A stretch of 64,000 nucleotides of DNA from an uncultured Acidimicrobiales bacterium (GTDB taxonomy: Bacteria; Actinomycetota; Acidimicrobiia; Acidimicrobiales; SZUA-35): positions 1-64,000 of the forward strand of contig CALKTH010000001.1 of assembly GCA_937997485.1 (NCBI GenBank), read 5' to 3'. Positions within the stretch are counted from its first letter, which is position 1; every line of letters starts with the position of its first letter. The notes below the pieces were generated by a model. That model was given only the letters and a program-made list of their open reading frames with translations, made no database searches and was not told the DNA's origin. The position numbers were made by a program, and so were the translations under genes. Positions 1 to 64,000 of the stretch are shown one piece after another.

Positions 1-1104
1 GCGGTCGTGGGTCCGCACGACGTCAACTGTGCCGCCGCCTTGGGAGGTGCTGCGGCACCCGTGGCAATTGACGGAGGCCTCATTGCAGCGGGCATCCGAG
101 GGACGACCATCGGCGTTGATCGCTACGACTGGAACTCGGGAGAGCTGACCACCATTGCCAGCGGACCGTGGATGAGTGGAGCGATGGCGGCATCCGCCGA
201 TGGGTCGCGCATTCTGGCCACGGTCACCACGCCCACACGACCAGCTGAGCTGTGGGACGTGTCGGGCGAGGAACCCAGTGTGCTGGTCTCACTGAACGAC
301 GAGCTGTTGGCCGAGCTGGACTTGGTCGAGCCCGAGCTCGTCCGTGTGCCATCAACCGACGGTGTCGAGGTCGAGGCCCTGATTACCCGACCCCCAGCCT
401 CGGTCGATGTTCCGCAGCCTGGTCCCGGCCTCGTCTACATCCACGGCGGCCCGCTGAGCATCTACGGCCAGAACTTCTTCGACGAGTTCCAGCTCGCCGC
501 AGCCGAGGGCTACACCGTCATCGCTGGTAACCCGCGGGGCTCGGATGGTCGGGGCGAGGAGTGGGCGTCGTCCATCATGGGCGACCTCGGCAATCTCGAC
601 TGGGAGGACGTACAGGCGCTCACCGATCACCTCGCCGCGCTCCCCGAAGTTGACGAGCAGCGGATCGGCATTGGCGGCGGAAGCTATGGCGGCTTCATGA
701 CCTCGTGGGCCATCGGCCATTCCGATCGATACAAGGCTGCCCTGGTTGAACGAGCGGTGACGAACTGGGAGTCGTTCGCCGGTACCAGCGACATCGGCAC
801 CTTCTTCCTGCCGATCATCGTGCACGCCACACTCGAGGACGATGTGGACGAACTCCGGCGTCAGTCACCCATGGCCTATGCAAACAACATCAACACGCCC
901 ACGCTGATCCTCCACAGCGAGGAGGACTGGCGCTGCCCAATCGAGCAGGCTGAGCAACTCTTTGCCGTGCTTCGTCGACGTGGCGTCGATGTGACTCTCG
1001 CTCGGTTCCCCGGCGAGAACCATGAGCTCAGCCGAAGCGGCAAGCCGTCTCACCGAGTGGAGCGCATGGCACTCGTGCACGGGTTCTTCAACGCTCACGT
1101 CTGA
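1..1104 (+). CDS. S9 family peptidase (prolyl oligopeptidase-like), C-terminal part
   Basis: The reading frame is open at the left edge, so only the last 367 codons or so are in the window. The C-terminal alpha/beta-hydrolase domain is complete: the nucleophile elbow GGSYGG (Ser near residue 228), an aspartate in the stretch HSEEDWRCP, and the histidine in GENHELSR form the expected Ser-Asp-His triad of acylaminoacyl-peptidase/prolyl oligopeptidase proteins. The preceding residues fit the end of a beta-propeller that gates access in this family. The likely role is cleavage of short peptides or acyl-amino acids. It converges on the DyP operon downstream. The internal ATG at position 7 is not considered the true start, because the frame continues upstream of it. 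Confidence 0.88.
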   Translation, partial: AVVGPHDVNCAAALGGAAAPVAIDGGLIAAGIRGTTIGVDRYDWNSGELTTIASGPWMSGAMAASADGSRILATVTTPTRPAELWDVSGEEPSVLVSLNDELLAELDLVEPELVRVPSTDGVEVEALITRPPASVDVPQPGPGLVYIHGGPLSIYGQNFFDEFQLAAAEGYTVIAGNPRGSDGRGEEWASSIMGDLGNLDWEDVQALTDHLAALPEVDEQRIGIGGGSYGGFMTSWAIGHSDRYKAALVERAVTNWESFAGTSDIGTFFLPIIVHATLEDDVDELRRQSPMAYANNINTPTLILHSEEDWRCPIEQAEQLFAVLRRRGVDVTLARFPGENHELSRSGKPSHRVERMALVHGFFNAHV

Positions 1105-1112
1105 TTGGGCGT

Positions 1113-1127
1113 GCGGGTCGCGCCCGC
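1113..1127. terminator. Short GC hairpin between convergent genes
   Basis: A 5-bp arm GCGGG is followed by a five-base loop and CCCGC, 8 bases after the S9 peptidase stop and before the end of the convergent DyP gene. There is no clear T-run, so this is only a weak candidate for a bidirectional terminator. Confidence 0.3.
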
Positions 1128-1158
1128 TTCGTCGCCCGTCCCGATGCCGTTTCGCTCC

Positions 1159-2808
1159 TCAGGTTGGGTCGACAGCGCCGCGGGCGATCGCTGACAACGC
1201 CGTCAGACTCGGCACGAAGAAGTAGTCGCCGCCTCGGGTCTCAACGAACTGAGGAATGCCGGTACAGATCTTCGGCACCTCCATGCCGTCAGGATCAACC
1301 TCAAACGTCATTCGAGCGCGAAGCGGATCGATGTCCTCATCCGGCCAAGATGCAAGCAGTGCGTCCTGGTCGTTGCCCAACCGGAAGTCGTTGCCGAAGT
1401 TCATCCACTGCTGCTGAACGAACTCGAACTGGCGATTGATACTCGCTCCAATGGCCATGAAAATGATGCCGTGGTCTCCGTTATCAACGCTGCGATCGCT
1501 TGAATCCCCGTAGGGAAGGCCGCGGCGGGCAATGCGTCGGCGATTGACGAGCGCGCCCGGCGTACTGAACGCGTGGTCTTGACCGAACTCCAACGAGCCA
1601 CGAGGGTTCGCTCGCCGACTGTGCGCTCCGACCGGGCAGGACTCTCCAGCAATGTCCTCTCGATAGTCGAAACCCGATTGCTGTTCCTTCAACTCGAGAT
1701 GACGCTCGGTCGCCGCGGCACGTTGCGTTGGCGTGGCAGTCTCGTCGAAACGATCAGCCTTCGCCTGCTCAAGTTTGGCGTTGAACGCATTCGCCTCAGC
1801 TTCGGTCGGGAACGATGCGAGCGGTGCGCCGTTCGGCCAGCGACCGACCAGCTTCGCCCGAAAGAGGTTCTCTTCCATCGAGAGCTTGGCTGCTTCGCTC
1901 GCTGCGTACCGATCGAACGTCGCCACGTTCTGATGGAGCTTTCGATAGACGAGATACGTGCCATTCTTCGAGAGCGTCGAAGGCACCGGGGCGGCCGGGT
2001 ACTCCAGTGCTTCGTCGGTGTGACCGAGAAGGAGTTCGCCGGTGGCAAGTGGTGCCCAACCCGCGTCCGTCGCTGGAGACGAGTCACGGAGTCGCTTCCC
2101 ACCACCGATGACGTTCGAGCTCCGACTCCCCGAATCCTTGTAGTAGGGATCGCTGATCCCATCGGTGTAGCCAAAGTGCTCCTTCGGCCCTGGCGTGCCG
2201 TGCTCATCTCGGAGTGCGGCGCCATCCTGGAAGGCAGCGTCCGCTCCCCCGGCGGATCGGTGGCCAGCAAGTTGTTGCACACCAGCGGAATCGCCGGCAA
2301 CGTCATTCGCAGCGCGAGCAGCCAACCCCACCTCCTCGTAGCGCTGAGCTAGGGCGTCGGAAGATTCGGCATTGATCGTGACCAACAGGTGCACGGGTTG
2401 CTGTCCATCCTCGGTCTGCCACACCGGATCCCAGTTCTTCGGAGCGCTTGCGCCAACATCACCCAGAATCGAGGCGCGCGCTCGCATCCCCATCACGAAT
2501 TCGTCGGGAAAACTCAACAGCGATCGCTCAGGCACTCCCAAGCGTCGGAGACCCTCATACGTGAGCGCCACGTTTGTTGTTGATGGCGGCTGCTTTGTGC
2601 CTTCCTCTACGACGCCGGACTCCGACCACGGGACCGAGGTCGTCAACATCGGAACCAACAACTTGATGAAGGTCCGGCCCGCAACTGCGGCGTTGATGCG
2701 GTAGGTAACGTAACGCGCCACCGGGAAGCCGTACCGTCCGTAACCCTTAATGATGTTGCCCTGAACGTCGTGGAGGTCCACACCACTCCGGATCTCGAAC
2801 GTCGTCAT
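1159..2808 (-). CDS. DyP-type heme peroxidase
   Basis: 549-residue dye-decolorizing-type peroxidase. The family hallmarks are present: the distal GxxDG motif as GYTDG (residues 213-217, acid-base Asp216) and the proximal heme-ligand region AHSRRANPRG (His396, followed by the conserved Arg residues). No Tat or Sec signal is visible, and no encapsulin-targeting tail is evident, so it is probably cytoplasmic. The start ATG at 2808 was chosen over an in-frame ATG at 2853 because it has a GAGGA ribosome site about 7 bases upstream and forms a 4-base ATGA overlap with the stop of the upstream gene. It is the last gene of a four-gene leftward operon whose other members are uncharacterised. The physiological substrate cannot be told from sequence. 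Confidence 0.92.
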   Translation of the reverse strand: MTTFEIRSGVDLHDVQGNIIKGYGRYGFPVARYVTYRINAAVAGRTFIKLLVPMLTTSVPWSESGVVEEGTKQPPSTTNVALTYEGLRRLGVPERSLLSFPDEFVMGMRARASILGDVGASAPKNWDPVWQTEDGQQPVHLLVTINAESSDALAQRYEEVGLAARAANDVAGDSAGVQQLAGHRSAGGADAAFQDGAALRDEHGTPGPKEHFGYTDGISDPYYKDSGSRSSNVIGGGKRLRDSSPATDAGWAPLATGELLLGHTDEALEYPAAPVPSTLSKNGTYLVYRKLHQNVATFDRYAASEAAKLSMEENLFRAKLVGRWPNGAPLASFPTEAEANAFNAKLEQAKADRFDETATPTQRAAATERHLELKEQQSGFDYREDIAGESCPVGAHSRRANPRGSLEFGQDHAFSTPGALVNRRRIARRGLPYGDSSDRSVDNGDHGIIFMAIGASINRQFEFVQQQWMNFGNDFRLGNDQDALLASWPDEDIDPLRARMTFEVDPDGMEVPKICTGIPQFVETRGGDYFFVPSLTALSAIARGAVDPT

Positions 2809-3467
2809 GAGTGAGTCCTCGCACTTTCGAGTGTTTGAGCGCCCGGCCGCCACGTCGGACCGTCCAATTTGGTGACTTGGACGCGCTCCGCAAACGACAG
2901 GAAGGCGCTACGGAGTTCGTCGTCGCTCGCCCCTTGATGGCTGGCCACGAAATCTCCGAACTCTTGCTTGAGATACAGACCCTTCAGCTGTTCGGCGAGC
3001 GGTCGATCGTTGGAACCGTTGAAGAGGAACGTGTTCGAGACTTGGCATTTCTTGATGTAGTCCACGAACGACTCGGCGCTATTGACACTGCTGCCGAAGG
3101 CAACGCAGTGCTGCCAGATGAGTCGGACCTCAGGTTCGATGTTCTCCCACATGCCCCGGAGGTACGGCTCGAGCTCACCGTGGAAGTCGCTCCCGAAGAA
3201 CAGGTACTGCGACTTCAGGTGCTCCTGTTGCGAACGCCCTTCGTAGAAGACGTCCTTCAGAATGTACAAGCGAGCGAGATACGTGTTTGGAACTCGGGCC
3301 ATCGGACTCCGCTCGTGGGAATCGAGTCCCGCGAGGGTCTCCCGCACGACCGCTTCGTATGAGCTGTTCCGACCGGGGGCCGTTCCCAGTTTGATCGGGC
3401 ACAAGGCGGTCAGCCCGTAGTGCTTGCTACTCTTGGGAAGCCTGCCGCCGCCACCTGCTCCTACCAT
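2805..3467 (-). CDS. Uncharacterised DyP-operon protein (paralogue of next gene)
   Basis: 220-residue protein, no signal peptide or membrane segment. It begins with a Gly-rich tail and has a core (about residues 60-215) that aligns by eye with the core of the gene upstream: a hydrophobic strand, a stretch FGSDFHGELEPYL, then an Ile/Leu-Trp and a G near residue 125, then YI near 138. That pattern (strand, aromatic/Gly turn 'FxG', helix 'xxYl', Trp) recurs in proteins I have seen beside heme peroxidases, but I cannot name the family with certainty. It starts one base into the previous stop (TGATG) behind a strong AGGAGG site and ends in an ATGA overlap with the DyP gene, so the proteins are probably made in fixed ratio. 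Function unknown; a partner or substrate-delivery role for DyP is inference. Confidence 0.8.
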   Translation of the reverse strand: MVGAGGGGRLPKSSKHYGLTALCPIKLGTAPGRNSSYEAVVRETLAGLDSHERSPMARVPNTYLARLYILKDVFYEGRSQQEHLKSQYLFFGSDFHGELEPYLRGMWENIEPEVRLIWQHCVAFGSSVNSAESFVDYIKKCQVSNTFLFNGSNDRPLAEQLKGLYLKQEFGDFVASHQGASDDELRSAFLSFAERVQVTKLDGPTWRPGAQTLESARTHS

Positions 3468-4108
3468 CAGAAGGCCTCCTGACGTGCTTGGTTCTGGACG
3501 GCCTCGGTCGCAAGGCTGACGATGACGGACTCATCGAGTCGAGAGATGTCGTCTTGATGTTTGCGAATGGTGTCGTCGTATGCCTGCCGGAACTGCTTCG
3601 GCGACATTCCAGAGGCGCTTCCGGCGAGGGTGACGAGCGAGTCTCGGACCCGTTGAGCAGCCTTCACGTCGTTGCTCGCCGCCAGCGGGTACGCGCTGTA
3701 GTAGTGATCCGTCGGGATCGAGTTGGCGTTGATGTAGGCGTGAAACGGTTCGATAGGAACGGAGTTCGGGAAGCCGACGTTCTTGAACCAGAGCATGTCC
3801 AAGCCGGTTCCCAACGACATCGAGAAGGAATCGATGTACTGGTCCCAGTTGCCGTTGAAGTTGCTGAGGAAGCACTCGTAGTGGTGACGCAATTCCTCCG
3901 TTGGTTGGCCTTCGCCCAGATTCGGAAAGTCCTTGGGAGCGATGATCACCCAGCGGGCGTAGTGGATAAGCGACAGCGTCTGCAGGCCCCGAAGCTTCTT
4001 CTTGAAGAACCGCGGTAGAACCCAGAAGATGATCCGATTCTCTATCCCCTTCCGGCGTGTCGGAGTCCACACGTTCAGCGCCTGGGCTTTCCCAGCGACG
4101 TTCGACAT
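3467..4108 (-). CDS. Uncharacterised DyP-operon protein
   Basis: 213-residue cytoplasmic protein. Residues 45-60 form a hydrophobic strand (LIHYARWVII) and residues 78-95 read CFLSNFNGNWDQYIDSF, matching the equivalent region of the downstream gene with one gap, which suggests that the two arose by duplication. The strand-turn-helix order would suit a ferredoxin-like alpha/beta fold, which is also the fold of DyP domains, but this is only pattern matching. An Arg/Lys-rich segment (residues 18-41) with aromatic residues precedes the core. The AAAGGA site lies upstream of ATG 4108, and a 23-base gap separates it from the gene before it. Function unknown. Confidence 0.78.
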   Translation of the reverse strand: MSNVAGKAQALNVWTPTRRKGIENRIIFWVLPRFFKKKLRGLQTLSLIHYARWVIIAPKDFPNLGEGQPTEELRHHYECFLSNFNGNWDQYIDSFSMSLGTGLDMLWFKNVGFPNSVPIEPFHAYINANSIPTDHYYSAYPLAASNDVKAAQRVRDSLVTLAGSASGMSPKQFRQAYDDTIRKHQDDISRLDESVIVSLATEAVQNQARQEAF

Positions 4109-4131
4109 GGTGAGGCGTCCTTTCTCTTGAC

Positions 4132-4998
4132 CTAGAGCGAGCCGCGCGCCGAGGGGCGCGTGGTGAGCATGTAGCGAGCGATCTTCAAGATGATCAGGAG
4201 GCCGCTCTTGTTCTTCATGTACGCCTTGTCCGTGGCGACAGGATCGATGTGGGACGGAGCGTCTTCCATGAGCCCAGTCATCTCACCCGGCAAGATCGAT
4301 CCGTCACGCAGCTCATGCCGTCGATCGACGATGCTCTGGAAAAACGGCTGCTCATGGTTGAAGAAGTCGCGGAGCAGTTGCGGCGTCACGTGCTTGACCC
4401 CTGCGTGGTCGAGCTGTCCGCAGAGGATGATGAAGCCTTGCCATTGGATGTGAGCCCGAAACCGAGCCCCTGTGCGATCCTTGAAGGAGGTCGCCGTCCG
4501 CTCACCGTTCCACGTCGAGTACGGCTTCGAGTGCTGCGACTGCACGAAGATCCCCAACACGTGCTCCGTGATTCGATTGTTGGGCGTGCCCGCATCCTCA
4601 GCGATTGCTTCGAGATGATGGATCAGTTTGATGAGCCGGTCCTGATCGACACCATCGTCGACGTTGAAGACACGGCTCGAATAGGCGCCTTGCCCCCAAC
4701 CTCGGACGCACGACTCGATGTCTGTCGTGTTCTTGTCCGAGTGCGTCTGATCCGTGATCCCGTTGCGGGCGAGCCAACTGATCAAGGTCGCCCAAGGCGT
4801 TCCCGCTAGCCCGAGACCGTCGGGTCCGAAAATGTTGTCTGAGGACGCCTTCGTGACCACCCCGTTGCCGTCGCCAGAAGGCCAGAGATGGCGTTCGAGG
4901 CCAGCTCGAAGAGACGCTGCAGGCGCAGCCTTTCCGCTCGAGATCACAAGTCTTCCCTCCAGAACCGCCCATGCCAGGTTCAGTGTCAGACCGCTCAT
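4132..4998 (-). CDS. Uncharacterised protein, first gene of DyP operon
   Basis: 288 residues, no signal peptide and no obvious membrane segment. I do not recognise a family. The sequence has the look of a soluble enzyme or binding protein: a Trp- and Gly-rich N-terminal third, the segment NNRITEHVLGIFVQSQHS in the middle, and a basic C-terminus (KIARYMLTTRPSARGSL). It is the first gene of the leftward unit that ends with the DyP peroxidase, and conserved linkage of these four genes would be the best evidence that they work together. Start at ATG 4998 is the only good methionine; the ribosome site is weak. Confidence 0.72.
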   Translation of the reverse strand: MSGLTLNLAWAVLEGRLVISSGKAAPAASLRAGLERHLWPSGDGNGVVTKASSDNIFGPDGLGLAGTPWATLISWLARNGITDQTHSDKNTTDIESCVRGWGQGAYSSRVFNVDDGVDQDRLIKLIHHLEAIAEDAGTPNNRITEHVLGIFVQSQHSKPYSTWNGERTATSFKDRTGARFRAHIQWQGFIILCGQLDHAGVKHVTPQLLRDFFNHEQPFFQSIVDRRHELRDGSILPGEMTGLMEDAPSHIDPVATDKAYMKNKSGLLIILKIARYMLTTRPSARGSL

Positions 4999-5105
4999 TC
5001 AATGAAGCGAGTCGGTGCGACATCCTCAGACAACCCTGTCGATCCGACTGTGTCAAAACTCCAACGAGGACAAGTCCCCGGTCACTGGCAAGGGATCAGC
5101 TGGAA

Positions 5106-5603
5106 TCACGCACGCATCGTCAGTTCATCGATGAACGTCACGACGTCGCTGAGTGCCGGGAACTGGTCAACATCGGCCGAGGGGATCAGATCCACGACGA
5201 TGAACTCGCCTGCGACCTCGATCGTCGAGGAAAAGAGTGCGTCGTTCCCTCCCCGGACTCGATGAGGACCGAGGGTCCGAACGATGAAGACAACCGGGTG
5301 GCGATCGGTTCGAGATCCACCGCCGCTCCGAAGCCCAGAACCGCTCGGCTTGTTCCGTCGAGTCGGATATCAACGATGCGGAGCGTCGGGAAGATAGGCC
5401 CGAGGGTTTTCAACGGGCGGTGGCCGTTCCTGTCGCTTGCGCAAGGCAACGAACGCGTCATGTACAGCATCCTCCGCTCCCCGCGGATCGATCGACCTGC
5501 TGTAGGTCACCAACTGGGACCGAAAGTCTGCGACCAGGGCGTCAAAGCTCTCGTTCTGGTCTGCCGTCAACGGTTCCTCTTGGATTGGGTTGTCCACCAT
5601 CAC
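5106..5603 (-). pseudogene. Broken ECF-sigma-like gene with two frame changes
   Basis: From ATG 5603 (AGGTG site upstream) a frame reads 77 codons with an ECF sigma region-2 flavour: DALVADFRSQLVTYSRSIDP, then AEDAVHDAFVALRKRQ and VENPRAYL, after which it stops at 5370. In sigma factors NPRAYL is followed by more helix. Here the protein-like signal moves to the -strand frame that is open about 5400-5250 (RIVDIRLDG, then GFGAAVDLEPIATRL) and then returns to the first frame (EVAGEFIVVDLIPSADVDQF to DVVTFIDELTMRA, stop at 5106-5108). Two compensating shifts, either real decay or sequencing error, explain this; alternatively it is a sigma fragment next to a second broken gene. Antisense reading frames here are shadows. 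Confidence 0.5.
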
Positions 5604-5689
5604 ACCTGATTGAGGGTTGGCAGGACCGAAACGATGACACGATCGCGAAGAAATCCGGAGACTTTTCCCACTCGACCTGAGCGGGTGGC

Positions 5690-7333
5690 TCAGGAGGAGA
5701 AGTGTTCGCTCTCCAACTGCCGAGGCAACGTGATTTGGATCGATACGTCCAGCGCTGCGGCGAGGAGCCGAGATCGTTCGCGAGCGGCGTAAAGCTCGAG
5801 GTCGAGATCGGCCGCCTCCTCGCCGACGGGTTCGATCGTGAGCATCTTCGACTCCCGGTCGATGAGCGCTCGGACCGAGGTCACCGTGGCTGCGTGACGC
5901 CGATCGAGACCGATGGCAAGGCGGAGTATTCCTGCCAGCAGCCGCACGAGCTGACGATCGTCCTTCGACAGCGCCGCAAACTCCGCGTGCTTCTCCGAGG
6001 GGTGACTCTTGCGGTGGTAGCGGGCGACGGTGGCGATCAGCTCGATCTCCTGCTCGCTGAATCCGGTCAGCTGCTCGGAGTTCCGAATCACGTAGTAGCT
6101 GTGTTTGTGGTGGCTGGAGTGACTGATGAAGAGCCCGACGTTGTGGACGATGGCGGCCGCTTCCAAGATCTCTCGGGCGTGGTCATCGAGCCCGTGCAGT
6201 CGACGAGTCCGGTCGAAGATCTCTGCCGAGAGATGAGCCGTGTGTTCAGCGTGCGCCGGATCGGGGTCGAGCTGGCGGGCTAGGCGCAACAAACTGGAAC
6301 GCCTCGGATCGTCGAGCTCCCTTCCCGTGGCGCGCCCGAATCGGTCGAACAACACACCTTCGCGGAGCGCGAATTCAGAGATGGTCATCTGCTCGATCTC
6401 GAACGCTCGGAAGACCTCGTCCAGCAAGATCGAGCCAGCCACGATGATGTCCACTCGCTTCGTATCGAGCCCGCTGATCTGGTTGCGCTCGGCGGTGTTC
6501 TTCGTGGTGACCGACTCGACAATGTCGGCTAGCTCCGCAGCGCTGAAGACCACACCATTCATCTGCCGAGCGCCCTCACCTCGAGCAGCAACCGCCATGG
6601 CCGCAATGGTCGAGGCCGTGCCGGAGCTGCCGATGGCGATCTCGGGTTGGTGGCCCATCAGCTCGTAAGAGACGGGTGCGAGCGCAGCGCGAACGTAGTT
6701 GCGGCATTCCTCAACCGCCTCCGGATCCACCGCGCCATCACCGTCGACGATCCCATCAAAGAACCGCTCGGTCAGCCGAATGGCTCCCAGCTTCATGCTG
6801 CGCGCCTCGAGCGCTTCGTCGCCCTGGCCGACGAGAAACTCGGTGCTCCCGCCGCCAATGTCAACCAACACCAAACGCTTGTCGAACACTGGCAGCGCAA
6901 GGAGCACACCAACGTGGATGAGACGAGCCTCCTCGAATCCGCTGATGACCTCCACCTCAATGTCGAGTTCGTCTCGGGCCCGGTCAAGGAAGTCGTTCTT
7001 GTTCGTGGCCTCCCGCACCGCGCTGGTAGCGACGGCAACGAGATCGACCTCTCCGAAGCTGGATGCGACCGCTGCCATGCGACCAAGGGCGGAGATACCG
7101 CGCTCGATGGCCTCGGGTGCGAGCTGTTTCATCTCGCCGCCGCCCTGACCCAGGCGCACCATTTCCTTCTCACTCGTGAGCATGTCGAAGCCACCGTCGT
7201 CGGTCATGCGGGCGACGACAAGGTGCATCGAGTTGGTGCCGATGTCGATCGCCGCCTTGATGGCAGCACCGTTCGGCTGGCCGTTCGAGTCTGAGGCTGC
7301 GTTTTGTGCGGGAGCGTTGTCCGTCGACGTCAC
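5690..7333 (-). CDS. ppx: Ppx/GppA family exopolyphosphatase / pppGpp phosphatase
   Basis: 547 residues from a GTG start at 7333. The actin-like phosphate-binding loop AIDIGTNSMHLVV is at residues 28-40, the catalytic glutamate is in GFEEARLIHVGV, and the second loop is VDIGGGSTEFLVG. The C-terminal half carries an HD-like domain (AAIVHNVGLFISHSSHHKHS), giving the full two-part Ppx layout. It should hydrolyse inorganic polyphosphate and/or pppGpp in the cytoplasm. The reading frame is open far upstream to 7720, but that extension overlaps prmA on the other strand and lacks conserved motifs, so it was rejected. It is divergent from prmA with only 33 bases between the starts, so both promoters must overlap or lie within the genes. 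Confidence 0.92.
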   Translation of the reverse strand: MTSTDNAPAQNAASDSNGQPNGAAIKAAIDIGTNSMHLVVARMTDDGGFDMLTSEKEMVRLGQGGGEMKQLAPEAIERGISALGRMAAVASSFGEVDLVAVATSAVREATNKNDFLDRARDELDIEVEVISGFEEARLIHVGVLLALPVFDKRLVLVDIGGGSTEFLVGQGDEALEARSMKLGAIRLTERFFDGIVDGDGAVDPEAVEECRNYVRAALAPVSYELMGHQPEIAIGSSGTASTIAAMAVAARGEGARQMNGVVFSAAELADIVESVTTKNTAERNQISGLDTKRVDIIVAGSILLDEVFRAFEIEQMTISEFALREGVLFDRFGRATGRELDDPRRSSLLRLARQLDPDPAHAEHTAHLSAEIFDRTRRLHGLDDHAREILEAAAIVHNVGLFISHSSHHKHSYYVIRNSEQLTGFSEQEIELIATVARYHRKSHPSEKHAEFAALSKDDRQLVRLLAGILRLAIGLDRRHAATVTSVRALIDRESKMLTIEPVGEEAADLDLELYAARERSRLLAAALDVSIQITLPRQLESEHFSS

Positions 7334-7366
7334 GCCCCTGTGATAGCAGCCTGACGGCTCCGTACG

Positions 7367-8119
7367 ATGCGTTGGGTGGCATGGATCGCAACCATCGAGG
7401 TGTCGGCCGACGACGCCGAACGGATCACCGACCTCCTCTGGCGGGAAGGAACGGATGGCGTGGCGGAAGTGCCAGTTTCCGGCAGTTCCGATCGTGTTCG
7501 TCTCATGGCCGGGTTCGACGACGAGGACGAGGCGGCAACAGCGCTCCGCAACCTCGCGCTGCAAGGCACCGTCGCACGAGTCGAGACTGGAGCGTGGAGC
7601 AACGCCGAGGTTGCGGCCGTGCAGGTCGGCGGACACGAGCTCACGATCGAGTCCGGCCAGGCCTTCGGTCACGGAGCTCACCCCACCACTCGTATTTGCC
7701 TCGATCTGCTCAGTGAGCACGTGAAGCCAGGAATGCGAGTGCTCGATGTCGGGACGGGAACCGGCGTGCTCGCGATCGCCGCCGCCACGCTCGGGGCAAC
7801 CGAGGTCGTCGGCATCGATATCGACGAACCCTCAGTGCAGGTTGCGATCAACAACAGTGCTCGCAACAACGTTGCTTCTGTCGTCGACCTTTCCACCACA
7901 CCTGTCGAGCTCGTCGCTGACACCTTCGATGTGGTGGTGGTCAACATGCTGATCGCCGACTTCGAACCGATCGCCGAGCACGTGCGAGGGGCCACCGACG
8001 GCGTGCTCATCGTGAGCGGCTGCCTTGTGGACCAAGCAGACCGCATCGCCCAAGCGACCGGCCTGGAAGAATTCGAGCGGCGAATCGATGGCGAGTGGGC
8101 AGGAGTGGTGTTGCGATGA
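7367..8119 (+). CDS. prmA: Ribosomal protein L11 methyltransferase-like (PrmA)
   Basis: 250-residue class I SAM methyltransferase. FGHGAHPTT at residues 100-108 corresponds to the PrmA FGTGxHxTT signature; LDVGTGTGVLA at 126-136 is the SAM loop; and VVVNMLIADF near 185 corresponds to the family NxLA motif. The N-terminal 80 residues fit the substrate-recognition domain that docks on ribosomal protein L11. It probably trimethylates L11 lysines and the N-terminus. First gene of a chain of five ATGA-coupled genes; its stop overlaps the start of the next gene. Confidence 0.88.
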   Translation: MRWVAWIATIEVSADDAERITDLLWREGTDGVAEVPVSGSSDRVRLMAGFDDEDEAATALRNLALQGTVARVETGAWSNAEVAAVQVGGHELTIESGQAFGHGAHPTTRICLDLLSEHVKPGMRVLDVGTGTGVLAIAAATLGATEVVGIDIDEPSVQVAINNSARNNVASVVDLSTTPVELVADTFDVVVVNMLIADFEPIAEHVRGATDGVLIVSGCLVDQADRIAQATGLEEFERRIDGEWAGVVLR

Positions 8120-8757
8120 ACGCAGATCTGAACCGACCGATTTGGTACGCAGCGTTCGGGTCGAACGTGCATCGAGACCGGCTCCTCGTCTACCTCACCG
8201 GCGGCACGATCCCGTTTAGCCCCAGTGGACGGGTGCAGGAGGGCGCCCGAGATGCCAGTGAGCCCACAGGCGACCAACCGTTCCTCATCGAACGGACACT
8301 GCTCTTCGCTGGCCGGGCCAAGCAATGGGGTGACGCTGGCGTCGCCTTCTGCGACAGCGACCACAACCCCATCACACCGACGCACGGTCGGGCGTACCGC
8401 CTCACCGCTGGCCAGGTCGAGGATGTGTTCCGTCAGGAGAACGGGCAGAGCGAGCTGATCCCATTGGACTTCGATCTGCTGTCCGCCACTGCTCCTCGTC
8501 TCGATCGGCCCGAGCTCCGACTCGGCAGCGTGCAACGCCTCGGCGAAATCGGGGGCGAACCGGTCGTCACCATCACGAGCCCGAGCCGACCGCCTGCCCT
8601 CAATGCGGCCCACGTCTCCTACCTCACGGTGATCGGTCATGGCCTCATGACGAGCTGGGACTTCTCGGCGCAAGAGGCCGCCTTCTACTTGGCCAGCCGT
8701 CCCGGCAACGCGGGCATTGTCGACCCCGTGGAGCTGACTACTACCTTGGCCGGATGA
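8116..8757 (+). CDS. Gamma-glutamylcyclotransferase-like (GGCT/AIG2 fold) protein
   Basis: 213 residues. The N-terminus WYAAFGSNVHRDRLLVYLTGG is the YGSN substrate-binding turn of the GGCT/AIG2 fold, followed by the pattern seen in the actinobacterial group often mislabelled 'histone deacetylase' (small-residue-rich, with an FAG..KQWGDAGVAF stretch). The likely chemistry is cyclisation or amine transfer of a gamma-glutamyl compound, but the substrate is unknown. The start at 8116 is fixed by the ATGA overlap with prmA; an in-frame ATG at 8095 lies inside prmA and is less likely. Its stop overlaps the next start in the same way. Confidence 0.75.
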   Translation: MNADLNRPIWYAAFGSNVHRDRLLVYLTGGTIPFSPSGRVQEGARDASEPTGDQPFLIERTLLFAGRAKQWGDAGVAFCDSDHNPITPTHGRAYRLTAGQVEDVFRQENGQSELIPLDFDLLSATAPRLDRPELRLGSVQRLGEIGGEPVVTITSPSRPPALNAAHVSYLTVIGHGLMTSWDFSAQEAAFYLASRPGNAGIVDPVELTTTLAG

Positions 8758-9707
8758 CCACGGCACGTCCCTTCTCGAATCGGATCACCGAAGCCCTCGG
8801 TGTTGACTACCCCATCATCCAGGCGCCCATGGGCTGGATCGCCCGCAGCCAGCTGGCCTCGGCAGTGTCCAATGCCGGCGGACTCGGCATCATCGAAACC
8901 TCGTCAGGTGAGCTGGACAACATCCGAGAAGAGATCCGCAAGATGGGCGATCTCACGGACAAGCCGTTCGGTGTGAACATCGCTCAGGCATTCGTCCGGG
9001 ATCCGAACATCGTGCAGTTCGTGATCGATCAGGGTGTCCGCTTCGTCACCACCTCGGCCGGCAACCCGCAGGCGTACACCTCCCAACTCAAGGAGGCCGG
9101 GCTCACCGTGTACCACGTGGTGCCCACGCTCAAGGGAGCGATCAAGGCCGTGGAAGCTGGGGTGGACGGGCTCGTTGTCGAGGGGGGCGAGGGCGGCGGC
9201 TTCAAGAATCCCGACCCTGTGGCGTCGATGGTGCTGCTCCCTCTCATCCGATCAAAGGTCAACGTGCCGATCGTTGCCGCTGGAGGAATCGTCGACGGCT
9301 CATCCATGGCCGCAGCGTTCGCTCTCGGCGCCGAAGCGGTCCAGATGGGAACGCGGATGGTCTCAGCGGCGGAGAGCCCGGTGCACGAGAACTGGAAGAA
9401 CGCGATCGTGGACGGGGCTGAGACGGACACGGTCTTCCTCAACGGACGCCACTCCCCCGCCCTCCGCGCATTGAAGACGGAGAAGTCCGAGGCGCTGCAG
9501 TGGGTGGAACACAACGTGTTCGGCGACTTCGGCGATGCCCAATCGCTCTACTTCGGCGGCGACATGAACGGGGCGATTGCCCTGACGGGCCAAGTCGCCG
9601 GGCGCATCGACGCCATCCGGCCCGTCGCCGATGTCATCGGCGACTGCGTTGAGGAGTTCTACGCGGTGATGGACAACCTTGCGGAGCGATACGTTCGGGG
9701 GTCATGA
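8754..9707 (+). CDS. Nitronate monooxygenase (2-nitropropane dioxygenase-like)
   Basis: 317-residue FMN-dependent TIM barrel. Seen: PIIQAPMGWIA at the N-terminus (FMN phosphate side), SNAGGLGII, FGVNIAQ, VEGGEGGGF and PIVAAGGIVDGSSMAAAFAL, followed by GAEAVQMGTRMV, all standard for the nitronate monooxygenase/NPD family. It should oxidise alkyl nitronates or act as a related flavoprotein in detoxification. ATGA overlaps link it to the genes on both sides. Confidence 0.9.
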   Translation: MTTARPFSNRITEALGVDYPIIQAPMGWIARSQLASAVSNAGGLGIIETSSGELDNIREEIRKMGDLTDKPFGVNIAQAFVRDPNIVQFVIDQGVRFVTTSAGNPQAYTSQLKEAGLTVYHVVPTLKGAIKAVEAGVDGLVVEGGEGGGFKNPDPVASMVLLPLIRSKVNVPIVAAGGIVDGSSMAAAFALGAEAVQMGTRMVSAAESPVHENWKNAIVDGAETDTVFLNGRHSPALRALKTEKSEALQWVEHNVFGDFGDAQSLYFGGDMNGAIALTGQVAGRIDAIRPVADVIGDCVEEFYAVMDNLAERYVRGS

Positions 9708-10543
9708 CCGACGCCGCCGAAGCCTTGCCACTGGTGCCTCCGATCGTTTCCGCCCACTGGCTGCAGGAGCAGTACAACGTCGTCACCGTGTGCGACGTTC
9801 GCACCTACATGGACGGCCGGGATGGCTGGGCTGCGTACCTCGACGGCCACCTGCCCGGTGCTCGCTACGTCGACCTCGAAGGGACCCTCTCCGCCCCCGC
9901 TGCTCCCATCGTTGGGCGACACCCGCTGCCCGACCCCACGCTCTTCGCCAAAGGCTTGGGCGCGCTGGGCATCAGCAACGACCAGACCGTCATTGCGTAC
10001 GACGACATGAGTGGCGCATTCGCTGGCCGACTCGTGTGGATGCTTCGAGCGCTTGGCCAACCTGCTGCTCTACTGGACGGTGGACTTGCTGCCTGGAAGG
10101 GCGTGCGCGAACGGGGCCAGGTGCTGGTGGACCCCGTCGAACGAGACGCCGTGCCATGGCCAACTGACGTGTTCGTGGATGCCGACACAGTGGCCAGCCA
10201 CATCGCAGCTGGCGGTGTCGTGGCCGACAGCCGCAGCGCCCCCCGATATCGGGGCGAGTTCGAGCCACTCGATGCCAAAGCGGGTCACGTGCCCGGCGCC
10301 ATCAACCTCCCCTTCGACGAGAACCTGAACGCAGCGGGACGCTTTCTGTCACCGGTGGATCTGCAGACGCGCTTCGCCGACGCAGGAGTCGACAGCACGG
10401 CCATCTTCTATTGCGGCTCGGGTGTGACCGCCTGCCACAACTTGCTGGCCGCGGAACGCGCGGGCCTCGGACCGGGCAAGCTCTACGTGGGTTCATGGAG
10501 CGGGTGGTCTTCCGACGACGAGCGAGAGGTAGCAACCGGATGA
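9704..10543 (+). CDS. Sulfurtransferase (3-mercaptopyruvate/thiosulfate type, two rhodanese domains)
   Basis: 279 residues with two rhodanese domains, an inactive N-terminal one and a C-terminal catalytic one. The active loop reads CGSGVTA (Cys237 to 243), which is the 3-mercaptopyruvate sulfurtransferase form of the loop rather than the CRKGVTA form of thiosulfate sulfurtransferases. GEFEPLDAKAGHVPGAINLP and the CH2A-type stretches are also typical. The protein moves sulfane sulfur from mercaptopyruvate or thiosulfate to an acceptor. Both ends overlap neighbours by ATGA. Substrate preference is inferred from the loop only. Confidence 0.88.
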   Translation: MTDAAEALPLVPPIVSAHWLQEQYNVVTVCDVRTYMDGRDGWAAYLDGHLPGARYVDLEGTLSAPAAPIVGRHPLPDPTLFAKGLGALGISNDQTVIAYDDMSGAFAGRLVWMLRALGQPAALLDGGLAAWKGVRERGQVLVDPVERDAVPWPTDVFVDADTVASHIAAGGVVADSRSAPRYRGEFEPLDAKAGHVPGAINLPFDENLNAAGRFLSPVDLQTRFADAGVDSTAIFYCGSGVTACHNLLAAERAGLGPGKLYVGSWSGWSSDDEREVATG

Positions 10544-11574
10544 TGGTCGCACCGAAAACGAAGCGACTGCGAGCGATTGCCGGGTTCCTGGCCATGGCCG
10601 TCATCGCCGCCTCCTGCACCTCAGCTGGCGAAAGCAGCGTCGAGGACTCAACCACGGCGGCACCCACGACCGTTGCTCCCACCACTACGGCGGCTCCCAC
10701 CACCGAAGCGCCGACCACGACCGAAGCCACGACGACAACGGTTGAGACAACGACCACCTCCGTTCCCGTGGCCGCGCCAGATGAGCAGGCGCTCCCCGAA
10801 GACCCTGGTGCGCTGGCTGAGGCCATCACCGAGGCCGAACGAGCCGTGCGGGACGAAGCGATCGGCGCAGAAGAAGCAATGGCATGGGGTCGGCGCCAGC
10901 AAGCGCTCTACCGGGTGTTGAGCGCCAATCCCGAGTGGGCAACGGGCGTTCTCGAAGGCGTCGGGCCGGATGTGCTGCGGGCCTACAACTCGAACTGGGT
11001 CGCCCGTCAGAACCTGTCGGCACTGGTCAACAGCACCAACCTCGCCACCTCTCTGCCCGCGTGGCGGCTCAACGCCCCACTGCCGGCCGATGAGCTCCTC
11101 GCCTTCTACAAGGAGGCGGAGGCGCAGACCGGTGTTGGCTGGGAGTACCTCGCCGCCATCAATCTGGTGGAAACACGAATGGGCCGAATCGAAGGGCTCT
11201 CGACTGCCGGGGCGACCGGCCCCATGCAGTTCTTGCCGGCCACGTGGGCTGAGTGTTGCGAGGGCGATGTCACGAACGACCGCGACGCCATCATCGGCGC
11301 CGGCGTCTACCTGCGAGCGAGGGGATTCGAGGACAGCGTCGACGACGCCATCTTTGGCTACAACAACTCCCAGCGGTACGTCGACGCGGTGAAGGCCTAC
11401 GCCGAGGTCATGCGCAGCGACGAGTTGGCCTACCGGGGCTACCACGCCTGGCAGGTCTACTTCCTCTCCGCCTCCGGTCTCATCCTGATGCCCGAGGGCT
11501 ACGAGCAGACCGAGCCCATCGAGGTTGACGAATGGCTCGCCGCCAACCCCGATGCCCTGATCTCCGGCCCGTAG
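10540..11574 (+). CDS. Lytic transglycosylase-like lipoprotein
   Basis: 344 residues from ATG 10540, which overlaps the previous stop as ATGATG. A basic n-region, a hydrophobic stretch ending AASC (Cys26) and then SAGESS make a lipoprotein signal. Residues 38-75 are a Thr/Pro/Ala linker of the TTAAPTT type, giving reach through the wall. The catalytic domain (about 195-320) is SLT-like: catalytic Glu211 in INLVETRMGR, GPMQFLP at 227-233, then AIIGAGVYLRARG and AIFGYNNSQRYVDAV. It should cleave the glycan strand of peptidoglycan. It is odd to find a wall enzyme as the last gene of an otherwise metabolic chain. An upstream in-frame ATG (10411) lies inside the sulfurtransferase gene and was rejected. 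Confidence 0.87.
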   Translation: MMVAPKTKRLRAIAGFLAMAVIAASCTSAGESSVEDSTTAAPTTVAPTTTAAPTTEAPTTTEATTTTVETTTTSVPVAAPDEQALPEDPGALAEAITEAERAVRDEAIGAEEAMAWGRRQQALYRVLSANPEWATGVLEGVGPDVLRAYNSNWVARQNLSALVNSTNLATSLPAWRLNAPLPADELLAFYKEAEAQTGVGWEYLAAINLVETRMGRIEGLSTAGATGPMQFLPATWAECCEGDVTNDRDAIIGAGVYLRARGFEDSVDDAIFGYNNSQRYVDAVKAYAEVMRSDELAYRGYHAWQVYFLSASGLILMPEGYEQTEPIEVDEWLAANPDALISGP

Positions 11575-11633
11575 CGCCGTGGGCGTCAGCACCAGCGACG
11601 TCGGATTCGCTCACACAGCAACAGCGACGCCGC

Positions 11634-13121
11634 TCAGGCGATGCTGCCGCCGCCACCACCGCCGATAGGGGCATCGTCTGGCGACCAGAACGAGATCTCG
11701 CCTCGGCCCACAAGCAACGGCTCGGTGCTCACCACCGAAGGATCGTTGGGATCAGGTAGCACCTGCACGAAGATGCCGGTCTCGCCTCGGAAGGATCCAG
11801 CGAACACGAAGCCGGAACCGTCCGGCGCCCAGCTGCTGTGGCTCAGGGCGTACTGAGCGAAGAACGGCAGGTACGAGCCGAGGTACAGGTCAGACGGCCG
11901 ATAGCTCGGCGAGACGGCGTACTCCGCGCCCTCGGTCCAGAAGTGCCACTCGGCCAAATTGGCGGCGTCGGCCATATCGAGACCCATCCACGCCAACCGG
12001 GTGCTGTCGGGAGACCACTCGAACGCGAACACTCGCTCCTCAGTGACCATCTGCTTCTCACCCGTCTCGAGATCCAGCACCACCAACTGCGGTGACGGTC
12101 GCGGCGGAGTCTGAGGGGCCGTCTCGTCGGTACCCGCTTCAGGGTCACCGCCGTCAACGCCATCGTCTTCGGAGTCCGTGGGCGGCTCGTCGGACTCCGA
12201 CAGCTGGTCAGGCGACGCCGGTTCGACGTACGCAACCTGCGTGCCATCGGGACTGGCCACGAAGTTGAGATCGCCCGGCGGCACTGCGAACTCGGTGCTG
12301 CCGCCATTCACGAGATCGACCACCAACAGGCCACCATCGCCGCCGAGGAGAACACGCTCCTCGTCCAGCCACATGGGTGCGGCGAAGTTTCGGAACGGCA
12401 GATCGAGCGTCTGCGTGTCGACCTCGTCCACGATGCGGACCTCGTCGCCGACGTGGGAGACCCAGAGCCGCTGGCCGGGGTTCCAGTGGAAGAAGTACGG
12501 GGCGCCCGTGTCGAGCGGCTGAGCCGGCGAGCCCACGGCAGCGAAGCCCGCCTCCAGCCCTCCGCCAGATGGACTGTTCTGCAGATAGCCAACCCCAGTG
12601 TCGCGGCCATCCCATTGGAGGTAGAACGCGCCAGCTCCATCCAGAGGCGACAGCACGCTCGTGCCAGATTCCTGGTCGAACACTTCGATCGATGAACCCT
12701 CTGGCGTGAAGAGGCTCCACGCGAGCAGGTTCCCCTCGTTCGAGAACACCGGTTGGGTGGCTGCGCTGCGTGCCGCGCCACCGATGAGGCCGGCGCTTGA
12801 GCCGTTGGGGTTCATCAACCCGATAGACGAACCGAGTGTGAAAACCAAACGCCCGGGAAGGGTGGCGAGGGCTTCGATCTCCGTCTCGTCGAGAGGAGGC
12901 ACCGTGGGTGCCGGCGGCAGCGTCGTACTGGGACGCAGGGGCTCAAGCGTCGTGGTGGTCTCTTCAACGGCTTCGTCGTCAGCGCCACCGGGCGTGCACG
13001 CTGCCGCGATGAGAGCAAGGCAGATGGCGAGAAGCAGAGGAAAGGCACGACGGGGCAAGGGCGACACCGTAGAAGATGTCACGCCTGGAGCTGGGGTCAG
13101 GCCTCTGGTGAGACCTTCCAT
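11634..13121 (-). CDS. Beta-propeller (TolB/PD40-like) lipoprotein
   Basis: About 495 residues. A basic stretch and a hydrophobic segment ending in LIAAAC make a lipoprotein signal, followed by a Thr/Pro linker (TTTLEPLRPSTTLPPAP). The body has repeated blades with the PD40 look: FSNEGNLLAWS, FVASPDGTQVAYV, FEWSPDSTRLAWMG and SHSSWAPDGSGFVFAG, plus a low-complexity Asp/Glu/Ser loop (around 12130-12200). It is presumably an outer-face, membrane-anchored scaffold or sensor. The start is uncertain: ATG 13121 gives a long n-region, while a GTG at 13067 would put the basic residues closer to the membrane; neither has a clear ribosome site. Divergent from the acyl-CoA ligase. Confidence 0.8.
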   Translation of the reverse strand: MEGLTRGLTPAPGVTSSTVSPLPRRAFPLLLAICLALIAAACTPGGADDEAVEETTTTLEPLRPSTTLPPAPTVPPLDETEIEALATLPGRLVFTLGSSIGLMNPNGSSAGLIGGAARSAATQPVFSNEGNLLAWSLFTPEGSSIEVFDQESGTSVLSPLDGAGAFYLQWDGRDTGVGYLQNSPSGGGLEAGFAAVGSPAQPLDTGAPYFFHWNPGQRLWVSHVGDEVRIVDEVDTQTLDLPFRNFAAPMWLDEERVLLGGDGGLLVVDLVNGGSTEFAVPPGDLNFVASPDGTQVAYVEPASPDQLSESDEPPTDSEDDGVDGGDPEAGTDETAPQTPPRPSPQLVVLDLETGEKQMVTEERVFAFEWSPDSTRLAWMGLDMADAANLAEWHFWTEGAEYAVSPSYRPSDLYLGSYLPFFAQYALSHSSWAPDGSGFVFAGSFRGETGIFVQVLPDPNDPSVVSTEPLLVGRGEISFWSPDDAPIGGGGGGSIA

Positions 13122-13156
13122 TCGAACTGTCGAGCGGCGAGGCGTAGCGTCTGGCC

Positions 13157-14665
13157 ATGTCCGAGGATGCAGACCTTTTCGTTTCATCAGACGCGGCCGC
13201 TACCGGACCGTCGTTCGCCGCTCGCCTCTGGCAGCTCGCCGACGAACGCGGCGACGAGCCGGCGATCTCCTTCGACGGTGAGACGCTGGCCTTCGCCGAG
13301 ATGGTCGGGCACGCCAATGCGATGGCGAAGCACTACCTCTCAGTGGGAGCGAAGACCGGCGACTTCATCACGGTGGCCGAACCGAACTCGCACGAGAATC
13401 TGATCAGCACTGCTGCGTGCTGGTTGATGGGGGCCGTCCCCCAACCTGTTTCTGCTCGCCTGCCGGCATCCGAACTGGCAGCCATCATCGAGCTGGCCGA
13501 TCCCGCCGTCGTCGTGGGAGCGGAGGCAGCAGACGACGCAGGTGCCCGGGCCTCGGTCCGACGGGGGACTCGCCTCCCGCCCGACCTTGACCGGCTCGAT
13601 GACGTGATCTCGCCGGCGTGGAAGGCACCGACCTCCGGAGGGTCCACTGGTCGCCCGAAGCTGATCGTTTCGGGCGATCCGTCGGTCTACCTGGACACGC
13701 TGCGGGATCGCGCCGAACTGTTCGGCTCCGCCGTGGGCGAGACGATGGTGATGCCCGGACCGCTCTATCACAACGGCCCGTTCATCTGGGCGTGGCAGCA
13801 TCTGCTGCTCGGCGGCCACCTTCAGCTTCTCGGCCGGTTCGATGCGGAGGCCACGATGGCCGCCGTCCAGGAAACGCAAGCGACTTCGATCTACATGGTG
13901 CCGACCATGATGCAGCGCATCTGGAAACTCCCCGATGACGTCAGGGGCACCTACGACTTGAGTTCACTTCGTCGACTCTGGCATCTCGCCGAACCCTGCC
14001 CGGCCTGGCTCAAGCATGCATGGATCGATTGGCTCGGTCCCGATGTGATCTGGGAGCTCTATGGGGGTACGGAGGGTCAGGCCGCCACCGTGTTGAGTGG
14101 CCACGAGTGGCTGCAGCACGAGGGGTCCGTCGGCCGGACCACGGGGGGAGAGATCAAGATCTGCGACGACGACGGCAACGAGCTGCCGCCTGGCGAGACG
14201 GGCGAGGTCTGGATGCGGGCGGTGGGGCGAGACACACCCACCTATCACTACATCGGCGCCGAAGCTGAACAGCGAGATGGTTGGGAGTGCCTGGGAGACA
14301 TCGGCTGGATGGACGCCGACGGCTTCCTCTACCTCGCCGACCGTCGCACCGACATGATCCTGGTCGGCGGCGCCAACGTGTATCCGGCCGAGATCGAGGC
14401 CGCCATCAATCAGCACCCTGCCGTGCGCAGCTCGGCCGTGATCGGTCTGCCCGACGACGACAAGGGCAGCGTGGTGCACGCCATTGTCGACGCGCCCGAA
14501 GACCAGGGCGGCATCGAATCCAGTGAGCTGGCCACCTTCCTGGCTGATCACCTCGTCATCTACAAGATTCCCCGTTCGTTCGAGTTCGTCGACGAACCGC
14601 TACGGGATGACGCGGGCAAGGTCCGTCGAAGCGCCCTTCGGGCCGAGCGAGTCGCTTCCTCCTGA
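13157..14665 (+). CDS. AMP-dependent acyl-CoA synthetase/ligase
   Basis: 502 residues, ANL superfamily. Motifs: phosphate loop TSGGSTGRPKL, YGGTEGQ (A5-type), GDIGWMDADGFLYLADRRTDMI (core hinge Asp/Arg), GGANVYPAEIE, and the C-terminal catalytic lysine in DDAGKVRRSAL. The MPGPLYHNGPF stretch is shared with the CaiC/bile-acid-CoA-ligase-like group of actinobacteria, so a fatty, aromatic or steroid-side-chain acid is a plausible substrate. ATP plus acid gives acyl-AMP, then acyl-CoA. The next gene, an APH-type kinase often linked to acyl-CoA dehydrogenases, follows after 22 bases, supporting a lipid-catabolism context. Confidence 0.9.
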   Translation: MSEDADLFVSSDAAATGPSFAARLWQLADERGDEPAISFDGETLAFAEMVGHANAMAKHYLSVGAKTGDFITVAEPNSHENLISTAACWLMGAVPQPVSARLPASELAAIIELADPAVVVGAEAADDAGARASVRRGTRLPPDLDRLDDVISPAWKAPTSGGSTGRPKLIVSGDPSVYLDTLRDRAELFGSAVGETMVMPGPLYHNGPFIWAWQHLLLGGHLQLLGRFDAEATMAAVQETQATSIYMVPTMMQRIWKLPDDVRGTYDLSSLRRLWHLAEPCPAWLKHAWIDWLGPDVIWELYGGTEGQAATVLSGHEWLQHEGSVGRTTGGEIKICDDDGNELPPGETGEVWMRAVGRDTPTYHYIGAEAEQRDGWECLGDIGWMDADGFLYLADRRTDMILVGGANVYPAEIEAAINQHPAVRSSAVIGLPDDDKGSVVHAIVDAPEDQGGIESSELATFLADHLVIYKIPRSFEFVDEPLRDDAGKVRRSALRAERVASS

Positions 14666-14687
14666 CGAGCCTGTTATCAACTCTTCC

Positions 14688-15722
14688 GTGACTGACGTAC
14701 GAGGTATCAACGCCGAGCCGGTGAGCGACTGGCTGACCGCCAACATCGAGGGTGCCGAGGGACCGTTCACGTTCGAGTTCATCACCGGTGGCCACTCGAA
14801 CCTGACCTACAAGGTCACGTGCGGCGACGGGACCAATCTCGTGCTGCGACGCCCGCCGCTCGGCATGGTGATCGCCACCGCGCATGACATGGGACGGGAG
14901 CATCGGATCATCTCCGGCGTCGGCCAGACCGATGTGCCCGTTCCTCGAGCCCTTGGCTTCTGCGAAGACGAGTCCGTCAACGACGCTCCCTTCTACGTGA
15001 TGAGCTACGTTGAGGGCGAGGTGCTCCACACCGATGAAGCGGCCGAGGAGTACACCACCCCCGAGTTGCGAGCAGCGCTCAGTGAGTCCGTCGTCGATGT
15101 GCTTGCCACATTGCACCTCTCCAACCCCGATGACATCGGGCTCGGTGAACTTGGTCGCAAGGAGGCCTACCTCGATCGCCAGTTGAAGCGCTGGGCCACT
15201 CAGTGGGAGAAGACGAAGACGCGCGAGCTCGACTCCATGGAGCGAGCCCATGCCGCCCTCGTCGCTCAGAAGCCGGAGCAGCGCTACACCGGCGTCGTCC
15301 ATGGCGACTACCGCCTCGGCAACATGCTGGCCAACACCACCACGGGCGAAGTCGCCGCCGTGCTCGACTGGGAACTCTGCACGCTCGGAGACGTGCTCGC
15401 CGATGTCGGCTACTTGCTCAACAACTGGATCGAGCCAGGCGAGGAGGCGGCTCGGGGCGCCACGGCCTACCCGACCCAGGTCGAGGGATTCTCCACTCGC
15501 GAAGAGTTGGTGGCCCGCTACATCGAGAAGACCGGTTTCGAAGTCGAGAACGTCGAGTACTACCAGGCGTTCCAGCACTGGCGCCTCGCAGCCATCGTTG
15601 AGGGTGTCCTCGCTCGCTATCTCAAGGGCGTCATGGGCGACGGCGAAGTCGACCTCGACGCGTACCGCGAGCAGGTCGAAGCAATGTCGAATGAGGCGCT
15701 GCGCCTGCTCGGCGAGGACTGA
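14688..15722 (+). CDS. APH/ACAD10-type phosphotransferase
   Basis: 344 residues from GTG 14688; an earlier in-frame ATG lies inside the ligase gene and is rejected. FITGGHSNLTYKV is the nucleotide loop, VLRRPP contains the conserved Lys/Arg-like position, VVHGDYRLGNML is the catalytic HGDxxxxN motif, and AVLDWELCTLGD carries the metal-binding aspartate. This is the aminoglycoside-phosphotransferase fold in its ACAD10/11 subgroup, whose members phosphorylate hydroxy-acyl-CoAs or related hydroxylated metabolites. Pairing with the acyl-CoA ligase upstream fits a short pathway for hydroxylated acids; that is inference. Confidence 0.87.
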   Translation: MTDVRGINAEPVSDWLTANIEGAEGPFTFEFITGGHSNLTYKVTCGDGTNLVLRRPPLGMVIATAHDMGREHRIISGVGQTDVPVPRALGFCEDESVNDAPFYVMSYVEGEVLHTDEAAEEYTTPELRAALSESVVDVLATLHLSNPDDIGLGELGRKEAYLDRQLKRWATQWEKTKTRELDSMERAHAALVAQKPEQRYTGVVHGDYRLGNMLANTTTGEVAAVLDWELCTLGDVLADVGYLLNNWIEPGEEAARGATAYPTQVEGFSTREELVARYIEKTGFEVENVEYYQAFQHWRLAAIVEGVLARYLKGVMGDGEVDLDAYREQVEAMSNEALRLLGED

Positions 15723-15747
15723 CCCGCCGCACCGGCCCCACAGACGG

Positions 15748-17304
15748 TCAGTCGCCGATACGGCCCGAGCCGTAGTCGGTCAAGGTCACGCCAGTGATGT
15801 CAGCGAACTCGCTGGACTCGGAGAAGTTGTTCAGCACTTCCCCCCGGCTGTTCTCGCCGCGATAGAGACGATCGGCCCAATACCCGTGACCACCGGCATC
15901 TTCGCAACGCCCGAGAGCGTTCCGATACAGCGTCGAGACAAAGTCGAGAACTCGAAGGTCGGAGCCGTACAACTCTTCGACCTCGGCGGCTTGTGAGAAG
16001 AACTCGGTGATGTCTTCGATCGGACGACCGTTCGCATATTCGTTCCGCCAGAACTCGAACCCACCAGCGTCCGGTTGGCGACGGAACATCACGCCATAGA
16101 GCCGCCAAATACGGGCCGCCGCAGGGTCAGTCTGCACCAGTTCGGCGTACTCACCGCCACCCGAACCAGCGACGCCGTTGGCCGCCACGGCTGAGCACCC
16201 GCCTGAGCCTTCCGCCGTGGTCCGCCCGTCGACCAGTTCACCCCAGCCGATGACTTGCATGCGACCGACCATGTCCGCCGGGATCGAGTGCTGAGGACGG
16301 TCGGAAGCGCTGCCCGTCGGTGTCATCAGGTGGTCTTGATACGTGTTCTCGTCCCAATGGCTGAGCGACGAGCCGGGTTCGAACGTGCGTGGGTTGTAGA
16401 GCCGCCCCGGTTGCCCGTTCCGGTTCGGATGGACGTGCATGAAGAGTGGAAGCGTCTCGATCGCCTCTTCCGGTCCCTCGAAGTCAAGGAGTTGGCCGTA
16501 GCCGGGGTCGTTGGCCACCTGCGTGTCGTACAGAAGGTGCGTGTCGTAAAGATCTGGCGGCGAGGCGAATTCGGGTCCGTCCTCTCCCAGACGGGCGCTG
16601 GAGGACATCCCGAGTGCGTGGGCGAATTCGTGCAGCACCGTGTCGACCATGTCATACGTTCCGTAGGGGCAGGCGCCAGCGTCGATGGCGGTACACCAGC
16701 GGTCCCGCACTCCGTTGTACAGGCGGCTGTTGATGAGCATTCCGGCCTCGGCCAGCGACGGGAACTCATCCTGGCCCGAGTGGTGGTTGATGATGGCGGC
16801 CGGCACGTAGGCGTCGGTGCCGAGCTCAGCGGACTGGCGGTAGGAGAAGATGCCGGCTGCACCCAGGATGCCTTCACCAACGTCGCCCCAGTAGAACTCG
16901 ATGACGACCGGGCCCTGCGGCTGCAACACATCGTTCCACTGCGCCGCGCTCCAATCGACCAGCGCTTTGACGTCGGCCGGGATTCGGCCGTTGCCCTCCA
17001 TGTACTGGATGTGGATGCCAGGCGTTGTCATGGCCGCCGTGCGATTCGCCCCATTCGCATGGTTGGCGTTGCCGAAGCGCGGATCCTCGATGAGCTCAGC
17101 GACCTGCTCGATGGAAAGCGACTGCTCGCTCCCGTTGATGCCATCGACGATGAAGCGTCCAGCACGATCGTCCACGGTCGTAGGCGACCATGTGTCCTCA
17201 ATCCCATCTTCGGTCTCCCCGGCGGCGACCGGTGACGCGCCCAAGGCTGCAAGTGCGATGAAACCAGCAGAAGCAACCGCACCGAGACGAGACCATCGAG
17301 CCAT
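15748..17304 (-). CDS. Secreted metalloprotease-like protein with C-terminal DUF4214
   Basis: 518 residues from ATG 17304 (AAGGTG site upstream). Residues 1-28 form a Sec signal (basic start, FIALAALGAS, cleavage after PVAA). HEFAHALGMSSSA at 225-237 is an HExxH zinc motif of the 'HExxHGLGFxS' kind, and SHWDENTYQDHLMTP (315-329) supplies the later segment typical of that group. The last 120 residues are DUF4214: YGVMFRRQPDAGGFEFW, then LYRNALGRCEDAGGHGYW and FSESSEFA. DUF4214 is a surface or calcium-associated module of unclear role. Likely an exported endopeptidase; the specificity is unknown. It is divergent from surE with 171 bases between the starts. Confidence 0.85.
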   Translation of the reverse strand: MARWSRLGAVASAGFIALAALGASPVAAGETEDGIEDTWSPTTVDDRAGRFIVDGINGSEQSLSIEQVAELIEDPRFGNANHANGANRTAAMTTPGIHIQYMEGNGRIPADVKALVDWSAAQWNDVLQPQGPVVIEFYWGDVGEGILGAAGIFSYRQSAELGTDAYVPAAIINHHSGQDEFPSLAEAGMLINSRLYNGVRDRWCTAIDAGACPYGTYDMVDTVLHEFAHALGMSSSARLGEDGPEFASPPDLYDTHLLYDTQVANDPGYGQLLDFEGPEEAIETLPLFMHVHPNRNGQPGRLYNPRTFEPGSSLSHWDENTYQDHLMTPTGSASDRPQHSIPADMVGRMQVIGWGELVDGRTTAEGSGGCSAVAANGVAGSGGGEYAELVQTDPAAARIWRLYGVMFRRQPDAGGFEFWRNEYANGRPIEDITEFFSQAAEVEELYGSDLRVLDFVSTLYRNALGRCEDAGGHGYWADRLYRGENSRGEVLNNFSESSEFADITGVTLTDYGSGRIGD

Positions 17305-17475
17305 GGAGCACCTTTTCGTGGGAGAAAGACTGAGTGTCGCGAGTGAACCGATGTGCGACATGAGCCAGACAGCCCCTGCCCGTAGAGTCGACTTCTCCAT
17401 GTCTCAAGCGCTGGAACCACCCGCTCCTCACCTGCCGTTTCTCCGCTGTTCGGATTGGGACGGTAAGTTCGCTCG

Positions 17476-18294
17476 ATGCGTCTCCTCCTGACCAACGACG
17501 ACGGCATCGATTCGATCGGCCTTCACGTGCTCGCCCGCCGAATGCGAGAGTTCGGTGAGGTCATCATCGTTGCCCCCGACCAGGAGTACTCGGGCGCCGG
17601 TGCGGCGATCGGTGCCATCTGGGATATGCGCCCGGAAGTCAGTGAAGGTCACGTCGACGGGATCGACGAGGCGTGGGCGGTGTCAGGCGCTCCGGCGCTC
17701 TGCGTCATGTTCGCACGGATGGGTGCATTCGGTCCGGCACCAGATCTCATCGTGAGTGGCATCAATCCGGGGGCCAATGTCGGCCGCTCCGTCTATCACT
17801 CGGGCACGATCGGCGCTGCAATCTCCGGCCGAAACGGTGGCATCTCTGGTGTGGCCGTCAGCCAGGCCGTCCACAACTTCGGGGTCGAAGGACAGGCCTG
17901 GGAAGAGACCATCAAAGATCTCCATTGGGAGACCGCAGCCGAGGTTGCCGCATCAGCAGTGCAGGCCATGATCGACACGCCACCACCAGCCGGCTCGATT
18001 CTGAACGTCAACGTGCCTGACCTTCCCGTCGACGAGCTGACGGAGTGGCGCTGGACCGAGGTGGGTGTCGCCCCGCCAAACGCGATGGTGGGCGCCACGC
18101 TCGAGCAGAAGCTCGGTCACAAGGGCCGCTACCACGTGAACATGTCCTACGGCGGCAGCGCCGATCAGCCCGAGGGCACCGACACTCGAGCGATCAAAGA
18201 CCATGCCGTGTCGCTCACCTGGCTCAGCCGGATCGTGGCCGACGAGCCACACACGCCGAGCGTCGATGCCGCGATGAACTCACTGATCGGATGA
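17476..18294 (+). CDS. surE: 5'/3'-nucleotidase SurE
   Basis: 272 residues. The metal site LLTNDDGID (Asp-Asp), VAPDQEYSGAG and the SGINPGANVGRSVYHSGTIGAA block are diagnostic of SurE, which dephosphorylates nucleoside 5'- and 3'-monophosphates with a divalent metal in the cytoplasm. It starts at ATG 17476, and its stop overlaps the start of the next gene as ATGA, so the small protein that follows is translationally coupled. Confidence 0.93.
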   Translation: MRLLLTNDDGIDSIGLHVLARRMREFGEVIIVAPDQEYSGAGAAIGAIWDMRPEVSEGHVDGIDEAWAVSGAPALCVMFARMGAFGPAPDLIVSGINPGANVGRSVYHSGTIGAAISGRNGGISGVAVSQAVHNFGVEGQAWEETIKDLHWETAAEVAASAVQAMIDTPPPAGSILNVNVPDLPVDELTEWRWTEVGVAPPNAMVGATLEQKLGHKGRYHVNMSYGGSADQPEGTDTRAIKDHAVSLTWLSRIVADEPHTPSVDAAMNSLIG

Positions 18295-18731
18295 CCGAGC
18301 CCGGTCTCGACGCGCCGCTGGACTCGCCGGAACCGGCGATCCTTCCGGTTCTCGACATCGGCACCACGCTCGACGAGAACGATCAGCCATGGCCCACCGC
18401 CGTCGTGGACGTCACTGACCATCCTGAAGTGGCAGACCTCGCTCGGGTGCACGCCGTCGAGGGCATCGGCGACATCGCCACCGAAGCGCTCGTTGTACCC
18501 CTCGACGAGGGCCATCTCTTCCTCCTCGGGATTCGGGTGACCAGCCCAGTGTTTTGCGCCTTTGCGCTGAGCTTCGCCTTACCTGATCAACTCCGGGTGC
18601 TGTTGGAAGCAGCCGAGGCCGGACACCTTCTGATCGCTACCACGGACCCAGAAGCGGCGGCCGACGAGCAGCCCCTCTGGCTCGCCATCGATCTCGATCG
18701 CGATCAACTACGGCTCCAGCTTCCCGACTGA
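18291..18731 (+). CDS. Uncharacterised SurE-coupled protein
   Basis: 146-residue acidic, soluble protein without a signal sequence, coupled to surE by an ATGA overlap. It is rich in Asp, Glu, Leu and Ala, with alternating strand-like stretches (ALVVPLDEGHLFLLGIRV, DQLRVLLEAAEAGHLLIA). No motif that I recognise. The longer reading frame that begins at 18045 lies inside surE and is not used. Confidence 0.7.
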   Translation: MTEPGLDAPLDSPEPAILPVLDIGTTLDENDQPWPTAVVDVTDHPEVADLARVHAVEGIGDIATEALVVPLDEGHLFLLGIRVTSPVFCAFALSFALPDQLRVLLEAAEAGHLLIATTDPEAAADEQPLWLAIDLDRDQLRLQLPD

Positions 18732-18755
18732 GCTCGTCGACTGGGCTCGTCCCGC

Positions 18756-19046
18756 TCAGTTGACCGTGGGCGGCGTCGCGCTGCCGATCACCTCGTCGTC
18801 ATTGCAGAAGTTGTTGTCGTTGCGTCGGGCCTCGCTCAGGTTCTCGCAGCCAACAGTGTCGGCATGCCAGAAGTCGCGGCACCAGTTCCGACCTTGTTCC
18901 ACGGTGATGTCGGGCACCCGCTCGAAACGCTCGGCGCAGCCCTCCACGAAGCGGCTCTCCTGGGTGTAGTTGATGGTGTACAAGCCGGCGGCAGCGAGGA
19001 CGAGCGCGCCGATGAGAAAGAAGCGAAGCAGCGGAAGATCTGCCAT
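18756..19046 (-). CDS. Small single-pass membrane protein
   Basis: 96 residues from ATG 19046. The N-terminus LRFFLIGALVLAAAGLYTI is a membrane anchor, followed by a short exported part with five cysteines (GCAERF, WCRDFW, GCENL, FCNDDE-type positions) that could form disulphides. An in-frame GTG at 19079 could extend it by 11 residues. Function unknown; it converges with the surE unit. Confidence 0.6.
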   Translation of the reverse strand: MADLPLLRFFLIGALVLAAAGLYTINYTQESRFVEGCAERFERVPDITVEQGRNWCRDFWHADTVGCENLSEARRNDNNFCNDDEVIGSATPPTVN

Positions 19047-19206
19047 CGAATCGGGCACTTCTGTCCTGGTATCAGACACAACGGAGTTATCGACGAGGCG
19101 GTGTGTGCGTCTTGATTCTGTGAGCAATGTTGCCCGCAGCCGTGGTGGCACACCGCAATGTCCAGCCGACGATCACTCGCGCTAGTCTCCCCGAAGGCCT
19201 TACCAC

Positions 19207-19384
19207 ATCGTGGGAGAGAGTCGGCTCGACCGGCTCGCCGAAGGAGCAACCGCCCCGGAAACTCTCAGGCACCCGTACTGCGATGTGTTGGCCGCTCTGG
19301 AGAGCGTCGCTGCTTGCAGTGGCCACCGAAGGGGAAAGAGGCCAGCCGGTCTTCAATCTCTCAGGTTCCGTGACAGAGGGGGCA
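19207..19384 (+). promoter_or_regulatory. Tandem glycine riboswitch upstream of gcvT
   Basis: Two glycine aptamers in series. Aptamer 1 (about 19207-19285) shows GGGAGAG, then GCCGAAGGAGCAA and CTCTCAGGCACCCG. Aptamer 2 (about 19294-19384) shows GGAGAG, then CACCGAAGGGGAAA and CTCTCAGGTTCCG followed by GACAGAGGGG. These are the conserved cores of glycine-sensing RNAs. The gcvT start follows 33 bases later behind a GAGGTG ribosome site, so the RNA should switch on glycine cleavage when glycine is abundant. No strong terminator is visible downstream, so the control may be on translation. Confidence 0.93.
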
Positions 19385-19416
19385 CCCACTCATTCGATGA
19401 TCGAAGCTGAGGTGCC

Positions 19417-20520
19417 ATGTCCGAAAACGCCGAACCGTCACGCACACCGCTCTACGACCTCCACGTGGAGCTGGGCGGCCGCCTGGTCGACTTCGCCGGT
19501 TGGGAACTACCCATCCAGTACGAAGGCGTCATCGCCGAGCACACCCAGACCCGCATCTCGGCAGGGCTCTTCGATGTCAGCCACATGGGAGTGGTGGAGA
19601 TCCGTGGTGAGAACCCAGGTGCCTCGCTCGAACGGCTGACGCCGGCTGGTATCTCAACGCTCGCCGAGGGGCGTCAGCGTTACGGCCTCCTCATGAACGA
19701 TGACGGCGGCATCGTGGATGACTTCATGGTCGCGAACTGGGGCGACCACCTCACGATCGTGGTCAACGCATCCCGGGCCGAGGTGGACATCCCGATCCTC
19801 GTGGCTGGTCTCCCCGACTGCGAGGTGACAATGCGGCCCGACGTATCGCTTCTCGCATTGCAAGGCCCCGCCGTTGCGGCCGTAGTCGAGCGCTTGGCGC
19901 CCGAGTTGGCCGGCAGCGTGTTCCTTGACGTTCGCAGCGCATCGATCGGCGGTATCGCTGTTGACGCCTCCCGCTCTGGCTACACGGGTGAGGACGGATT
20001 CGAGCTCGCTGTTGCTGCCAGCGACGCCGAGGCGCTCGCTCGGTTGCTTCTGGCTGAACCCGAAGTGGCGCCTGCTGGGCTTGGCGCTCGCGACACGCTT
20101 CGGCTCGAAGCAGGTCTGCATCTCTACGGGAACGACCTCGACGAAACAATTTCGCCGCTCGAAGCAGGCCTGCGCTGGAGCGTGCCGAAGCGTCGCCGCG
20201 AAGCGCTCGACTTCCCCGGCGGTGACCGCTTCGGCCGAGAAGAGGCAGAAGGCGTGAGCCGAGTTCGAATCGGTCTGCGACCCGAGGGCAAGCGCCCGGT
20301 GCGAGAACACACTGACCTTCGTTCGTCGAACGGCGACGACGCTGGGACGGTGACCTCTGGTGGCTACGGCCCGACCGTCGAACATCCCATTGCCATGGCG
20401 CTCGTGCCACCGGCGCTCGCCGACATCGGCACCACCCTCGTCGCAGATGTCCGCGGCAAGGACGTGCCCTGCACCGTTGTTGATCTGCCCTTCGCCCCTC
20501 ACAACTACGTCCGGAGCTGA
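19417..20520 (+). CDS. gcvT: Aminomethyltransferase, glycine cleavage T protein
   Basis: 367 residues. The N-terminus TPLYDLHVELGGRLVDFAGWELPIQY, FDVSHMG, QGP, SRSGYTGEDGFEL, ARDTLRLEAGLHLYGND and the C-terminal barrel beginning with VRIGLRPEG are standard GcvT features. It transfers the aminomethyl group from the H-protein lipoyl arm to tetrahydrofolate, releasing ammonia. Directly downstream of the glycine riboswitch and 3 bases upstream of gcvP, so the two are co-transcribed. No gcvH or lipoyl protein gene is in the window. Confidence 0.95.
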   Translation: MSENAEPSRTPLYDLHVELGGRLVDFAGWELPIQYEGVIAEHTQTRISAGLFDVSHMGVVEIRGENPGASLERLTPAGISTLAEGRQRYGLLMNDDGGIVDDFMVANWGDHLTIVVNASRAEVDIPILVAGLPDCEVTMRPDVSLLALQGPAVAAVVERLAPELAGSVFLDVRSASIGGIAVDASRSGYTGEDGFELAVAASDAEALARLLLAEPEVAPAGLGARDTLRLEAGLHLYGNDLDETISPLEAGLRWSVPKRRREALDFPGGDRFGREEAEGVSRVRIGLRPEGKRPVREHTDLRSSNGDDAGTVTSGGYGPTVEHPIAMALVPPALADIGTTLVADVRGKDVPCTVVDLPFAPHNYVRS

Positions 20521-20523
20521 CTC

Positions 20524-23394
20524 GTGACCACCTCACCTTCCAACCCCGCCTCCACCCAGGACACCCACGTGTTCGCCGATCGTCACATCTCCCTCACCGA
20601 CGACGATCGGGCGAAGATGCTTGCCGGTCTCGGCTACGCATCGGCCAGCGATCTGCTCGAAGCCGCCGTTCCGGACGACATCATCATGGGCCGAGCGCTC
20701 GAGCTGCCCGCCGCACAAACCGAGACCGAAGCGCTGGCGTCAATCCAAGCATTGGCCGAGCAGAACCAGGTGTTCACGTCGCTGATCGGCATGGGTTGGA
20801 ACGACTGCATCACCCCGCCGGTGATTCGTCGCAACATGATCGAGAACCCGGCCTGGTACACCGCGTATACGCCGTATCAGCCGGAGATCAGCCAAGGCAG
20901 ACTTGAGATGCTGCTCGTCTTCCAAACGATGATCGCCGACCTCACCGGCTGCGAGCTGGCGAATGCGTCCATGCTCGACGAGGCCACGGCGGCCGCCGAA
21001 GCCATGACCATGCTGCGTCGGGCCGACAAGACCAAGCGCACTGGTTTCTTCGTCGACGCCGACTGTCATCCCCAAACCATCGCCGTCGTCGCCACCCGAG
21101 CCGAGCCGCTTGGAATCGAGATCAGCATCGGCAATCCCGAGACGGACCTCGTTCCTGACGAGGTCTATGGGGCGCTTCTTTGCACGCCCGGATCCTCCGG
21201 CCGCCTCCTCGACGTGGGCCCGATCATTGAGCGCCTTCACGAGGCCAAAGCTGGCGTGGCGGTCACCACCGACCTACTGGCGTGCACGCTGATGACTCCT
21301 CCGGGAGAGCTGGGCGCAGACGTGGTGGTGGGTTCGGCTCAGCGCTTCGGTGTGCCGATGGGCTTCGGTGGCCCGCATGCCGGCTTCATTGCGACCCGAG
21401 AGAAGATGGCTCGGTCGTTGCCGGGGCGCCTCGTCGGCGTTTCGGTCGACTCGGACGGGCGCCCGGCCTATCGCCTTGCGCTGCAGACCCGAGAGCAGCA
21501 CATCCGCCGAGACAAGGCGACGTCGAACATCTGCACTGCACAGGCCCTGCTCGCCAACGTGGCCGGTGCCTACGCCTGCTGGCACGGACCCGAGGGCCTC
21601 ACCCAGATCGCCCGGCAGGTCTTCGGCTTCGCCGATCACCTGGCTCGTGCCCTGCGCGACGCTGGCATCACCGTGATCAACGAGACCTACACCGACACCC
21701 TCACCGTGCGCGTGCCCGGGCGGGCCGGTGCCGTAGTTGCCGATGCAGCAGCGGCCGGTATGAACCTGCGTCATGTCGACGCCGACCACGTCGGCATCAG
21801 CTTCGACGAGACCACAACGGCCGACGTGGTGGCCAGCGTCGCCGGCGTCTTCGGATTGGACGCCATCGCCATCGGCGACGTGGACGCATCCGCGCTTGCC
21901 GAGCGCATCGCATCACCTCGGACCTCACCGTTTATGACCGACCAGCGCTTCCATCGGTACCGGAGCGAGCACGAGATGTTGCGCTGGCTCCGCCGGTTGG
22001 CCGACCGCGATCTCGCGCTCGACCGCACGATGATCCCGCTTGGCTCGTGCACCATGAAGTTGAATGCGACGGCCGAGATGGAGCCCATCACGTGGCCCGA
22101 GTTCGCCGGTATTCACCCGTTCGCCCCAGCCGAGCAGACCGGCGGCTACCGCCAGCTCATCACCGAGCTAGAGGACACGCTGGCCGAGATCACCGGCTAC
22201 AACCGAGTCTCACTCCAGCCGAACGCTGGCAGCCAGGGCGAGTACGCCGGGCTACTCGCCATTCGCGGCTACCACCACAGCCGCGGTGACATGGATCGAG
22301 ACGTGTGCCTGATCCCCTCCTCGGCCCATGGCACCAACGCCGCCAGCGCGGTGCTCGCTGGCATGCGAGTCGTGGTTGTTGCCTGCAACGAGCGCGGCGA
22401 TGTGGACGTAGCTGACCTCGAGGCCAAGATCGCCGAGCACGGACCGCAGCTGGCGGCGCTCATGATCACGTACCCCTCGACGCACGGTGTGTACGAAGAC
22501 ACCGTCGTGCGGATCTGCGAGTTGGTGCACGAGGCCGGCGGCCAGGTCTACACCGACGGTGCCAACCTCAACGCCCTCGTCGGCGTCGCTCAGCCTGGGA
22601 AGTTCGGTTCCGATGTCAGCCACCTGAACCTACACAAGACCTTCTGCATCCCCCACGGCGGTGGCGGTCCCGGCGTTGGACCGATCGGGGTGGGGGAGCA
22701 TCTTGCTCCCTTCCTGCCCGGACATCCTGTGATCACCGACGCCGGACCCGAAGGCATCGGCCCGGTCTCCGCTGCGCCGTGGGGCAGTGCGGGAATCCTG
22801 CCGATCTCGTGGATGTACATCCAGATGATGGGCCCGGACGGGTTGCGTCGCGCCACCGAGGGCGCCGTCCTCGCTGCTAACTACGTGGCGTCCCGTCTGC
22901 GGGAGCACTACCCGATCCTCTACACGGGTCCCGACGGGCTCGTGGCCCACGAGTGCATCATCGACGTGCGAGGCATCAGTGAAGAGACCAACGTCTCGGT
23001 CGATGACATTGCGAAGCGCCTCGCCGACTGTGGCTTCCACGCTCCGACGATGAGCTTCCCCGTTGCCGGCACGCTCATGATCGAGCCCACCGAGAGCGAA
23101 AGCCTGGCCGAGCTCGATCGGTTCTGCGAGGCGATGATCCTCATCAAGACCGAGATTGACCAGGTCGGTCGGGGTGAGGTGGCGATCGAGGACAGCCCGC
23201 TTCGGCACGCTCCGCACACCGCGGACGAAGTCACGACCGACGAGTGGGATCGTTCCTACTCACGCCAGACCGCAGCGTTCCCTCTGCCCGGGATGAAGGC
23301 CGACAAGTACTTCCCACCCGTCGGTCGAATCGACAACGCCTTCGGCGACCGCAACCTCGCCTGCTCCTGCCCGCCGCTCACCGCCTACGAGTAA
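20524..23394 (+). CDS. gcvP: Glycine dehydrogenase (decarboxylating), P protein
   Basis: 956 residues from GTG 20524, the length of the full homodimeric P protein with both halves fused. Conserved segments include [19 protein letters not shown], the first-half [17 protein letters not shown]-like stretch, [24 protein letters not shown] and the PLP-lysine site HLNLHKTF (Lys705) followed by IPHGGGGPG. It decarboxylates glycine and loads the aminomethyl group on H protein. Controlled through the riboswitch upstream of gcvT. Confidence 0.96.
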
Positions 23395-23404
23395 GGCGGC
23401 TTGC

Positions 23405-23839
23405 TCAGTCGCTTGGTAGGTCTGGAGTGCGGACCCGGTTGGGATCGCGTGGGCTCATGAGCCCCACGGCGTTTCCGTCTGGGTCGGTGACCACGGCGTA
23501 CCGGCATCCGAAGAAGGCGTCGTAGGGAGGTTGCTGCGCCTGATACCCAGCAGCCACGAGGCGGGCGAAGAGATCATCAACGCCAGATCGGGTCGACAGG
23601 CGAAACCCGATCACGACGCCATGCTGATCCGGCGCCCAGCCTTCGTTCCAGGTCGCAGCGAACGTCGAGCTGTCAAGGTCGAAGTCCAGACCAGGCGCTG
23701 GCGTGGTGTTGCGGTGATGGGCTTGCCAAGCGGGCGGGCCCTGGGAGAGGTCCATGCCCAGGTGCTCGTAGAACCTGGCCATCTCGTCCATGTTCTTCAC
23801 AACAAGGTTCAGTTGATCAAGGACCGGTCGGTCTTCCAT
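23405..23839 (-). CDS. VOC (glyoxalase/bleomycin resistance) family protein
   Basis: 144 residues from ATG 23839. The pattern LDQLNLVVKNMDEMARFYEHLG at the N-terminus, and YAVVTDPDGNAVGLMSP near the end, are the beginning and end of paired beta-alpha-beta-beta-beta modules of the vicinal-oxygen-chelate fold. A metal-dependent small-molecule enzyme or binding protein; substrate unknown. Lies 61 bases downstream of the DUF3499 gene on the same strand. Confidence 0.82.
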   Translation of the reverse strand: MEDRPVLDQLNLVVKNMDEMARFYEHLGMDLSQGPPAWQAHHRNTTPAPGLDFDLDSSTFAATWNEGWAPDQHGVVIGFRLSTRSGVDDLFARLVAAGYQAQQPPYDAFFGCRYAVVTDPDGNAVGLMSPRDPNRVRTPDLPSD

Positions 23840-23900
23840 CTCGTCTGCCAATCCGTCGATTTCACCCGGTGGGACAACGGTAGGACACCAGCGAGGGCCG

Positions 23901-24296
23901 CTACTGGACGGAGCGGAAGGCTCTCGACAGCAGCGGGCTCGACGCTCGCACATTGGACGGACGAACGACCGTTTCGACGGTGCGTGTCCATTCGAAGCGA
24001 GGATCTTCGGGCGGACGAACGTCGTGGACGACACGCTCCTGAGCAGCACGCTCCTGGAGCGGGCGGTCAGCGGCCGCGTCCCAGATCACCTGCTGGTGAA
24101 TGGGCGGGGTGCTGCGCTGGTCGGTCAGTGTCCAACCCATCGGGGCGGTGCGGGTGCGGGCGTGGCCGCGGCACACGGGGATCCCGAAGGTGCGCTCGGT
24201 CAGATCGATCAGGATCACACGGGATCCCTCGGCGTCGAACTGGACGCTTGCCTCCGCTGACTCTCCGCATTCCATCCGAGCACACAGAAGACTCAT
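23901..24296 (-). CDS. DUF3499 family protein
   Basis: 131 residues from ATG 24296 (an in-frame TTG lies 9 bases upstream). The N-terminal part LCARMECGESAEASVQFD and the later PVCRGHARTRTAPMGW have the C..C / C..H spacing and the 'aPxGW' ending of DUF3499, a small protein family essentially limited to Actinobacteria; the Cys/His set suggests a metal site. The C-terminal tail is basic and Ser-rich. Function unknown. Divergent from the XdhC gene. Confidence 0.75.
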   Translation of the reverse strand: MSLLCARMECGESAEASVQFDAEGSRVILIDLTERTFGIPVCRGHARTRTAPMGWTLTDQRSTPPIHQQVIWDAAADRPLQERAAQERVVHDVRPPEDPRFEWTRTVETVVRPSNVRASSPLLSRAFRSVQ

Positions 24297-24392
24297 GAAC
24301 GTCAAGGCTAGAACTCGCCCTCAACGCACCGGCGGATCCCCCGCCTCCGAAGCGGATGGGGCTTCCGGTCGTGAAGCGGCCATCATGGAGGG

Positions 24393-25394
24393 ATGGATGC
24401 TGCTGTCACTCCCCTGCTTCGCACCTTGGCGGCCACCGACGATTCGGCCACGCTGATCCGGACCATCTCCCTGTCTGGCTTCGGTTTGCGAGACGCGGCG
24501 GACGGTGCGGTGATCGCGCTGTCCGGCGATGGGCCACAGTTTGCGGGTCGGGTGCTGGGCGGCATGGCCGACGCTGAACTCACATCACTCGCAGCCAACA
24601 ACGAAGGTCGGCATCGCCAGCGAATCACCATCACGGATCGAGACGCGGATGCGGCAGGCATGGTGTGTGGCGGGGCGGCGCACTTCCTGTTCACGCCCGT
24701 GGCCGATCTTCCGGAATCGCTGGCGACGCACCTTGCTCAAGCTGCCCCGCTTGCCCTCGTCGCTCGGGCGGACGGCACGGGGGCTGACCTCCTGGTCACC
24801 CGCAAGGCGATCGATGGTTCGCTCGGCTCAGCCGCACTCGATGAAGCGCTGGCCACGCTGGCTCGCGAGGAACTGCAGGCAGGGAGCACCTCGAACACGG
24901 TGCACACCGTCGACGAGGTCGAGTATTTGATCTCCGCTGTCGTTCCGGCCACACGCCTCCTCATCGTCGGGTCAGGCCCGATGGCCGATGCCATCGCTGC
25001 CCAGGGCGAGCTCCTCGGTTGGACCTGCGCCATCGACGAGGCGGTGGATGGCGGCCTTGCCTTCCTCTCCGAGGCGGGGCCGGCCGACGCCCTCGCGATC
25101 TTGAGCCACGACGCCGACGTTGACGTCCCACTGCTCGACGCCGCCCTTCGGTCCGACATCGGCTACATCGGCGGTATGGGTTCACGAGGAACCCAGAGCC
25201 GACGCCGGACCTCTCTCACCAGCATGAACTGGACCGAGGCTGAGCTCGAGCGCATCCACGGACCGATTGGGCTGGATCTTGGAAGCCGCACACCCTCCGA
25301 AACGGCAGTGGCGATAGCGGCGGAGTTTCTGGCCAACCGCTCGGGTCGGGCCCCAGGCAAACTCACCGATGCTGCCGGACCGATCAACGGCTGA
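24393..25394 (+). CDS. XdhC/CoxI family protein
   Basis: 333 residues. The N-terminal XdhC domain contains GMVCGGAAHFLF and the C-terminal Rossmann domain contains LLIVGSGPMADAIA and GYIGGMGSRGTQSRRR, then IHGPIGLDLGSRTPSETAVAIAAEFL. Members insert or sulfurate the molybdenum cofactor of xanthine dehydrogenase or CO dehydrogenase. No molybdenum hydroxylase subunits lie nearby, so its client is encoded elsewhere or the protein has another role. GGAGGG site just upstream of ATG 24393. Confidence 0.85.
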   Translation: MDAAVTPLLRTLAATDDSATLIRTISLSGFGLRDAADGAVIALSGDGPQFAGRVLGGMADAELTSLAANNEGRHRQRITITDRDADAAGMVCGGAAHFLFTPVADLPESLATHLAQAAPLALVARADGTGADLLVTRKAIDGSLGSAALDEALATLAREELQAGSTSNTVHTVDEVEYLISAVVPATRLLIVGSGPMADAIAAQGELLGWTCAIDEAVDGGLAFLSEAGPADALAILSHDADVDVPLLDAALRSDIGYIGGMGSRGTQSRRRTSLTSMNWTEAELERIHGPIGLDLGSRTPSETAVAIAAEFLANRSGRAPGKLTDAAGPING

Positions 25395-25423
25395 AGAGAC
25401 TGGCCTCGTTACGCTCATCGCCG

Positions 25424-26329
25424 ATGTCCGAACTTCCTCGCATGACGCCCTACGGCGCGCCCTACACCGCTCCTGCGGATGCGGCGGGCAAGGCGAAGGC
25501 TGGCGTCATCGCCGGCATCCGGGCGTTTGGGTCCGCCACAGCTTCGCTGCGCATGGATCCGGACTACCTGGTCATCGGCACAAAGCGGGGTGGCACCACG
25601 TCGATGGCCCGCTGGCTCCTCGAACATCCCGACGTGCGACCGCTCTTCCCGGCGCGGGAGACGCGGAAGGGCACCTACTTCTTCGACGTGAACTACGGCC
25701 GGGGTCACGCCTGGTACCGATCGCACTTTCCCACTCGGATTGGGCACCAACTCACGAGTCGGAACAAGGAGCGGGCCCCGCTGATCGGCGACGCCACGCC
25801 CTACTACCTGCACCACCCCGAGGCACCCGGCCGAGCTGCACAACTGGTGCCGAACGCAAAGGTGATTGCCCTGCTCCGAGATCCGATCGACCGGGCCTAC
25901 GGACATTGGGCCGAGCGCACCCGCAACGGCGTCGAGACGCTCTCGTTCGCCGACGCGTTGGCGGCCGAGGCTGAGCGCCTGGTCGATCCCGACCCGGCCC
26001 GAGCAGCGTTTGCCCACCAGCACTGGTCCTACCTCGATCAAGGCAAGTACGTCGATGGTGTTCGTCGTTGGATGAGTGCGTTCCCGGCCGACCAACTCTT
26101 GATCCTGAAGAGCGAGGATCTCTACGCCGAGCCCGCTGTTGTCTTCGGGCAGACGTTGGACTTTCTCGGCCTCCCGCCGTTCGAACCAGCGGCGTTTGCA
26201 GCGTGGAACAAGAAGGACAAGGAGCCCATCGCTCCCGAGCAACGAGCCTGGCTCACCGAGCAACTGGCTCCATCGATCACCGAACTGGAAGAGCTGCTAC
26301 AGCGCAAGATGGGATGGAACGGCGCCTGA
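25424..26329 (+). CDS. Sulfotransferase domain protein
   Basis: 301 residues. YLVIGTKRGGTTSMARWLLEHP is the 5'-PSB loop that binds PAPS, followed by KGTYFFDV and, further on, KVIALLRDPIDRAYGHW, the 3'-PB segment with Arg and Ser-like position. This is the heparan-type bacterial sulfotransferase pattern, moving sulfate from PAPS to a hydroxyl or amine of a sugar or lipid. No signal peptide. The stop shares one base with the next start (TGATG), and the neighbour is a second sulfotransferase. Confidence 0.86.
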   Translation: MSELPRMTPYGAPYTAPADAAGKAKAGVIAGIRAFGSATASLRMDPDYLVIGTKRGGTTSMARWLLEHPDVRPLFPARETRKGTYFFDVNYGRGHAWYRSHFPTRIGHQLTSRNKERAPLIGDATPYYLHHPEAPGRAAQLVPNAKVIALLRDPIDRAYGHWAERTRNGVETLSFADALAAEAERLVDPDPARAAFAHQHWSYLDQGKYVDGVRRWMSAFPADQLLILKSEDLYAEPAVVFGQTLDFLGLPPFEPAAFAAWNKKDKEPIAPEQRAWLTEQLAPSITELEELLQRKMGWNGA

Positions 26330-27330
26330 TGACCGAGACCACAGATGGGCGACAACCGCAACCGGTGCTCTTCATCGGCGGCCTTGGTCGGTCCGGCAGC
26401 ACGCTCATCGAGAAACTGCTGAACGAGTTCGATCAAACCTTCAGCGTGGGGGAAACCGTGCACCTGTGGGAGCGCGGTGTGCGGGACCACGAGCGGTGCG
26501 GTTGTGGCGAAGCATTCGTCGATTGTCCGCAGTGGTCCGCGGTTGGCCGGCTGGCCTTCGACGGGTGGAAGAACGTCGACACCGACCGCATGATCGATCT
26601 CCGGTGGGCTGTCGATCGCAGCCGCCGTCTGCCCCAGATCTTCAACGCGCTGCGAACGGGCAAGCCAAGCGCGGAGATGCTCGAGTACCTCGAGGGCATG
26701 AGCCCGGTGCTACTGGCCGCAGCCCAGGCTCAGGCGGAACGCATTGGCCGAAAGCGTCACGAGATCACCCTGCTCGATTCCTCGAAGCATCTGTCGACCG
26801 CAGCGCTGCTCGCTCTCGACCCCCTGCTCGACGTTCGGGTGCTGCACCTCGTGCGAGACCCTCGAGGCGTTGCGTACTCCTGGACCAAAGTGGTTGATCG
26901 CCCCGAGACCGACGGTGAAACCATGCCGCAGTACTCACCGAGCCGAACGGCGATGCGCTGGGTGACCGACAATCTCGGGTTCGAAGCGCTCGCGAGGGTC
27001 GGTGTGCCAGTGAAGACCGTTCGTTACGAAGACGTTCTGGCCGACCCGACGGGCGAGATGACGGCCATAGCCAAGTTCGCAGGAATCAACACCAGCGACG
27101 GCATCCCGTTCATCGATGGATCGACTGCTCGTATCAAGACGCCGATGCACTCGGTCGCGGGCAATCCGATGCGGTTCCAGCGCGGTGGCGACGGTGACGA
27201 GCGGGGTCAAGAGATGACGCTGGCCCTCGACGACGCCTGGCGAGACAAGCTCTCGACCAAAGACCGTCGAGTCGTCACCGCTGTGACCGGGCCCATCCTC
27301 GCCCGCTACGGCTACCTCCGCGGCCGCTGA
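26329..27330 (+). CDS. Second sulfotransferase family protein
   Basis: 333 residues from ATG 26329, overlapping the previous stop by one base; the longer frame from 26068 lies inside the first sulfotransferase. FIGGLGRSGSTLIEKLLNEF is the PAPS 5'-phosphosulfate loop and VRVLHLVRDPRGVAYSW the 3'-phosphate segment. A Cys-rich region (HERCGCGEAFVDCPQW) follows the first loop, as in actinobacterial Stf-like proteins. It and its neighbour may act on successive positions of one acceptor, but they are not close paralogues. Likely a surface glycolipid or polysaccharide modifier. Confidence 0.84.
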   Translation: MTETTDGRQPQPVLFIGGLGRSGSTLIEKLLNEFDQTFSVGETVHLWERGVRDHERCGCGEAFVDCPQWSAVGRLAFDGWKNVDTDRMIDLRWAVDRSRRLPQIFNALRTGKPSAEMLEYLEGMSPVLLAAAQAQAERIGRKRHEITLLDSSKHLSTAALLALDPLLDVRVLHLVRDPRGVAYSWTKVVDRPETDGETMPQYSPSRTAMRWVTDNLGFEALARVGVPVKTVRYEDVLADPTGEMTAIAKFAGINTSDGIPFIDGSTARIKTPMHSVAGNPMRFQRGGDGDERGQEMTLALDDAWRDKLSTKDRRVVTAVTGPILARYGYLRGR

Positions 27331-27337
27331 CGCCCTC

Positions 27338-27381
27338 GTGGCACCGTTAGTTGTCGCCCTGCCGTCACTTAACGGGGCCAC
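27338..27381. repeat. 44-bp palindromic repeat, copy 1
   Basis: First of two nearly identical 44-bp units in the 125-bp gap between the convergent sulfotransferase and ATL genes. Arms are GTGGCACCGTTA and TAACGGGGCCAC around a 20-base centre; one mismatch breaks the stem of this copy. The two copies differ at only a few positions and are 18 bases apart. Confidence 0.9.
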
Positions 27382-27399
27382 CGGAACCAGAGAGCGCGC

Positions 27400-27443
27400 G
27401 TGGCACCGTTAGTTGTCGCTCCGCCGTCACTTAACGGTGCCAC
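27400..27443. repeat. 44-bp palindromic repeat, copy 2
   Basis: Second copy, with a perfect 12-bp stem (GTGGCACCGTTA / TAACGGTGCCAC) and a 20-base loop. Placed just before the end of the leftward ATL gene and the end of the rightward sulfotransferase gene, it may act as a bidirectional terminator or be a REP-like or MITE-like mobile repeat. Confidence 0.9.
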
Positions 27444-27455
27444 GGGGCGGTGGGG

Positions 27456-27749
27456 CTAGGGCTTGGGGAGGACGACTTTGCCGTTTTCGGTAGGGACGCC
27501 TTCGGCGGCGAGGAGGGCGGCGTGTCGCTTGGGATCGTGCGGGATCAGTCGGCCGTTGGCGGCAACGATACGCCACCAGGGAAGATCCTCGATGCGACGG
27601 AGCACGCCGCCCACACCACGAGCGGCGCCGGGGTAGCCAGCCTCAGCTGCGACCTCGCCGTAGCTCATCACATCGCCCGGCTCGGTATCGAGAATGACGC
27701 TGACGACGGCCGACTCGAAGTCAGTGAGGCCTTCGTGCGCTTCGGACAT
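27456..27749 (-). CDS. Alkyltransferase-like (ATL) MGMT-family protein
   Basis: 97 residues, only the DNA-binding domain of O6-alkylguanine transferase. MSYGEVAAEAGYPGAARGVGGVLRR is the recognition helix region with its arginine finger, and the reactive PCHR motif of true MGMT is replaced by PWWRIV, so the protein has no acceptor cysteine. ATL proteins bind O6-alkylguanine and hand it to nucleotide excision repair. The start at 27749 shares a base with the stop of the HD protein upstream. Last gene of a leftward operon. Confidence 0.87.
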   Translation of the reverse strand: MSEAHEGLTDFESAVVSVILDTEPGDVMSYGEVAAEAGYPGAARGVGGVLRRIEDLPWWRIVAANGRLIPHDPKRHAALLAAEGVPTENGKVVLPKP

Positions 27750-28546
27750 CAGGCCGCGTCCGGCCCATTCTCGGACCACCAGGCGTCGAGGCGAGTCTCG
27801 AGCTCGTCGGTGGGCAGATCGCCCTCGTCCTTCTTGATGCTCAGCAGGAACTTCAGCGCCTGCCCGATGGCCGGTCCGCCCGACACGCCGTAGCGCTCCA
27901 TCACGGCACGGCCGTCGAGTTGAGGGCGCACCGCCTTCTCCGCTTCTTCTCGGGCGAGATCGACGATCCGAGTTTCGAGCTCGTCGATGAGTCGATGCAG
28001 CTTCTGTTCCTTGGCCCGATTGCGGGTGGTGCAGTCGGAACGGACGAGTTGATTGAGTAGACCCAACAGCGGGCCAGCCTCTCGGGCGTATCGGCGAACA
28101 GCAGCGTCGGACCAACCGTCGCCGTAGCCCTTGAAGCGGCCGGAGAGGCGCACCAGCTCGGCCACGTCCTTCACCATCGGCACGTCGTACTCCAATGCCC
28201 GAAGCCGCTTCTTGGTCATCTTCGCACCAACGGCTTCGTGGTGGCGGAACGTCACGCCGCCGTGCTCGAACGACCGGGTGGCTGGCTTCCCGATGTCGTG
28301 GAACAACGCTGCCATGCGCAACGTCAAGTCTGGCGCAGTCTTGGAGACCACGGCGATGGTGTGCGCCAACACATCTTTGTGACGATGGATTGGATCCTGC
28401 TCGAGCCGCAAGGCTGGCAGTTCCGGGACGATGCGGCCAGCGACTCCCGAGTCGCAGAGCTCCCACAGGCCCTCGGTTGGATCAGGCGCGAGCAGCACCG
28501 TGTCGAGGCGCTCTCGGGCCTGATCAGGAGGGAGGAGGTCGGTCAC
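27749..28546 (-). CDS. HD-domain protein matching the C-terminal half of CCA-adding enzyme, lacking the nucleotidyltransferase head
   Basis: 265 residues from GTG 28546, which sits 13 bases after the upstream gene's stop; an in-frame ATG at 28648 would overlap that gene by 89 bases and has no conserved sequence. The protein contains PIHRHKDVLAHTIAVV, ALFHDIGKPATRSF, VTFRHHEAVGAKM, GYGDGWSDAAVRRYAREAGPL and RSDCTTRNRAKEQKL, the HD domain and tRNA-arm domains of actinobacterial PcnA. The N-terminal head with its GGxVRD-type nucleotidyl-transfer motif is missing, so it cannot add CCA by itself. It could be a phosphohydrolase or tRNA-related factor. Co-transcribed with ATL. Confidence 0.8.
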   Translation of the reverse strand: MTDLLPPDQARERLDTVLLAPDPTEGLWELCDSGVAGRIVPELPALRLEQDPIHRHKDVLAHTIAVVSKTAPDLTLRMAALFHDIGKPATRSFEHGGVTFRHHEAVGAKMTKKRLRALEYDVPMVKDVAELVRLSGRFKGYGDGWSDAAVRRYAREAGPLLGLLNQLVRSDCTTRNRAKEQKLHRLIDELETRIVDLAREEAEKAVRPQLDGRAVMERYGVSGGPAIGQALKFLLSIKKDEGDLPTDELETRLDAWWSENGPDAA

Positions 28547-28559
28547 CCGTTCAGAACTA

Positions 28560-29468
28560 TCAACTGGACGGCGGATTGACCACCGAAATCGGCCCGTCAG
28601 AACGAACCACGACTTTCCGGTCTCCCCGATCCGTCGTTCTGGCGTCAATCAACGGTTCACCGGCTGATGTTTGGGCATCGATCTGAATTCGTCGGACAGG
28701 GAGCTCGATGAGGACCTCTTCCTCGCTGCCTCGGACGGTCAATGCCGTCGGCAACGTGGCGAACTCGAGATCGACCACCCCAGCGATGCTGGCCACCTCA
28801 ATGTCGTCGGCATCCAGTCCGCTGCCGATGACATCGCCCTGAGTCACGACGCGCGCTGAACCATCGACCGGGCCGAGCACCACTCCCCCGTCCCCCGAAA
28901 AGATGGAGAGTTCTCCAACGAACCCATCAACCTGCACCGGTCCGTTCGGTGCCACAACCAGCACGGCGATCCCGTCCGGAACCACGACTTCAATGCGGGA
29001 CCGGCACGGCATGCGGGTCTCGCAGCGGACACGAACGACCATCTCCGAGCCATCAACGTCAGACTCCACTGATGGGCCAGAGACAAGGAAGCTGTCCACA
29101 TGCAGCACCTGTGGCCCATCGGAGATCACCCCGTTCTCGTCGAAGAGTGGGTCGTCCAGGGACTGTCGCTCGAAACGGGAGATGCGAACCGGACCGGCAT
29201 CGTTCACCACCGTCAAACGTGTGATCACCGAACCGGTCTCGCTGACCAGGTCGAGCGAGCCGACCCGACTTCGGTCAGCGAGCGAGCTGAAGGCAACAAA
29301 GGCAGCAAGAAGAACAAGCAGTGCCACGCCGCGTCGACGCCAAGTCAGGGCTCGGTCCGACGTAGGGGCGCGCGCCTCTCGACCCGCGGCCGAAGACGCA
29401 GATCGCCCCGACGAGTTCGAGCGGGCCTTCTTGCGAGCGCTCGGGCGTGATCCGGTCGGCGTGGTCAC
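28560..29468 (-). CDS. Single-pass membrane protein with beta-rich exterior (DUF4097-like)
   Basis: 302 residues from GTG 29468, overlapping the glucosidase stop as GTGA. A basic, Ser/Arg-rich cytoplasmic tail of about 45 residues is followed by a membrane segment ALLVLLAAFVAFSSLA and a periplasm-side (exterior) part full of short strands (VVVPDGIAVLVVAPNGPVQ, FVGELSIFSGDGGVVLGPVD, GDVIGSGLDADDIEVASIAG) with the repeated 'hydrophobic-Asn/Asp-Gly' rhythm of DUF4097-type beta helices. Role unknown; co-operonic with GH3 and the HD protein. Confidence 0.72.
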   Translation of the reverse strand: MTTPTGSRPSARKKARSNSSGRSASSAAGREARAPTSDRALTWRRRGVALLVLLAAFVAFSSLADRSRVGSLDLVSETGSVITRLTVVNDAGPVRISRFERQSLDDPLFDENGVISDGPQVLHVDSFLVSGPSVESDVDGSEMVVRVRCETRMPCRSRIEVVVPDGIAVLVVAPNGPVQVDGFVGELSIFSGDGGVVLGPVDGSARVVTQGDVIGSGLDADDIEVASIAGVVDLEFATLPTALTVRGSEEEVLIELPVRRIQIDAQTSAGEPLIDARTTDRGDRKVVVRSDGPISVVNPPSS

Positions 29469-31948
29469 CGGATGAACTCGACCTCACCGATCATGTCTCG
29501 GCTCGATGTGCCGACCTGCAGTCGGTACGCCCCGGCAGGATGGATCCACCCCTCATCGCCCCACACGCGCAGCGCTCGATCGTCGAGCGTGAGATCCACC
29601 GCGACTTCCTCACCCGGCCCAACGTCCACGGCGGCGAAGCCGGCGAGGACTTTCATCGGCCGACCTGGAACGCTCTCGACCGACTCGGCATAGAGCTGGA
29701 GCACGCAGCGGCCGGAACGTTCCGACACGTTGCTTACCGGCACGGAGACGACGGGCGGAGAGCCAGCAACAGCGGCAGAGATCTCCGGCACACCGAAGTT
29801 GAAGCTGGCGTAGGAGAGACCCGCACCGAACGGCACGCGCGGCTCGGTTCCCTGCGTGTCGTACCACCGGTGTCCGACGAGCACGCCCTCGCCATAGTGC
29901 AGCGTGTCTCCCTCGCCCGGGACAAAACCGTGCGTCGGCGCATCGGCCAGATCCCTGGGGAACGTGACCGGCAGTCGGCCGCCGGGATCAGCCGAGCCCG
30001 TGAGCACATCAGCCAATGCCGACCCGAATTCTTGCCCGGGGTACCACGTGAAGAGTGTGGCCGGGACGTCATCGAGCCAGGGCAGATCGACCGGACCACC
30101 GGCGTTCACACACACGACCGTTCGAGGATTGGCCGCCGCCACTCGGCGAATCAGTTCGTCTTGACGACCGGGAAGGCCGAACAGGGGCCGATCATGGCTC
30201 TCCGTTTCCCAGTCGGCGTTCAGCCCGACAACGAGCACCGCGGCGTCCGCCTTCGTCGCCGCGTCAACTGCGGCATCCAACATGGCGTCTTCATCAACCG
30301 GGGCAAGCCAGCCGACTCGTACGCCAACCAGAAGGTGTCCAAGCTCGGTGGCCCATTCGACGACGACCTCCGCCGGACCCTCTTCCAGCTCGACCGATCC
30401 CACGACCTCGCTCGAGGCCATCTGGAAGAAGCCATCGCCCGACGCCTTCTCGGTCCAGTTGTCGACGACAAGCTCGCCGTTGATCATGATCCGGCTGCGA
30501 CCCACGGCGAAGCAACCGAACTGATGGGTGCCGGCGGCGGTGATCTGGAGCGTGCCCGTCCACCGACGAGACCAGATGAGGGGGTCGTCTGCTTCGTTCA
30601 CCTCGTTGTGCGCCATTCCGCTCAATCGCCCGGTGCGGCGATCGACGATGGGCGCGCCCTCCAACTCGGTGTTCCCGAAGATCTCGAGCCGGAGCGGCGG
30701 CTGCCCCTCGTTGGCTTCCCACGCTTCGATGGGAATGAGCGGGAGGTATCGATGGGCGAGAACACCGGGAGCGTGCGTGACCTCAGCGAATAACTCCTCC
30801 AAGCCTTCGAGCGGTGTGATCACGTCATGCGCCGGCAGTTCAGCCGAACCACCGCCTTGGATCACACCCGGATCGGCGTTCGGACCGATGACCGCCACGT
30901 GCTGAATCTGCGCCGGATCGAGCGGTAGAGCCGGGATGGATACACCGTCGCGTCCGGCCACCTCAGCGTTGCGAATCAGCACCATGCCCGAGGTGGCAGC
31001 CCGCCGAGTGAGCGAGCGCTCGTGATCGAGATCCACGCTCTGCTCTGCGGCTTCTTCCATGACAGAGCTGAGCGGCATTTCTTCGGTGGCGAGGGTCAGG
31101 CGCCCCGAGCGCACTGCCAACTCGAGCACGCGGCGCACGCGAAGATCGACGTCGTCCTCCGCCAACTCGCCCGAGGCGAGGGCGGCCAGCGTTGCATCAC
31201 CCAACGCTCGGGGCGGCCCGGGCATCTCGAGATCGAGGCCGGCAGCAATCGGCCGGGCAGGGTGGTGGGTGGCGCCCCAATCGGACATCACGACCCCGTC
31301 AAACCCCCACTCATCGCGAAGCAGCTCGGTGAGCAGCCAGTGATGTTCGGTGCAGTGCTGCCCGTTGAGTTTGGGGTAGCTGGCCATTAGGGACCAGACG
31401 CCGGCTTCGACCACCGCTTCGAAGGGAGCGAGGTAGACCTCTCGGAGCGTCCGCTCGTCGACTTCGGAGGAGACCGTCATGCGGCGATACTCGACGTCGT
31501 TCGCGACGAAGTGTTTCGCACACGCCCCAACACCCTCCTCAGACTGCACACCCTCCACGTAGGCCACGGCCATGGCCGACGTCAGGGTCGGATCCTCACC
31601 GAAGCTCTCGAAGTTGCGGCCACCCAGGGGGTGGCGGGCGATGTTGATCGTCGGGGCGAGCAGCACGTGTGCGCCCTTACGCGCAGTCTCTCGCCCGAGC
31701 AGCTGCCCGATCTTGGCGACGAGACCGACGTCGAACGATGCCCCGAGCGCGATGGACGCCGGAACACACACCGCCCGAGCGCCCGTGGTGCTGTCGCCTC
31801 GGACGCCGTTCGGCCCGTCGCTCACCTTGATGGCCGGAACGGCGAGGCGGTCAATCGGCGCTGTCCGCCACGTGTCACTGCCGGAGAGCAGCGACACCTT
31901 TTCCTCAAGCGTGAGCTCATTGAGCAGGCTGTCGATCGAAGTCGTCAC
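29465..31948 (-). CDS. Glycoside hydrolase family 3 beta-glucosidase with PA14 insert
   Basis: 827 residues from GTG 31948 (GGGGGTG upstream). The GH3 N-terminal barrel has the segments GGRNFESFGEDP and KHFVANDVEYRR, and the nucleophile Asp223 in GVVMSDWGA. The second alpha/beta domain holds an inserted PA14-like carbohydrate module (about 400-545: GTLQITAAGTHQFGCFAVG, RIMINGELVVDNW), and the C-terminus has the fibronectin-III-like domain (ending RVWGDEGWIHPAGAYRLQVG). No signal peptide, so it is cytoplasmic and works on imported beta-glucosides. It leads the operon of four genes to 27456. Confidence 0.9.
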   Translation of the reverse strand: MTTSIDSLLNELTLEEKVSLLSGSDTWRTAPIDRLAVPAIKVSDGPNGVRGDSTTGARAVCVPASIALGASFDVGLVAKIGQLLGRETARKGAHVLLAPTINIARHPLGGRNFESFGEDPTLTSAMAVAYVEGVQSEEGVGACAKHFVANDVEYRRMTVSSEVDERTLREVYLAPFEAVVEAGVWSLMASYPKLNGQHCTEHHWLLTELLRDEWGFDGVVMSDWGATHHPARPIAAGLDLEMPGPPRALGDATLAALASGELAEDDVDLRVRRVLELAVRSGRLTLATEEMPLSSVMEEAAEQSVDLDHERSLTRRAATSGMVLIRNAEVAGRDGVSIPALPLDPAQIQHVAVIGPNADPGVIQGGGSAELPAHDVITPLEGLEELFAEVTHAPGVLAHRYLPLIPIEAWEANEGQPPLRLEIFGNTELEGAPIVDRRTGRLSGMAHNEVNEADDPLIWSRRWTGTLQITAAGTHQFGCFAVGRSRIMINGELVVDNWTEKASGDGFFQMASSEVVGSVELEEGPAEVVVEWATELGHLLVGVRVGWLAPVDEDAMLDAAVDAATKADAAVLVVGLNADWETESHDRPLFGLPGRQDELIRRVAAANPRTVVCVNAGGPVDLPWLDDVPATLFTWYPGQEFGSALADVLTGSADPGGRLPVTFPRDLADAPTHGFVPGEGDTLHYGEGVLVGHRWYDTQGTEPRVPFGAGLSYASFNFGVPEISAAVAGSPPVVSVPVSNVSERSGRCVLQLYAESVESVPGRPMKVLAGFAAVDVGPGEEVAVDLTLDDRALRVWGDEGWIHPAGAYRLQVGTSSRDMIGEVEFIR

Positions 31949-32064
31949 GTGGCACCCCCGTCAGGTCGCAAGGCCGACAGTGTGCCTCACGCGGCAAGTC
32001 CACGACCACGCAGGGAACAACCGTTCTCGTTCGTCTCGTTGCGCTGGGAGCGCTGGAGGCGTAC

Positions 32065-32358
32065 TCAGATGGTGAGGAGCACGAAGGCGAGGAGGTGCAC
32101 CACGCCGAGGTTGGCCGCCTGACGAGCGGTGAGAGCGTCGCCACCGACCGAAACGAGCGCTGATCCAACGAAGAGCAGGGCGCCGAGTCCAACGGCCAGA
32201 ACCATGCCTCCAAAGAGAGCCGCAAGGGCGACCATCGCGGTGATGAACACCAGTGTGATCAGCGTGCCGCCAGATAGCTCACCAGTTCGACGACGCGATG
32301 CGTGGTCAACCGAAGTTGAACGCCCAGTGGAGATACCGCCGAAAACTGTTGCCGCCAT
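32065..32358 (-). CDS. Small two-helix membrane protein
   Basis: 97 residues from ATG 32358, with an AGAAGG site 11 bases upstream. The first 40 residues are Ser/Thr/Arg-rich; then TLITLVFITAMVALAALFGGMVLAVGLGALLF-like hydrophobic segments give two membrane helices, and a third short one ends the protein. No recognised family. Divergent from the next gene; the reading frame is open to 32421 but upstream codons lack a ribosome site. Confidence 0.58.
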   Translation of the reverse strand: MAATVFGGISTGRSTSVDHASRRRTGELSGGTLITLVFITAMVALAALFGGMVLAVGLGALLFVGSALVSVGGDALTARQAANLGVVHLLAFVLLTI

Positions 32359-32602
32359 GGCTGAAAAACCCTTCTGATCTGCCCGGACCTCACCATCGCA
32401 GGCGGGGCGAGTCCGTGTCACGGGCCGTCACAGAGTTGTCCCCCTGCGGATCAGATTCGTCACTCTTCTGACACGGTTGGAACGGTTCCGACACTCAAAA
32501 AGGCCATGACCTGGCCAGAACACGTCATCTCCGCGACCAACATCGTTGCTCAACCGTCTTTCTTGTCAGTCGCCCAACGACCGTTGCTGGAAAGGACGAG
32601 TC

Positions 32603-33376
32603 ATGAACAAGTTCATTGGTGGAGCCCTTGCGGGAATCCTCATCATCGGAGGTTTCATGCTCTGGCTCGGTGTTGCTTCCCTGACCTGGCCGTGGCGCGT
32701 GATCCCCGATTTCACCGAGGTTGCCGTCGAGTTCGAGCTGCCCGAGGAAGCACGCATCACCAGCGTGCAGCCGATCGCCCTCGACTGCCGCGCCCGCATT
32801 CATGCCGTCGTCCCCGTTGAGGGAAGCCGAGAGCACAAGGCTTTCGGACAGACCTACCGAACCGACTCTGTTTCGATGACTGCCTATGGCGATGTCGACA
32901 CCTGCGTTGAGGGCACCTCCGCCCAGGTCGTGCACAAGCGCGATGGCTCGACCGAAGTGATCATCCCAGGCGAATCCATCCTCTTCGTTCGGCCCCGGGT
33001 CGACACCGTGGCGACGGCGGGCACCGTTGAAGAGAACAAGGGCTACCTCGGCCGTGTCACCGACGTGGCGCCGTGGGTTGACACCGATCTTGGACTCACC
33101 CCGCTGGCCTACGCCTACGCCCAGAACGTGATTGGCAGCAGCCAGTGCATGGAAGCCGCCTACGAAGTCACCGAGCAGATCTTGATCGATGCCTACACCG
33201 AGCAGTTCGTGGAGAAGGGCGCCAATCCCGACGATCTCACCGTGCGTATCGACGGCCGCCCATTCTTCCCCTCTCCCCCGGCGGTGGACCTCGGTGATCT
33301 GGAGATGGACGTGGCCGAGAGCAGCATCGCCTGCGAAGTCAGCGACGAGCTCGGCGGCGTGACACTCCTGCAATAG
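32603..33376 (+). CDS. Membrane-anchored exported protein of unknown function
   Basis: 257 residues from ATG 32603 with an AAAGGA site. Residues 4-26 (FIGGALAGILIIGGFMLW) are a signal anchor; the rest is an exterior alpha/beta domain with four cysteines (DCRARI, DTCVEG, SQCMEAA, IACEVS). A 'valine-rich strand, then YxEQF' pattern makes it look like a soluble domain tethered to the membrane. No recognised family. Followed by two GC hairpins. Confidence 0.68.
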   Translation: MNKFIGGALAGILIIGGFMLWLGVASLTWPWRVIPDFTEVAVEFELPEEARITSVQPIALDCRARIHAVVPVEGSREHKAFGQTYRTDSVSMTAYGDVDTCVEGTSAQVVHKRDGSTEVIIPGESILFVRPRVDTVATAGTVEENKGYLGRVTDVAPWVDTDLGLTPLAYAYAQNVIGSSQCMEAAYEVTEQILIDAYTEQFVEKGANPDDLTVRIDGRPFFPSPPAVDLGDLEMDVAESSIACEVSDELGGVTLLQ

Positions 33377-33386
33377 CTCTCGTGTT

Positions 33387-33417
33387 GCCCCGGCCCGGCA
33401 CTCGCTGCCGGTCGGGC
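33387..33417. terminator. GC hairpin after membrane-protein gene
   Basis: Stem of GCCC..GGC..GGCA paired with TGCC..GGTC..GGGC around CTCGC, 11 bases after the stop at 33376. A strong stem, without a clear T-run, so probably a terminator of the stem-only type. Confidence 0.45.
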
Positions 33418-33451
33418 AGCCCGCTCCCTCAGCGAGAGGGCCGGCGGGCTG
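33417..33451. terminator. Second GC hairpin upstream of homocysteine methyltransferase
   Basis: CAGCCCGC at 33417-33424 pairs perfectly with GCGGGCTG at 33444-33451, with a loop that itself contains short complementary pieces. Either a second terminator stem or part of a leader structure for the methyltransferase that begins 42 bases later. I could not match it to a known SAM or SAH riboswitch. Confidence 0.4.
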
Positions 33452-33493
33452 GAGTCCTCAGCTAGCCATTGAATCCCTGGCCCGCCGTAGCCT

Positions 33494-34420
33494 GTGAGCG
33501 TGGCGTATCAGGACATTGCCCAGCGGCTCGATGCGGGGAAGACGGTCATCCTTGATGGCGGAACTGGCACCGAGCTCGAACGGCGCGGTGCCTCAATGAA
33601 CCCCGAGGCGTGGTGCGGTGCGGCCACTCTCGAGAACGAGGATCTCCTCGAGACCATCCACCGGGACTACATCGCGGCCGGTGCTCAGGTCATCACGGCG
33701 AACACCTACGCCTCATCTCGCCTCATGCTCAGCGGGGCCGGCCTCGCCGACAAGGTGGACGAGATCAATCGAGCTGCCGTGCGCATCGCTCATCGAGCAA
33801 GGGAAGCAAGCAAGGCCGAGGGGATCGCCGTGGCTGGTTCGCTCTCGCACATGGTTCCGATCGTGGCCGGAGCTCGCTATGCAGACCGCTCCCGGAACCC
33901 GTCGGGCGAGCAGCTCACCGATGCGTTCAACGAGCTGGCGCAGATCCACAAGGACGAGGGCTGCGATCTCATCATCCTCGAGATGATGTTCCATCCCGAG
34001 CGCATGCCGCTGGCCATCGAGGCGGCAACCGCCACCGGTCTCCCGGTGTGGTGTGGCATGTCAGCTCGACGATCCAACGACGGAGCTGTGGTGAGCTTCA
34101 CCGACGAGTCGGACATTCCGTTCGCCGAGGTTGTGGCCATGACGCAGGGGGCAGACCTGGCAGCCGCCGGGATCATGCATACGCCGTCGAACATCGTGGC
34201 CGAGGCCATCGACATCATTCGAGAGGGTTTCGACGGGCCCCTCATGGCCTACCCGGACTCCGGCTACTTCGCGATGCCGGAATGGAAGTTCGAAGACATC
34301 ATCCCTCCAGCAGAGCTCCACGAGTTTGCCTGCGGCTGGGAAGCACAGGGCGTGCAGATCTTCGGCGGATGCTGCGGGCTTTCACCCGAACATGTCGGAG
34401 CCTTGACCGCGCTCGCCTAG
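33494..34420 (+). CDS. Homocysteine S-methyltransferase family protein
   Basis: 308 residues from GTG 33494. Seen: ILDGGTGTELERRG, ITANTYASS, and near the end GGCCGLSPEHVGAL, which carries the two adjacent cysteine zinc ligands. The third ligand site, normally a cysteine in 'GiNC', reads AGIMHTP, so a histidine may replace cysteine. The enzyme moves a methyl group from a donor such as S-methylmethionine to homocysteine or a related thiol. The altered ligand makes the substrate uncertain. Upstream are two hairpins. Confidence 0.82.
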   Translation: MSVAYQDIAQRLDAGKTVILDGGTGTELERRGASMNPEAWCGAATLENEDLLETIHRDYIAAGAQVITANTYASSRLMLSGAGLADKVDEINRAAVRIAHRAREASKAEGIAVAGSLSHMVPIVAGARYADRSRNPSGEQLTDAFNELAQIHKDEGCDLIILEMMFHPERMPLAIEAATATGLPVWCGMSARRSNDGAVVSFTDESDIPFAEVVAMTQGADLAAAGIMHTPSNIVAEAIDIIREGFDGPLMAYPDSGYFAMPEWKFEDIIPPAELHEFACGWEAQGVQIFGGCCGLSPEHVGALTALA

Positions 34421-34471
34421 CGCAGCGAACAATCTGGTTCGGAGCGAGCCAGGTCCTCGGACCCCAGTAGG

Positions 34472-35023
34472 TCAGCCCTCGAGGACGGTGCCCGGCTCGA
34501 AGGTGATGTCGGGAATCGTGGGCGCCGCTGTTGTGGGCGCTGCGGTGGTGGGAGCCGCCGTTGTGGGGGCCGCCGTTGTGGGCCGACGTGTGGTGACGGG
34601 TCGGCGAGTGGTCACCGGCCGACGCGTGGTCGGGGCTGCCGTGGTGGGCGCTGCGGTGGTGGGCGCTGCTGTAGTCACCGTGGTGGCTTCGGTTGACCCG
34701 GTCGTGGCCAGGGTGGTGTCTGAGTCTGCGGGCTGGATGGTCGACGTGGTCGGGCGGGTTGTGGGTGCGGCGGAGGTCGTTGACCGAAAAGTGCTGGTGG
34801 TCGACTCGTCAGCGACGGCCCGAGTGTTGATCGGAACGACGACGTCGGCCCGCGACGAAGAGGAGTCCGCGCCCCGAAGCTGGAACGCGGTGATCACTGC
34901 GAGGTTGGCGGCCACGATGGCCGCCAACGCGAAGATGAAGCCCGACTTCGATGCTCCGCGTTCGTTCAGTCGGCTGCCTGCTCGTCGGCCACGCAGGAGC
35001 TGCGTCTCCGATATTTCGCCCAT
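34472..35023 (-). CDS. Thr/Pro-repeat membrane protein
   Basis: 183 residues from ATG 35023. A short cytoplasmic part, one membrane helix (SGFIFALAAIVAANLAVITAF, about 20 residues), then an exterior stalk of Thr, Pro and Ala: repeated TTAAP units and VTTRRP units, probably a glycosylated or wall-spanning spacer. The final 15 residues are a non-repetitive tail. Internal DNA repeats here are simply the coding of this tract. Function unknown. Confidence 0.62.
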   Translation of the reverse strand: MGEISETQLLRGRRAGSRLNERGASKSGFIFALAAIVAANLAVITAFQLRGADSSSSRADVVVPINTRAVADESTTSTFRSTTSAAPTTRPTTSTIQPADSDTTLATTGSTEATTVTTAAPTTAAPTTAAPTTRRPVTTRRPVTTRRPTTAAPTTAAPTTAAPTTAAPTIPDITFEPGTVLEG

Positions 35024-35122
35024 GCAGGCGTGACTGCGTTCGATCGTGCCCACGTCACATCCACCACGTTGTGGCTGACCGACCGCTCGATCAGCACCCA
35101 TACCTTCCACACTGGACGAAGA

Positions 35123-35599
35123 ATGTCAGAACGGAACAGAGACGATTCGCCTACCGTCCGTGCCGTGCAGTCTCCAGATTCCAGTGGCCATCTGCGCTTG
35201 GGGCATGGTAGCCACTCCGTCTCTGTTCCGGTGGGAGAGCTGGTGTGGCGCTACTCAGCTTCGGGCGGTCCCGGCGGTCAACACGCCAACACCTCCAATA
35301 CCCGCGTCGAACTCGTCTTCGAGATCGAGTCGTCACCAACGCTTCCTGATGGCATCAAAGCTCGTCTGACTGCGGTACATGGGCCGCGGATTCGCGTCGT
35401 CGTCGACACTCATCGCTCACAACTCCGCAACCGAACCGAGGCGATGGAGCGACTTTCCGATCGCGTTGCAACTTCGTTGACACCCCAGCCAAAGCGTCGA
35501 AAGACGAAACCAAGCCGCGGATCCAAGGAGCGTCGACTGAAGGCGAAGCGAGCCCAGAGCGAGAAGAAGGCTGGACGTCGACGCAGCTTCGACGACTGA
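35123..35599 (+). CDS. arfB: Alternative ribosome-rescue factor / class-I release-factor homologue (ArfB/YaeJ)
   Basis: 158 residues. The catalytic GGQ at residues 51-53 lies in SASGGPGGQHANTSNTRVEL, which triggers peptidyl-tRNA hydrolysis, and the last 40 residues are a lysine/arginine-rich tail (KRRKTKPSRGSKERRLKAKR) that would enter the mRNA channel of a stalled ribosome. This pattern is the ArfB/ICT1 type, without the codon-recognition domain of release factors. ATG 35123 was chosen; a GTG at 35165 would still keep the GGQ domain. Confidence 0.87.
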   Translation: MSERNRDDSPTVRAVQSPDSSGHLRLGHGSHSVSVPVGELVWRYSASGGPGGQHANTSNTRVELVFEIESSPTLPDGIKARLTAVHGPRIRVVVDTHRSQLRNRTEAMERLSDRVATSLTPQPKRRKTKPSRGSKERRLKAKRAQSEKKAGRRRSFDD

Positions 35600-35613
35600 G
35601 CAATACTGACCGA

Positions 35614-36057
35614 ATGACCGAGCAGACACCGCCACCCGTGATCAAGGCGTGGGACATGGTCGCCGCCGCAAAGGCCGAGATCGACAATCTGACCGTCGAT
35701 GAGACTGATGCGGAACGGCAAGCAGGATCGACCGTGATTGTCGACATCCGAGACTTTCGCGAGGTGTACCAGACCGGCAAGGTTCCCGGAGCCGTGCACG
35801 CGCCCCGAGGGATGCTCGAATTCTGGATCGACCCCGAGAGCGAGTACTACCGGAAGGTGTTCTCGCCCGAGAACCGCTACGTCCTCTACTGCGCTGGCGG
35901 CGGTCGGTCAGCTCTCGCGGCCAAAGTGATGAAGGACATGGGCTACCCCGATGTCGGCCACATGGAAGCTGGCTTCGGCGGATGGGCCGACGCCGGGCTC
36001 GAGACGGAGAGCATCCAGGAGGGTTCCAAGTGGGTGCCCTCGAGCGATCAGGGCTGA
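35614..36057 (+). CDS. Rhodanese-like protein
   Basis: 147 residues, a single rhodanese domain with active-site Cys93 in LYCAGGGRSAL and the VIVDIRDFREVY / GKVPGAVHAPRG approach motifs. Probably a sulfur-transfer or thiol-sensing protein. Only 14 bases after arfB, so possibly co-transcribed. No membrane or signal segment. Confidence 0.84.
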   Translation: MTEQTPPPVIKAWDMVAAAKAEIDNLTVDETDAERQAGSTVIVDIRDFREVYQTGKVPGAVHAPRGMLEFWIDPESEYYRKVFSPENRYVLYCAGGGRSALAAKVMKDMGYPDVGHMEAGFGGWADAGLETESIQEGSKWVPSSDQG

Positions 36058-36090
36058 GCCTGCCTCACTGAGCGAACGACCTGGTATTGC

Positions 36091-38067
36091 TCAGCCTGGC
36101 GGCAGTTCGATCTGGCCGCTGGCGTTCACGGCAAAGCCGTTGCGTGCGTCCCAGACTCGGTTGAGGTCACAGTCGAACGCCTCGCCAATGGCGCGACCTT
36201 CGGGGATCTGCACCCTGATGGCCCCGCCGGCGGGGAGCGTTTCTGTCCGCCCCAACTCGTCGAGACCCGTGTCGCTGGCGCCGTCTGGGGCGACGTAGAA
36301 GTAGCAGACGGTCCCGCCTGTGTTGTTCACGAACTCGATCTCTTGAACGGGCACCGGAGTCTCGGTCAGGCGAATGGATTCGATGAACTGCAGATCACCG
36401 TCGACATAGAACGCGAACTCGAAGAGGCCAGCCGGAATGCCGTTCTCGTCCAGCGCGCAGACCCAGTTGTCGGAACCATCCGGACCCAGCTCCCATGACT
36501 GGGTGAACAGGCTGTAGGACTCGATGATCTCCCCCTCGAGGAACCATGCTCCGTCCCAGGTGACGCCCCCGGGCATGGCTTCCCAGTCAAACCAGATGCA
36601 GAGCGTGTCGGTCCCGCGCTCGGCCGTCTCCACGAATTCGGGGAGCGGGCCATCATTGGTTGCGCTCAAGCTGAAGCGCGGATTCCACAACCGCAGGTTG
36701 CTCAGATCGAATTGGCCGATCGGGGCATCGGGTGCGACGGCAGCAGCGCCACCTCCGGGATCGAGCGGGAGCGGCTCGCTCGTGGCGGCGAAGGCCAGGA
36801 GGTCGGCGGCCAGAGCCGAGGGCCGAATGCCGTTGAGGAAACCACCGATCGGAACGCACTGATCATTCGCATCGATCGAACCGTCACCGTTCGTGTCGGC
36901 CAGGATGCGACAGTCGACGATCGGGCCCGTTTCCGAAGCCGCTGCTTGGGTCGGGATCCCGATCAGCTCGCCGGCAGCATTCACTGCGGTGCCGCCCGAG
37001 TTGCCTCCAGCGATCGTGGCATCGGTCTTGATCCACGACCGTTCTGAGACGCCCGCCTGCGCGGTGAAGCCGCTGACGACGCCGTTGGTGAACGTGACCG
37101 TGTCACCACCGATCGAGGGATAGCCGAGAATGCGAATCTGATCGCCGATCTGCACGGCATCGCTGTCGCCCACGGCGATGACGGGGAAGGTCTCGTTCAC
37201 GTCGTTGCCGCCGGTGTCACGAGCGATGCGGACCACGGCGAGGTCGAGCGTCGCGTCGTAGCCGTAGATGTCCGCCTCGTAGGTGAGTACGGGTGGGAGG
37301 CCGGGATCATCCGTCACGGCGATGCCGACGCTGTCGTACTCACATCCACCAAACGCATCGAGCACGTGCGCATTCGTGAGAATCGTTCCGTCCGCTTCAA
37401 CGATCGTTCCCGAACCGGAGCACACGGGGGTTCCCCCTCGCAGCAGCAACACCTGCACGGTCGAGCGGGCCAGCTCCGCAACCGTGGCGGCGGGCATCTC
37501 CTCGCCGGGAGCGTCGGCCGCAAGTGTTTCCTCGGTGGGTTGGCCGTCAACAGCCTCCGTGGTGGGCACCGGCGTCTCGTCGGTGGTTGCAGCGATCGTG
37601 GTGGCAGGTGCGGCGTCCTCTCCGCCGCTTGCGGCAAGCGCTCCGCCAATACCAGCAAGGGCAAGGAGGCCAACAGCGCCGCCGATGAGCAAACCCTTCT
37701 TGCTCTTCTTCGCCGCCGGACCGGGCACGCCAGGCTGCTGGCCGTATGGCGGCGCCGCCTGGGGAGCTGGGCTCGTCGGAAAGGGCTGGGCCGGCGGTGC
37801 GTTGAATGCCTGCGGCGTGGAGGCCGGCGGAACCGGGGGCGGGGTTGGCACGGCAGGGGTTGGTACCGCAGGCGGTGGCGCGACCGGCGGACTTGAAGCG
37901 GGAGGAGGAGTCGGCGGCGCCTGGGGTGTGACAGGCGGGGTCTGGGGTGGGGCCGCAGGCGGGATGGGCGGCGTCGGGGGTGTTGGAGGCGAAGGAGGTG
38001 TTGGAGTGCTCGGAGCCCTCGGGTCGCGAGGTTCGTCAGGAAGGCCGCCGAAAGTGTCATCGCTCAC
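36091..38067 (-). CDS. Membrane-anchored trypsin-like serine protease (HtrA-type) with proline-rich tail
   Basis: 658 residues from GTG 38067. Residues 15-115 are an extreme Pro-rich cytoplasmic region, followed by a basic KKSKK and a membrane helix (about 124-146), so the protease faces outside. The S1C triad is complete: His234 (TNAHVLDAFGGC), Asp275 (DATLDLAVVRIA), Ser357 (IAGGNSGGTAVN). Residues 391-402 form a DxNxDGxIDxND calcium-type loop within the protease domain. No PDZ domain follows; instead there is a beta-rich C-terminus. Likely an envelope quality-control protease. Followed closely by the lipid kinase gene on the same strand. Confidence 0.85.
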   Translation of the reverse strand: MSDDTFGGLPDEPRDPRAPSTPTPPSPPTPPTPPIPPAAPPQTPPVTPQAPPTPPPASSPPVAPPPAVPTPAVPTPPPVPPASTPQAFNAPPAQPFPTSPAPQAAPPYGQQPGVPGPAAKKSKKGLLIGGAVGLLALAGIGGALAASGGEDAAPATTIAATTDETPVPTTEAVDGQPTEETLAADAPGEEMPAATVAELARSTVQVLLLRGGTPVCSGSGTIVEADGTILTNAHVLDAFGGCEYDSVGIAVTDDPGLPPVLTYEADIYGYDATLDLAVVRIARDTGGNDVNETFPVIAVGDSDAVQIGDQIRILGYPSIGGDTVTFTNGVVSGFTAQAGVSERSWIKTDATIAGGNSGGTAVNAAGELIGIPTQAAASETGPIVDCRILADTNGDGSIDANDQCVPIGGFLNGIRPSALAADLLAFAATSEPLPLDPGGGAAAVAPDAPIGQFDLSNLRLWNPRFSLSATNDGPLPEFVETAERGTDTLCIWFDWEAMPGGVTWDGAWFLEGEIIESYSLFTQSWELGPDGSDNWVCALDENGIPAGLFEFAFYVDGDLQFIESIRLTETPVPVQEIEFVNNTGGTVCYFYVAPDGASDTGLDELGRTETLPAGGAIRVQIPEGRAIGEAFDCDLNRVWDARNGFAVNASGQIELPPG

Positions 38068-38095
38068 CCGAGACACGTTAGAGGGCGGGCGGTGT

Positions 38096-38986
38096 TCAGG
38101 CAGATGCGGGGGCTGCAAGGCGCAGTGCACCCGGCAGGATCGAACAGCGAACGGGACCGGGGCCGACCAGTTCACCGTCGGCCCAGATGTCTTCGGTCGT
38201 GTCGACGTCCATCACGGTGCCGACGGCCTGGTGAACTGCCGGATGGCGAACGTGGCGGCCAGGGAACACCGTCGGCAGCATGCGGAGCAGCGAGATTCGG
38301 GAGACCTCATCGACGAACGTGAGGTGCAGCGCGCCGTCGTCCGGCTGTGCCTCCGGACAGATCGCCATTCCGCCCCCGAAGTGGGCCGTGTTGCCAACCG
38401 CCAGGAAGGTGGCTGGCCCCGTCATGGTCTGAGTGGATCCGTCGACCGAGTGTGTCCGCAAGGTGACATCAATCGCCTCCAGACGACGAGCCTCGATCAA
38501 GGTGGCCACCGTGTACTTCTGCTGCCCCTTCGGAAAGCGAAGCGTGTTCGCCGTTGCATTCACGCGGCCTGAGAAACCCGTCATCAGGACCGTGGCTGCG
38601 TATCGATCGGAGTGACCGGTGCGCTCGATACGCAGAACGTCGAGCGATTGCACATCGCCGACGGCTCGGTCTGCTGCCGGCTTCCAACGATTCGGGATGC
38701 CAAGCGAACGGGCGAAGTCATTGCCCGTGCCGCTCGGCACGATGCCGGTTTCGATTGTCGAGTTCACGAGCGTCGGCAATGCGTGGTGCACGAGTCCATC
38801 GCCGCCAACGATGATGAGTCGTTCGATGTCTGACGCTGCCGCGATGGCTGGGGCAACGTCCTCGGGGCTCGTCGTGAGAATGGGAATGACACCGAGCCCG
38901 GTCGCAGCCAGGTGGTTCCGAACGCGCTCACCGTCACGCGAACCGGAGCGAGAAGCGGGATTGGCGAGAACGTGGACGGTGCGCAC
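38096..38986 (-). CDS. Diacylglycerol/lipid kinase family protein
   Basis: 296 residues from GTG 38986. The kinase motifs are VGGDGLVHHAL (phosphate loop with the GGDG signature) and VPSGTGNDFARSLGI, which binds nucleotide. This is the DAGK/YegS/BmrU family, phosphorylating lipids such as diacylglycerol. Genes of this family tend to sit with envelope functions, as here: menG upstream and a membrane protease downstream, all on the same strand. Confidence 0.86.
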   Translation of the reverse strand: MRTVHVLANPASRSGSRDGERVRNHLAATGLGVIPILTTSPEDVAPAIAAASDIERLIIVGGDGLVHHALPTLVNSTIETGIVPSGTGNDFARSLGIPNRWKPAADRAVGDVQSLDVLRIERTGHSDRYAATVLMTGFSGRVNATANTLRFPKGQQKYTVATLIEARRLEAIDVTLRTHSVDGSTQTMTGPATFLAVGNTAHFGGGMAICPEAQPDDGALHLTFVDEVSRISLLRMLPTVFPGRHVRHPAVHQAVGTVMDVDTTEDIWADGELVGPGPVRCSILPGALRLAAPASA

Positions 38987-38998
38987 GCCCGCAGGATC

Positions 38999-39688
38999 TC
39001 AGGGACGGTCAGCGGTCAGCAACTGTGCGATGCCGAGCGTCAGCTGTTCCCGTTTCGGATTGGCCAACCCGGCGTCTCGCAACATCTGGAGCATCTCCTC
39101 CGGTGGCGGGAGATACGCGACCGATCGTGGCAGGTAGCTGTAGGCCGACTTGTCGGAGAGAAGTCCTCCCACGAAGGGCACGATCTTGTTGAAGTGAATG
39201 TCGAACCCCCACTTCATGATCTTGTTTTCCGGCGCCGAGACGTCGACGAGGGCAATCCGGCCACCGGGCTTCACGACTCGGGCCAACTCGGCAAAGAACG
39301 CGGGCAGTTCGAGCAGGTTTCGGAGGGCGTAGCCGCAGACCGCAGCATCAACCGAGGCGTCGGCGATCGGTAGGGAAAGAAGGTCGCCCTGCACGAAGTC
39401 GCCCTCGTCAGGGGCGGCCGCCATCATCCCGTAGCTCAGATCGATCCCGATCGGGTGGTGGCCTTCCTTCTGAAGAGCCCAAACAAAGTCGCCGGTTCCG
39501 CAGGCCAGGTCGAGCACGGTGGAGCCGGGCTTCAGGTTCATGGCCTCGAGCGTTTGCCGGCGAACTCGCACATCGAGCCGGAACGTCATCAGGCGATTCA
39601 CCATGTCGTAGCGAGGCGCGATGGTGTCGAACATCGACTGCACGGCCTCACGCTTCTCGTCGCCTTCGGGGAGGCGATCGGTGGGCAT
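38999..39688 (-). CDS. menG: Demethylmenaquinone methyltransferase (MenG/UbiE)
   Basis: 229 residues from ATG 39688 (longer in-frame starts lie upstream but lack conserved sequence). VQSMFDTIAPRYDMVN and LDLACGTGDFVWAL are the Ubie_methyltran signatures; FVQGDLLSLPIADASVDAAVCGYALRNL and LARVVKPGGRIALVD complete the SAM site. It methylates demethylmenaquinone to menaquinone. Consistent with menaquinone as the actinobacterial quinone. 12 bases separate its stop from the lipid-kinase start. Confidence 0.88.
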   Translation of the reverse strand: MPTDRLPEGDEKREAVQSMFDTIAPRYDMVNRLMTFRLDVRVRRQTLEAMNLKPGSTVLDLACGTGDFVWALQKEGHHPIGIDLSYGMMAAAPDEGDFVQGDLLSLPIADASVDAAVCGYALRNLLELPAFFAELARVVKPGGRIALVDVSAPENKIMKWGFDIHFNKIVPFVGGLLSDKSAYSYLPRSVAYLPPPEEMLQMLRDAGLANPKREQLTLGIAQLLTADRP

Positions 39689-39806
39689 GGGGCCTGGAGT
39701 CTCAGAAGCTGCGACCTGGTTCACGCAGGGAAGGGTAGAGCTCGGGGGAGGTGTGCGAAGGACCATGTGACCGACATCGCCAGAACATGGCTGCTTCACT
39801 CTCCGG

Positions 39807-41087
39807 ATGGCCAAACGATCTCCCGATCACGCCGAACGCCCGTCGTTCTGGGCACTCGTGGTCTTTGGCGTCGCGATCCTCGCGGTGATGGCCACCAGCA
39901 GCGACAATTCGCGCAGCAGTGCTCCAGTGGAGCTCACGTTCACTCTCTCGGCTGAGGAGCCATCGATCGCCTTCCGGTCAGCGGCAACCTACGACGGGTC
40001 TCCTCGGGGCGACATCCGCACGGAGTTGGATTGGGTCGCCGTGTCGACCGCATCAAATCCTGATCCAGATGCTGGCCTTCGCTTCGAGTCATCTGGCGAG
40101 CGAGATTCGTGTTGCTCCGGCGGTGTCAATCTCATCGGTCCGAATCATGTCCTGACCTTTGCCTTGAGCAATGCGGCTCGCAACGGACCCGTTTCTGTCA
40201 CGCTCACGGTCGCCGGCTGGGTGGACGACGCCGAGGAGGGACCACCGTTCGAGCTGACCGTGGTCGAGGATGCAACGATTGCCGTTTCCGCTCCTCCGAT
40301 CTTCCGGCGAGAGGTCCAGGAGTTCGCGACCCCGTTCCCGAACTGGGAACGGCTCACGCTGACCTTTGATGCTGCGAGCGAGCCGGGCGCCACGGTGTCA
40401 GCGCGAATGCGGCCCCTGGAGTCTTCCGACGCCGCATCGTCGGGAATCTCTCCGTTCGTCCTGCTCGACCATCAATCCGAAGAGGTCGTGCTCGAGCCGT
40501 CGAAGCCGATGGCGATCGAGCTTCCGAGCGAGTGCGCCGTCGGGCCGTGCTCGTTCGATGTGCAGCTTCTGACGCTTCCAAGCTGGGAGATGGGTTCGGA
40601 TTGGCAGTTCGACCTGGCCAGCGAGGGCGCAAGCTTTGACGTGGCAACCGCACCCCTCGACCCAGCGTGGACCTCGACAACGGTTCAACTCGGACCGATC
40701 TCTCTGCCTGGCGATGAAGCGGTTTTCTCTCGCCTGATTCTCGAAGTCCCCGAGATCGCCAGTCCTCTGTTTCACGTAAACATTGACGTTTCCACGACAA
40801 TCTCCGGGCCGGCTGCTGAAGACGACAGCGCGGGCTTCGATGTGCTCGTTTTGCAGGGAAACACGGTTGCCACCACGTCATCGGCCAGCGACGGACAAGC
40901 GCCGGGCTCGTTCGTCACGCAATCCCTGGTTCCGGTTGCGCCTGGCCAGAACGAGTTCGTCCTCGAGGCTCGGCGCTTCGGCAGGGAGGACGACGACCTC
41001 ACAGGCTCTGCAGAAATCACTGTCACCCTCTTCACGCTGTTCCCGCTGCCCGAGGGCGCTGACCTGACCGCCCGGGTGGAGTCATGA
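39807..41087 (+). CDS. Membrane-anchored beta-rich protein of unknown function
   Basis: 426 residues. A short N-terminus (MAKRSPDHAERPS), then one membrane helix (about 13-30, FWALVVFGVAILAVMA) and a long exterior region with repeating strands and Cys pairs (DSCCSGG, ECAVGPCSF). It looks like an assembly of two or three immunoglobulin-like beta sandwiches. Not recognised. Its stop overlaps the start of the following membrane gene as ATGA, so the two are coupled. Confidence 0.66.
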   Translation: MAKRSPDHAERPSFWALVVFGVAILAVMATSSDNSRSSAPVELTFTLSAEEPSIAFRSAATYDGSPRGDIRTELDWVAVSTASNPDPDAGLRFESSGERDSCCSGGVNLIGPNHVLTFALSNAARNGPVSVTLTVAGWVDDAEEGPPFELTVVEDATIAVSAPPIFRREVQEFATPFPNWERLTLTFDAASEPGATVSARMRPLESSDAASSGISPFVLLDHQSEEVVLEPSKPMAIELPSECAVGPCSFDVQLLTLPSWEMGSDWQFDLASEGASFDVATAPLDPAWTSTTVQLGPISLPGDEAVFSRLILEVPEIASPLFHVNIDVSTTISGPAAEDDSAGFDVLVLQGNTVATTSSASDGQAPGSFVTQSLVPVAPGQNEFVLEARRFGREDDDLTGSAEITVTLFTLFPLPEGADLTARVES

Positions 41088-41602
41088 GGTCACCGACCCA
41101 GCAACAAGCCGCTGGACTCCTACGCCACCCGGTTCTTCTCCTTGCCTTGGCCACCTTGATCCTGAACGACCATTGGGGCAAGGCAGCGTTTCCCGGGTTC
41201 GCGACAGGAAAGCTCTCCGATGTTGCTGGCTTGATCGTTGCCCCCGTGGTTCTGCTGGCCGCCGGCGAGATCAGCGCGTGGGCCCTGAACCGACCGCTGC
41301 CCGATCGTCGGCGCTGGATGCTCGGCACCTCGATTGCCGTCGGTCTTGTCTTCGCCGCCGTGCAGCTTCTGCCCATCGCCACGGATCTCTACGCCGAGGC
41401 TGCAGGGCAAACCGCTCGGTGGGCCGGCGCTCTTGTACCTGGGTTCACCGCCGGTCCGGGTCCTGCCGATGTTGTGGCCGACCCGTCTGACCTGCTGGCG
41501 CTACCTGCCCTCGTCGCGCCCCTGTGGCTCGCCGGATGGCGCTTCGGTCGCCATGCGAGCCCGGCAGTCCTCGACGCGCGTGTTGCTCAGCCAGCGGTCT
41601 GA
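41084..41602 (+). CDS. Polytopic membrane protein of unknown function
   Basis: 172 residues with four or five predicted helices. The N-terminal motif LLLALATLILNDHWGKAAFPGFATGKLSDVAGL (about residues 18-50) is found in a recurrent family of unknown function ('NDH.lK..P...TGKLSD.aGL'), and VADPSDLLALPALVAPL occurs near the end. Coupled by ATGA to the beta-rich membrane protein upstream, suggesting a two-component exterior/membrane unit. Its 3' end overlaps the convergent MFS gene by 16 bases. Confidence 0.68.
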   Translation: MRSPTQQQAAGLLRHPVLLLALATLILNDHWGKAAFPGFATGKLSDVAGLIVAPVVLLAAGEISAWALNRPLPDRRRWMLGTSIAVGLVFAAVQLLPIATDLYAEAAGQTARWAGALVPGFTAGPGPADVVADPSDLLALPALVAPLWLAGWRFGRHASPAVLDARVAQPAV

Positions 41603-42999
41603 CGTTCCCAGGTTTGGCGAGCAAGAAGGGTGGAGCCTGCGGCGAGCAGCGTCGCGATCGCGACGAGGTTGGCGCCACTCCCGATGAGGAGTGCGGTGCG
41701 GTAGCTGAAGAGGTCTCGGAGAAAGCCGAGTGCAAATGGACCGCCAGCAACGCCGATCGTGCCGAACAGCTGGCTGAAGGAATAGATGCGTGAGTACTCC
41801 CGAACGCCGAACGTCTCGGCCAGAAGCAGAGGCTGCAGCATGAGGAGGTTGCCGACGCTCAGACCGAAGATGGCGCTGGCCGCGATGAGCGCACTTCGAG
41901 TGTCAGCGAGAGCGATGAGGGCAAGGGCGAAAGCCTGCACGCCGATCAGCACCAACGTCATCGTCCGCGCCGGAATCTTGGTGACCACGACGCCACCGAG
42001 GAGCCGCCCACCCACACTGGCGAAGGCCAAGGTGCTGAGGGCCGCTGCGCCAGCGGCGCGATCGATTCGTTCAGCGCCGAGATTGAAGAGTTGCGCGAGC
42101 GCCCCCACCTGAGCGAGAAAGACCAGAGCGTAGGTGACGGCCAGGAACCGGAAGAAGCGGCTGGCTTTCGCCTGCTCGAAGGTGGCGCCAGGAAGATCGC
42201 TGGGCTTCTGCACTGCGGCGCCGGCAGCAACGGGAACGCCGTCGGGCTGCAGACCGAGTTCGCCGGGCGTGGACCGAATCAGGAGAAGCGCAATCGGAAT
42301 CACGCCGAGCAACCAGACAAGGGCCATCAGAGGACCGGCGCCAGCCAGCGTCTCTCGCTCGATCAACCGGGCGGCCAGCGGTGTGACAAGGATCCCGCCC
42401 ATCGAAAGGCCCGTGGTCGCTATCGAGAGGGCCACCGAGCGACGGACGGCGAACCAACGAGCGACCACGGTCGTCCCCGGAACGAGGCCGCCGAGGGCAA
42501 AGCCAATGCCGAACACACCGAAGAAGACGTAGAGCTCAGTAACGGAGTCGACCAGGCGCAGCCCAAGAAGAGCGGCAGCGCCAACCAGTCCTCCCGTCAC
42601 GTAGAACCACCGAATGTCGACGCGGTCCATCTGCGGCGCAAGCAGGAAACTCGTGATGCCGCTGACGCCGAAGAACACGGCGGTGGCCCCGGAGACAGCG
42701 GTGACCGAGGTATCGAGCTCGGTGCGTCCCGCCTGGAGGATCACCGAGGCGTTGTAGAAGCCGAGGCCGGCGGTGACGAGGAGCGTGATGAACACACCGA
42801 ACACGACGATCCAGCCGCGGAAGATTCGCGATCCATCGGCCGCTGCTGCGGGAGCGCTGCTGTCTGTTTGCTGGGTGATCTGCGGACCGTAGTAGCGGCT
42901 GAGATGGAGCGAGCAATCGACGGCAGGCGCAGCCCCAACGCCGCTCAACGACCAAGACGAAACTGCTCGGGGTTGATTCCGATTCGTGGGTGAGGCCAT
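41587..42999 (-). CDS. MFS transporter (monocarboxylate-like)
   Basis: 470 residues, with a 55-residue hydrophilic N-terminus and 12 helices. GWIVVFGVFITLLVTAGLGFYNASV is the first, and the GxxxDR-like loop between helices 2 and 3 reads APQMDRVDIRWFY. The pattern fits the oxalate/formate or monocarboxylate group. Starts 9 bases from the divergent aldehyde dehydrogenase, so the true start may lie further into the gene. Probably carries an organic acid related to the SSADH pathway. Confidence 0.8.
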   Translation of the reverse strand: MASPTNRNQPRAVSSWSLSGVGAAPAVDCSLHLSRYYGPQITQQTDSSAPAAAADGSRIFRGWIVVFGVFITLLVTAGLGFYNASVILQAGRTELDTSVTAVSGATAVFFGVSGITSFLLAPQMDRVDIRWFYVTGGLVGAAALLGLRLVDSVTELYVFFGVFGIGFALGGLVPGTTVVARWFAVRRSVALSIATTGLSMGGILVTPLAARLIERETLAGAGPLMALVWLLGVIPIALLLIRSTPGELGLQPDGVPVAAGAAVQKPSDLPGATFEQAKASRFFRFLAVTYALVFLAQVGALAQLFNLGAERIDRAAGAAALSTLAFASVGGRLLGGVVVTKIPARTMTLVLIGVQAFALALIALADTRSALIAASAIFGLSVGNLLMLQPLLLAETFGVREYSRIYSFSQLFGTIGVAGGPFALGFLRDLFSYRTALLIGSGANLVAIATLLAAGSTLLARQTWERQTAG

Positions 43000-43008
43000 C
43001 CTCCCCGG

Positions 43009-44436
43009 ATGTTCATCAACGGTGAGTGGACCGCAGCGGTATCCGGCAAGGAATTCGAGGTGACCGATCCGGCCACCGGTGACGTCATCGGCACGATGCC
43101 CGATGGGTCCACCGCCGACGCCGAACAGGCAGTCGAGGCTGCGGCGGCCGCGTTTGGTTCATGGTCCTCTACCACCGCACACCACCGGGCCGATCTGCTC
43201 TACAAGGCGTGGCAGCTCATGACCGAGCGAGCGGAAGACCTCGCCCAGTTGATGACCCGTGAGCAGGGCAAGCCCTTGAAGGCCAGCCGGGCGGAGGTGA
43301 AGTACGCGTCGGACTTCCTGCGCTACTACGCCGAAGAGGCAACGAGGGTGCGAGGCGAGTGGCTTCCATCGGCCCGCCCCGATCAACGCTTTCTGTCTCT
43401 GCGTCAGCCCGTTGGCGTGGTGGCCGCGGTGACTCCTTGGAACTATCCGATCTCCATGCTCACCCGGAAGATGGGTCCAGCCCTGGCGGCCGGTTGCACC
43501 ATCGTGCTGAAGCCGGCCGAGGCCACACCGCTTTGCGCCAAGGCCGTCTACCAGGTCTTCATCGACGCCGGCGTGCCAGGCGGCGTGATCAACATGGTCA
43601 CTGCACTGGATCCCAAGCCCATCGGAGAGGTCTTCACCTCACATCCCAAGGTTCGCAAGCTCACCTTCACCGGTTCAACCGCCGTGGGCAAGAAGCTCGC
43701 CGGTGCCGCGGCGGCCAACTTGAAGCGGGTGTCAGTGGAGCTCGGCGGCCACGCTCCGTTCATCGTCTTCCCCGACGCTGATCCGGTTCGAGCAGCCAAG
43801 GGTGCGGCGGCGCTGAAGTTCCTGAACTCGGGCCAGGCGTGCATCAGTCCCAACCGGATGTATGTGCACGAGGACGCGGCCGAGGCGTTCGTCGACACGA
43901 TGACCGAGCGAGTGGGCCGGGTGAAGGCTGGCAACGGTTTCGACGACGGCGTTGGAGTCGGGCCGCTCGTCAACGAGGCGGCCGTCGCCAAAGTCGCGGC
44001 GCAAGTCGACGACGCCGTGGCCAAGGGTGCGACCGCTGCGGTCGGTGGAGCACGGCTGACTGAGGCGCCATTCGATGCCGGACACTTCTTCGCCCCCACG
44101 CTTCTCACCGGCGTCGACGACTCCATGACGATCTACCGAGAAGAAACCTTCGGCCCCGTCGCTCCCGTCATCACGTACTCCGATGTTGATCAGGTGCTCG
44201 AGCTGGCCAACGACACGAATTACGGACTCGCGGCCTACGTCTACTCACAGAACATCTCAACTGCGATGCGAGCGTTCGAGGGACTGCGCTTCGGCATCAT
44301 CGGCATCAACGACGTGAACCCCACCTCGGCCGGCGCGCCCTTCGGCGGCATGGGCGACTCCGGGCTCGGACGCGAGGGTGGCAGCGAGGGCATCGCGGAG
44401 TACCTCGAAACCAAGCTCGGCGGCTTCGCTCTGTAG
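43009..44436 (+). CDS. gabD: Aldehyde dehydrogenase, succinate-semialdehyde type
   Basis: 475 residues. Catalytic Cys278 lies in SGQACISPNR, general-base Glu244 in VELGGHAP, and the NAD site FTGSTAVGKKLAG precedes it. SGQAC.S.NR and the FINGEWTAA start match the GabD/succinate-semialdehyde dehydrogenase subgroup. Converts succinate semialdehyde to succinate with NAD(P)+, as in GABA or 4-hydroxybutyrate breakdown. The divergent MFS gene could supply substrate. Confidence 0.86.
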   Translation: MFINGEWTAAVSGKEFEVTDPATGDVIGTMPDGSTADAEQAVEAAAAAFGSWSSTTAHHRADLLYKAWQLMTERAEDLAQLMTREQGKPLKASRAEVKYASDFLRYYAEEATRVRGEWLPSARPDQRFLSLRQPVGVVAAVTPWNYPISMLTRKMGPALAAGCTIVLKPAEATPLCAKAVYQVFIDAGVPGGVINMVTALDPKPIGEVFTSHPKVRKLTFTGSTAVGKKLAGAAAANLKRVSVELGGHAPFIVFPDADPVRAAKGAAALKFLNSGQACISPNRMYVHEDAAEAFVDTMTERVGRVKAGNGFDDGVGVGPLVNEAAVAKVAAQVDDAVAKGATAAVGGARLTEAPFDAGHFFAPTLLTGVDDSMTIYREETFGPVAPVITYSDVDQVLELANDTNYGLAAYVYSQNISTAMRAFEGLRFGIIGINDVNPTSAGAPFGGMGDSGLGREGGSEGIAEYLETKLGGFAL

Positions 44437-44488
44437 CCGCATCCACCTCATTCGCCGGGGCGCCGTCGGTGCCTCGCCAGCTCGTTCT

Positions 44489-44528
44489 GTTGAGCGTTTC
44501 TTCGACCCGGTCTGGAGAAGTGCTCAAC
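44489..44528. terminator. Bidirectional hairpin between gabD and the Ddn-like gene
   Basis: GTTGAGC at 44489-44495 pairs with GCTCAAC at 44522-44528, and TTTCT/AGAA extends the stem around a GACCCGG-containing loop. It lies between the convergent stops at 44436 and 44550, the expected place for a shared terminator. Confidence 0.6.
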
Positions 44529-44549
44529 AAACCGAGGGCGGTGATCCGC

Positions 44550-44909
44550 TCAGTCGTCGACGAGTGTGAGCAGGACCGTGTTGAGCGGGCCGCGGGTGAC
44601 CTCGGCTTCGGCGTTGCGTCGCTTGCCCAGCAGCCAGACGGCGGCCTCGCCGTTGGCCTCGAGGTTCTTGAGCCATTGCGAGTCTTCTCGCACGGTGCTG
44701 ACCATCAGCTTCGATCCGACGCGCACTGCGACGAGGGGAACCTTGCGCGGCTGCCCACTCTTTCGGCCGGTCGTTTCCAGGATCACCGCTCCCCCGCCCA
44801 AAGGAAGGGGGTTGCCGATACCTGCCTGTACGGCGGGACGGACCACCGAGTTCAGTGTTCGGAAGCCCAAGCGGGTGAGTTCGGCTTGCGCATCGGCGAG
44901 GGAGGTCAT
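44550..44909 (-). CDS. Nitroreductase, deazaflavin (F420)-dependent Ddn/DUF385 family
   Basis: 119 residues from ATG 44909; an upstream in-frame start gives 25 extra residues without family similarity. [28 protein letters not shown] and [17 protein letters not shown] are the Ddn/FDR-family core: the first contributes the F420-binding strand with the basic RKSG turn. These proteins reduce quinones or nitro compounds with F420H2, supporting an F420-producing actinobacterium. Divergent from the PadR gene. Confidence 0.85.
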
Positions 44910-44976
44910 ACCGAGACCGTAGGCCTGACAGGCCGGGCGGGGCTCGGCTCCATGACCGACGTCACCAGAACAATCG

Positions 44977-45030
44977 TTGCACAACGCACTATTACGCTAT
45001 ATCGTTACAGGTATCGATACATCGATAGGA
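44977..45030 (+). promoter_or_regulatory. Promoter/operator of the PadR gene
   Basis: TTGCAC at 44977 and an AT-rich CTATAT about 13-15 bases later resemble -35/-10 elements. Just downstream is a dyad TATCGATA-CA-TCGATA, followed by AAGGAG and the ATG at 45052. PadR regulators bind such dyads, so this is a likely autoregulatory operator. Confidence 0.5.
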
Positions 45031-45051
45031 GACACTACGAAGGAGTCATCC

Positions 45052-45666
45052 ATGCACCGTCGAACGACGAAGCACCACATGAAGGAACACATCCACGCCC
45101 GCATCACTTCGAAGCGGGGCCGACGCTGGGAGGCCGCCATGAGCGACACGAACGAAGAACACCGAGACGGCCGACGAGGACCACGAGGCAAGCACGGGCA
45201 CGGCCCTGGAGGACCAGGCGGCCGGGGCGGACGAGCCAAGCGCGGCGCCGTCGCTCGCAGCATCCTGCTGCTCCTTTCCGAGCGGCCTATGCACGGCTAC
45301 GAGATCATCGCCGAGCTTGAAGAGCGCAGCGAGCGTCGCTGGCGTCCAAGCGCCGGGACCGTCTACCCCGCCCTCTCACGGATGGAGGAGAAGGAACTCA
45401 TCGCCGGCTCGGAAGACGACGAGGGCAAGCGCCAGTACGAACTCACCGAAGGTGGGCGAGCTCGAGTTGCCGACTTCGACCCCGATGCACCCGCCCCCTG
45501 GGATGAGATCGGCAGCGGTGGCGGAAGCGATCTCCGCTCCGCCATGTCCGAGCTCGGCGGCCAGGCCCGCCAGATCGGCCGGTTCGGCACCGCCGAGCAG
45601 CGGGAAGCCGCACTCGAGGTTCTCACGAAGGCCAAGAAGGATCTCTACAAAATCCTCGCTCAGTAG
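45052..45666 (+). CDS. PadR family transcriptional regulator
   Basis: 204 residues. The winged-helix core MHGYEIIAELEERS / RRWRPSAGTVYPALSRMEEKELI and the second-half wing (EDDEGKRQYELTEGGR) are the PadR signature. The C-terminal part forms the dimer helix. An unusual N-terminus of about 80 residues is rich in His, Arg, Gly and Lys (including GRRGPRGKHGHGPGGPGG). ATG 45052 has AAGGAG upstream; an in-frame ATG at 45139 has GGGAGG six bases ahead, so two starts are possible. It is likely a stress or metabolite-responsive repressor controlling itself and possibly the divergent Ddn gene. Confidence 0.84.
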   Translation: MHRRTTKHHMKEHIHARITSKRGRRWEAAMSDTNEEHRDGRRGPRGKHGHGPGGPGGRGGRAKRGAVARSILLLLSERPMHGYEIIAELEERSERRWRPSAGTVYPALSRMEEKELIAGSEDDEGKRQYELTEGGRARVADFDPDAPAPWDEIGSGGGSDLRSAMSELGGQARQIGRFGTAEQREAALEVLTKAKKDLYKILAQ

Positions 45667-45727
45667 GGCACGGCACGAGTGAATCTGAGTACGAGGGCCC
45701 AGACCATCGGAGTACGCTCCACGGTCT

Positions 45728-45800
45728 GCCCTCGTAGCTCAGTGGATAGAGCGTCGGTTTCCTAAACCGTGCGTCGCAAGTTCGATTCTTGCCGAGGGCG
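45728..45800 (+). tRNA. tRNA-Arg (anticodon CCT)
   Basis: 73-base cloverleaf: 7-bp acceptor GCCCTCG/CGAGGGC, D stem GCTC/GAGC, anticodon loop TTCCTAA (anticodon CCT, reading AGG) and T stem GCAAG/CTTGC with loop TTCGATT. There is a T-T mismatch at 27/43. CCA is not encoded. Its 3' half is the attachment site of the element that follows. Confidence 0.93.
45759..45800 (+). repeat. attL: 42-bp tRNA-Arg 3' segment
   Basis: Left copy of a 42-bp direct repeat that runs from the anticodon loop to the discriminator base. The copy at 48369 differs at one position (45765 A versus 48375 G). This is the usual layout when an integrase uses a tRNA 3' end as attB. Confidence 0.9.
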
Positions 45801-45926
45801 CTCACCTAACGGCCTGTTCAGGGCCCTGCAGCCGCCGTCTCGTGACGCTGCATATCGCACAAGCCGGCGAGAGTCCCATACAGGCGTGCCACGTCATCGA
45901 CGAGCGTTGAATCATGCACAAGAGCC

Positions 45927-46470
45927 CCCACCGGAATATGCGAGAAGCGTCCCGGGCACCACGAGGTCAGGGTCTACGCCGGGCAGGATCCGCTGACAGG
46001 ACGGCAGCGCCACGTCTGGCGTGCGGTCAGGGGAACGCTCAAAAGACGAAGGCGCTCAGAGCCGAGTTGCTCATCGAGGCCGAAACGAACGGGTCTCCGC
46101 CAACTCAACCGTCTCCGAACTGTTCGAAGCGGTCATTCAACATCTCGAGTCGATCGGCCGCGAGGCCACCACGATTGTCGGCTACCGGCAGATCGCAAAG
46201 GATGCTGGCGAACACCGCGGCTCCGTCTCACTTCGCAAGCTGAATGCCTCCCGGCTCAACGGTTACTACGCGCACATGCTCAACACCGGTCGCAACCCCT
46301 CAAGCGTGAAGCGCCACCACGCGTTCATCCACCGCTGTCTCAAGCAGGCACACAAGTTGGGATGGGTTCAGGAGAACGTTGCCGATCGAGCGTCGCCTCC
46401 ACGCCGGCTCTGTTGGTGACGTCGACCGACTGACCCAAGAGGCATCACGCCACGGCTGGAACCTCATGTT
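45927..46470 (+). pseudogene. Tyrosine integrase remnant, several frameshifts, catalytic domain lost
   Basis: Fragments of one integrase lie in three frames in order: an arm-type domain (HEVRVYAGQDPLTGRQRHVW), then KALRAELLIEAETNG in the next frame, and then the core-binding domain VSELFEAVIQHLESIG...SLRKLNASRLNGYYAHML...HHAFIHRCLKQAHKLGWV in the third frame (46021-46419). A further piece (GDVDRLTQEASRHGWNL) follows in yet another frame. The R-H-R-Y catalytic domain is absent. This is decay of a tRNA-specific integrase. Confidence 0.8.
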
Positions 46471-46520
46471 CCCTGACCAGCATCCACATGCCGGCGGACC
46501 CGACCACCACGGTTGGCCGG

Positions 46521-47132
46521 TTAGGTAGTACGCCATTCAACGCGGTGGGAGTCAACCTCGGCCAGGGCGAAGAAGTCTCCTGAGTCGTGGCCAAAAGCCA
46601 CACCGCAGCGTCCGGACTCAACGGCTCTTGCACCGATAAGAACTTCGGGAAGAAGCGCTGCAACGGTGGCACCGGCAAAGGCGAGGCTCAAGAAGACCTC
46701 ACCGAAGAAGGCCACGGTCGAACTCTGCTGCTCGATCGTGAGACGGTGAATCTCGCTCATGATCGGCGACTGGCGGTACCTACGTTCCGGCCACCAGCTC
46801 GTGTCGCCCGGCCAGCCTTCTGATGGCCAGCTCCGACTGCCAGAAACGTAGAAATCGAGGCCCCGGTCCACGGGCAAGAAGATGCCGAACCAGAACCCGT
46901 TGATCTCCGCTACCGGGGGTTCGGCTTCGAGCGCATGTGTCAACCATTCAACTGAACCGGCGAGGTCGTCGGAGAAAGGCAGGCCCTCGATCGCATCCCA
47001 TATGTTTGCTTGTTGGCGCCTCCGGCACCGTTGGAGAGCGAAGTCCATGACTGACTCGAGCGACGTTTGCGACCCGATCAGTCTCAACAACTCAGGAACA
47101 TCGTCAAAGATCTCGAAGTCACTTGCTGCCAT
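46521..47132 (-). CDS. Orphan island protein of unknown function
   Basis: 203 residues from ATG 47132. Neither signal peptide nor membrane segment is clear; one hydrophobic stretch (FFGEVFLSLAFAGATVAALL) may be buried or form a single helix. A Trp-rich middle (GFWFGIFLPVDRGLDFYVSGS, SWWPERRYRQSP) and a Glu/Leu-rich N-terminus follow no known family that I recognise. The only intact gene of the element apart from vapBC. Confidence 0.6.
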   Translation of the reverse strand: MAASDFEIFDDVPELLRLIGSQTSLESVMDFALQRCRRRQQANIWDAIEGLPFSDDLAGSVEWLTHALEAEPPVAEINGFWFGIFLPVDRGLDFYVSGSRSWPSEGWPGDTSWWPERRYRQSPIMSEIHRLTIEQQSSTVAFFGEVFLSLAFAGATVAALLPEVLIGARAVESGRCGVAFGHDSGDFFALAEVDSHRVEWRTT

Positions 47133-47393
47133 TGACGCCTCCGGATTCGTGCCGCTACTTCCTAGCTCAGTACCACCCCTAGCGCTGCTCACACCCGGGT
47201 CGCTCTCCACCCCGAGCAGATCGAGACCTCGGGCCGCGACGACCAGCGCGCGATAGAGGTGGCGTCCTGAGCGTCTCCGTTTGTTCAGCACTCGCTCTGT
47301 GTGACGGATGCCGAGCGGGATGCGCTCGGCTATTCATCCCTCAGTATCGAGTGCCCCTTGCCTCTGGCAACATCCCCCCTTACCCTTACATTC

Positions 47394-47639
47394 ATGACCG
47401 AAGTAAAGAAGCGGCGCCGAGGCGCCACCACCATCAGCTCCAAGAATCAGATCACCATTCCAGCAGAAGCCCTCCGCAACGCCGGCCTCGAAGCCGGTGA
47501 CCGCGTCGTCGCCCACGCAGACGGTGCGGGACGAGTCATTCTCGAACGCGAACACGACGTGATCGCGGAATTCGCCGGAGCATTGACCGGCACCTACGAC
47601 ACCGACGAGCTCGACGACCTCCGCTCCGAATGGGACTGA
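47394..47639 (+). CDS. vapB: AbrB/MazE-type antitoxin
   Basis: 81 residues from ATG 47394. TTISSKNQITIPAEALRNAGLEAGDRVVA is the swapped-hairpin AbrB-like DNA-binding fold; the C-terminal part (LTGTYDTDELDDLRSEWD) is the acidic toxin-neutralising tail. It overlaps the following PIN gene by 10 bases, the usual arrangement of a type II antitoxin. Probably represses its own promoter. Confidence 0.85.
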   Translation: MTEVKKRRRGATTISSKNQITIPAEALRNAGLEAGDRVVAHADGAGRVILEREHDVIAEFAGALTGTYDTDELDDLRSEWD

Positions 47640-48043
47640 CCCACCTCGACGCCGGAGTAATCATCGGCTTCCTCGACGGCGACGACGCCCACCACGAGAC
47701 CTCGCGGGAAGCGCTGTCCACGGCCCTGAAGCAGGGTGACCAGCTCTTCATTGCCGCCTCAGCGCTTGCAGAGTGTCTTGTCGGCCCTGCCCGACGCAGC
47801 GCCAAGGCAGTCGAACTCGTCCGCACCGCCATTCATCGCCTACCGGTCGGTGTGGTGGACCTCAACGAGGAGATCACGACCCAGGCAGCCGTTTTGCGAG
47901 CACGCCATCGGACGCTGAAGCTCCCCGATGCTCTCGTGATCGCCACAGCAGCAACCTCCGGCGCAGACCAACTCATCACAACGGACCGAAAGTGGCCGCC
48001 AGCCAAGACAATGAAACTCGATCTCATCGTCGAGCAGCTCTGA
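47630..48043 (+). CDS. vapC: PIN-domain toxin (VapC-like)
   Basis: 137 residues. The acidic PIN residues are visible: LDAGVIIGFLD (first Asp), ALAECL (Glu), LPDALVIATA (Asp) and TTDRKW (last Asp). An RNase that cuts tRNA or rRNA, neutralised by the antitoxin encoded just upstream. Ends 325 bases before attR and is intact. Confidence 0.87.
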   Translation: MGLTHLDAGVIIGFLDGDDAHHETSREALSTALKQGDQLFIAASALAECLVGPARRSAKAVELVRTAIHRLPVGVVDLNEEITTQAAVLRARHRTLKLPDALVIATAATSGADQLITTDRKWPPAKTMKLDLIVEQL

Positions 48044-48368
48044 AGAGGTCGACTCTTCAGACGCGCGCCAGTACGACGTCCACGGTCAGAAGCATCCCCA
48101 GTCCGCCCACATCCGCGGCGTCGGCCAACGCTCAGACCCACTCGATAACGGCACTTACGCTCGGGTGCCTTGTCAAGGCCGGAGGCAGCGCATATTCCCG
48201 CCTGACAGCGCTTCGCCGAGATGTGTCCCACGTTTTGTCCCACGTCGAGCTCCCGAATCAATCGATACGAGCGGCACTGGCCGGTGTTGCGACGCGGATC
48301 GACGGAAACCCGCTGAAACGCTGACGATCCAGCACTAGCGGAGACTGATCGGCATCGCTCCCGACCGA
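48044..48368. other. Gene-free right part of the element
   Basis: No complete gene. A + strand frame that begins inside vapC reads on to 48324 (ending in ATRIDGNPLKR); it does not match integrase C-termini and is best read as a shadow or remnant. No riboswitch or tRNA. Confidence 0.5.
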
Positions 48369-48410
48369 TTCCTAGACCGTGCGTCGCAAGTTCGATTCTT
48401 GCCGAGGGCG
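48369..48410 (+). repeat. attR: 42-bp copy of the tRNA-Arg 3' end
   Basis: Identical to 45759-45800 apart from one base (48375). It lacks the 5' half of a tRNA, so it is not a tRNA gene. It marks the right end of the element. Confidence 0.9.
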
Positions 48411-48538
48411 ATCTCCTACTTCCTTGCTTGAAACTGGAGCTCGCGCGGTCGATCGACGGTGAGTGTGGCTGAGCCGGCGCTATGCCCGCCGCTCCTCGCT
48501 GGCGAGTGCTGCGGCAGATCGTTGGTCATCTCCGGTCT

Positions 48539-48554
48539 GTGTGTTTTTACACAC
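48539..48554. other. GTGTGT-TTTT-ACACAC hairpin
   Basis: Perfect 6-bp stem with a T4 loop, upstream of the CAP-domain gene and downstream of attR. Could be a terminator-like stem or an operator; nothing else distinctive is seen between 48411 and 48651. Confidence 0.35.
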
Positions 48555-48651
48555 TGGGCGCGTGGCGGACACCGCAGACCCGCAAGGCACATGAACTCAC
48601 GATGGAGTCATCACCGGGCCGCAGGGGTTCGGGACACGAGAGGACACTCCA

Positions 48652-51309
48652 ATGAGCCGCATCGCCCGCACCGTCGCACCACCCAACAGTCAGCATTGGG
48701 AAGCGAGCGCACGATCCACCAGCCGATGCAAGCGATGGCTCTCCGGCCTCTTGGCCGTCGCTCTCATGAGCACGATGGCCACGGTCGGCCTCGCCGCACC
48801 AGCGAGCGCGGAGGTTCAGGTCGGACCGTTCAACATCGACGTCAGCGACCGCGAACAGGTACGCGCCGCCTGGTACACGATCTACCAAAGCTCGGAGAAC
48901 ATCGACATCGGCTGGACCGGCAACCACGCGAATTGCGTCGCCGGGGAACCCTCTGCCGAGTATTTGGCTGCCACGTTGAGCCGGGTCAACTACTACCGGG
49001 CAATGGCCGGTGTGCCGTCGAACGTCGTGATCAACCCGGCCGCCCAGCAGATCGCACAGGAAACGGCGCTGGCACAAAGCGCAAACAGCGGCATGACCCA
49101 CAACGTGCCCGCCGATTGGCGCTGCCGAACCCAGAACGCCGTCGACGGCGCTGCAACAGCCAACCTCGCTGGCCCTGGGCCTGGCGGTATCGACGGCTAC
49201 GTCCGAGACGGGGGCCCGATCAACACGCACGCGGGTCACCGGCGCTCAATGCTGAATCCAATCATCGTCAGTCTCGGACTCGGCAATGTCGGCAACGGAC
49301 CCGGACTCACCGGTCGGGGCGCCATGCACTTCGGCGACGAACGCGCTCCGGCTCGTCCCGCCACCCGCACCGAGTACGTCGCCTGGCCGCCCGCTGGCTT
49401 CTCGCCCTACCAGATCGTTCACCCCCGCTGGAGTTTCGCCCTGCCCAACGGCGACTTCAGCGCCGCCACGGTGACCATGTCTCGAGCCGGAGTCAACCTC
49501 GGCGCACAGATCGAATCTCGCGCCGACTGGGCGGGCCCCGGCATCGTCTGGATTCCCGGCAACATCACCCAGCCCGAAGCATGGCCTCGCCCCGCCACCG
49601 ATGAGACCTTCACCGTGACCGTGGCCAACGTCATCGTCAATGGCGCACCGCAATCGTTCACCTACGACGTGACCGTGTTCGACCCAAGTGTCCCCGACCC
49701 CGACAACACGCCAGCAGTCATCACCGGACCTGACACCGCACCGACCGCTCAAGCCACCACCTACACGGTGAACCCGCTTCCCGCTGCCGCCGGCTACCAG
49801 TGGCGCACCACCACCCTCCCTCGGCGGGCCTTCACCGCCGGAGCCGAAAACGGCTTGGGGGATTTCGAAGCCGTGACTTCGGAGTACAACCCGATCTCCA
49901 CCGAGTTCGCAGCGACCGGAACCTCGAGCTTCCGACTCACTGCCGGGCAGGGCGCCGGGCCAAGCGGTGACTACAGCCAGCTGCTCACCCTCAACCGAGC
50001 GATCGTGCCGAGCGCAACCAGCGTCCTGACCTTCAAGAGCCGAGCGATTCTGTTCGACAACGTGCTCGGATTCGTCGAGGCGTCGACCGACAGCGGCACA
50101 ACCTGGACGACGATCCACAGCAATGAGGCCGCTCGCCAGACTGAGTTCGCTGACCACCACGTTTCCCTGGCACCGTTCGCCGAGCAGTTGATGCTCCTGC
50201 GGTTCCGAGTTGCGCCTTCGTTCGCAACCGGATGGTTCATGGACCAGAACGAAGGCTGGTATCTCGATGACATCAACATCGCAAACGCTTCGACGACCGA
50301 GGACACCCTCTCTGCCGTCGGCGCCGGGCCCAGCTTCGCCTTCATCCCCACCGCCAACGGCACCAGCGTGCTCAGCGTGAGAGCCCAATACTTCGGGAGC
50401 GGGTTCGGTGAATGGAGCGCCCCCAAGCGCATCACCACCGGAACCGGTCCCGACAACGGCGGAGGCCCTGTGACACCACCAACGGCAACGACCCTCGCCA
50501 GCGCCCTCGACGCAGACAGCCTCGCCTGGACCGTGGCCTCGGATGCGGCATGGACCGCACAATCCGACATCACCCACGACGGCATCGACGCCGCCATGTC
50601 AGCCCCGGCCACTCACAACGAAACTCGCACCATCCAAACCACCGTCGCCGGGCCAGCCACTGTTTCCTTCTGGTGGAAAGTCAGCTCGGAGCGTGGCTAC
50701 GACCTTCTGAACGTCACCCTCAACGGCGACCAGGCAGCCACGCCCGTCTCCGGTGAAGTCGATTGGGAACAGCGCACCATCGCCATCCCCGCCGGAGAAC
50801 ACACCCTGGCGTTCAGCTACACCAAAGACGGCTCGGTCTCCAACGGCCAAGACCGAGGATGGATCGACGAAATCACCATCGGGCCGCCCCTACCGCCTCT
50901 GTCGACACCGAGCCTTGCGGATGCGGTCGACACCATGTTGCCGGTGACCATCGCTGGCGACTCGGGATGGACCGCTCAGCGGACCGTGAGTCACGACGAC
51001 ACTGACGCCGCAGCATCTGGCAACCTGACTCACGGCGAGTCGAGTCTCATGACCGTCGAAGTCGCCGGTCCGGTTGCGGTGTCGTTCTGGTGGAAGGTCA
51101 GCTCGGAGCGTGGCTACGACTTCCTCAGCTTCACCGTCGACGGCAATGCCGTGGCCGCCGTCGCGCCCATCTCCGGCGAAGTTGACTGGATTCGACAGAC
51201 CGTCGACATTCCGGCTGGCACCCACACCGTGGCCTGGACCTACACCAAGGACGGCTCGGTCACCCACGGCCAAGACCGTGGTTGGGTTGACCAGATCTTC
51301 ATCGGGTGA
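48652..51309 (+). CDS. Secreted CAP-domain (SCP-like) protein with tandem beta-sandwich repeats
   Basis: 885 residues. A Sec signal with a long basic region ends at APASA (cleavage after residue 53). A CAP (SCP/PR-1-like) domain covers roughly 100-300: YLAATLSRVNYYRAMAGVP, then AALAQSANSGMTHN-like residues and GPINTHAGHRRSMLNP with the conserved His. The C-terminus has two repeats of about 137 residues (starting near 630 and 767), each with SFWWKVSSERGYD, SGEVDW and DGSV..GQDRGW(I/V)D, which look like carbohydrate- or wall-binding beta sandwiches. Exported, possibly involved in surface contact. It starts 242 bases beyond attR and is followed by a strong hairpin. Confidence 0.86.
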   Translation: MSRIARTVAPPNSQHWEASARSTSRCKRWLSGLLAVALMSTMATVGLAAPASAEVQVGPFNIDVSDREQVRAAWYTIYQSSENIDIGWTGNHANCVAGEPSAEYLAATLSRVNYYRAMAGVPSNVVINPAAQQIAQETALAQSANSGMTHNVPADWRCRTQNAVDGAATANLAGPGPGGIDGYVRDGGPINTHAGHRRSMLNPIIVSLGLGNVGNGPGLTGRGAMHFGDERAPARPATRTEYVAWPPAGFSPYQIVHPRWSFALPNGDFSAATVTMSRAGVNLGAQIESRADWAGPGIVWIPGNITQPEAWPRPATDETFTVTVANVIVNGAPQSFTYDVTVFDPSVPDPDNTPAVITGPDTAPTAQATTYTVNPLPAAAGYQWRTTTLPRRAFTAGAENGLGDFEAVTSEYNPISTEFAATGTSSFRLTAGQGAGPSGDYSQLLTLNRAIVPSATSVLTFKSRAILFDNVLGFVEASTDSGTTWTTIHSNEAARQTEFADHHVSLAPFAEQLMLLRFRVAPSFATGWFMDQNEGWYLDDINIANASTTEDTLSAVGAGPSFAFIPTANGTSVLSVRAQYFGSGFGEWSAPKRITTGTGPDNGGGPVTPPTATTLASALDADSLAWTVASDAAWTAQSDITHDGIDAAMSAPATHNETRTIQTTVAGPATVSFWWKVSSERGYDLLNVTLNGDQAATPVSGEVDWEQRTIAIPAGEHTLAFSYTKDGSVSNGQDRGWIDEITIGPPLPPLSTPSLADAVDTMLPVTIAGDSGWTAQRTVSHDDTDAAASGNLTHGESSLMTVEVAGPVAVSFWWKVSSERGYDFLSFTVDGNAVAAVAPISGEVDWIRQTVDIPAGTHTVAWTYTKDGSVTHGQDRGWVDQIFIG

Positions 51310-51334
51310 GCTGACACACAAAGCCGCACCTTCG

Positions 51335-51364
51335 GCCGGGAATCGACTCCTGTCGGTTCCCGGC
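51335..51364. terminator. 13-bp stem terminator after CAP gene
   Basis: GCCGGGAATCGAC and GTCGGTTCCCGGC form a 13-bp stem (one wobble) around TCCT, 26 bases past the stop, followed by CTCTTGC. A clear transcription stop for the rightward gene. Confidence 0.75.
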
Positions 51365-51523
51365 TCTTGCGCGCTTGAAGGGCTTCCTTACATCCGATTC
51401 CCGCACCCCGCTTGTGCCTCGGACCAAGGCGACGTTGCGGCCTCGACATCAATCTCGGTTCTGCAAACCACTGTGCCCGGCTGACCATTCGAGCGTTCGC
51501 GGAGGGCAAAGGCGCCGGGGACG

Positions 51524-51937
51524 CTACTGATTGTCGAGCACTGCTTGGGTTTGGCTCGTGCGAGTGATCAGCTTGCCGTCCGCGTTCGTGATGTCGGTCT
51601 GCACGACGATGGTTCGCCGGCCAGCGTGAACGAGCGTTGCCGTCACGGTGGCGTTGCCCTCGAGGAACGGCCGGAAGAAGTTGGTCTTGCTTTCGATCGT
51701 GCTCGTCCAGGCGCCTTCCGGCAGATTGAGCACGGCACAGAGCGCGCCGACGGTGTCGGCGATGGCCATGAGGCAACCGCCGTGCATGGCGCCGCCAGAT
51801 GTTGTCCGCTTGGGCGACCAGGGGGCCCGAGCGATCACGGTCGACTTCGTCCCCGAGAGGATCTCGATCTCCAGTTCGGCAGCAAAGGTCATGCCACTGT
51901 GAACCAACTCGGTCAGCGCCTGGTCAACGTCGCTCAT
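51524..51937 (-). CDS. PaaI-type hotdog thioesterase
   Basis: 137 residues. AMHGGCLMAIADTVGALCA is the PaaI/YbgC-type helix with HGG, and NFFRPFLEGNATVTATLVHAGRRTIVVQTDI completes the hotdog fold. Likely hydrolyses acyl-CoA. Divergent from the Coq4-like gene, so it may share the palindromic operator. Confidence 0.85.
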   Translation of the reverse strand: MSDVDQALTELVHSGMTFAAELEIEILSGTKSTVIARAPWSPKRTTSGGAMHGGCLMAIADTVGALCAVLNLPEGAWTSTIESKTNFFRPFLEGNATVTATLVHAGRRTIVVQTDITNADGKLITRTSQTQAVLDNQ

Positions 51938-52050
51938 GCAGCGAAGCTAGTGGCTCTCCCCGCACGGTCAAGCCAACGTTGGAGCGACGAGCGGGCATCG
52001 AACCACCACGCCCGGATCGCCGGACTTCACCTCCACTCGCAAGAATTATT

Positions 52051-52062
52051 TGAACATGTTCA
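52051..52062. promoter_or_regulatory. Perfect palindrome TGAACATGTTCA
   Basis: 12-bp palindrome 22 bases before the Coq4-like start, in an AT-rich stretch. Its centre AAC-AT-GTT fits the AACnnGTT core of KstR-type TetR operators. Probably an operator for the divergent thioesterase and Coq4 genes. Confidence 0.55.
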
Positions 52063-52084
52063 TTTAACATGCTACGTTCCAGAC

Positions 52085-52822
52085 ATGACGCAGACCGCCG
52101 AAGCAGTGAAGCCACCCATCGTCGACCGCGACTTCGCCGAGAAGTTCCTCTGGGCCGTGGACCGCCCACTCGAATACAGCGTGTACCAAATGATCCACGA
52201 GTGGTGGTCGATCGCCCCCGAGGGCGCCATCGAGGCCTACGCCGCGCAGCTCACGAGCATGGAGGGAGCTTCCGAGTTCCTGCCCCACCGTTACCTCTCT
52301 GATCCGTTCGACATCGAGGACCTTGGCCGACAGGCTGAGGGCACCCTCGGCAAGGCCTACCACTCGTTCATCGTCGACAACGGCCTCGACGCCAACCTGC
52401 TCGTCAACTACAAGGACGCGCACGCCAAGCTCAAGGACAGCAGCAGCAAGCTCGACCGCCTGCCCGACGATCTCGACTACATGAGCGTCCGCCTCAGCCA
52501 GATCCACGACTTCGCCCACACCATCGCTGGTTTCTCCCCCGATCCGGTCGGCGAAATCAAGATGGCCGCCTTCCACCTCGCACAGCTCCGCTACCCGTAT
52601 CACTCGATGCGCCTGGCGGTCGTGGCCTCCCACATCGCGTTCGTGAGCCCTGCGTTCATGGAGGCCGCCTACGACGCCATGTCGATCGGCTGGCTGATGG
52701 GCCGCAGCGCGAAGAACCTTCACTTCACTCGCTGGGAAGATGAGCTCGAGACCCCGCTCGAAGACATCCGAGCCCGGCTCAACATCGATCGTTCGATCGA
52801 TCGCAATTACAGCGCCGCCTGA
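52085..52822 (+). CDS. Coq4-family protein
   Basis: 245 residues from ATG 52085; upstream in-frame codons lie inside the thioesterase region. The zinc motif HDxxH-x11-E is intact: His141, Asp142, His145 and Glu157 (HDFAHTIAGF then GEIKMAAFHLAQL). Mitochondrial and proteobacterial Coq4 proteins act in ubiquinone assembly, removing the C1 carboxyl, but actinobacteria use menaquinone, so this homologue must serve another substrate. Regulated by a palindromic site upstream. Confidence 0.83.
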   Translation: MTQTAEAVKPPIVDRDFAEKFLWAVDRPLEYSVYQMIHEWWSIAPEGAIEAYAAQLTSMEGASEFLPHRYLSDPFDIEDLGRQAEGTLGKAYHSFIVDNGLDANLLVNYKDAHAKLKDSSSKLDRLPDDLDYMSVRLSQIHDFAHTIAGFSPDPVGEIKMAAFHLAQLRYPYHSMRLAVVASHIAFVSPAFMEAAYDAMSIGWLMGRSAKNLHFTRWEDELETPLEDIRARLNIDRSIDRNYSAA

Positions 52823-52887
52823 TTCCGAGCACTCGGCCGGATTGCCACTTGGACGAGTCCGCCGAGCAACCCATGTAGTGTCCAACA

Positions 52888-54957
52888 ATGACCACCGAGC
52901 GACCTCGTTGGCAGTCGATTCTTGCCGTCGCTGCGTTCGTGGCGACGCTGGCCGCCACGCTTCTCGTCTTTGCCGAAGATCGCATCTTTGACGCCGACTC
53001 GTTTGCGACAACGGCAACGGCAACGCTCAGCGACCCCGGAGTCAACGACTACCTGGCCGAGAAAATCAGCGAAGCGTTGATCGAGCAGGTTCCCGATCTG
53101 GCAATCGGCGGCCCAGTCCTCACCGAAGTGACCGGGGCCGTGCTCCAGTCACCACCTGCGGCGCGTGTGGTCGAGGCCTCAACCCGAGAAACGCACCGAG
53201 CCGTTTTCGAGCGCTCCGAGAACACGCTCGCCCTCCAACTCTCTGATCTTGTCGTCTCGATCGACCAGGCACTCACAGCCGTCAGCCCCGACCTCGCCGC
53301 AGCGATACCCGAAGAGGTGAGCACGCTCTCGGTCGAGATCAGTTCTGGCGAGTTTGCTGCCGACGCTGTGCGGCTGGCCGAACGAGTTCGAATACTCACC
53401 TTCCTGCTCGTCGCCGTGGCAGCACTGCTGCTCGTTGCGCTCGTCGTGGTCGAGGGGCGGATCTTCGCTGGCCTCACTCGCATGGGGCTCGTGGTGGCGT
53501 TGGTTGGCCTGTTTCTCGTCGTCTCTCGTGGTGTCGGCGCCACGGTGTTGTCGTCCTATGGCAGCACGCCCCTCGAGAGCGCCGCACTCGCCGGCGCGTG
53601 GAACGTCGTGCTCGGCGATCTGGCCACGTGGGGCTGGGTCATGATCGTGATCGGCGCCATCTCCGCCAGCCTCGGCTGGGCCGTCGGCGAGGCTGGCCGT
53701 CTCGACGCCAGTCTTCGGGGCCTCCTCGCTCACGTCCACTCAGAACCTTCCACTCCCGTCGGCCAGGCAGCCCGGGGTGCCGCGCTTTTGTCGCTGGCGT
53801 GGTGGGCGTTGGTCGCGCCGGGCTCGTTGCTCGAGGCCGCGGTGAGATGCGCTGGACTCGCACTTGCGATCGTTGTGCTGGCCCGGTTCATCGAGCAGTC
53901 CGGTATCGCAGAGTGGCTGAAGAGTCGGGAGCCCGAGCCCAGTGCGGTGGTCTCGCCACGATCACTGGCGGCTCGAGCCGCGCTCCCTGCCCTGATCGTG
54001 CTGGGCCTCGGCGTCGTCGGGGTTCTGTTGCTCTCGCAGAATGACAATGCCTCTGCCTTGTTCGACCCAGACGCGTGCAACGGACACGTCGAGCTCTGTG
54101 AGCGGCCGCTGGACGAGGTCACCATGGCCGCCTCGCACAACGCAATGTCTTCAACGGCGACCGGCTTCTACCTTCCCAATCACCTCAGCACGATCCGAGC
54201 CCAGCTCGATCACGGCGTTCGAGCCTTCATGATCGACACCGTGTACGGCCGGCCGGCAACGAACGGCACGATTCGCACAGAGCTCGATCTGGTCGACGTC
54301 GACAGCTTGGACAGCGAAGCGCTCATTGCTGCCGAGGCCGTCCGGGCGCGGCAGGGTGCCGACCTCGGCGATCGAGGGGTGTACCTCTGCCATGGCTTTT
54401 GCGAGATCGGGGCTCTCGACGCCGTCGACGAGATGCGCTCGTTTCGATCCTGGCTCGACGACAATCCTCGTGAGGTCGTGATCTTCCTCGTCCAAGACGC
54501 GACCGCACCTCAGGACACCGCCGCACTGTTCGTAGAAGCGGGATTCGAGGATCTCGTCCTCACCCAGGATCTCGACGCACCGTTTCCCACACTCGCCGAG
54601 ATGATCGACACCAATCGCCGGGTGTTCGTGATGGTCGAGGAAGACGGTGGGGACGTCGAGTGGCTGCATCCAGCGTTCGAGTTCAGCCAAGAGACACCGT
54701 TCAGCTTCGCCTCAACCGGGGAGTTTTCGTGTGCTCCAAACCGGGGAGATGCGAGTTCCCCGCTGTTCGTGATCAACCACTTCATCACCCTTGCTCGCCC
54801 GAGCAACCAGCGCATCAACAGCAGCGAAGAACTCAACACACGCGTTGCTGATTGCGAGCGCGAGCGGGGCCTACAACCGAACCTCATCGCCGTTGATTTC
54901 GCCACAAAAGGCGAGGTCATGGCCGTTGTTGATGCCCTCAACGGCGTGGGCGACTGA
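52888..54957 (+). CDS. Multi-pass membrane protein with exterior PI-PLC-like domain
   Basis: 689 residues. The N-terminal 410 residues have about six membrane helices (first at 9-28, then pairs around 166-215, then 245-265 and 300-330, and one before the exterior domain, ALPALIVLGLGVVGVLLL). The C-terminal 280 residues look like the X region of PI-specific phospholipase C: TMAASHNAMSS (first His), VRAFMIDTVYG and LCHGFCEIG (second His), then PREVVIFLVQDA. It is probably a lipid-headgroup phosphodiesterase facing outside. The combination is uncommon. Confidence 0.78.
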   Translation: MTTERPRWQSILAVAAFVATLAATLLVFAEDRIFDADSFATTATATLSDPGVNDYLAEKISEALIEQVPDLAIGGPVLTEVTGAVLQSPPAARVVEASTRETHRAVFERSENTLALQLSDLVVSIDQALTAVSPDLAAAIPEEVSTLSVEISSGEFAADAVRLAERVRILTFLLVAVAALLLVALVVVEGRIFAGLTRMGLVVALVGLFLVVSRGVGATVLSSYGSTPLESAALAGAWNVVLGDLATWGWVMIVIGAISASLGWAVGEAGRLDASLRGLLAHVHSEPSTPVGQAARGAALLSLAWWALVAPGSLLEAAVRCAGLALAIVVLARFIEQSGIAEWLKSREPEPSAVVSPRSLAARAALPALIVLGLGVVGVLLLSQNDNASALFDPDACNGHVELCERPLDEVTMAASHNAMSSTATGFYLPNHLSTIRAQLDHGVRAFMIDTVYGRPATNGTIRTELDLVDVDSLDSEALIAAEAVRARQGADLGDRGVYLCHGFCEIGALDAVDEMRSFRSWLDDNPREVVIFLVQDATAPQDTAALFVEAGFEDLVLTQDLDAPFPTLAEMIDTNRRVFVMVEEDGGDVEWLHPAFEFSQETPFSFASTGEFSCAPNRGDASSPLFVINHFITLARPSNQRINSSEELNTRVADCERERGLQPNLIAVDFATKGEVMAVVDALNGVGD

Positions 54958-55109
54958 CCGCTCAACTCCGACCGACCGCGCACTTGACTGATGGCCCAGC
55001 GGACAGCGCCTGACATCAACTTCCGCCCTCCATCGACCGCGCTTGAACGAGGCGCATGTCACTAGATGTCGCTTGCGCAACATGTCGGCCAAGGGGTACG
55101 TTCCACATC

Positions 55110-55146
55110 GACAGGTTGCGGCGAAAGGGTGACGACAGCACCTGTC
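55110..55146. promoter_or_regulatory. Inverted repeat upstream of ectB-like gene
   Basis: GACAGGT (55110-55116) and ACCTGTC (55140-55146) form arms 23 bases apart, 38 bases ahead of the start. Followed by an AT-rich CATTATTTTTTGAGGGG that includes the ribosome site. Likely a regulated promoter for the polycation locus. Confidence 0.4.
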
Positions 55147-55183
55147 TTCATAGCGGCGGGCATTATTTTTTGAGGGGAAAACA

Positions 55184-56497
55184 ATGACAAACGCAGAGAT
55201 CTTCCACGCCCGAGAATCGGGCGTGCGAAGCTATTGCCGATCGTTCGATGCGGTCTTCACACGAGCTCACGGCAGCGTCGTGGAGGACGAGACCGGAAGA
55301 GAATTCATCGACTTGCTGGCTGGTTGTTCATCACTGAACTACGGCCACAACGATCCAGACATGACCGACGCCCTGGTGGCGCACATTCAGAGCGGTGGGC
55401 TTTCGCTTGCACTCGACACCTACACCGATGCGAAGCGCAGCTTCCTCGAGACGTTCACACAGCGCATTCTCGAACCACGACAGATGCCTCACCGTGTGCA
55501 CTTCACGGGTCCGACAGGTGCCAACGCAGTCGAAGCAGCACTGAAGTTGGCTCGGAAGGTCACGGGCCGCAGCAGCGTGATTGCTTTCACGAACGGCTTC
55601 CACGGCTGCACACTCGGGGCGTTGGCGGCGACCGGCAACCAGCACCACCGGATGAACCTGCCGCTTCCTGGCATCGCACGAGCGGCCTTTGACGGCTACT
55701 TCGGACCTGACGTCGACACGGCGGGGATGCTGGAACAGCTGCTCAACGACCCGTCCAGCGGGTTCGATCGCCCGGCGGCGATCCTCGTTGAGACGGTCCA
55801 GGGCGAGGGTGGCCTCAACGCCGCCTCCGCCGGCTGGCTCCGCAAGATCAGCGCGTTGGCCGAGCGCCACGGCGCGCTGATGATCGTCGACGACATCCAA
55901 GCTGGCTGCGGCCGCACCGGTTCCTTCTTCAGCTTCGAGACGCTCGGCTTCATGCCGGACATGATCACGATGTCGAAGTCCCTCTCGGGATTCGGACTGC
56001 CGTTTGCGCTCATGCTCATGCGTCCAGGCATCGATCAGTGGACACCGGGCGAACACAACGGAACGTTCCGGGGCAACACCCACGCCTTCGTCACTTCCAA
56101 GGTCATGCTCGACAAGTTCTGGACTGATCGGGCATTCGAAGACACCATCGGTCGCCGAGCATCGATCGTCGCCGACGGCCTCACCCGTATGCAGATGCTC
56201 GTCCCTGGTTCTCGGTTGAAGGGTCGCAGCATGATGCGTGGCCTCGAGGTACCAACAGGTGAGCTGGCATCAGAAATCTGCCGTCAGGCCTTCGAACTCG
56301 ACCTCATTCTCGAGACGTCTGGTGCCCGGGGACAGGTCGTGAAGATCCTTGCGCCGCTGACCACGCCGGACGAGCTGCTTCTCGAGGCCTTTGATCGGCT
56401 CGAAGAAGCAACGCGGCGAGCGCTGGCATCGCGGGCGATGGAGCCCTCCGTGGCCGACACGGTCATCGAGCTCCGCGCCGTCGACGTTCTCAGCTGA
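55184..56497 (+). CDS. ectB: EctB-type diaminobutyrate-2-oxoglutarate aminotransferase
   Basis: 437 residues, class III PLP aminotransferase. The PLP lysine is Lys265 in MSKSLSGFGLPF and the cofactor Asp236 is in IVDDIQAGCGRTG; FTGPTGANAVEAALKLARKVTGR and FHGCTLGALAATGN are characteristic of EctB and related L-2,4-diaminobutyrate aminotransferases rather than of acetylornithine enzymes. It should convert aspartate semialdehyde and glutamate to L-2,4-diaminobutyrate. There is no ectA or ectC nearby, so ectoine is not the likely product. Followed after 16 bases by the NRPS, so the two are co-transcribed. Strong GAGGGG site upstream of ATG 55184. Confidence 0.85.
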   Translation: MTNAEIFHARESGVRSYCRSFDAVFTRAHGSVVEDETGREFIDLLAGCSSLNYGHNDPDMTDALVAHIQSGGLSLALDTYTDAKRSFLETFTQRILEPRQMPHRVHFTGPTGANAVEAALKLARKVTGRSSVIAFTNGFHGCTLGALAATGNQHHRMNLPLPGIARAAFDGYFGPDVDTAGMLEQLLNDPSSGFDRPAAILVETVQGEGGLNAASAGWLRKISALAERHGALMIVDDIQAGCGRTGSFFSFETLGFMPDMITMSKSLSGFGLPFALMLMRPGIDQWTPGEHNGTFRGNTHAFVTSKVMLDKFWTDRAFEDTIGRRASIVADGLTRMQMLVPGSRLKGRSMMRGLEVPTGELASEICRQAFELDLILETSGARGQVVKILAPLTTPDELLLEAFDRLEEATRRALASRAMEPSVADTVIELRAVDVLS

Positions 56498-56513
56498 AAC
56501 TGGCTGAGGCGAC

Positions 56514-59500
56514 ATGACAATTACAGACGAGCGGCTCGAGGCTGCGCCCGCGAACAACGCGTTCGTCCTCGAGCGCACGGACCGATCCAACGCTCCCCGG
56601 CATCAGATCGGGGAGCGCCTCCACCATCTCTTCGAGCAGCGTTGCGATGAGCATCAGATCAACGCTGCGACGTCGGACGACGCGACCGAGCCACTCGCAG
56701 TCGTGAGTCCCACGGGTGAGTGGAGCTTCGGCGAGCTCGACCGATTGGCGAATCGCATCGCCCACTGGTTGCTTGCCGAGGCAGTTCGGCCGGGAGATCA
56801 CGTCGGCGTTGTGCTCGGTCGATCGGCCGACACCTACGCGACGCTGCTCGCGATTTCGAAGATCGGTGCGGTCTTTGTGCCCATGGATGCCTCCTTCCCG
56901 GTGGACCGTGTCGACTTCATCTGTGAGGACTCCGGCGCCGACGTGCTCGTCACGAACGAGGCGGGGGCGGTCAACCTCGAGGGCGCTGCGGCTCGGCTGC
57001 TGATTGTCGATCAGCTCGATCAGTGTTCGCTTCCGTCGCACCGACCAACCGAGTTTGAGGTTGGACCGATGGTCACCGAGCGGAGCTATGTCATCTACAC
57101 CTCAGGATCCACAGGCAAGCCCAAGGGTGTGCCGATCAATCAGGACAGCATCTGCAACTTCGTTCGCGTGGCCGCTGAGGAGTACGGCTACATTGAGGAA
57201 GACCGCGTCTACCAAGGGCTCACCATCGCGTTCGACTTCAGCGTGGAAGAGATCTGGGTGCCACTGCTGGCCGGCGCGGCGCTCGTGCCCAACGAGACCG
57301 GCGCCAGCCTCGTCGGCGACGATCTCACCCGATTTCTCGAACAGCATCAGGTGACCGCGCTGTGTTGTGTCCCCACCTTGCTGGCCACCGTCGACCCTGG
57401 TCTGGACAAACTCCGCTTGCTCATCCTGTCCGGCGAGGCATGCCCCTCGGAACTCGCTGCCCGCTGGCACCGATCGGGCCGTCGCATTCTCAACGCGTAT
57501 GGTCCGACCGAGACGACGGTGACTGCGACGGTCGCCGTTCTGGAGCCAGACGAGACGTTGACGATCGGCCAGCCGCTCCCTACCTACAGCATCGTGATCC
57601 TGGATCCGGACCACCCGGAAGTGCTGGCGAAGGGTGCGGTGGGTGAGATCGGCATCGCTGGCATCGGCGTGTCGCCCGGTTACCTCAACCGGCCGGAGAA
57701 GACCGCGGCCGCGTTCGTTCCAGACTTCCTCCACCTGCCGAACAACCCGACCGGCCTCATCTATCGCTCCGGTGATCTCGGCCGGATCAACGACGACGAC
57801 AATGTCGAGTACCTCGGACGAATCGACACACAGGTGAAGATCCGGGGCTACCGGATCGAGCTCATCGAGATCGAGTCCGTCTTGCTCCAACTCGATGGCA
57901 TCGCCCAAGCAGCTGTCGAGGTCTTCGAGCGTCGTCCAGGGCACAAGGAACTCGTTGCCTACTACTCCCTGACCGAGCAAGCTCGACGAGACGCAGAACG
58001 CAACCCGAACTCAGGGCGTGACGCCGACATTGCTGCCCACCTTCGCCAAGCGCTTCCGGCCTACATGGTGCCGAGCCAGTACGAAGAACTTGAAGCGCTG
58101 CCACTCTTGCCAAGCGACAAGGTCGACCGCAAGGCCCTGCCCGCCCCCTCCCTGCAACGCCTCGGCTCCACGAACGAGGTGGTGCCACCAGAGACGGAGC
58201 TCGAAGAACACGTTGCCGCCACGCTGGCTGACCTTCTCGGGCTGGAGGAAGTCTCCGTCGTCGACAACTTCTTCGACGACTTCGGTGCCGACTCGCTCAC
58301 GATGGCTCAGCTGGGCACCATCATTCGGACCGATCTCGACATCGCCGATTTCGAGATGCGTGACCTCTACGCATATCCGACCGTGCGCGCCTTGGCAGAG
58401 CGACTGGAGACTGCCAAAGCAGAAGGTCTCGTCGCGGTCGTTCGAACCGACGACACCCACATCGCCTCCACCTTCTCCTACATCGCGTGCGGCGTGGCAC
58501 AGATCGTCGGCGGTGCCATCTACGGCGCATCGGCACTCGCGTTCGCTGTGTGGCTCGCCCATTGGACGGTGGACGGCAGCGGCTTCGCAGAGGTGTACCA
58601 GCGAGCCTTCCTCGCGTTCGGGGCGTTCTTCGTTGCGCTCTCCGTCGTTCCCATCTTGTTGAAGTGGGCGCTCATCGGCCGCTGGAAGGAGGAGACGTTC
58701 CCGATCTGGGGCTGGAAGTTCTTCCGCTACTGGTTCATCAACCGCGCCGTCGCTGTGTCGCCCGCCGGCCGCATGGTGGGCACGCCCCTTCAGATCGCTC
58801 ATCTCAAAGCACTTGGGGCAGACATCAGCTGGAACGCGGTCATCCAGACAAAGAGCCCACTGTGCACCGACCTGATCTCCATTGGCGACGAAGCGGTTGT
58901 CATGAGCGGTGCGCTCCTCAACGGTCATGAGGCGATCAGCGGCCGCATCCACACCGGACCCGTTTCCATCGGTGACCGGGCCTTCGTCGGGATGGGCAGC
59001 GCGCTCGGCATCGGCACCGCGGTCGGAAACGACGCCCAGCTCGCCCACGCGTCTGCTCTCCTGCCGGGGCAGGCCATCCCGGACGGCGAGCGGTGGCATG
59101 GAGCGCCAGCGGAGCCCACCTCCACCGATCATCGGGTTGTGCACGGCGGTTCGTCCAGCGTGCGCCGACGCGTGACCTACAGCGCGATGATCCTCTCTTG
59201 GATCTGCTTCGTCACCGGGCCCCTGTTGCTCATCGTGCTCGATCTCGCCGTAGCACTCGGCCCCGCTGACATCGCCGCAGCGCTCGGCTCCGGCCGGATC
59301 GCCCAAGCGTTGGTGATCGCCGGTCTCGCCACGGGCTTCTTCTTCAGCACCATCGTCTTCGCCTTCGTCTCAAAGATGATCGTTCCTCGGCTCGCGAACC
59401 GGTTCATCGTCCCTGGCATCGAGTACCCGCTGTACGGCTGGCGCTACGCCCTGAATCGGTCCGTTCGAACTCGCTCCAACTCCAAGTTCTTCAACGACCT

Positions 59501-60614
59501 TCTTGGCGACAGTTCTGCCATCCCCCACTACCTCAGCATGGTGGGCCTGCGAGTTGACCGAACGGTGCAAACAGGCTCGAACTTCGGCACCACACAGAAG
59601 TGGGACAACCCGTTCCTCACCCAGTTCGGCGCTGGAACGATGGTCTCGGACAACCTCAACTGCGGGAACACGAACTACTCCCCCGGCAAGTTCGCGGTCC
59701 ATCCCGTCGTGATCAAGGACGACAACTTCTTCGGCAACAACCTCCAGATTCCCGTTCGACACACCGTCGGGAACAACGTCCTGCTTGCGACCAAAGCGAT
59801 GTTCCCGATCGACGGTGATCGGCGAGAGAACGTGGGCCTTCTGGGTAGCCCCGCCTTCGAGATTCCTCGATCGGTCGAACGAGATCGGGAGCAAGAGCGC
59901 TATCAGGATCCCGACGTTCTTGCCGAACAGCTTCGACGGAAGCTCCGCCACAACATCGGTTCGATGGCCATCTTCGTCGGCGCCCAACTCACCTTCTTCA
60001 TCAGCGCGATCTTGATTCTGGTTGGCCTCTACGGCATCGTCGGCCTGTCATCAACGCAGACCGCGTTCTTCGGCTCCTATCTGCTGTTCCCTCTGGCCCT
60101 CGTCTACTTCACGGCGCTCGAGTGGGTCATGCTTGGCTTCCGGCGACTCCAGCCCCGATCGTGCTCGATCTATGACGAGTACTTCTGGAGTCATGAGCGG
60201 TTCTGGAAGGTGCTCGGGCTCCGTCCGTGGATCGCTCTGGCTGGCACCCCACTGCGCGGCCTGGGGTGGCGCCTGCTCGGCATGCGGGTGGGCAAGAAGC
60301 TGTACGACGCCGGCGCGCCGGCCCCTGAAGCCTCGCTCGTCACCATTGGCGACCACTGCACCATCAACCGCGGCGTCGTCATCCAAGGTCATTCGCTCGA
60401 GGACGGCGCGTTCAAGAGCGATCACATCGTGATTGGCGATCGCTGCAGCCTGAGTAGTGACTCTTTCATCCACTACGGCACCGAGCTGGGAGCCGGCACC
60501 GAGATCGCACCTTCCTCCTTTGTCATGAAGGGTCAGGTTTCTGCCCCCAATTCGCGTTGGGAAGGCAACCCGGCGGCTCCCGCAATGGTGCGGCACGATC
60601 GTATTTGCGACTAG
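56514..60614 (+). CDS. Pls/PosA-type nonribosomal peptide synthetase (A-T-membrane/LbH)
   Basis: 1366 residues. Adenylation domain 30-545: YTSGSTGKPKG (195-205), DFSVEEIWV (241-249), NAYGPTE (327-333), YRSGDL (417-422), GRIDTQVKIRGYRIEL (435-450) and the catalytic lysine in SDKVDRKAL (534-542). Carrier domain about 560-630 with phosphopantetheine Ser594 in DDFGADSL. Then membrane helices (655-720), an LbH-like block (745-870), helices (about 920-990), a second LbH block (1060-1130), helices (1180-1235) and a last LbH block (1310-1345). The pocket has Asp241 in the position of GrsA Asp235 and an acidic Glu245 in the position of GrsA Trp239, as expected for a diamino acid. Likely polymerises or transfers diaminobutyrate. 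No condensation or thioesterase domain is present. Confidence 0.87.
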   Translation: MTITDERLEAAPANNAFVLERTDRSNAPRHQIGERLHHLFEQRCDEHQINAATSDDATEPLAVVSPTGEWSFGELDRLANRIAHWLLAEAVRPGDHVGVVLGRSADTYATLLAISKIGAVFVPMDASFPVDRVDFICEDSGADVLVTNEAGAVNLEGAAARLLIVDQLDQCSLPSHRPTEFEVGPMVTERSYVIYTSGSTGKPKGVPINQDSICNFVRVAAEEYGYIEEDRVYQGLTIAFDFSVEEIWVPLLAGAALVPNETGASLVGDDLTRFLEQHQVTALCCVPTLLATVDPGLDKLRLLILSGEACPSELAARWHRSGRRILNAYGPTETTVTATVAVLEPDETLTIGQPLPTYSIVILDPDHPEVLAKGAVGEIGIAGIGVSPGYLNRPEKTAAAFVPDFLHLPNNPTGLIYRSGDLGRINDDDNVEYLGRIDTQVKIRGYRIELIEIESVLLQLDGIAQAAVEVFERRPGHKELVAYYSLTEQARRDAERNPNSGRDADIAAHLRQALPAYMVPSQYEELEALPLLPSDKVDRKALPAPSLQRLGSTNEVVPPETELEEHVAATLADLLGLEEVSVVDNFFDDFGADSLTMAQLGTIIRTDLDIADFEMRDLYAYPTVRALAERLETAKAEGLVAVVRTDDTHIASTFSYIACGVAQIVGGAIYGASALAFAVWLAHWTVDGSGFAEVYQRAFLAFGAFFVALSVVPILLKWALIGRWKEETFPIWGWKFFRYWFINRAVAVSPAGRMVGTPLQIAHLKALGADISWNAVIQTKSPLCTDLISIGDEAVVMSGALLNGHEAISGRIHTGPVSIGDRAFVGMGSALGIGTAVGNDAQLAHASALLPGQAIPDGERWHGAPAEPTSTDHRVVHGGSSSVRRRVTYSAMILSWICFVTGPLLLIVLDLAVALGPADIAAALGSGRIAQALVIAGLATGFFFSTIVFAFVSKMIVPRLANRFIVPGIEYPLYGWRYALNRSVRTRSNSKFFNDLLGDSSAIPHYLSMVGLRVDRTVQTGSNFGTTQKWDNPFLTQFGAGTMVSDNLNCGNTNYSPGKFAVHPVVIKDDNFFGNNLQIPVRHTVGNNVLLATKAMFPIDGDRRENVGLLGSPAFEIPRSVERDREQERYQDPDVLAEQLRRKLRHNIGSMAIFVGAQLTFFISAILILVGLYGIVGLSSTQTAFFGSYLLFPLALVYFTALEWVMLGFRRLQPRSCSIYDEYFWSHERFWKVLGLRPWIALAGTPLRGLGWRLLGMRVGKKLYDAGAPAPEASLVTIGDHCTINRGVVIQGHSLEDGAFKSDHIVIGDRCSLSSDSFIHYGTELGAGTEIAPSSFVMKGQVSAPNSRWEGNPAAPAMVRHDRICD

Positions 60615-60701
60615 TCGAGCCGACTTTTCAAGCAATCGATGCGATGACTCCCCGGGGAGTCGTACCTCCGCCTTCTAGGTCAGTAGGCCCTTCCTAGGAT
60701 C

Positions 60702-60714
60702 GTCATCTGATGAC
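60702..60714. promoter_or_regulatory. GTCATC-T-GATGAC dyad
   Basis: Perfect 6-bp inverted repeat in the 202-base gap before the hydroxylase-like gene, near an AT-rich stretch (TTTGCCGACAACATTTATG). Possible operator or start-site element. The rest of this gap shows no gene. Confidence 0.4.
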
Positions 60715-60816
60715 AGTTGTTTGCCGACAACATTTATGTCATTCTGGCTGATGCGGCGGGTCTGAGGGAGACCCGAGAGGTAGCGGGTCCTCATTCGAAC
60801 CCGGGCGTGGTGGTTT

Positions 60817-61806
60817 GTGCGGATATTGAAGAGTCGGGTTGATGCGCTGGTTTTCGGCGCGCTTGTTGTCCTGGGTCTGGTGCTGATGGCGCCACTGGTT
60901 GGTTTGTCCAACCCCATTGCGACGGTATTGACGGACATTTTCGGAACCAGGATCGTGCTGATGCTCGCTCCGGCTTCCATCGTTGTCTGTGCAGCGATCT
61001 TTACGTTGGAGCGATGGATTCCTGCGGTTGATCAAGAGCAGTTCGGTCCGGGCTTTGCCCAGGATGCGGTTTACTTCTTCATCAGCCAGCCATTCGCCTG
61101 GTGGGTGTTTGCGGCGACGGCGCCAGCAACGTATCGATGGGCTGACGCCAATGCCAGCTGGATCATCTTCGATCAGGCAAAGTCCTGGCCCATTTGGCTG
61201 AGCGGCGGCATTGCGTTCTTGATCGCGGACTTTCTTTTCTGGGCGCGGCACTACGCACGCCACAAGATTCCACTGCTGTGGCGCTTCCACGAGGTGCACC
61301 ACTCACAGACCGAATACAACCTGTTCACGGACCGACGCGTGCACCTGATGGACACGCTGGGCAGCAAGCTCCTCGGATGGGTTCCGCTGCTGGTTGTTGG
61401 CCCTGACCTTCGTTCCTACAGCGTTCCCGTGGCGGTCGCCGGCCTGATCGTCGGCTGGTATCCGATCTTCTATCACGCCAACGTGCGAACCAACATGGGG
61501 CCCCTGCGCTACCTCATCATCACGCCGCAAACCCACCGGATCCATCACTCGCGAGAACTGAAGCACTACGACACGAACTTCGGTCTCTACCTGTCGATCT
61601 GGGACCGCATGTTCGGCACCTACTCTGGTGATGACGGCGACTACCCCCAGACCGGCGTGGCCGGGTCAACGCTTCCGATGGAAACCAGCCGCCACCCCAT
61701 CGATCTCGTCAAGACCTACGTCGCTCAATTCGTGCACCCCTTCAAGCGTCGGAGTCCGGCCTTAGAGGAAGAGCGCAAGCCAGAGGTTTTCGCCGAGGCC
61801 CACTGA
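60817..61806 (+). CDS. Sterol desaturase / fatty acid hydroxylase family membrane protein
   Basis: 329 residues from GTG 60817. Eight conserved histidines around a di-iron site: HYARHK, FHEVHHS, HANVR, THRIHHS, and HYDTN, with four to five membrane helices. Family members hydroxylate or desaturate a lipid chain or sterol. Being downstream of a Pls-type NRPS suggests that it modifies a lipid to which the peptide is attached, or serves as an unrelated neighbour. Its own leader of 202 bases suggests it may be transcribed separately. Confidence 0.85.
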   Translation: MRILKSRVDALVFGALVVLGLVLMAPLVGLSNPIATVLTDIFGTRIVLMLAPASIVVCAAIFTLERWIPAVDQEQFGPGFAQDAVYFFISQPFAWWVFAATAPATYRWADANASWIIFDQAKSWPIWLSGGIAFLIADFLFWARHYARHKIPLLWRFHEVHHSQTEYNLFTDRRVHLMDTLGSKLLGWVPLLVVGPDLRSYSVPVAVAGLIVGWYPIFYHANVRTNMGPLRYLIITPQTHRIHHSRELKHYDTNFGLYLSIWDRMFGTYSGDDGDYPQTGVAGSTLPMETSRHPIDLVKTYVAQFVHPFKRRSPALEEERKPEVFAEAH

Positions 61807-61811
61807 GCCGA

Positions 61812-62372
61812 TCAGCGAATGTGAGCGAGCCTGGCCCGGAGGCGGAGCAGTCCGTCCCGGATCCGGCGTTTCACCGTACCGACCGGTAGTCCGAGAAGGC
61901 GGGCCACTTCGATGTAGGTGTGGTCGCCGAAGAACGCCAGCACGATCGCCTCGCGCTGCTTGTCGCTCAGTACGTCGAGTGCCTCGACGAGCGAGTCACC
62001 GTCGAGTCTGACCAAGACATCCTCGGCGATGAAGACGTCCTGCTGCGGTTCACGAAGAAGCGCTCGCAACTCACGTCGTTGCTGCGCCTGCTCGGACCGA
62101 ATGCGATCGATCGTCCGCCGGCGAGCAATGGTGGCGGCGAACCCACACGGATTCCCCGTCAACCAGTCGACCCGATCGGCCTTTCTCCACACCTCGAGCA
62201 TCACGTCCTGCACGATCTCCTCCGCGGAACTCGGCCATGTTCCGAGCGAGCGCCGAACCGTTCCAGCAACTGCCACCAGAAGTTGGTCGTGCCACCGTTC
62301 GAATTCGTCTCGAGCCGAATCCAGCGTCGCCCTGCTGGAGGTGCGAGCTCTCGGTCTCTCCACTGCAGTCAT
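61812..62372 (-). CDS. ECF-type sigma-70 factor
   Basis: 186 residues. Region 2: RRSLGTWPSSAEEIVQDVMLEVWRKADRV with the following RRRTIDRIRSEQAQ; region 4: LSDKQREAIVLAFFGDHTYIEVARLLGLPVGTVKRRIRDGLLRLR with the helix-turn-helix. The linker has a short acidic stretch (RLDGDSLVEAL). No anti-sigma gene follows on this strand. Ends 5 bases from the convergent hydroxylase-like gene, so it is probably not part of that locus. The upstream gap to 62557 shows no gene. Confidence 0.88.
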   Translation of the reverse strand: MTAVERPRARTSSRATLDSARDEFERWHDQLLVAVAGTVRRSLGTWPSSAEEIVQDVMLEVWRKADRVDWLTGNPCGFAATIARRRTIDRIRSEQAQQRRELRALLREPQQDVFIAEDVLVRLDGDSLVEALDVLSDKQREAIVLAFFGDHTYIEVARLLGLPVGTVKRRIRDGLLRLRARLAHIR

Positions 62373-62557
62373 GCACCTGGTTCGGTGCGATCAACTTCCC
62401 GGATTGGAAATTCTGGAAAGACTGGCTGAAGGCAGATGGTGGCGGACCGGCGTCGCCCGTGCCGGTCCACCGCCCAACATCAAGCACCATCGCCGACAGA
62501 AGTGCAATGAATCGGCAGCCATCTTGAGAAGAACTTGACGTTGTCCGAAGACATGCT

Positions 62558-63922
62558 TCAGGTTTCGCCTGTGGTCCCGCTGGATCTTGATGCTGTGAGC
62601 ATCGACGCTGCCAGCAACACCAGCCACATCCACATGAGTGAGAGCCCGGAGCCGGCGAGCTGATCCGGGAACGCCGGACGAACGAGGCGGTACGGCAAGG
62701 CCGCAGTATCCGCGAAGTCGACGACGAGCGTTCGCCGATCGGTATTCGCTTCGACGGCAAGCCACAGCCAATTGACCACGCCCGCCGCGCCGAGAAGTAC
62801 GGCCGGCATGAGCAGGCCTCGCGTGTCGCTGATCAGGCGACTCACCGCAATCACGAGGAGGGGGACGATCACCACGAGCTGCCGCCCGGGCGACCACCAT
62901 CCATGCATGGTCAGCGCCACAAAGGTGGCCGTCAGGTAGCCCGCAGCTACCGCTGCCACCGTCCAACGACTCGCTGAGCTCTGTCGAGCGAATCGAGCGA
63001 CGGCAATCGGAGCCAGGAGCCAGAGCGGTTGCCAAGGAATGAGACCGAAGCGGCGATCGACCAGAAGCCCGACCAATCGACGGCTTCGCCCGAGGTAATT
63101 GGGCGAGGTTCCAACAACCGAGAGCTCGCCCGTTTCAGCGAAGTGGTCGCCCGCCGCGTAAACCGTCCAGCCGCCATAGATCCGCTGATGGACGACGGCG
63201 TAGACGACCCCAGACACCGCGAGCGCGGCGACGGTGCCGATGAGCTGGCGGCGATCGCCACGCAGGCCAGAGAACAGCCACAGCGCGAGCACCGCAGCGA
63301 CTGGCACGTACTTCACCGCCAACCAGGGCAGGGCCACGATCGCCATCACTACGCCGATCGTGGCGCGCGCCGTTCGCGGCCCGGCTAGCAACGCAACCGC
63401 GGTGATGACCGCCAAGGCGGCCGGCATCTCCGGATACACCTGGGTGGCGTACGGAGCGAGGGGTTGCGCCCCAGCGAACGCCGTCGTCACCAGCAGTGCC
63501 ACCACCGGTTCGACGGCGAAGCGTCGGATGGCAACCCAACAGGTGAGGCTCGCAACCGCAGCTGCGATCGCGGTCAGAAACAGACGGGCGCCGACCCATC
63601 CGCCGACCGACATTGCCGGCGCCAGGATCAGCGGAAGCAGTGGGTCATGAGGACTGAAACGCCGGCCAGCCTCATCGACCGGCGTCGTCTGCGTGTTCAG
63701 CGGAATCTCGTGGAAGGAGAGGTAAGCCTCTTCTTCAATCTCATCTGAAACGTCGAGATCGAAGTCCTCCGCCAGGCTCAACGCCGTCATGAGGTACTGG
63801 GGTTCGTCCACCGACGTCTGTGCCCCGTATGTCGATCGAGCCCCGACCCCGGGGAGGGCAAGACAAAAGGCAAGCACGCCGGCAGCTGCCGCGAAGCGCC
63901 ACGCGGCGGCTGCCGATTGCAT
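62558..63922 (-). CDS. Polytopic glycosyltransferase-like (GT-C) membrane protein
   Basis: 454 residues with about ten membrane helices. TSVDEPQYLMTALSLAEDFDLDV (near 37-60) shows the acidic DE motif in the first exterior loop, as in GT-C polyprenyl-phosphate sugar transferases, followed by a long ladder of hydrophobic segments. Substrate unknown; probably moves a sugar from a lipid donor to an envelope acceptor. Its start overlaps the stop of the next leftward gene (TGATG). Confidence 0.75.
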   Translation of the reverse strand: MQSAAAAWRFAAAAGVLAFCLALPGVGARSTYGAQTSVDEPQYLMTALSLAEDFDLDVSDEIEEEAYLSFHEIPLNTQTTPVDEAGRRFSPHDPLLPLILAPAMSVGGWVGARLFLTAIAAAVASLTCWVAIRRFAVEPVVALLVTTAFAGAQPLAPYATQVYPEMPAALAVITAVALLAGPRTARATIGVVMAIVALPWLAVKYVPVAAVLALWLFSGLRGDRRQLIGTVAALAVSGVVYAVVHQRIYGGWTVYAAGDHFAETGELSVVGTSPNYLGRSRRLVGLLVDRRFGLIPWQPLWLLAPIAVARFARQSSASRWTVAAVAAGYLTATFVALTMHGWWSPGRQLVVIVPLLVIAVSRLISDTRGLLMPAVLLGAAGVVNWLWLAVEANTDRRTLVVDFADTAALPYRLVRPAFPDQLAGSGLSLMWMWLVLLAASMLTASRSSGTTGET

Positions 63923-64000
63923 CAGCCCTGAAGACCAGCCTGAGAAATCAGGTTCCGTGTGCCTTCGAGCCCATCGCCCAGACCGGAGAGATCGAGGTCG
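63922..64000 (-). CDS. C-terminal end of a leftward gene
   Basis: The last 25 codons run in from the right edge (ending NLISQAGLQG and TGA at 63922-63924). The stop overlaps the start of the polytopic protein as TGATG, so it is translationally coupled to that gene. Too short to identify. Confidence 0.7.
   Translation of the reverse strand, partial: DLDLSGLGDGLEGTRNLISQAGLQG

Follow-up and report, generated by a model that had tools for sequence, protein, structure and literature searches.

A predicted class V DyP peroxidase gene lies in a widespread cassette with two paralogous partner genes

Results

Gene organisation of the locus

The window, meaning the whole stretch of 64,000 nucleotides from an uncultured Acidimicrobiales bacterium that was analysed, carries four reading frames on its minus strand in the order P1, P2, P3, DyP. 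P1 (4998-4132, minus strand) is an open frame of 288 aa, of no recognised family, and is an optional fourth module. P2 (4108-3467, minus strand, 213 aa) and its paralogue P3 (3467-2805, minus strand, 220 aa) encode the first and second partner of the DyP peroxidase, which is of the class-V type and occupies 2808-1159 (minus strand, 549 aa from the ATG start). The first-pass annotation had described four clustered genes including DyP, and all four frames were confirmed at these minus-strand coordinates. It had also taken the genes to be coupled by overlaps. This is true of P2 and P3, whose stop and start overlap in TGATG (3465-3469, minus strand) with one base (A) common to both, and of P3 and DyP, which overlap in ATGA (2805-2808, minus strand), but not of P1, which lies near P2 without overlap (a gap of 23 bp). 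An alternative GTG start of DyP at 2853 is less likely than the ATG because the ATGA overlap would be lost. Purine-rich stretches precede the starts of P2, P3 and DyP, and the G+C content is 58-61% in the four genes vs 64% in the whole window.

The DyP enzyme

The window DyP matches Pfam DyP_N (E 5.3e-8) and Dyp_perox_C (E 2.5e-6; the PF21105 / PF20628 pair), both above the curated cut-offs. Its GXXDG motif is GYTDG (residues 213-217). D216, H396 and R398 are invariant in all 97 aligned DyPs of the clade, and R428 is Arg in 95/97, the other two having gaps at this position. The best PDB match is the Deinococcus radiodurans DyP (DrDyP; 8re3/8re2, E 4e-47); in the 8re3 alignment its haem-ligand His and distal Arg, as named in the accessible part of PMC10820274, fall on H396 and R428 of the window protein. 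A profile of the clade scores other-class DyPs at 0-39 bits and class-V types at 250-506 bits. Judged by its sequence, the window DyP is thus closest to class V (former C/D), and not to P or I. Its catalytic residues are intact, and peroxidase activity is only inferred. It is the only DyP copy of class-V type in the window genome.

The N-terminus of DyP (MTTFEIRSGVDLHD) contains no twin Arg, and neither a Tat-like nor a signal-peptide-like N-terminus is seen in the 549-aa protein (read by eye, not by program), as the first-pass annotation had said. The marks of class I/EfeB, a Tat signal and efeUO neighbours, are therefore not met in the window, where the neighbours are P1-P3. The enzyme does not qualify as encapsulin cargo either: the encapsulin family PF04454 has no match in the window genome (one genome, assembly 92.8% complete), again in agreement with the earlier reading.

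P2 and P3 form one family

P2 and P3 had been proposed to be distant paralogues, and comparison of the two proteins bears this out (BLASTP 24% over 150 aa, E 3e-5; profile-profile probability 99.7). Neither has a Pfam or NCBIfam match even at E <= 10, and a search of Pfam with 69 P2 members gave nothing convincing: the best E value, 0.0075, came from one member, and the families hit were unrelated. By these profile searches P2 and P3 constitute one common protein family for which no Pfam or NCBIfam model exists. The annotated family members met here carry the label "hypothetical". The motif common to the family is H-x-x-R (H49 and R52 in P2) followed by an F-x-S-N-F-x-G-x-W-x-x-Y block. The R52 position is Arg in 82/82 P2 proteins, 81/81 P3 proteins and 7/8 one-copy relatives; the H49 position is His in 65/82, 51/81 and 7/8, respectively.

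An AlphaFold2 model of P2 of middling confidence (pLDDT 67) predicts a beta-alpha-beta-beta-alpha core (E9-17 H21-34 E51-56 E76-84 H88-98). This predicted core agrees with, without proving, a dimeric alpha/beta barrel (ferredoxin-like) fold, whose core reads beta-alpha-beta-beta-alpha-beta. In the VIA comparison the N-terminal part of P2 was paired with proteins of that fold (7byu, 3hfk, 3hds and 3bn7) at Z 3.6-4.4, under the trust limit. A Foldseek search with the same model returned nothing significant (E >= 1.1), and one homologue matches ABM weakly (E 0.051). Whether P2 might be a duplicated half of DyP was also considered; this has no sequence support, as profile comparison of P2/P3 with DyP gave no homology.

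The cassette recurs across phyla

When GTDB genomes were scanned with the P2 alignment, 592 stretches matched and 532 of them encode relatives. The counts given here refer to the 80 best; the other 452 lie outside them. A scan of genome contigs with the single P2 sequence found no match, whereas the alignment-based scan succeeded. P2 is present in 80/80 loci by construction of the search. Among these best 80 of 532, P3 is found in 79 at E 1e-6 (in L072 only at 1e-4) and DyP in 79 (in L039 the contig ends beforehand, inside P3). The strict order P2>P3>DyP on one strand is observed in 78/80, the exceptions being the same contig end and the same weak P3. The 80 loci come from Acidobacteriota, Pseudomonadota and Gemmatimonadota; some, L039 and L079 among them, are from metagenome bins and their titles may be wrong.

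In Granulicella the three cassette genes sit on a plasmid, and in many acidobacterial loci they stand alone, some 6 kb of sequence being available downstream. Fusions were also observed. Sinorhizobium encodes P2 and DyP as a single protein, Pararhizobium a 1423-aa P450-P2-DyP protein, and L038 a DyP-P450 fusion. Since the arrangement recurs across phyla, it is not due to chance, and P2-P3-DyP is a widespread three-gene cassette. The neighbourhood analysis that had been suggested as a check thus supports the reading of the genes as one system, with the correction that its core comprises three genes and not four.

The partners are linked to one DyP class

Nine plasmid DyP loci were picked from 81 plasmid records holding a relative. 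In all nine a single P2-like gene of 164-248 aa lies directly upstream of DyP (joint P2/P3 profile E 1.7e-14 to 9.3e-4). The sole additional match in that range (L104, 6746-7267, E 2.3e-4) is, by its sequence, another family member, and the next unrelated frame in the plasmid loci has an E of 1.9 against the joint profile.

Sampling from the DyP side covered 396 genomes of the window's phylum and gave 16 class-V-type loci. A P2-like gene is found within 1.5 kb in 11/16 of these and in 0/28 loci of other-class DyPs (Fisher p 5.7e-7, uncorrected for kinship; L129 and L130 were excluded from the 28 as repeats of class-V loci). Of the five class-V-type loci without a P2-like gene, one (L149) is truncated where its contig stops, and the remaining four (L150, L151, L153, L155) have no partner and encode divergent class-V-type DyPs. 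Conversely, P2 matches occur in 4/396 genomes of the phylum, beside DyP in all four. P2-like partners are therefore specific to class-V-type DyPs, and some divergent members are partnerless.

As a separate observation, one of the four partnerless DyPs (L156/L150) appears to be exported, having a Tat-like N-terminus.

The first-pass annotation had noted that DyPs without these partners in most relatives, or partners from unrelated families, would speak against a system; neither holds for this DyP clade. That the genes are merely chance neighbours is barely conceivable: nothing was found in favour of it, and it is contradicted by the conserved order (78/80 of the best 80 of 532), the nine plasmid loci out of nine, and the 11/16 vs 0/28 difference.

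The fourth slot is interchangeable

Among the best 80 of 532 loci the fourth slot holds a P450 in 37, a catalase-like protein in 8, P1 in 2 and nothing in 33. No two of P450, catalase-like protein and P1 were ever found together in these 80. The slot is thus interchangeable between the three. The P450 count includes L067 (upstream and weak, 99 bits), L037 and L043 (cut by contig ends) and L051 (a short fragment). All fourth-gene counts come from direct BLAST; counts from an iterated P450 profile were not used because of shadow-frame contamination, and greedy gene calls, which missed genes in high-GC loci, served only for spotting neighbours. Of the 33 loci without a fourth gene, 10 have little or no downstream sequence (nine with <3 kb, plus L039). 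The other 23/80 lack one despite at least 3 kb of downstream sequence, which makes the fourth enzyme dispensable.

In the cassette P450s the haem Cys (H-x-C) is kept in 41/41 sequences, and in 39/41 a Pro occupies the I-helix position where an acidic residue is expected. Standard P450s have an acid-alcohol pair in the I-helix, with the acid at that position. To judge from this substitution, the protein fits a P450 without need for O2 activation and seems built for peroxide use. The cassette P450 is absent from the window itself.

The P450 is followed by a GST-like gene in 12/80 loci (best 80 of 532). Such P450 and GST-like pairs after DyP could mean that the cassette tailors an aromatic or secondary metabolite or serves to break down xenobiotics, and many aromatics are oxidised by DyPs according to the accessible part of PMC8197335. 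This explanation is improbable, as no recurrent biosynthetic genes lie near the cassette and the many acidobacterial loci consist of three genes only, with room downstream. A permuted papain-like gene (C92; LRAT/NlpC-type) follows the P450 in 4/80 loci and patatin and FadL flank the P450 in 3/80 (L040, L041, L045), both among the best 80 of 532, and a Tle1-like phospholipase was seen in the two loci looked at (L014 and L016). Phospholipase genes are found in 5 loci in all and FadL in 3.

Only one of the 8 catalase-like genes, that of L079, shares the strand of DyP. Their products match Pfam Catalase only below the cut-off; one catalase-like search, run without a positive control, was empty. 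A gene annotated as catalase adjoins DyP in 5/9 plasmid loci, one of which also has a thioesterase and a patatin. Taken together with the 8/80 (best 80 of 532), these genes could suggest a general hydrogen-peroxide or oxidative-stress operon, in which the proteins are co-regulated and act separately. Strict pairing with one DyP class, fusions, and P450 as the commonest fourth gene would be unexpected under such an arrangement, the sub-threshold catalase matches count against it, and DrDyP performs poorly as a peroxidase at physiological pH (PMC10820274, accessible part); a stress operon is accordingly considered unlikely.

P1 as a possible replacement module

The first-pass annotation had assigned P1 to no recognised family, and P1 indeed has no match in Pfam or NCBIfam (even at E <= 10) or in the PDB, nor with P450, catalase-like, DyP or P2 profiles. 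Its AlphaFold-type model is of low confidence (pLDDT 43). Homologues were found only in two Nitrosomonas genomes (L070, L081; 60% identity over 259 aa), where the same cassette adjoins. Among 148 genomes of the window's class P1 occurs in the window genome alone, 398 Pseudomonadota genomes and 100 family genomes yielded none besides the centre itself, and 2/16 genomes reached through loci have it. The known copies thus amount to three genomes, and in 3/3 P1 is beside P2-P3-DyP. The four-gene reading thus needs correcting for P1: it is rare and optional, and elsewhere a P450 or a catalase-like protein usually serves as the fourth partner.

In a DyP tree (a quick build without bootstrap) both P1-bearing Nitrosomonas loci nest among P450-bearing Nitrosomonas loci, and the window groups with L079 instead (support 99). 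No cassette P450 is present in the P1-bearing genomes G506 and G507 (30 bits at best and no match, respectively), and their sister genomes G508 and G518 carry it at 814-917 bits. The P450s of the window genome are all distant ones (<=38 bits). Between the window and Nitrosomonas, P1 is 60% identical and P2, P3 and DyP are 43-49% identical. These data suggest at least two entries of P1 into the cassette, where its job would substitute for that of the P450. Its role is inferred and it has no assigned function. P1 would represent an unusual instance in which, it seems, one enzyme has taken over an operon slot from an enzyme of another family.

Discussion

A proposed cytoplasmic DyP system with dedicated subunits

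The overall reading judged reasonably probable is that P2-P3-DyP is one cytoplasmic system in which P2 and P3 are subunits, the second enzyme is exchangeable, and a lipid or fatty-acid hydroperoxide is the likeliest substrate; there are no binding or activity data. Within it, P2 and P3 are most likely obligate subunits of a cytoplasmic DyP complex, their physical binding being inferred. The two small paralogous alpha/beta proteins would bind the class-V DyP, shape or gate its haem pocket and set the haem state, a control that is equally inferred, and may admit a bulky peroxide or other substrate. DyP would then oxidise the substrate with peroxide, and the product may pass to the fourth-slot enzyme, a P450, a catalase-like protein or, here, P1. 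Lipid or fatty-acid hydroperoxides are the likeliest substrate class because some operons also contain genes for patatin or Tle1-like phospholipases, FadL, GST-like proteins and permuted papain-like proteins of LRAT/NlpC type. This is a weaker inference that perhaps holds; it rests on neighbour genes only, and on few loci (patatin with FadL in 3/80, Tle1-like in two).

P2 and P3 could instead be haem-handling or maturation factors that deliver haem to DyP or insert it, and not working subunits. An invariant Arg and a mostly conserved His on one strand of these small alpha/beta proteins would suit such a role, hemA (the 5-aminolevulinate synthase gene) lies near the cassette in L104, and isolated DrDyP holds its haem in an inactive state (PMC10820274, accessible part). 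The same source reports, in the part available, that DrDyP made without a partner still binds haem, and the permanent P2-DyP fusion in rhizobia is more easily reconciled with a structural subunit than with a chaperone that binds transiently. A maturation role remains a minor possibility.

Implications for class V DyPs

What is new here is a known DyP enzyme family in an undescribed multi-protein setting. Searches of an open-access library gave no published account of the P2-P3-DyP cassette; a paper on a Leptospirillum operon (PMC9080137) was considered as one and, as far as its accessible part goes, is unrelated. The words "partner" and "P450" are absent from the accessible part of a 2021 DyP review (PMC8197335), which in that part leaves open what class V bacterial DyPs do physiologically.

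The closest solved relative, DrDyP, is like the window DyP in being cytosolic and in having a P2-like gene directly upstream; the Deinococcus DyP gene starts 1 bp after it, and the P2-like product is WP_051618841.1. It differs in that its locus has one partner and not two and a catalase-like gene instead of P1, and in that Met replaces the last Gly of GXXDG. According to the accessible part of PMC10820274, DrDyP is a class V enzyme whose haem is low-spin when the protein is produced by itself; it then shows no activity at physiological pH, and what triggers its activation is unknown. This behaviour fits a missing partner, and the inactivity is a puzzle that the partner idea addresses. "Operon" and "partner" do not occur in the portion of that work that is available. 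The class V enzyme has probably been studied so far without its natural partners, and if P2-like subunits are a normal part of class V DyPs, earlier assays were made on an incomplete enzyme.

Comparison with known systems

Like the cassette, the EfeUOB system (EfeB) has a DyP whose operon is conserved and includes dedicated partners (PMC8197335, accessible part). EfeB is a class I, exported enzyme with metal-linked partners, whereas the cassette has no export signal and its partners are unrelated. The same differences apply to DtpA-GlxA, reportedly another DyP system with a dedicated operon partner. In encapsulin-DyP nanocompartments a DyP likewise has a dedicated protein partner, according to the available part of PMC8197335. 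The window genome, by contrast, is without encapsulin.

The catalase-related allene oxide synthase/lipoxygenase fusions are said to join an enzyme to a catalase-like partner. In the fungal dioxygenase-P450 fusions (linoleate diol synthases) a haem enzyme is combined with an O2-independent P450 (PMC13049297, in its accessible part). The cassette differs from both types in that its first enzyme is a DyP and not a COX-like dioxygenase or lipoxygenase, its small partners are unrelated, and its substrate is unproven. A bolder reading, speculative and rather unlikely, is that cytosolic class V DyPs are catalytic subunits of an unrecognised haem system made of several proteins and depend on P2-like proteins for activity, that oxidised lipid is passed on to an exchangeable second enzyme, and that P1 is a new enzyme type replacing the P450. 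If true, the class V DyP system would parallel, in bacteria, the dioxygenase-P450 cascades of fungi and the cyclooxygenase cascades of animals.

Variant arrangements of P2 and DyP

Among rhizobia, P2, one of the two paralogous partners of the class-V-type DyP peroxidase, is also found joined to the peroxidase in a single gene. In the P2-DyP fusion of Sinorhizobium medicae (L008 11914-13599) the N-terminal domain of DyP seems to be short of some 100 aa ahead of the GXXDG motif, which would place P2 next to the catalytic half. In a Rhizobium ruizarguesonis relative (L009 10963-14027) the DyP part is split over two frames and is apparently broken. In Sinorhizobium chiapasense a second P2-like gene (L104 6755-7267) and an adjoining NIPSNAP-family gene (6359-6682) sit downstream of DyP, with hemA and DUF4331 also in the vicinity. 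A class-V-type DyP with a Tat-like N-terminus (L156 5327-7018) lacks a P2-like gene in its vicinity. Four IMG/VR contigs (L094-L097) carry a P2-DyP fusion-like gene together with a P450 gene and, as read by eye, a glutaminase-like gene; these contigs look like bacterial chromosome, not virus.

Genes accompanying the cassette

Upstream of P1, the optional fourth gene of the window cassette, lies a truncated ECF sigma-factor fragment (5370-5603, minus strand; Pfam Sigma70_r2 E 0.012, below cut-off). It comprises region 2 only, its frame stops immediately past that region, and it is probably a remnant. Elsewhere, the cassette P450 is regularly followed by a GST-like gene (L050 12206-12985 and equivalents), whose product matches GST_C no more than weakly (E 2.4e-5). 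DyPs of this type are also adjoined by a divergent catalase-like family (L079 10947-11969, L013 4809-5945, L106 6299-7384) that matches Pfam Catalase below cut-off or not at all. The distal-side AH motif is kept in all seven aligned catalase-like proteins adjoining these DyPs.

Follow-up and report, generated by a model that had tools for sequence, protein, structure and literature searches.

The locus studied here raises the question of what an EctB-type aminotransferase makes, and for which partner, when it lies directly upstream of a membrane-bound synthetase of the Pls/PosA family. The window, i.e. the whole stretch of 64 kb that was analysed, contains three open reading frames at the positions reported in a preliminary description of this DNA, the first two being separated by 16 nt. 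This gene content is observed directly, while the domain folds given below are predictions. The features are as follows:

55184..56497, forward strand: EctB-type L-2,4-diaminobutyrate (DAB):2-oxoglutarate aminotransferase, 437 aa (NF006733, PF00202), PLP lysine K265
56514..60614, forward strand: membrane-bound single-module NRPS-like synthetase of the Pls/PosA family, 1366 aa (TIGR02353), proposed gamma-poly-L-DAB synthetase
56514..58160, forward strand: adenylation (A) domain, with specificity residues at the spacing of the published PosA pocket (AlphaFold model)
58212..58406, forward strand: peptidyl carrier (T) domain, with the attachment serine S594 in FGADSL (PF00550, 39.9 bits, residues 567-631)
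58461..60611, forward strand: terminal polymerisation domain, predicted as three times a long membrane-helix pair followed by a left-handed beta-helix/hexapeptide-type soluble domain (TIGR02353, AlphaFold)
60817..61806, forward strand: membrane protein of the FA_hydroxylase/sterol-desaturase superfamily, 329 aa, GTG start (PF04116), judged to be outside the pathway

The first gene, preceded by an SD-like GAGGGG, encodes a class III aminotransferase of EctB grade: in profile searches, its product reaches 584 bits against NF006733 (cut-off 438) and 226.8 bits against PF00202, retains the PLP lysine, and scores 541 bits against the ectoine EctB equivalog TIGR02407, slightly below the cut-off of 552. 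It is the single EctB-grade aminotransferase of the source genome. The absence of an ectoine pathway is likewise an observation: neither ectA nor ectC was found within the 64-kb window, ectA was not found in the genome (top score of 22 bits for a cut-off of 120.6), and ectC occurs once, as a distant orphan on another contig with unrelated genes alongside (G000:C54:11188-11565, loci L001 and L149). Since the genome is devoid of ectA, has a single EctB, and carries ectC as an orphan elsewhere, this EctB stands outside any ectoine operon, as the preliminary description had claimed, and the linkage of ectA and ectC to ectB that marks ectoine biosynthesis is missing. One could still imagine that the enzyme serves ectoine synthesis together with the ectC of the other contig, its position beside the synthetase being incidental, but the missing ectA, the unrelated surroundings of ectC, the conservation of the gene pair in relatives, and the retention of a separate ectAB by Rhodobacter xinxiangensis (see below) make this extremely unlikely. 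While belonging to the same aminotransferase subfamily as the EctB of the ectoine pathway, the present enzyme therefore differs from it by the lack of ectA/ectC neighbours, and appears to be dedicated to the synthetase.

The product of the second gene proves to be of the Pls type, as previously claimed, since it scores 558 bits against TIGR02353, over the curated cut-off of 423, through residues 659-1354. Pfam detects an AMP-binding (244.6 bits) and a PP-binding (39.9 bits) domain and, combined with AlphaFold, yields the architecture of the Pls/PosA family, namely a single A and a single T domain, six membrane helices in three pairs, three soluble domains, and neither C nor TE domain. In the AlphaFold model of residues 650-1366 (pLDDT 90, pTM 0.90), three repeats are predicted, each made of two long helices and a short-strand domain, and the top PDB matches, which are weak, are hexapeptide-repeat acyltransferases. 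This model agrees with the family description in PMC10522769, according to which no structural information existed for that domain. With Pls, the epsilon-poly-L-lysine synthetase, the protein shares the domain order, the TIGR02353 terminal domain, and the match of the A-domain model to the Pls structure 7wew, whereas lysine-type relatives carry another specificity code (DAESIGTVVK) and their terminal domains are 20-27% identical to the one studied here, compared to about 40% identity to the PDAB-like clade. The A domain is 48-56% identical to that of synthetases often neighboured by DAB aminotransferases.

This distance of the terminal domain from the lysine-type enzymes would also suit a synthetase that loads DAB but yields short oligomers, or links DAB to another acceptor such as lipid, cell wall, or alcohol, all the more as stand-alone T-terminal proteins that pair with NRPSs are among the nearest terminal-domain relatives, and as the epsilon-PL synthetase is able to esterify its product to alcohols (PMC9606270). 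However, the full A-T-terminal architecture is that of the characterised homopolymer synthetases and the predicted terminal fold is intact, and we consider such an outcome improbable. As for the stand-alone proteins themselves, they comprise a T and a terminal domain without A domain (about 840-950 aa) and are found at L057, L056, L037, L068, L200 (G726), and many Streptomyces loci. Downstream of them lies a distinct NRPS that brings an A domain of its own (code DIWQSTADDK in the cases read), and often a PALP-family enzyme as well; the terminal domain at the present locus is closer to theirs than to that of Pls.

With regard to the carrier domain, the source genome (93% complete) yielded a phosphopantetheinyl transferase of the AcpS type only, no Sfp-type N-terminal domain being found in it. 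The carrier motif FGADSL is similar to that of acyl-carrier proteins, and AcpS may therefore modify the carrier domain of the synthetase.

The specificity residues of the A domain, read directly from the translation, are D241, F242, E245, C284, I304, S306, A328, V336, T337, and K536, giving the code DFECISAVTK. D241 and the residues at offsets +1, +4, +43, +63, +87, +95, and +96 from it correspond to PosA residues 217, 218, 221, 260, 280, 304, 312, and 313, and since this spacing equals the published one, the mapping is free of gaps. The pocket Asp and Glu of code positions 1 and 3 are D241 and E245, the latter aligning with Glu221 of PosA, which bears out the earlier claim of an acidic residue suited to a side-chain amine, and code position 2 is occupied by Phe (F242), as in the PDAP/PDAB class. 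According to PMC10522769, the Asp and Glu are conserved in every such synthetase, the Glu of PosA binds the amine of the side chain, and chain length is governed by the residue at position 2, which is Ala in enzymes for lysine, Met in that for ornithine, and Phe in those of the PDAP/PDAB class. The AlphaFold model of the A domain (pLDDT 88) matches the PosA structures 8g95-8g98 with a TM-score of 0.91-0.92 (of target) and an rmsd of about 2.5 Å. Compared to PosA, the delta-poly-L-ornithine synthetase of Acinetobacter baumannii, the fold and the spacing of the pocket Asp/Glu are thus the same, but Phe replaces Met218, Ala replaces Thr304, and Thr replaces Ser313, the A domains are 34% identical, and no EctB partner is mentioned in the available part of the PosA description. 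A lysine-type polymer was rejected, as both the code and the synthetase tree disagree with it. These comparisons support a pocket that would fit a short diamine, with a code consistent with the poly-DAP/poly-DAB class.

Within this class, the choice of DAB has to be weighed against a different diamine, short or of the beta type (2,3-diaminopropionate or beta-lysine), and against a mixture, the DAB made by EctB being then one substrate among several. In PMC10522769, the synthetases for poly-DAP, poly-DAB, and poly-beta-lysine fall into a single group that sequence separates poorly, and the position-2 Phe is common to PDAP and PDAB enzymes; besides, weak adenylation of DAB was also reported for a poly-DAP A domain (PMC4668381). 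Nevertheless, the conserved partner, both within the family and across several lineages, is a DAB aminotransferase, and no PALP homologue of the tested kind occurs in the 64-kb window, so that such a substrate or mixture has, in our view, a low probability.

The conservation of this partnership was observed in a search of 397 genomes of the same order, in 8 of which the terminal domain exceeded the cut-off, including three genomes of the same family besides the source genome. In these three, EctB (61-63% identical to the one at 55184-56497) lies directly upstream of the synthetase at 4/4 intact loci, a fifth synthetase locus ending at a contig edge; the stop and start codons of the two genes overlap as ATGA in two of the four. 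Among the four synthetases, the code DFECLSAVTK occurs twice, and DFECLSVVSK and DYEALSLVSK once each. A further partner gene common to all same-family loci was sought and none was found. Likewise, neither ectA nor ectC adjoins the pair in any relative examined and the pocket fits a short diamine, so that the two findings named in advance as arguing against DAB polymerisation, these genes beside the aminotransferase in relatives or specificity for an unrelated amino acid, were not encountered.

Farther away, the synthetase of R. xinxiangensis shares the full code DFECISAVTK with the one at 56514-60614 and is preceded, at 15 nt, by an EctB, which is a dedicated copy since a separate ectAB is present elsewhere. 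Synthetase-linked EctBs, with no ectA exceeding the cut-off, also occur in Geminicoccaceae, Arthrobacter, a bog actinomycete, and a Hyphomicrobiales MAG, while Pseudonocardia, Amycolatopsis, Blastococcus, and Streptomyces have a Dat-type aminotransferase instead, often with an aspartate kinase. Among synthetases like the one at 56514-60614, and counting aminotransferases within the retrieved stretch, a DAB aminotransferase (EctB- or Dat-type) accompanies 14 of the 21 whose code has Ser at position 6, but none of the 13 that have Gly there (Fisher p = 1.6e-4, a value inflated by shared ancestry). The R. xinxiangensis arrangement, the same-family loci, and the partnership with DAB aminotransferases thereby support DAB as the probable substrate. 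The earlier proposal that an EctB outside an ectoine operon feeds a Pls-type synthetase gains support from the poly-DAP/poly-DAB code and from the persistence of the pair in same-family genomes and, at a greater distance, in Alphaproteobacteria.

Several other loci of this comparison may be mentioned. The A-T-terminal synthetases of Brucella and other Hyphomicrobiales carry the code DFE[AC][LM]G[ST]VTK without a DAB aminotransferase, and a GNAT acetyltransferase and an Sfp-type phosphopantetheinyl transferase lie downstream at 11/11 such loci (L063-L066, L076, L082, L084, L085, L111, L112, and L122). An M28-family peptidase adjoins PDAB-like synthetases at L096 and L113, and at L069 and L114 at about 34%; by analogy with PldII, it might be a polymer-degrading enzyme of self-protection. 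Finally, L054 (G600) has a PDAB-like A domain (DFEYNGTVTK, 47% identical) with the T-terminal part in a different frame, perhaps owing to a frameshift or to two genes.

Taken together, these data make it probable that the two genes form an operon for a polycationic isopeptide, gamma-poly-L-DAB, of which we infer the substrate, the product, the linkage, the stereochemistry, and the export. Judging from its family, EctB would convert L-aspartate-beta-semialdehyde and glutamate into L-DAB, which the A domain would adenylate with the alpha-amine on D241 and the gamma-amine on E245, F242 shortening the pocket. The DAB would then be loaded onto the carrier serine S594, and the membrane terminal domain, with its three soluble beta-helix domains predicted between six helices, would join DAB units iteratively, most likely via the gamma-amine, giving gamma-poly-L-DAB. 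The L form is proposed because no PddB-like racemase lies nearby: no DapF-like racemase was found in the 64-kb window, and the single DapF-type gene of the genome is on another contig. A D-DAB polymer was rejected on the same ground.

The preliminary description had stated that no such locus was known in this bacterial group. In this form the statement has to be corrected, as the same arrangement is present in other members of the family, and poly-DAB synthetases associated with a DAB aminotransferase were already on record: PMC8117764 (Fig. 1C, legend) describes pldA/pddA clusters with DAB aminotransferase and aspartate kinase genes (dat, ask). In the gamma-poly-L-DAB cluster of Streptomyces celluloflavus, pldA is found with dat and ask; in the gamma-poly-D-DAB cluster of Streptoalloteichus hindustanus, pddA is found with pddB and further pdd genes, PddA and PddB being described in PMC8225329. 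Compared by cluster architecture alone, these systems share with the present locus an A-T-terminal synthetase and a neighbouring DAB aminotransferase, and the aspartate kinase beside the aminotransferase in many of the actinobacterial clusters retrieved here is a further likeness to them. The present locus differs by its EctB-type enzyme, theirs being of the Dat type as deduced from dat-ask-synthetase loci, and by its two genes only, without DapF-like racemase and without aspartate kinase, for which no match was obtained within the 64-kb window. The lack of this kinase, although it is not an essential feature of such clusters, and an AcpS-type transferase as the only one found in the genome count against the poly-DAB reading. 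The present data add a compact version with EctB, found in this actinobacterial family as well as in Alphaproteobacteria, of which no published description was found in a literature covered in part.

As to the history of the pair, EctB and synthetase trees were built without the same-family loci L195-L199. In the EctB tree, the EctB at 55184-56497 and the EctB linked to the R. xinxiangensis synthetase form a pair (95/91), which groups with the ectoine EctB of R. xinxiangensis (100/99) and not with the ectoine EctBs of the order studied here. In the synthetase tree, the PDAB-like clade first gives off the synthetases of the two organisms, in either order. The simplest reading, given here with the caution that long branches call for, is that the pair may have been transferred between the actinobacterial group and Alphaproteobacteria; base composition shows no genomic island at the locus. 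In addition, the EctB-type and Dat-type groups found beside such synthetases are separate in the EctB tree, and repeated recruitment is therefore argued for. A more far-reaching proposal, which must be seen as speculative and rather unlikely as a whole, would be that two or more lineages recruited EctB from ectoine synthesis into a polycation cassette of two genes, minimal and self-sufficient, which moved between the actinobacterial group and Alphaproteobacteria, the product of this deep branch, polymer or acceptor-linked, differing in its chemistry from the gamma-poly-DABs known so far.

Polycationic isopeptides, which are rare among natural products, find use as antimicrobial, antiviral, and cell-penetrating agents. 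In this context, the ectB-synthetase pair of a poorly studied actinobacterial family and of Alphaproteobacteria widens their known range and provides small cassettes for heterologous production, and the link between Ser at code position 6 and an adjacent DAB aminotransferase provides a testable rule by which poly-DAB enzymes could be separated from their close relatives.

The third gene was also proposed as a member of the locus. Its product scores 97 bits against FA_hydroxylase (PF04116) with 3/3 His boxes, but fails as an OlsE ornithine-lipid hydroxylase (102 bits against NF052566 for a cut-off of 475). That all three genes belong to one pathway, the hydroxylase-like protein modifying the polymer or a membrane carrier, would be in line with the common strand, the intact His boxes, the distance of 202 nt, and the absence of a terminator signal exceeding chance between the synthetase and this gene. 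Scans of the locus for promoters and terminators yielded nothing that exceeded chance. Nevertheless, no homologue lies beside the synthetase at any of 80 loci or of a further 8, which include the 5 same-family synthetase loci, and the homologues of related genomes (28-43% identity) are located elsewhere. A three-gene pathway thus seems very unlikely, and the hydroxylase at 60817-61806, left out because it is not conserved beside the synthetases of relatives and lies 202 nt from the pair, is probably not part of it; of the three genes expected together in related genomes, the ectB-synthetase pair recurs and the hydroxylase never does. This gene is convergent with that of a SigK-like ECF sigma factor (61812-62372, reverse strand). 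On the other side of the pair, 52888-54957 encodes a membrane protein whose C-terminal part, without Pfam match, resembles a PI-PLC-like hydrolase; in the same-family locus L195, a homologue (39%) follows the synthetase at a distance of about 3 kb.
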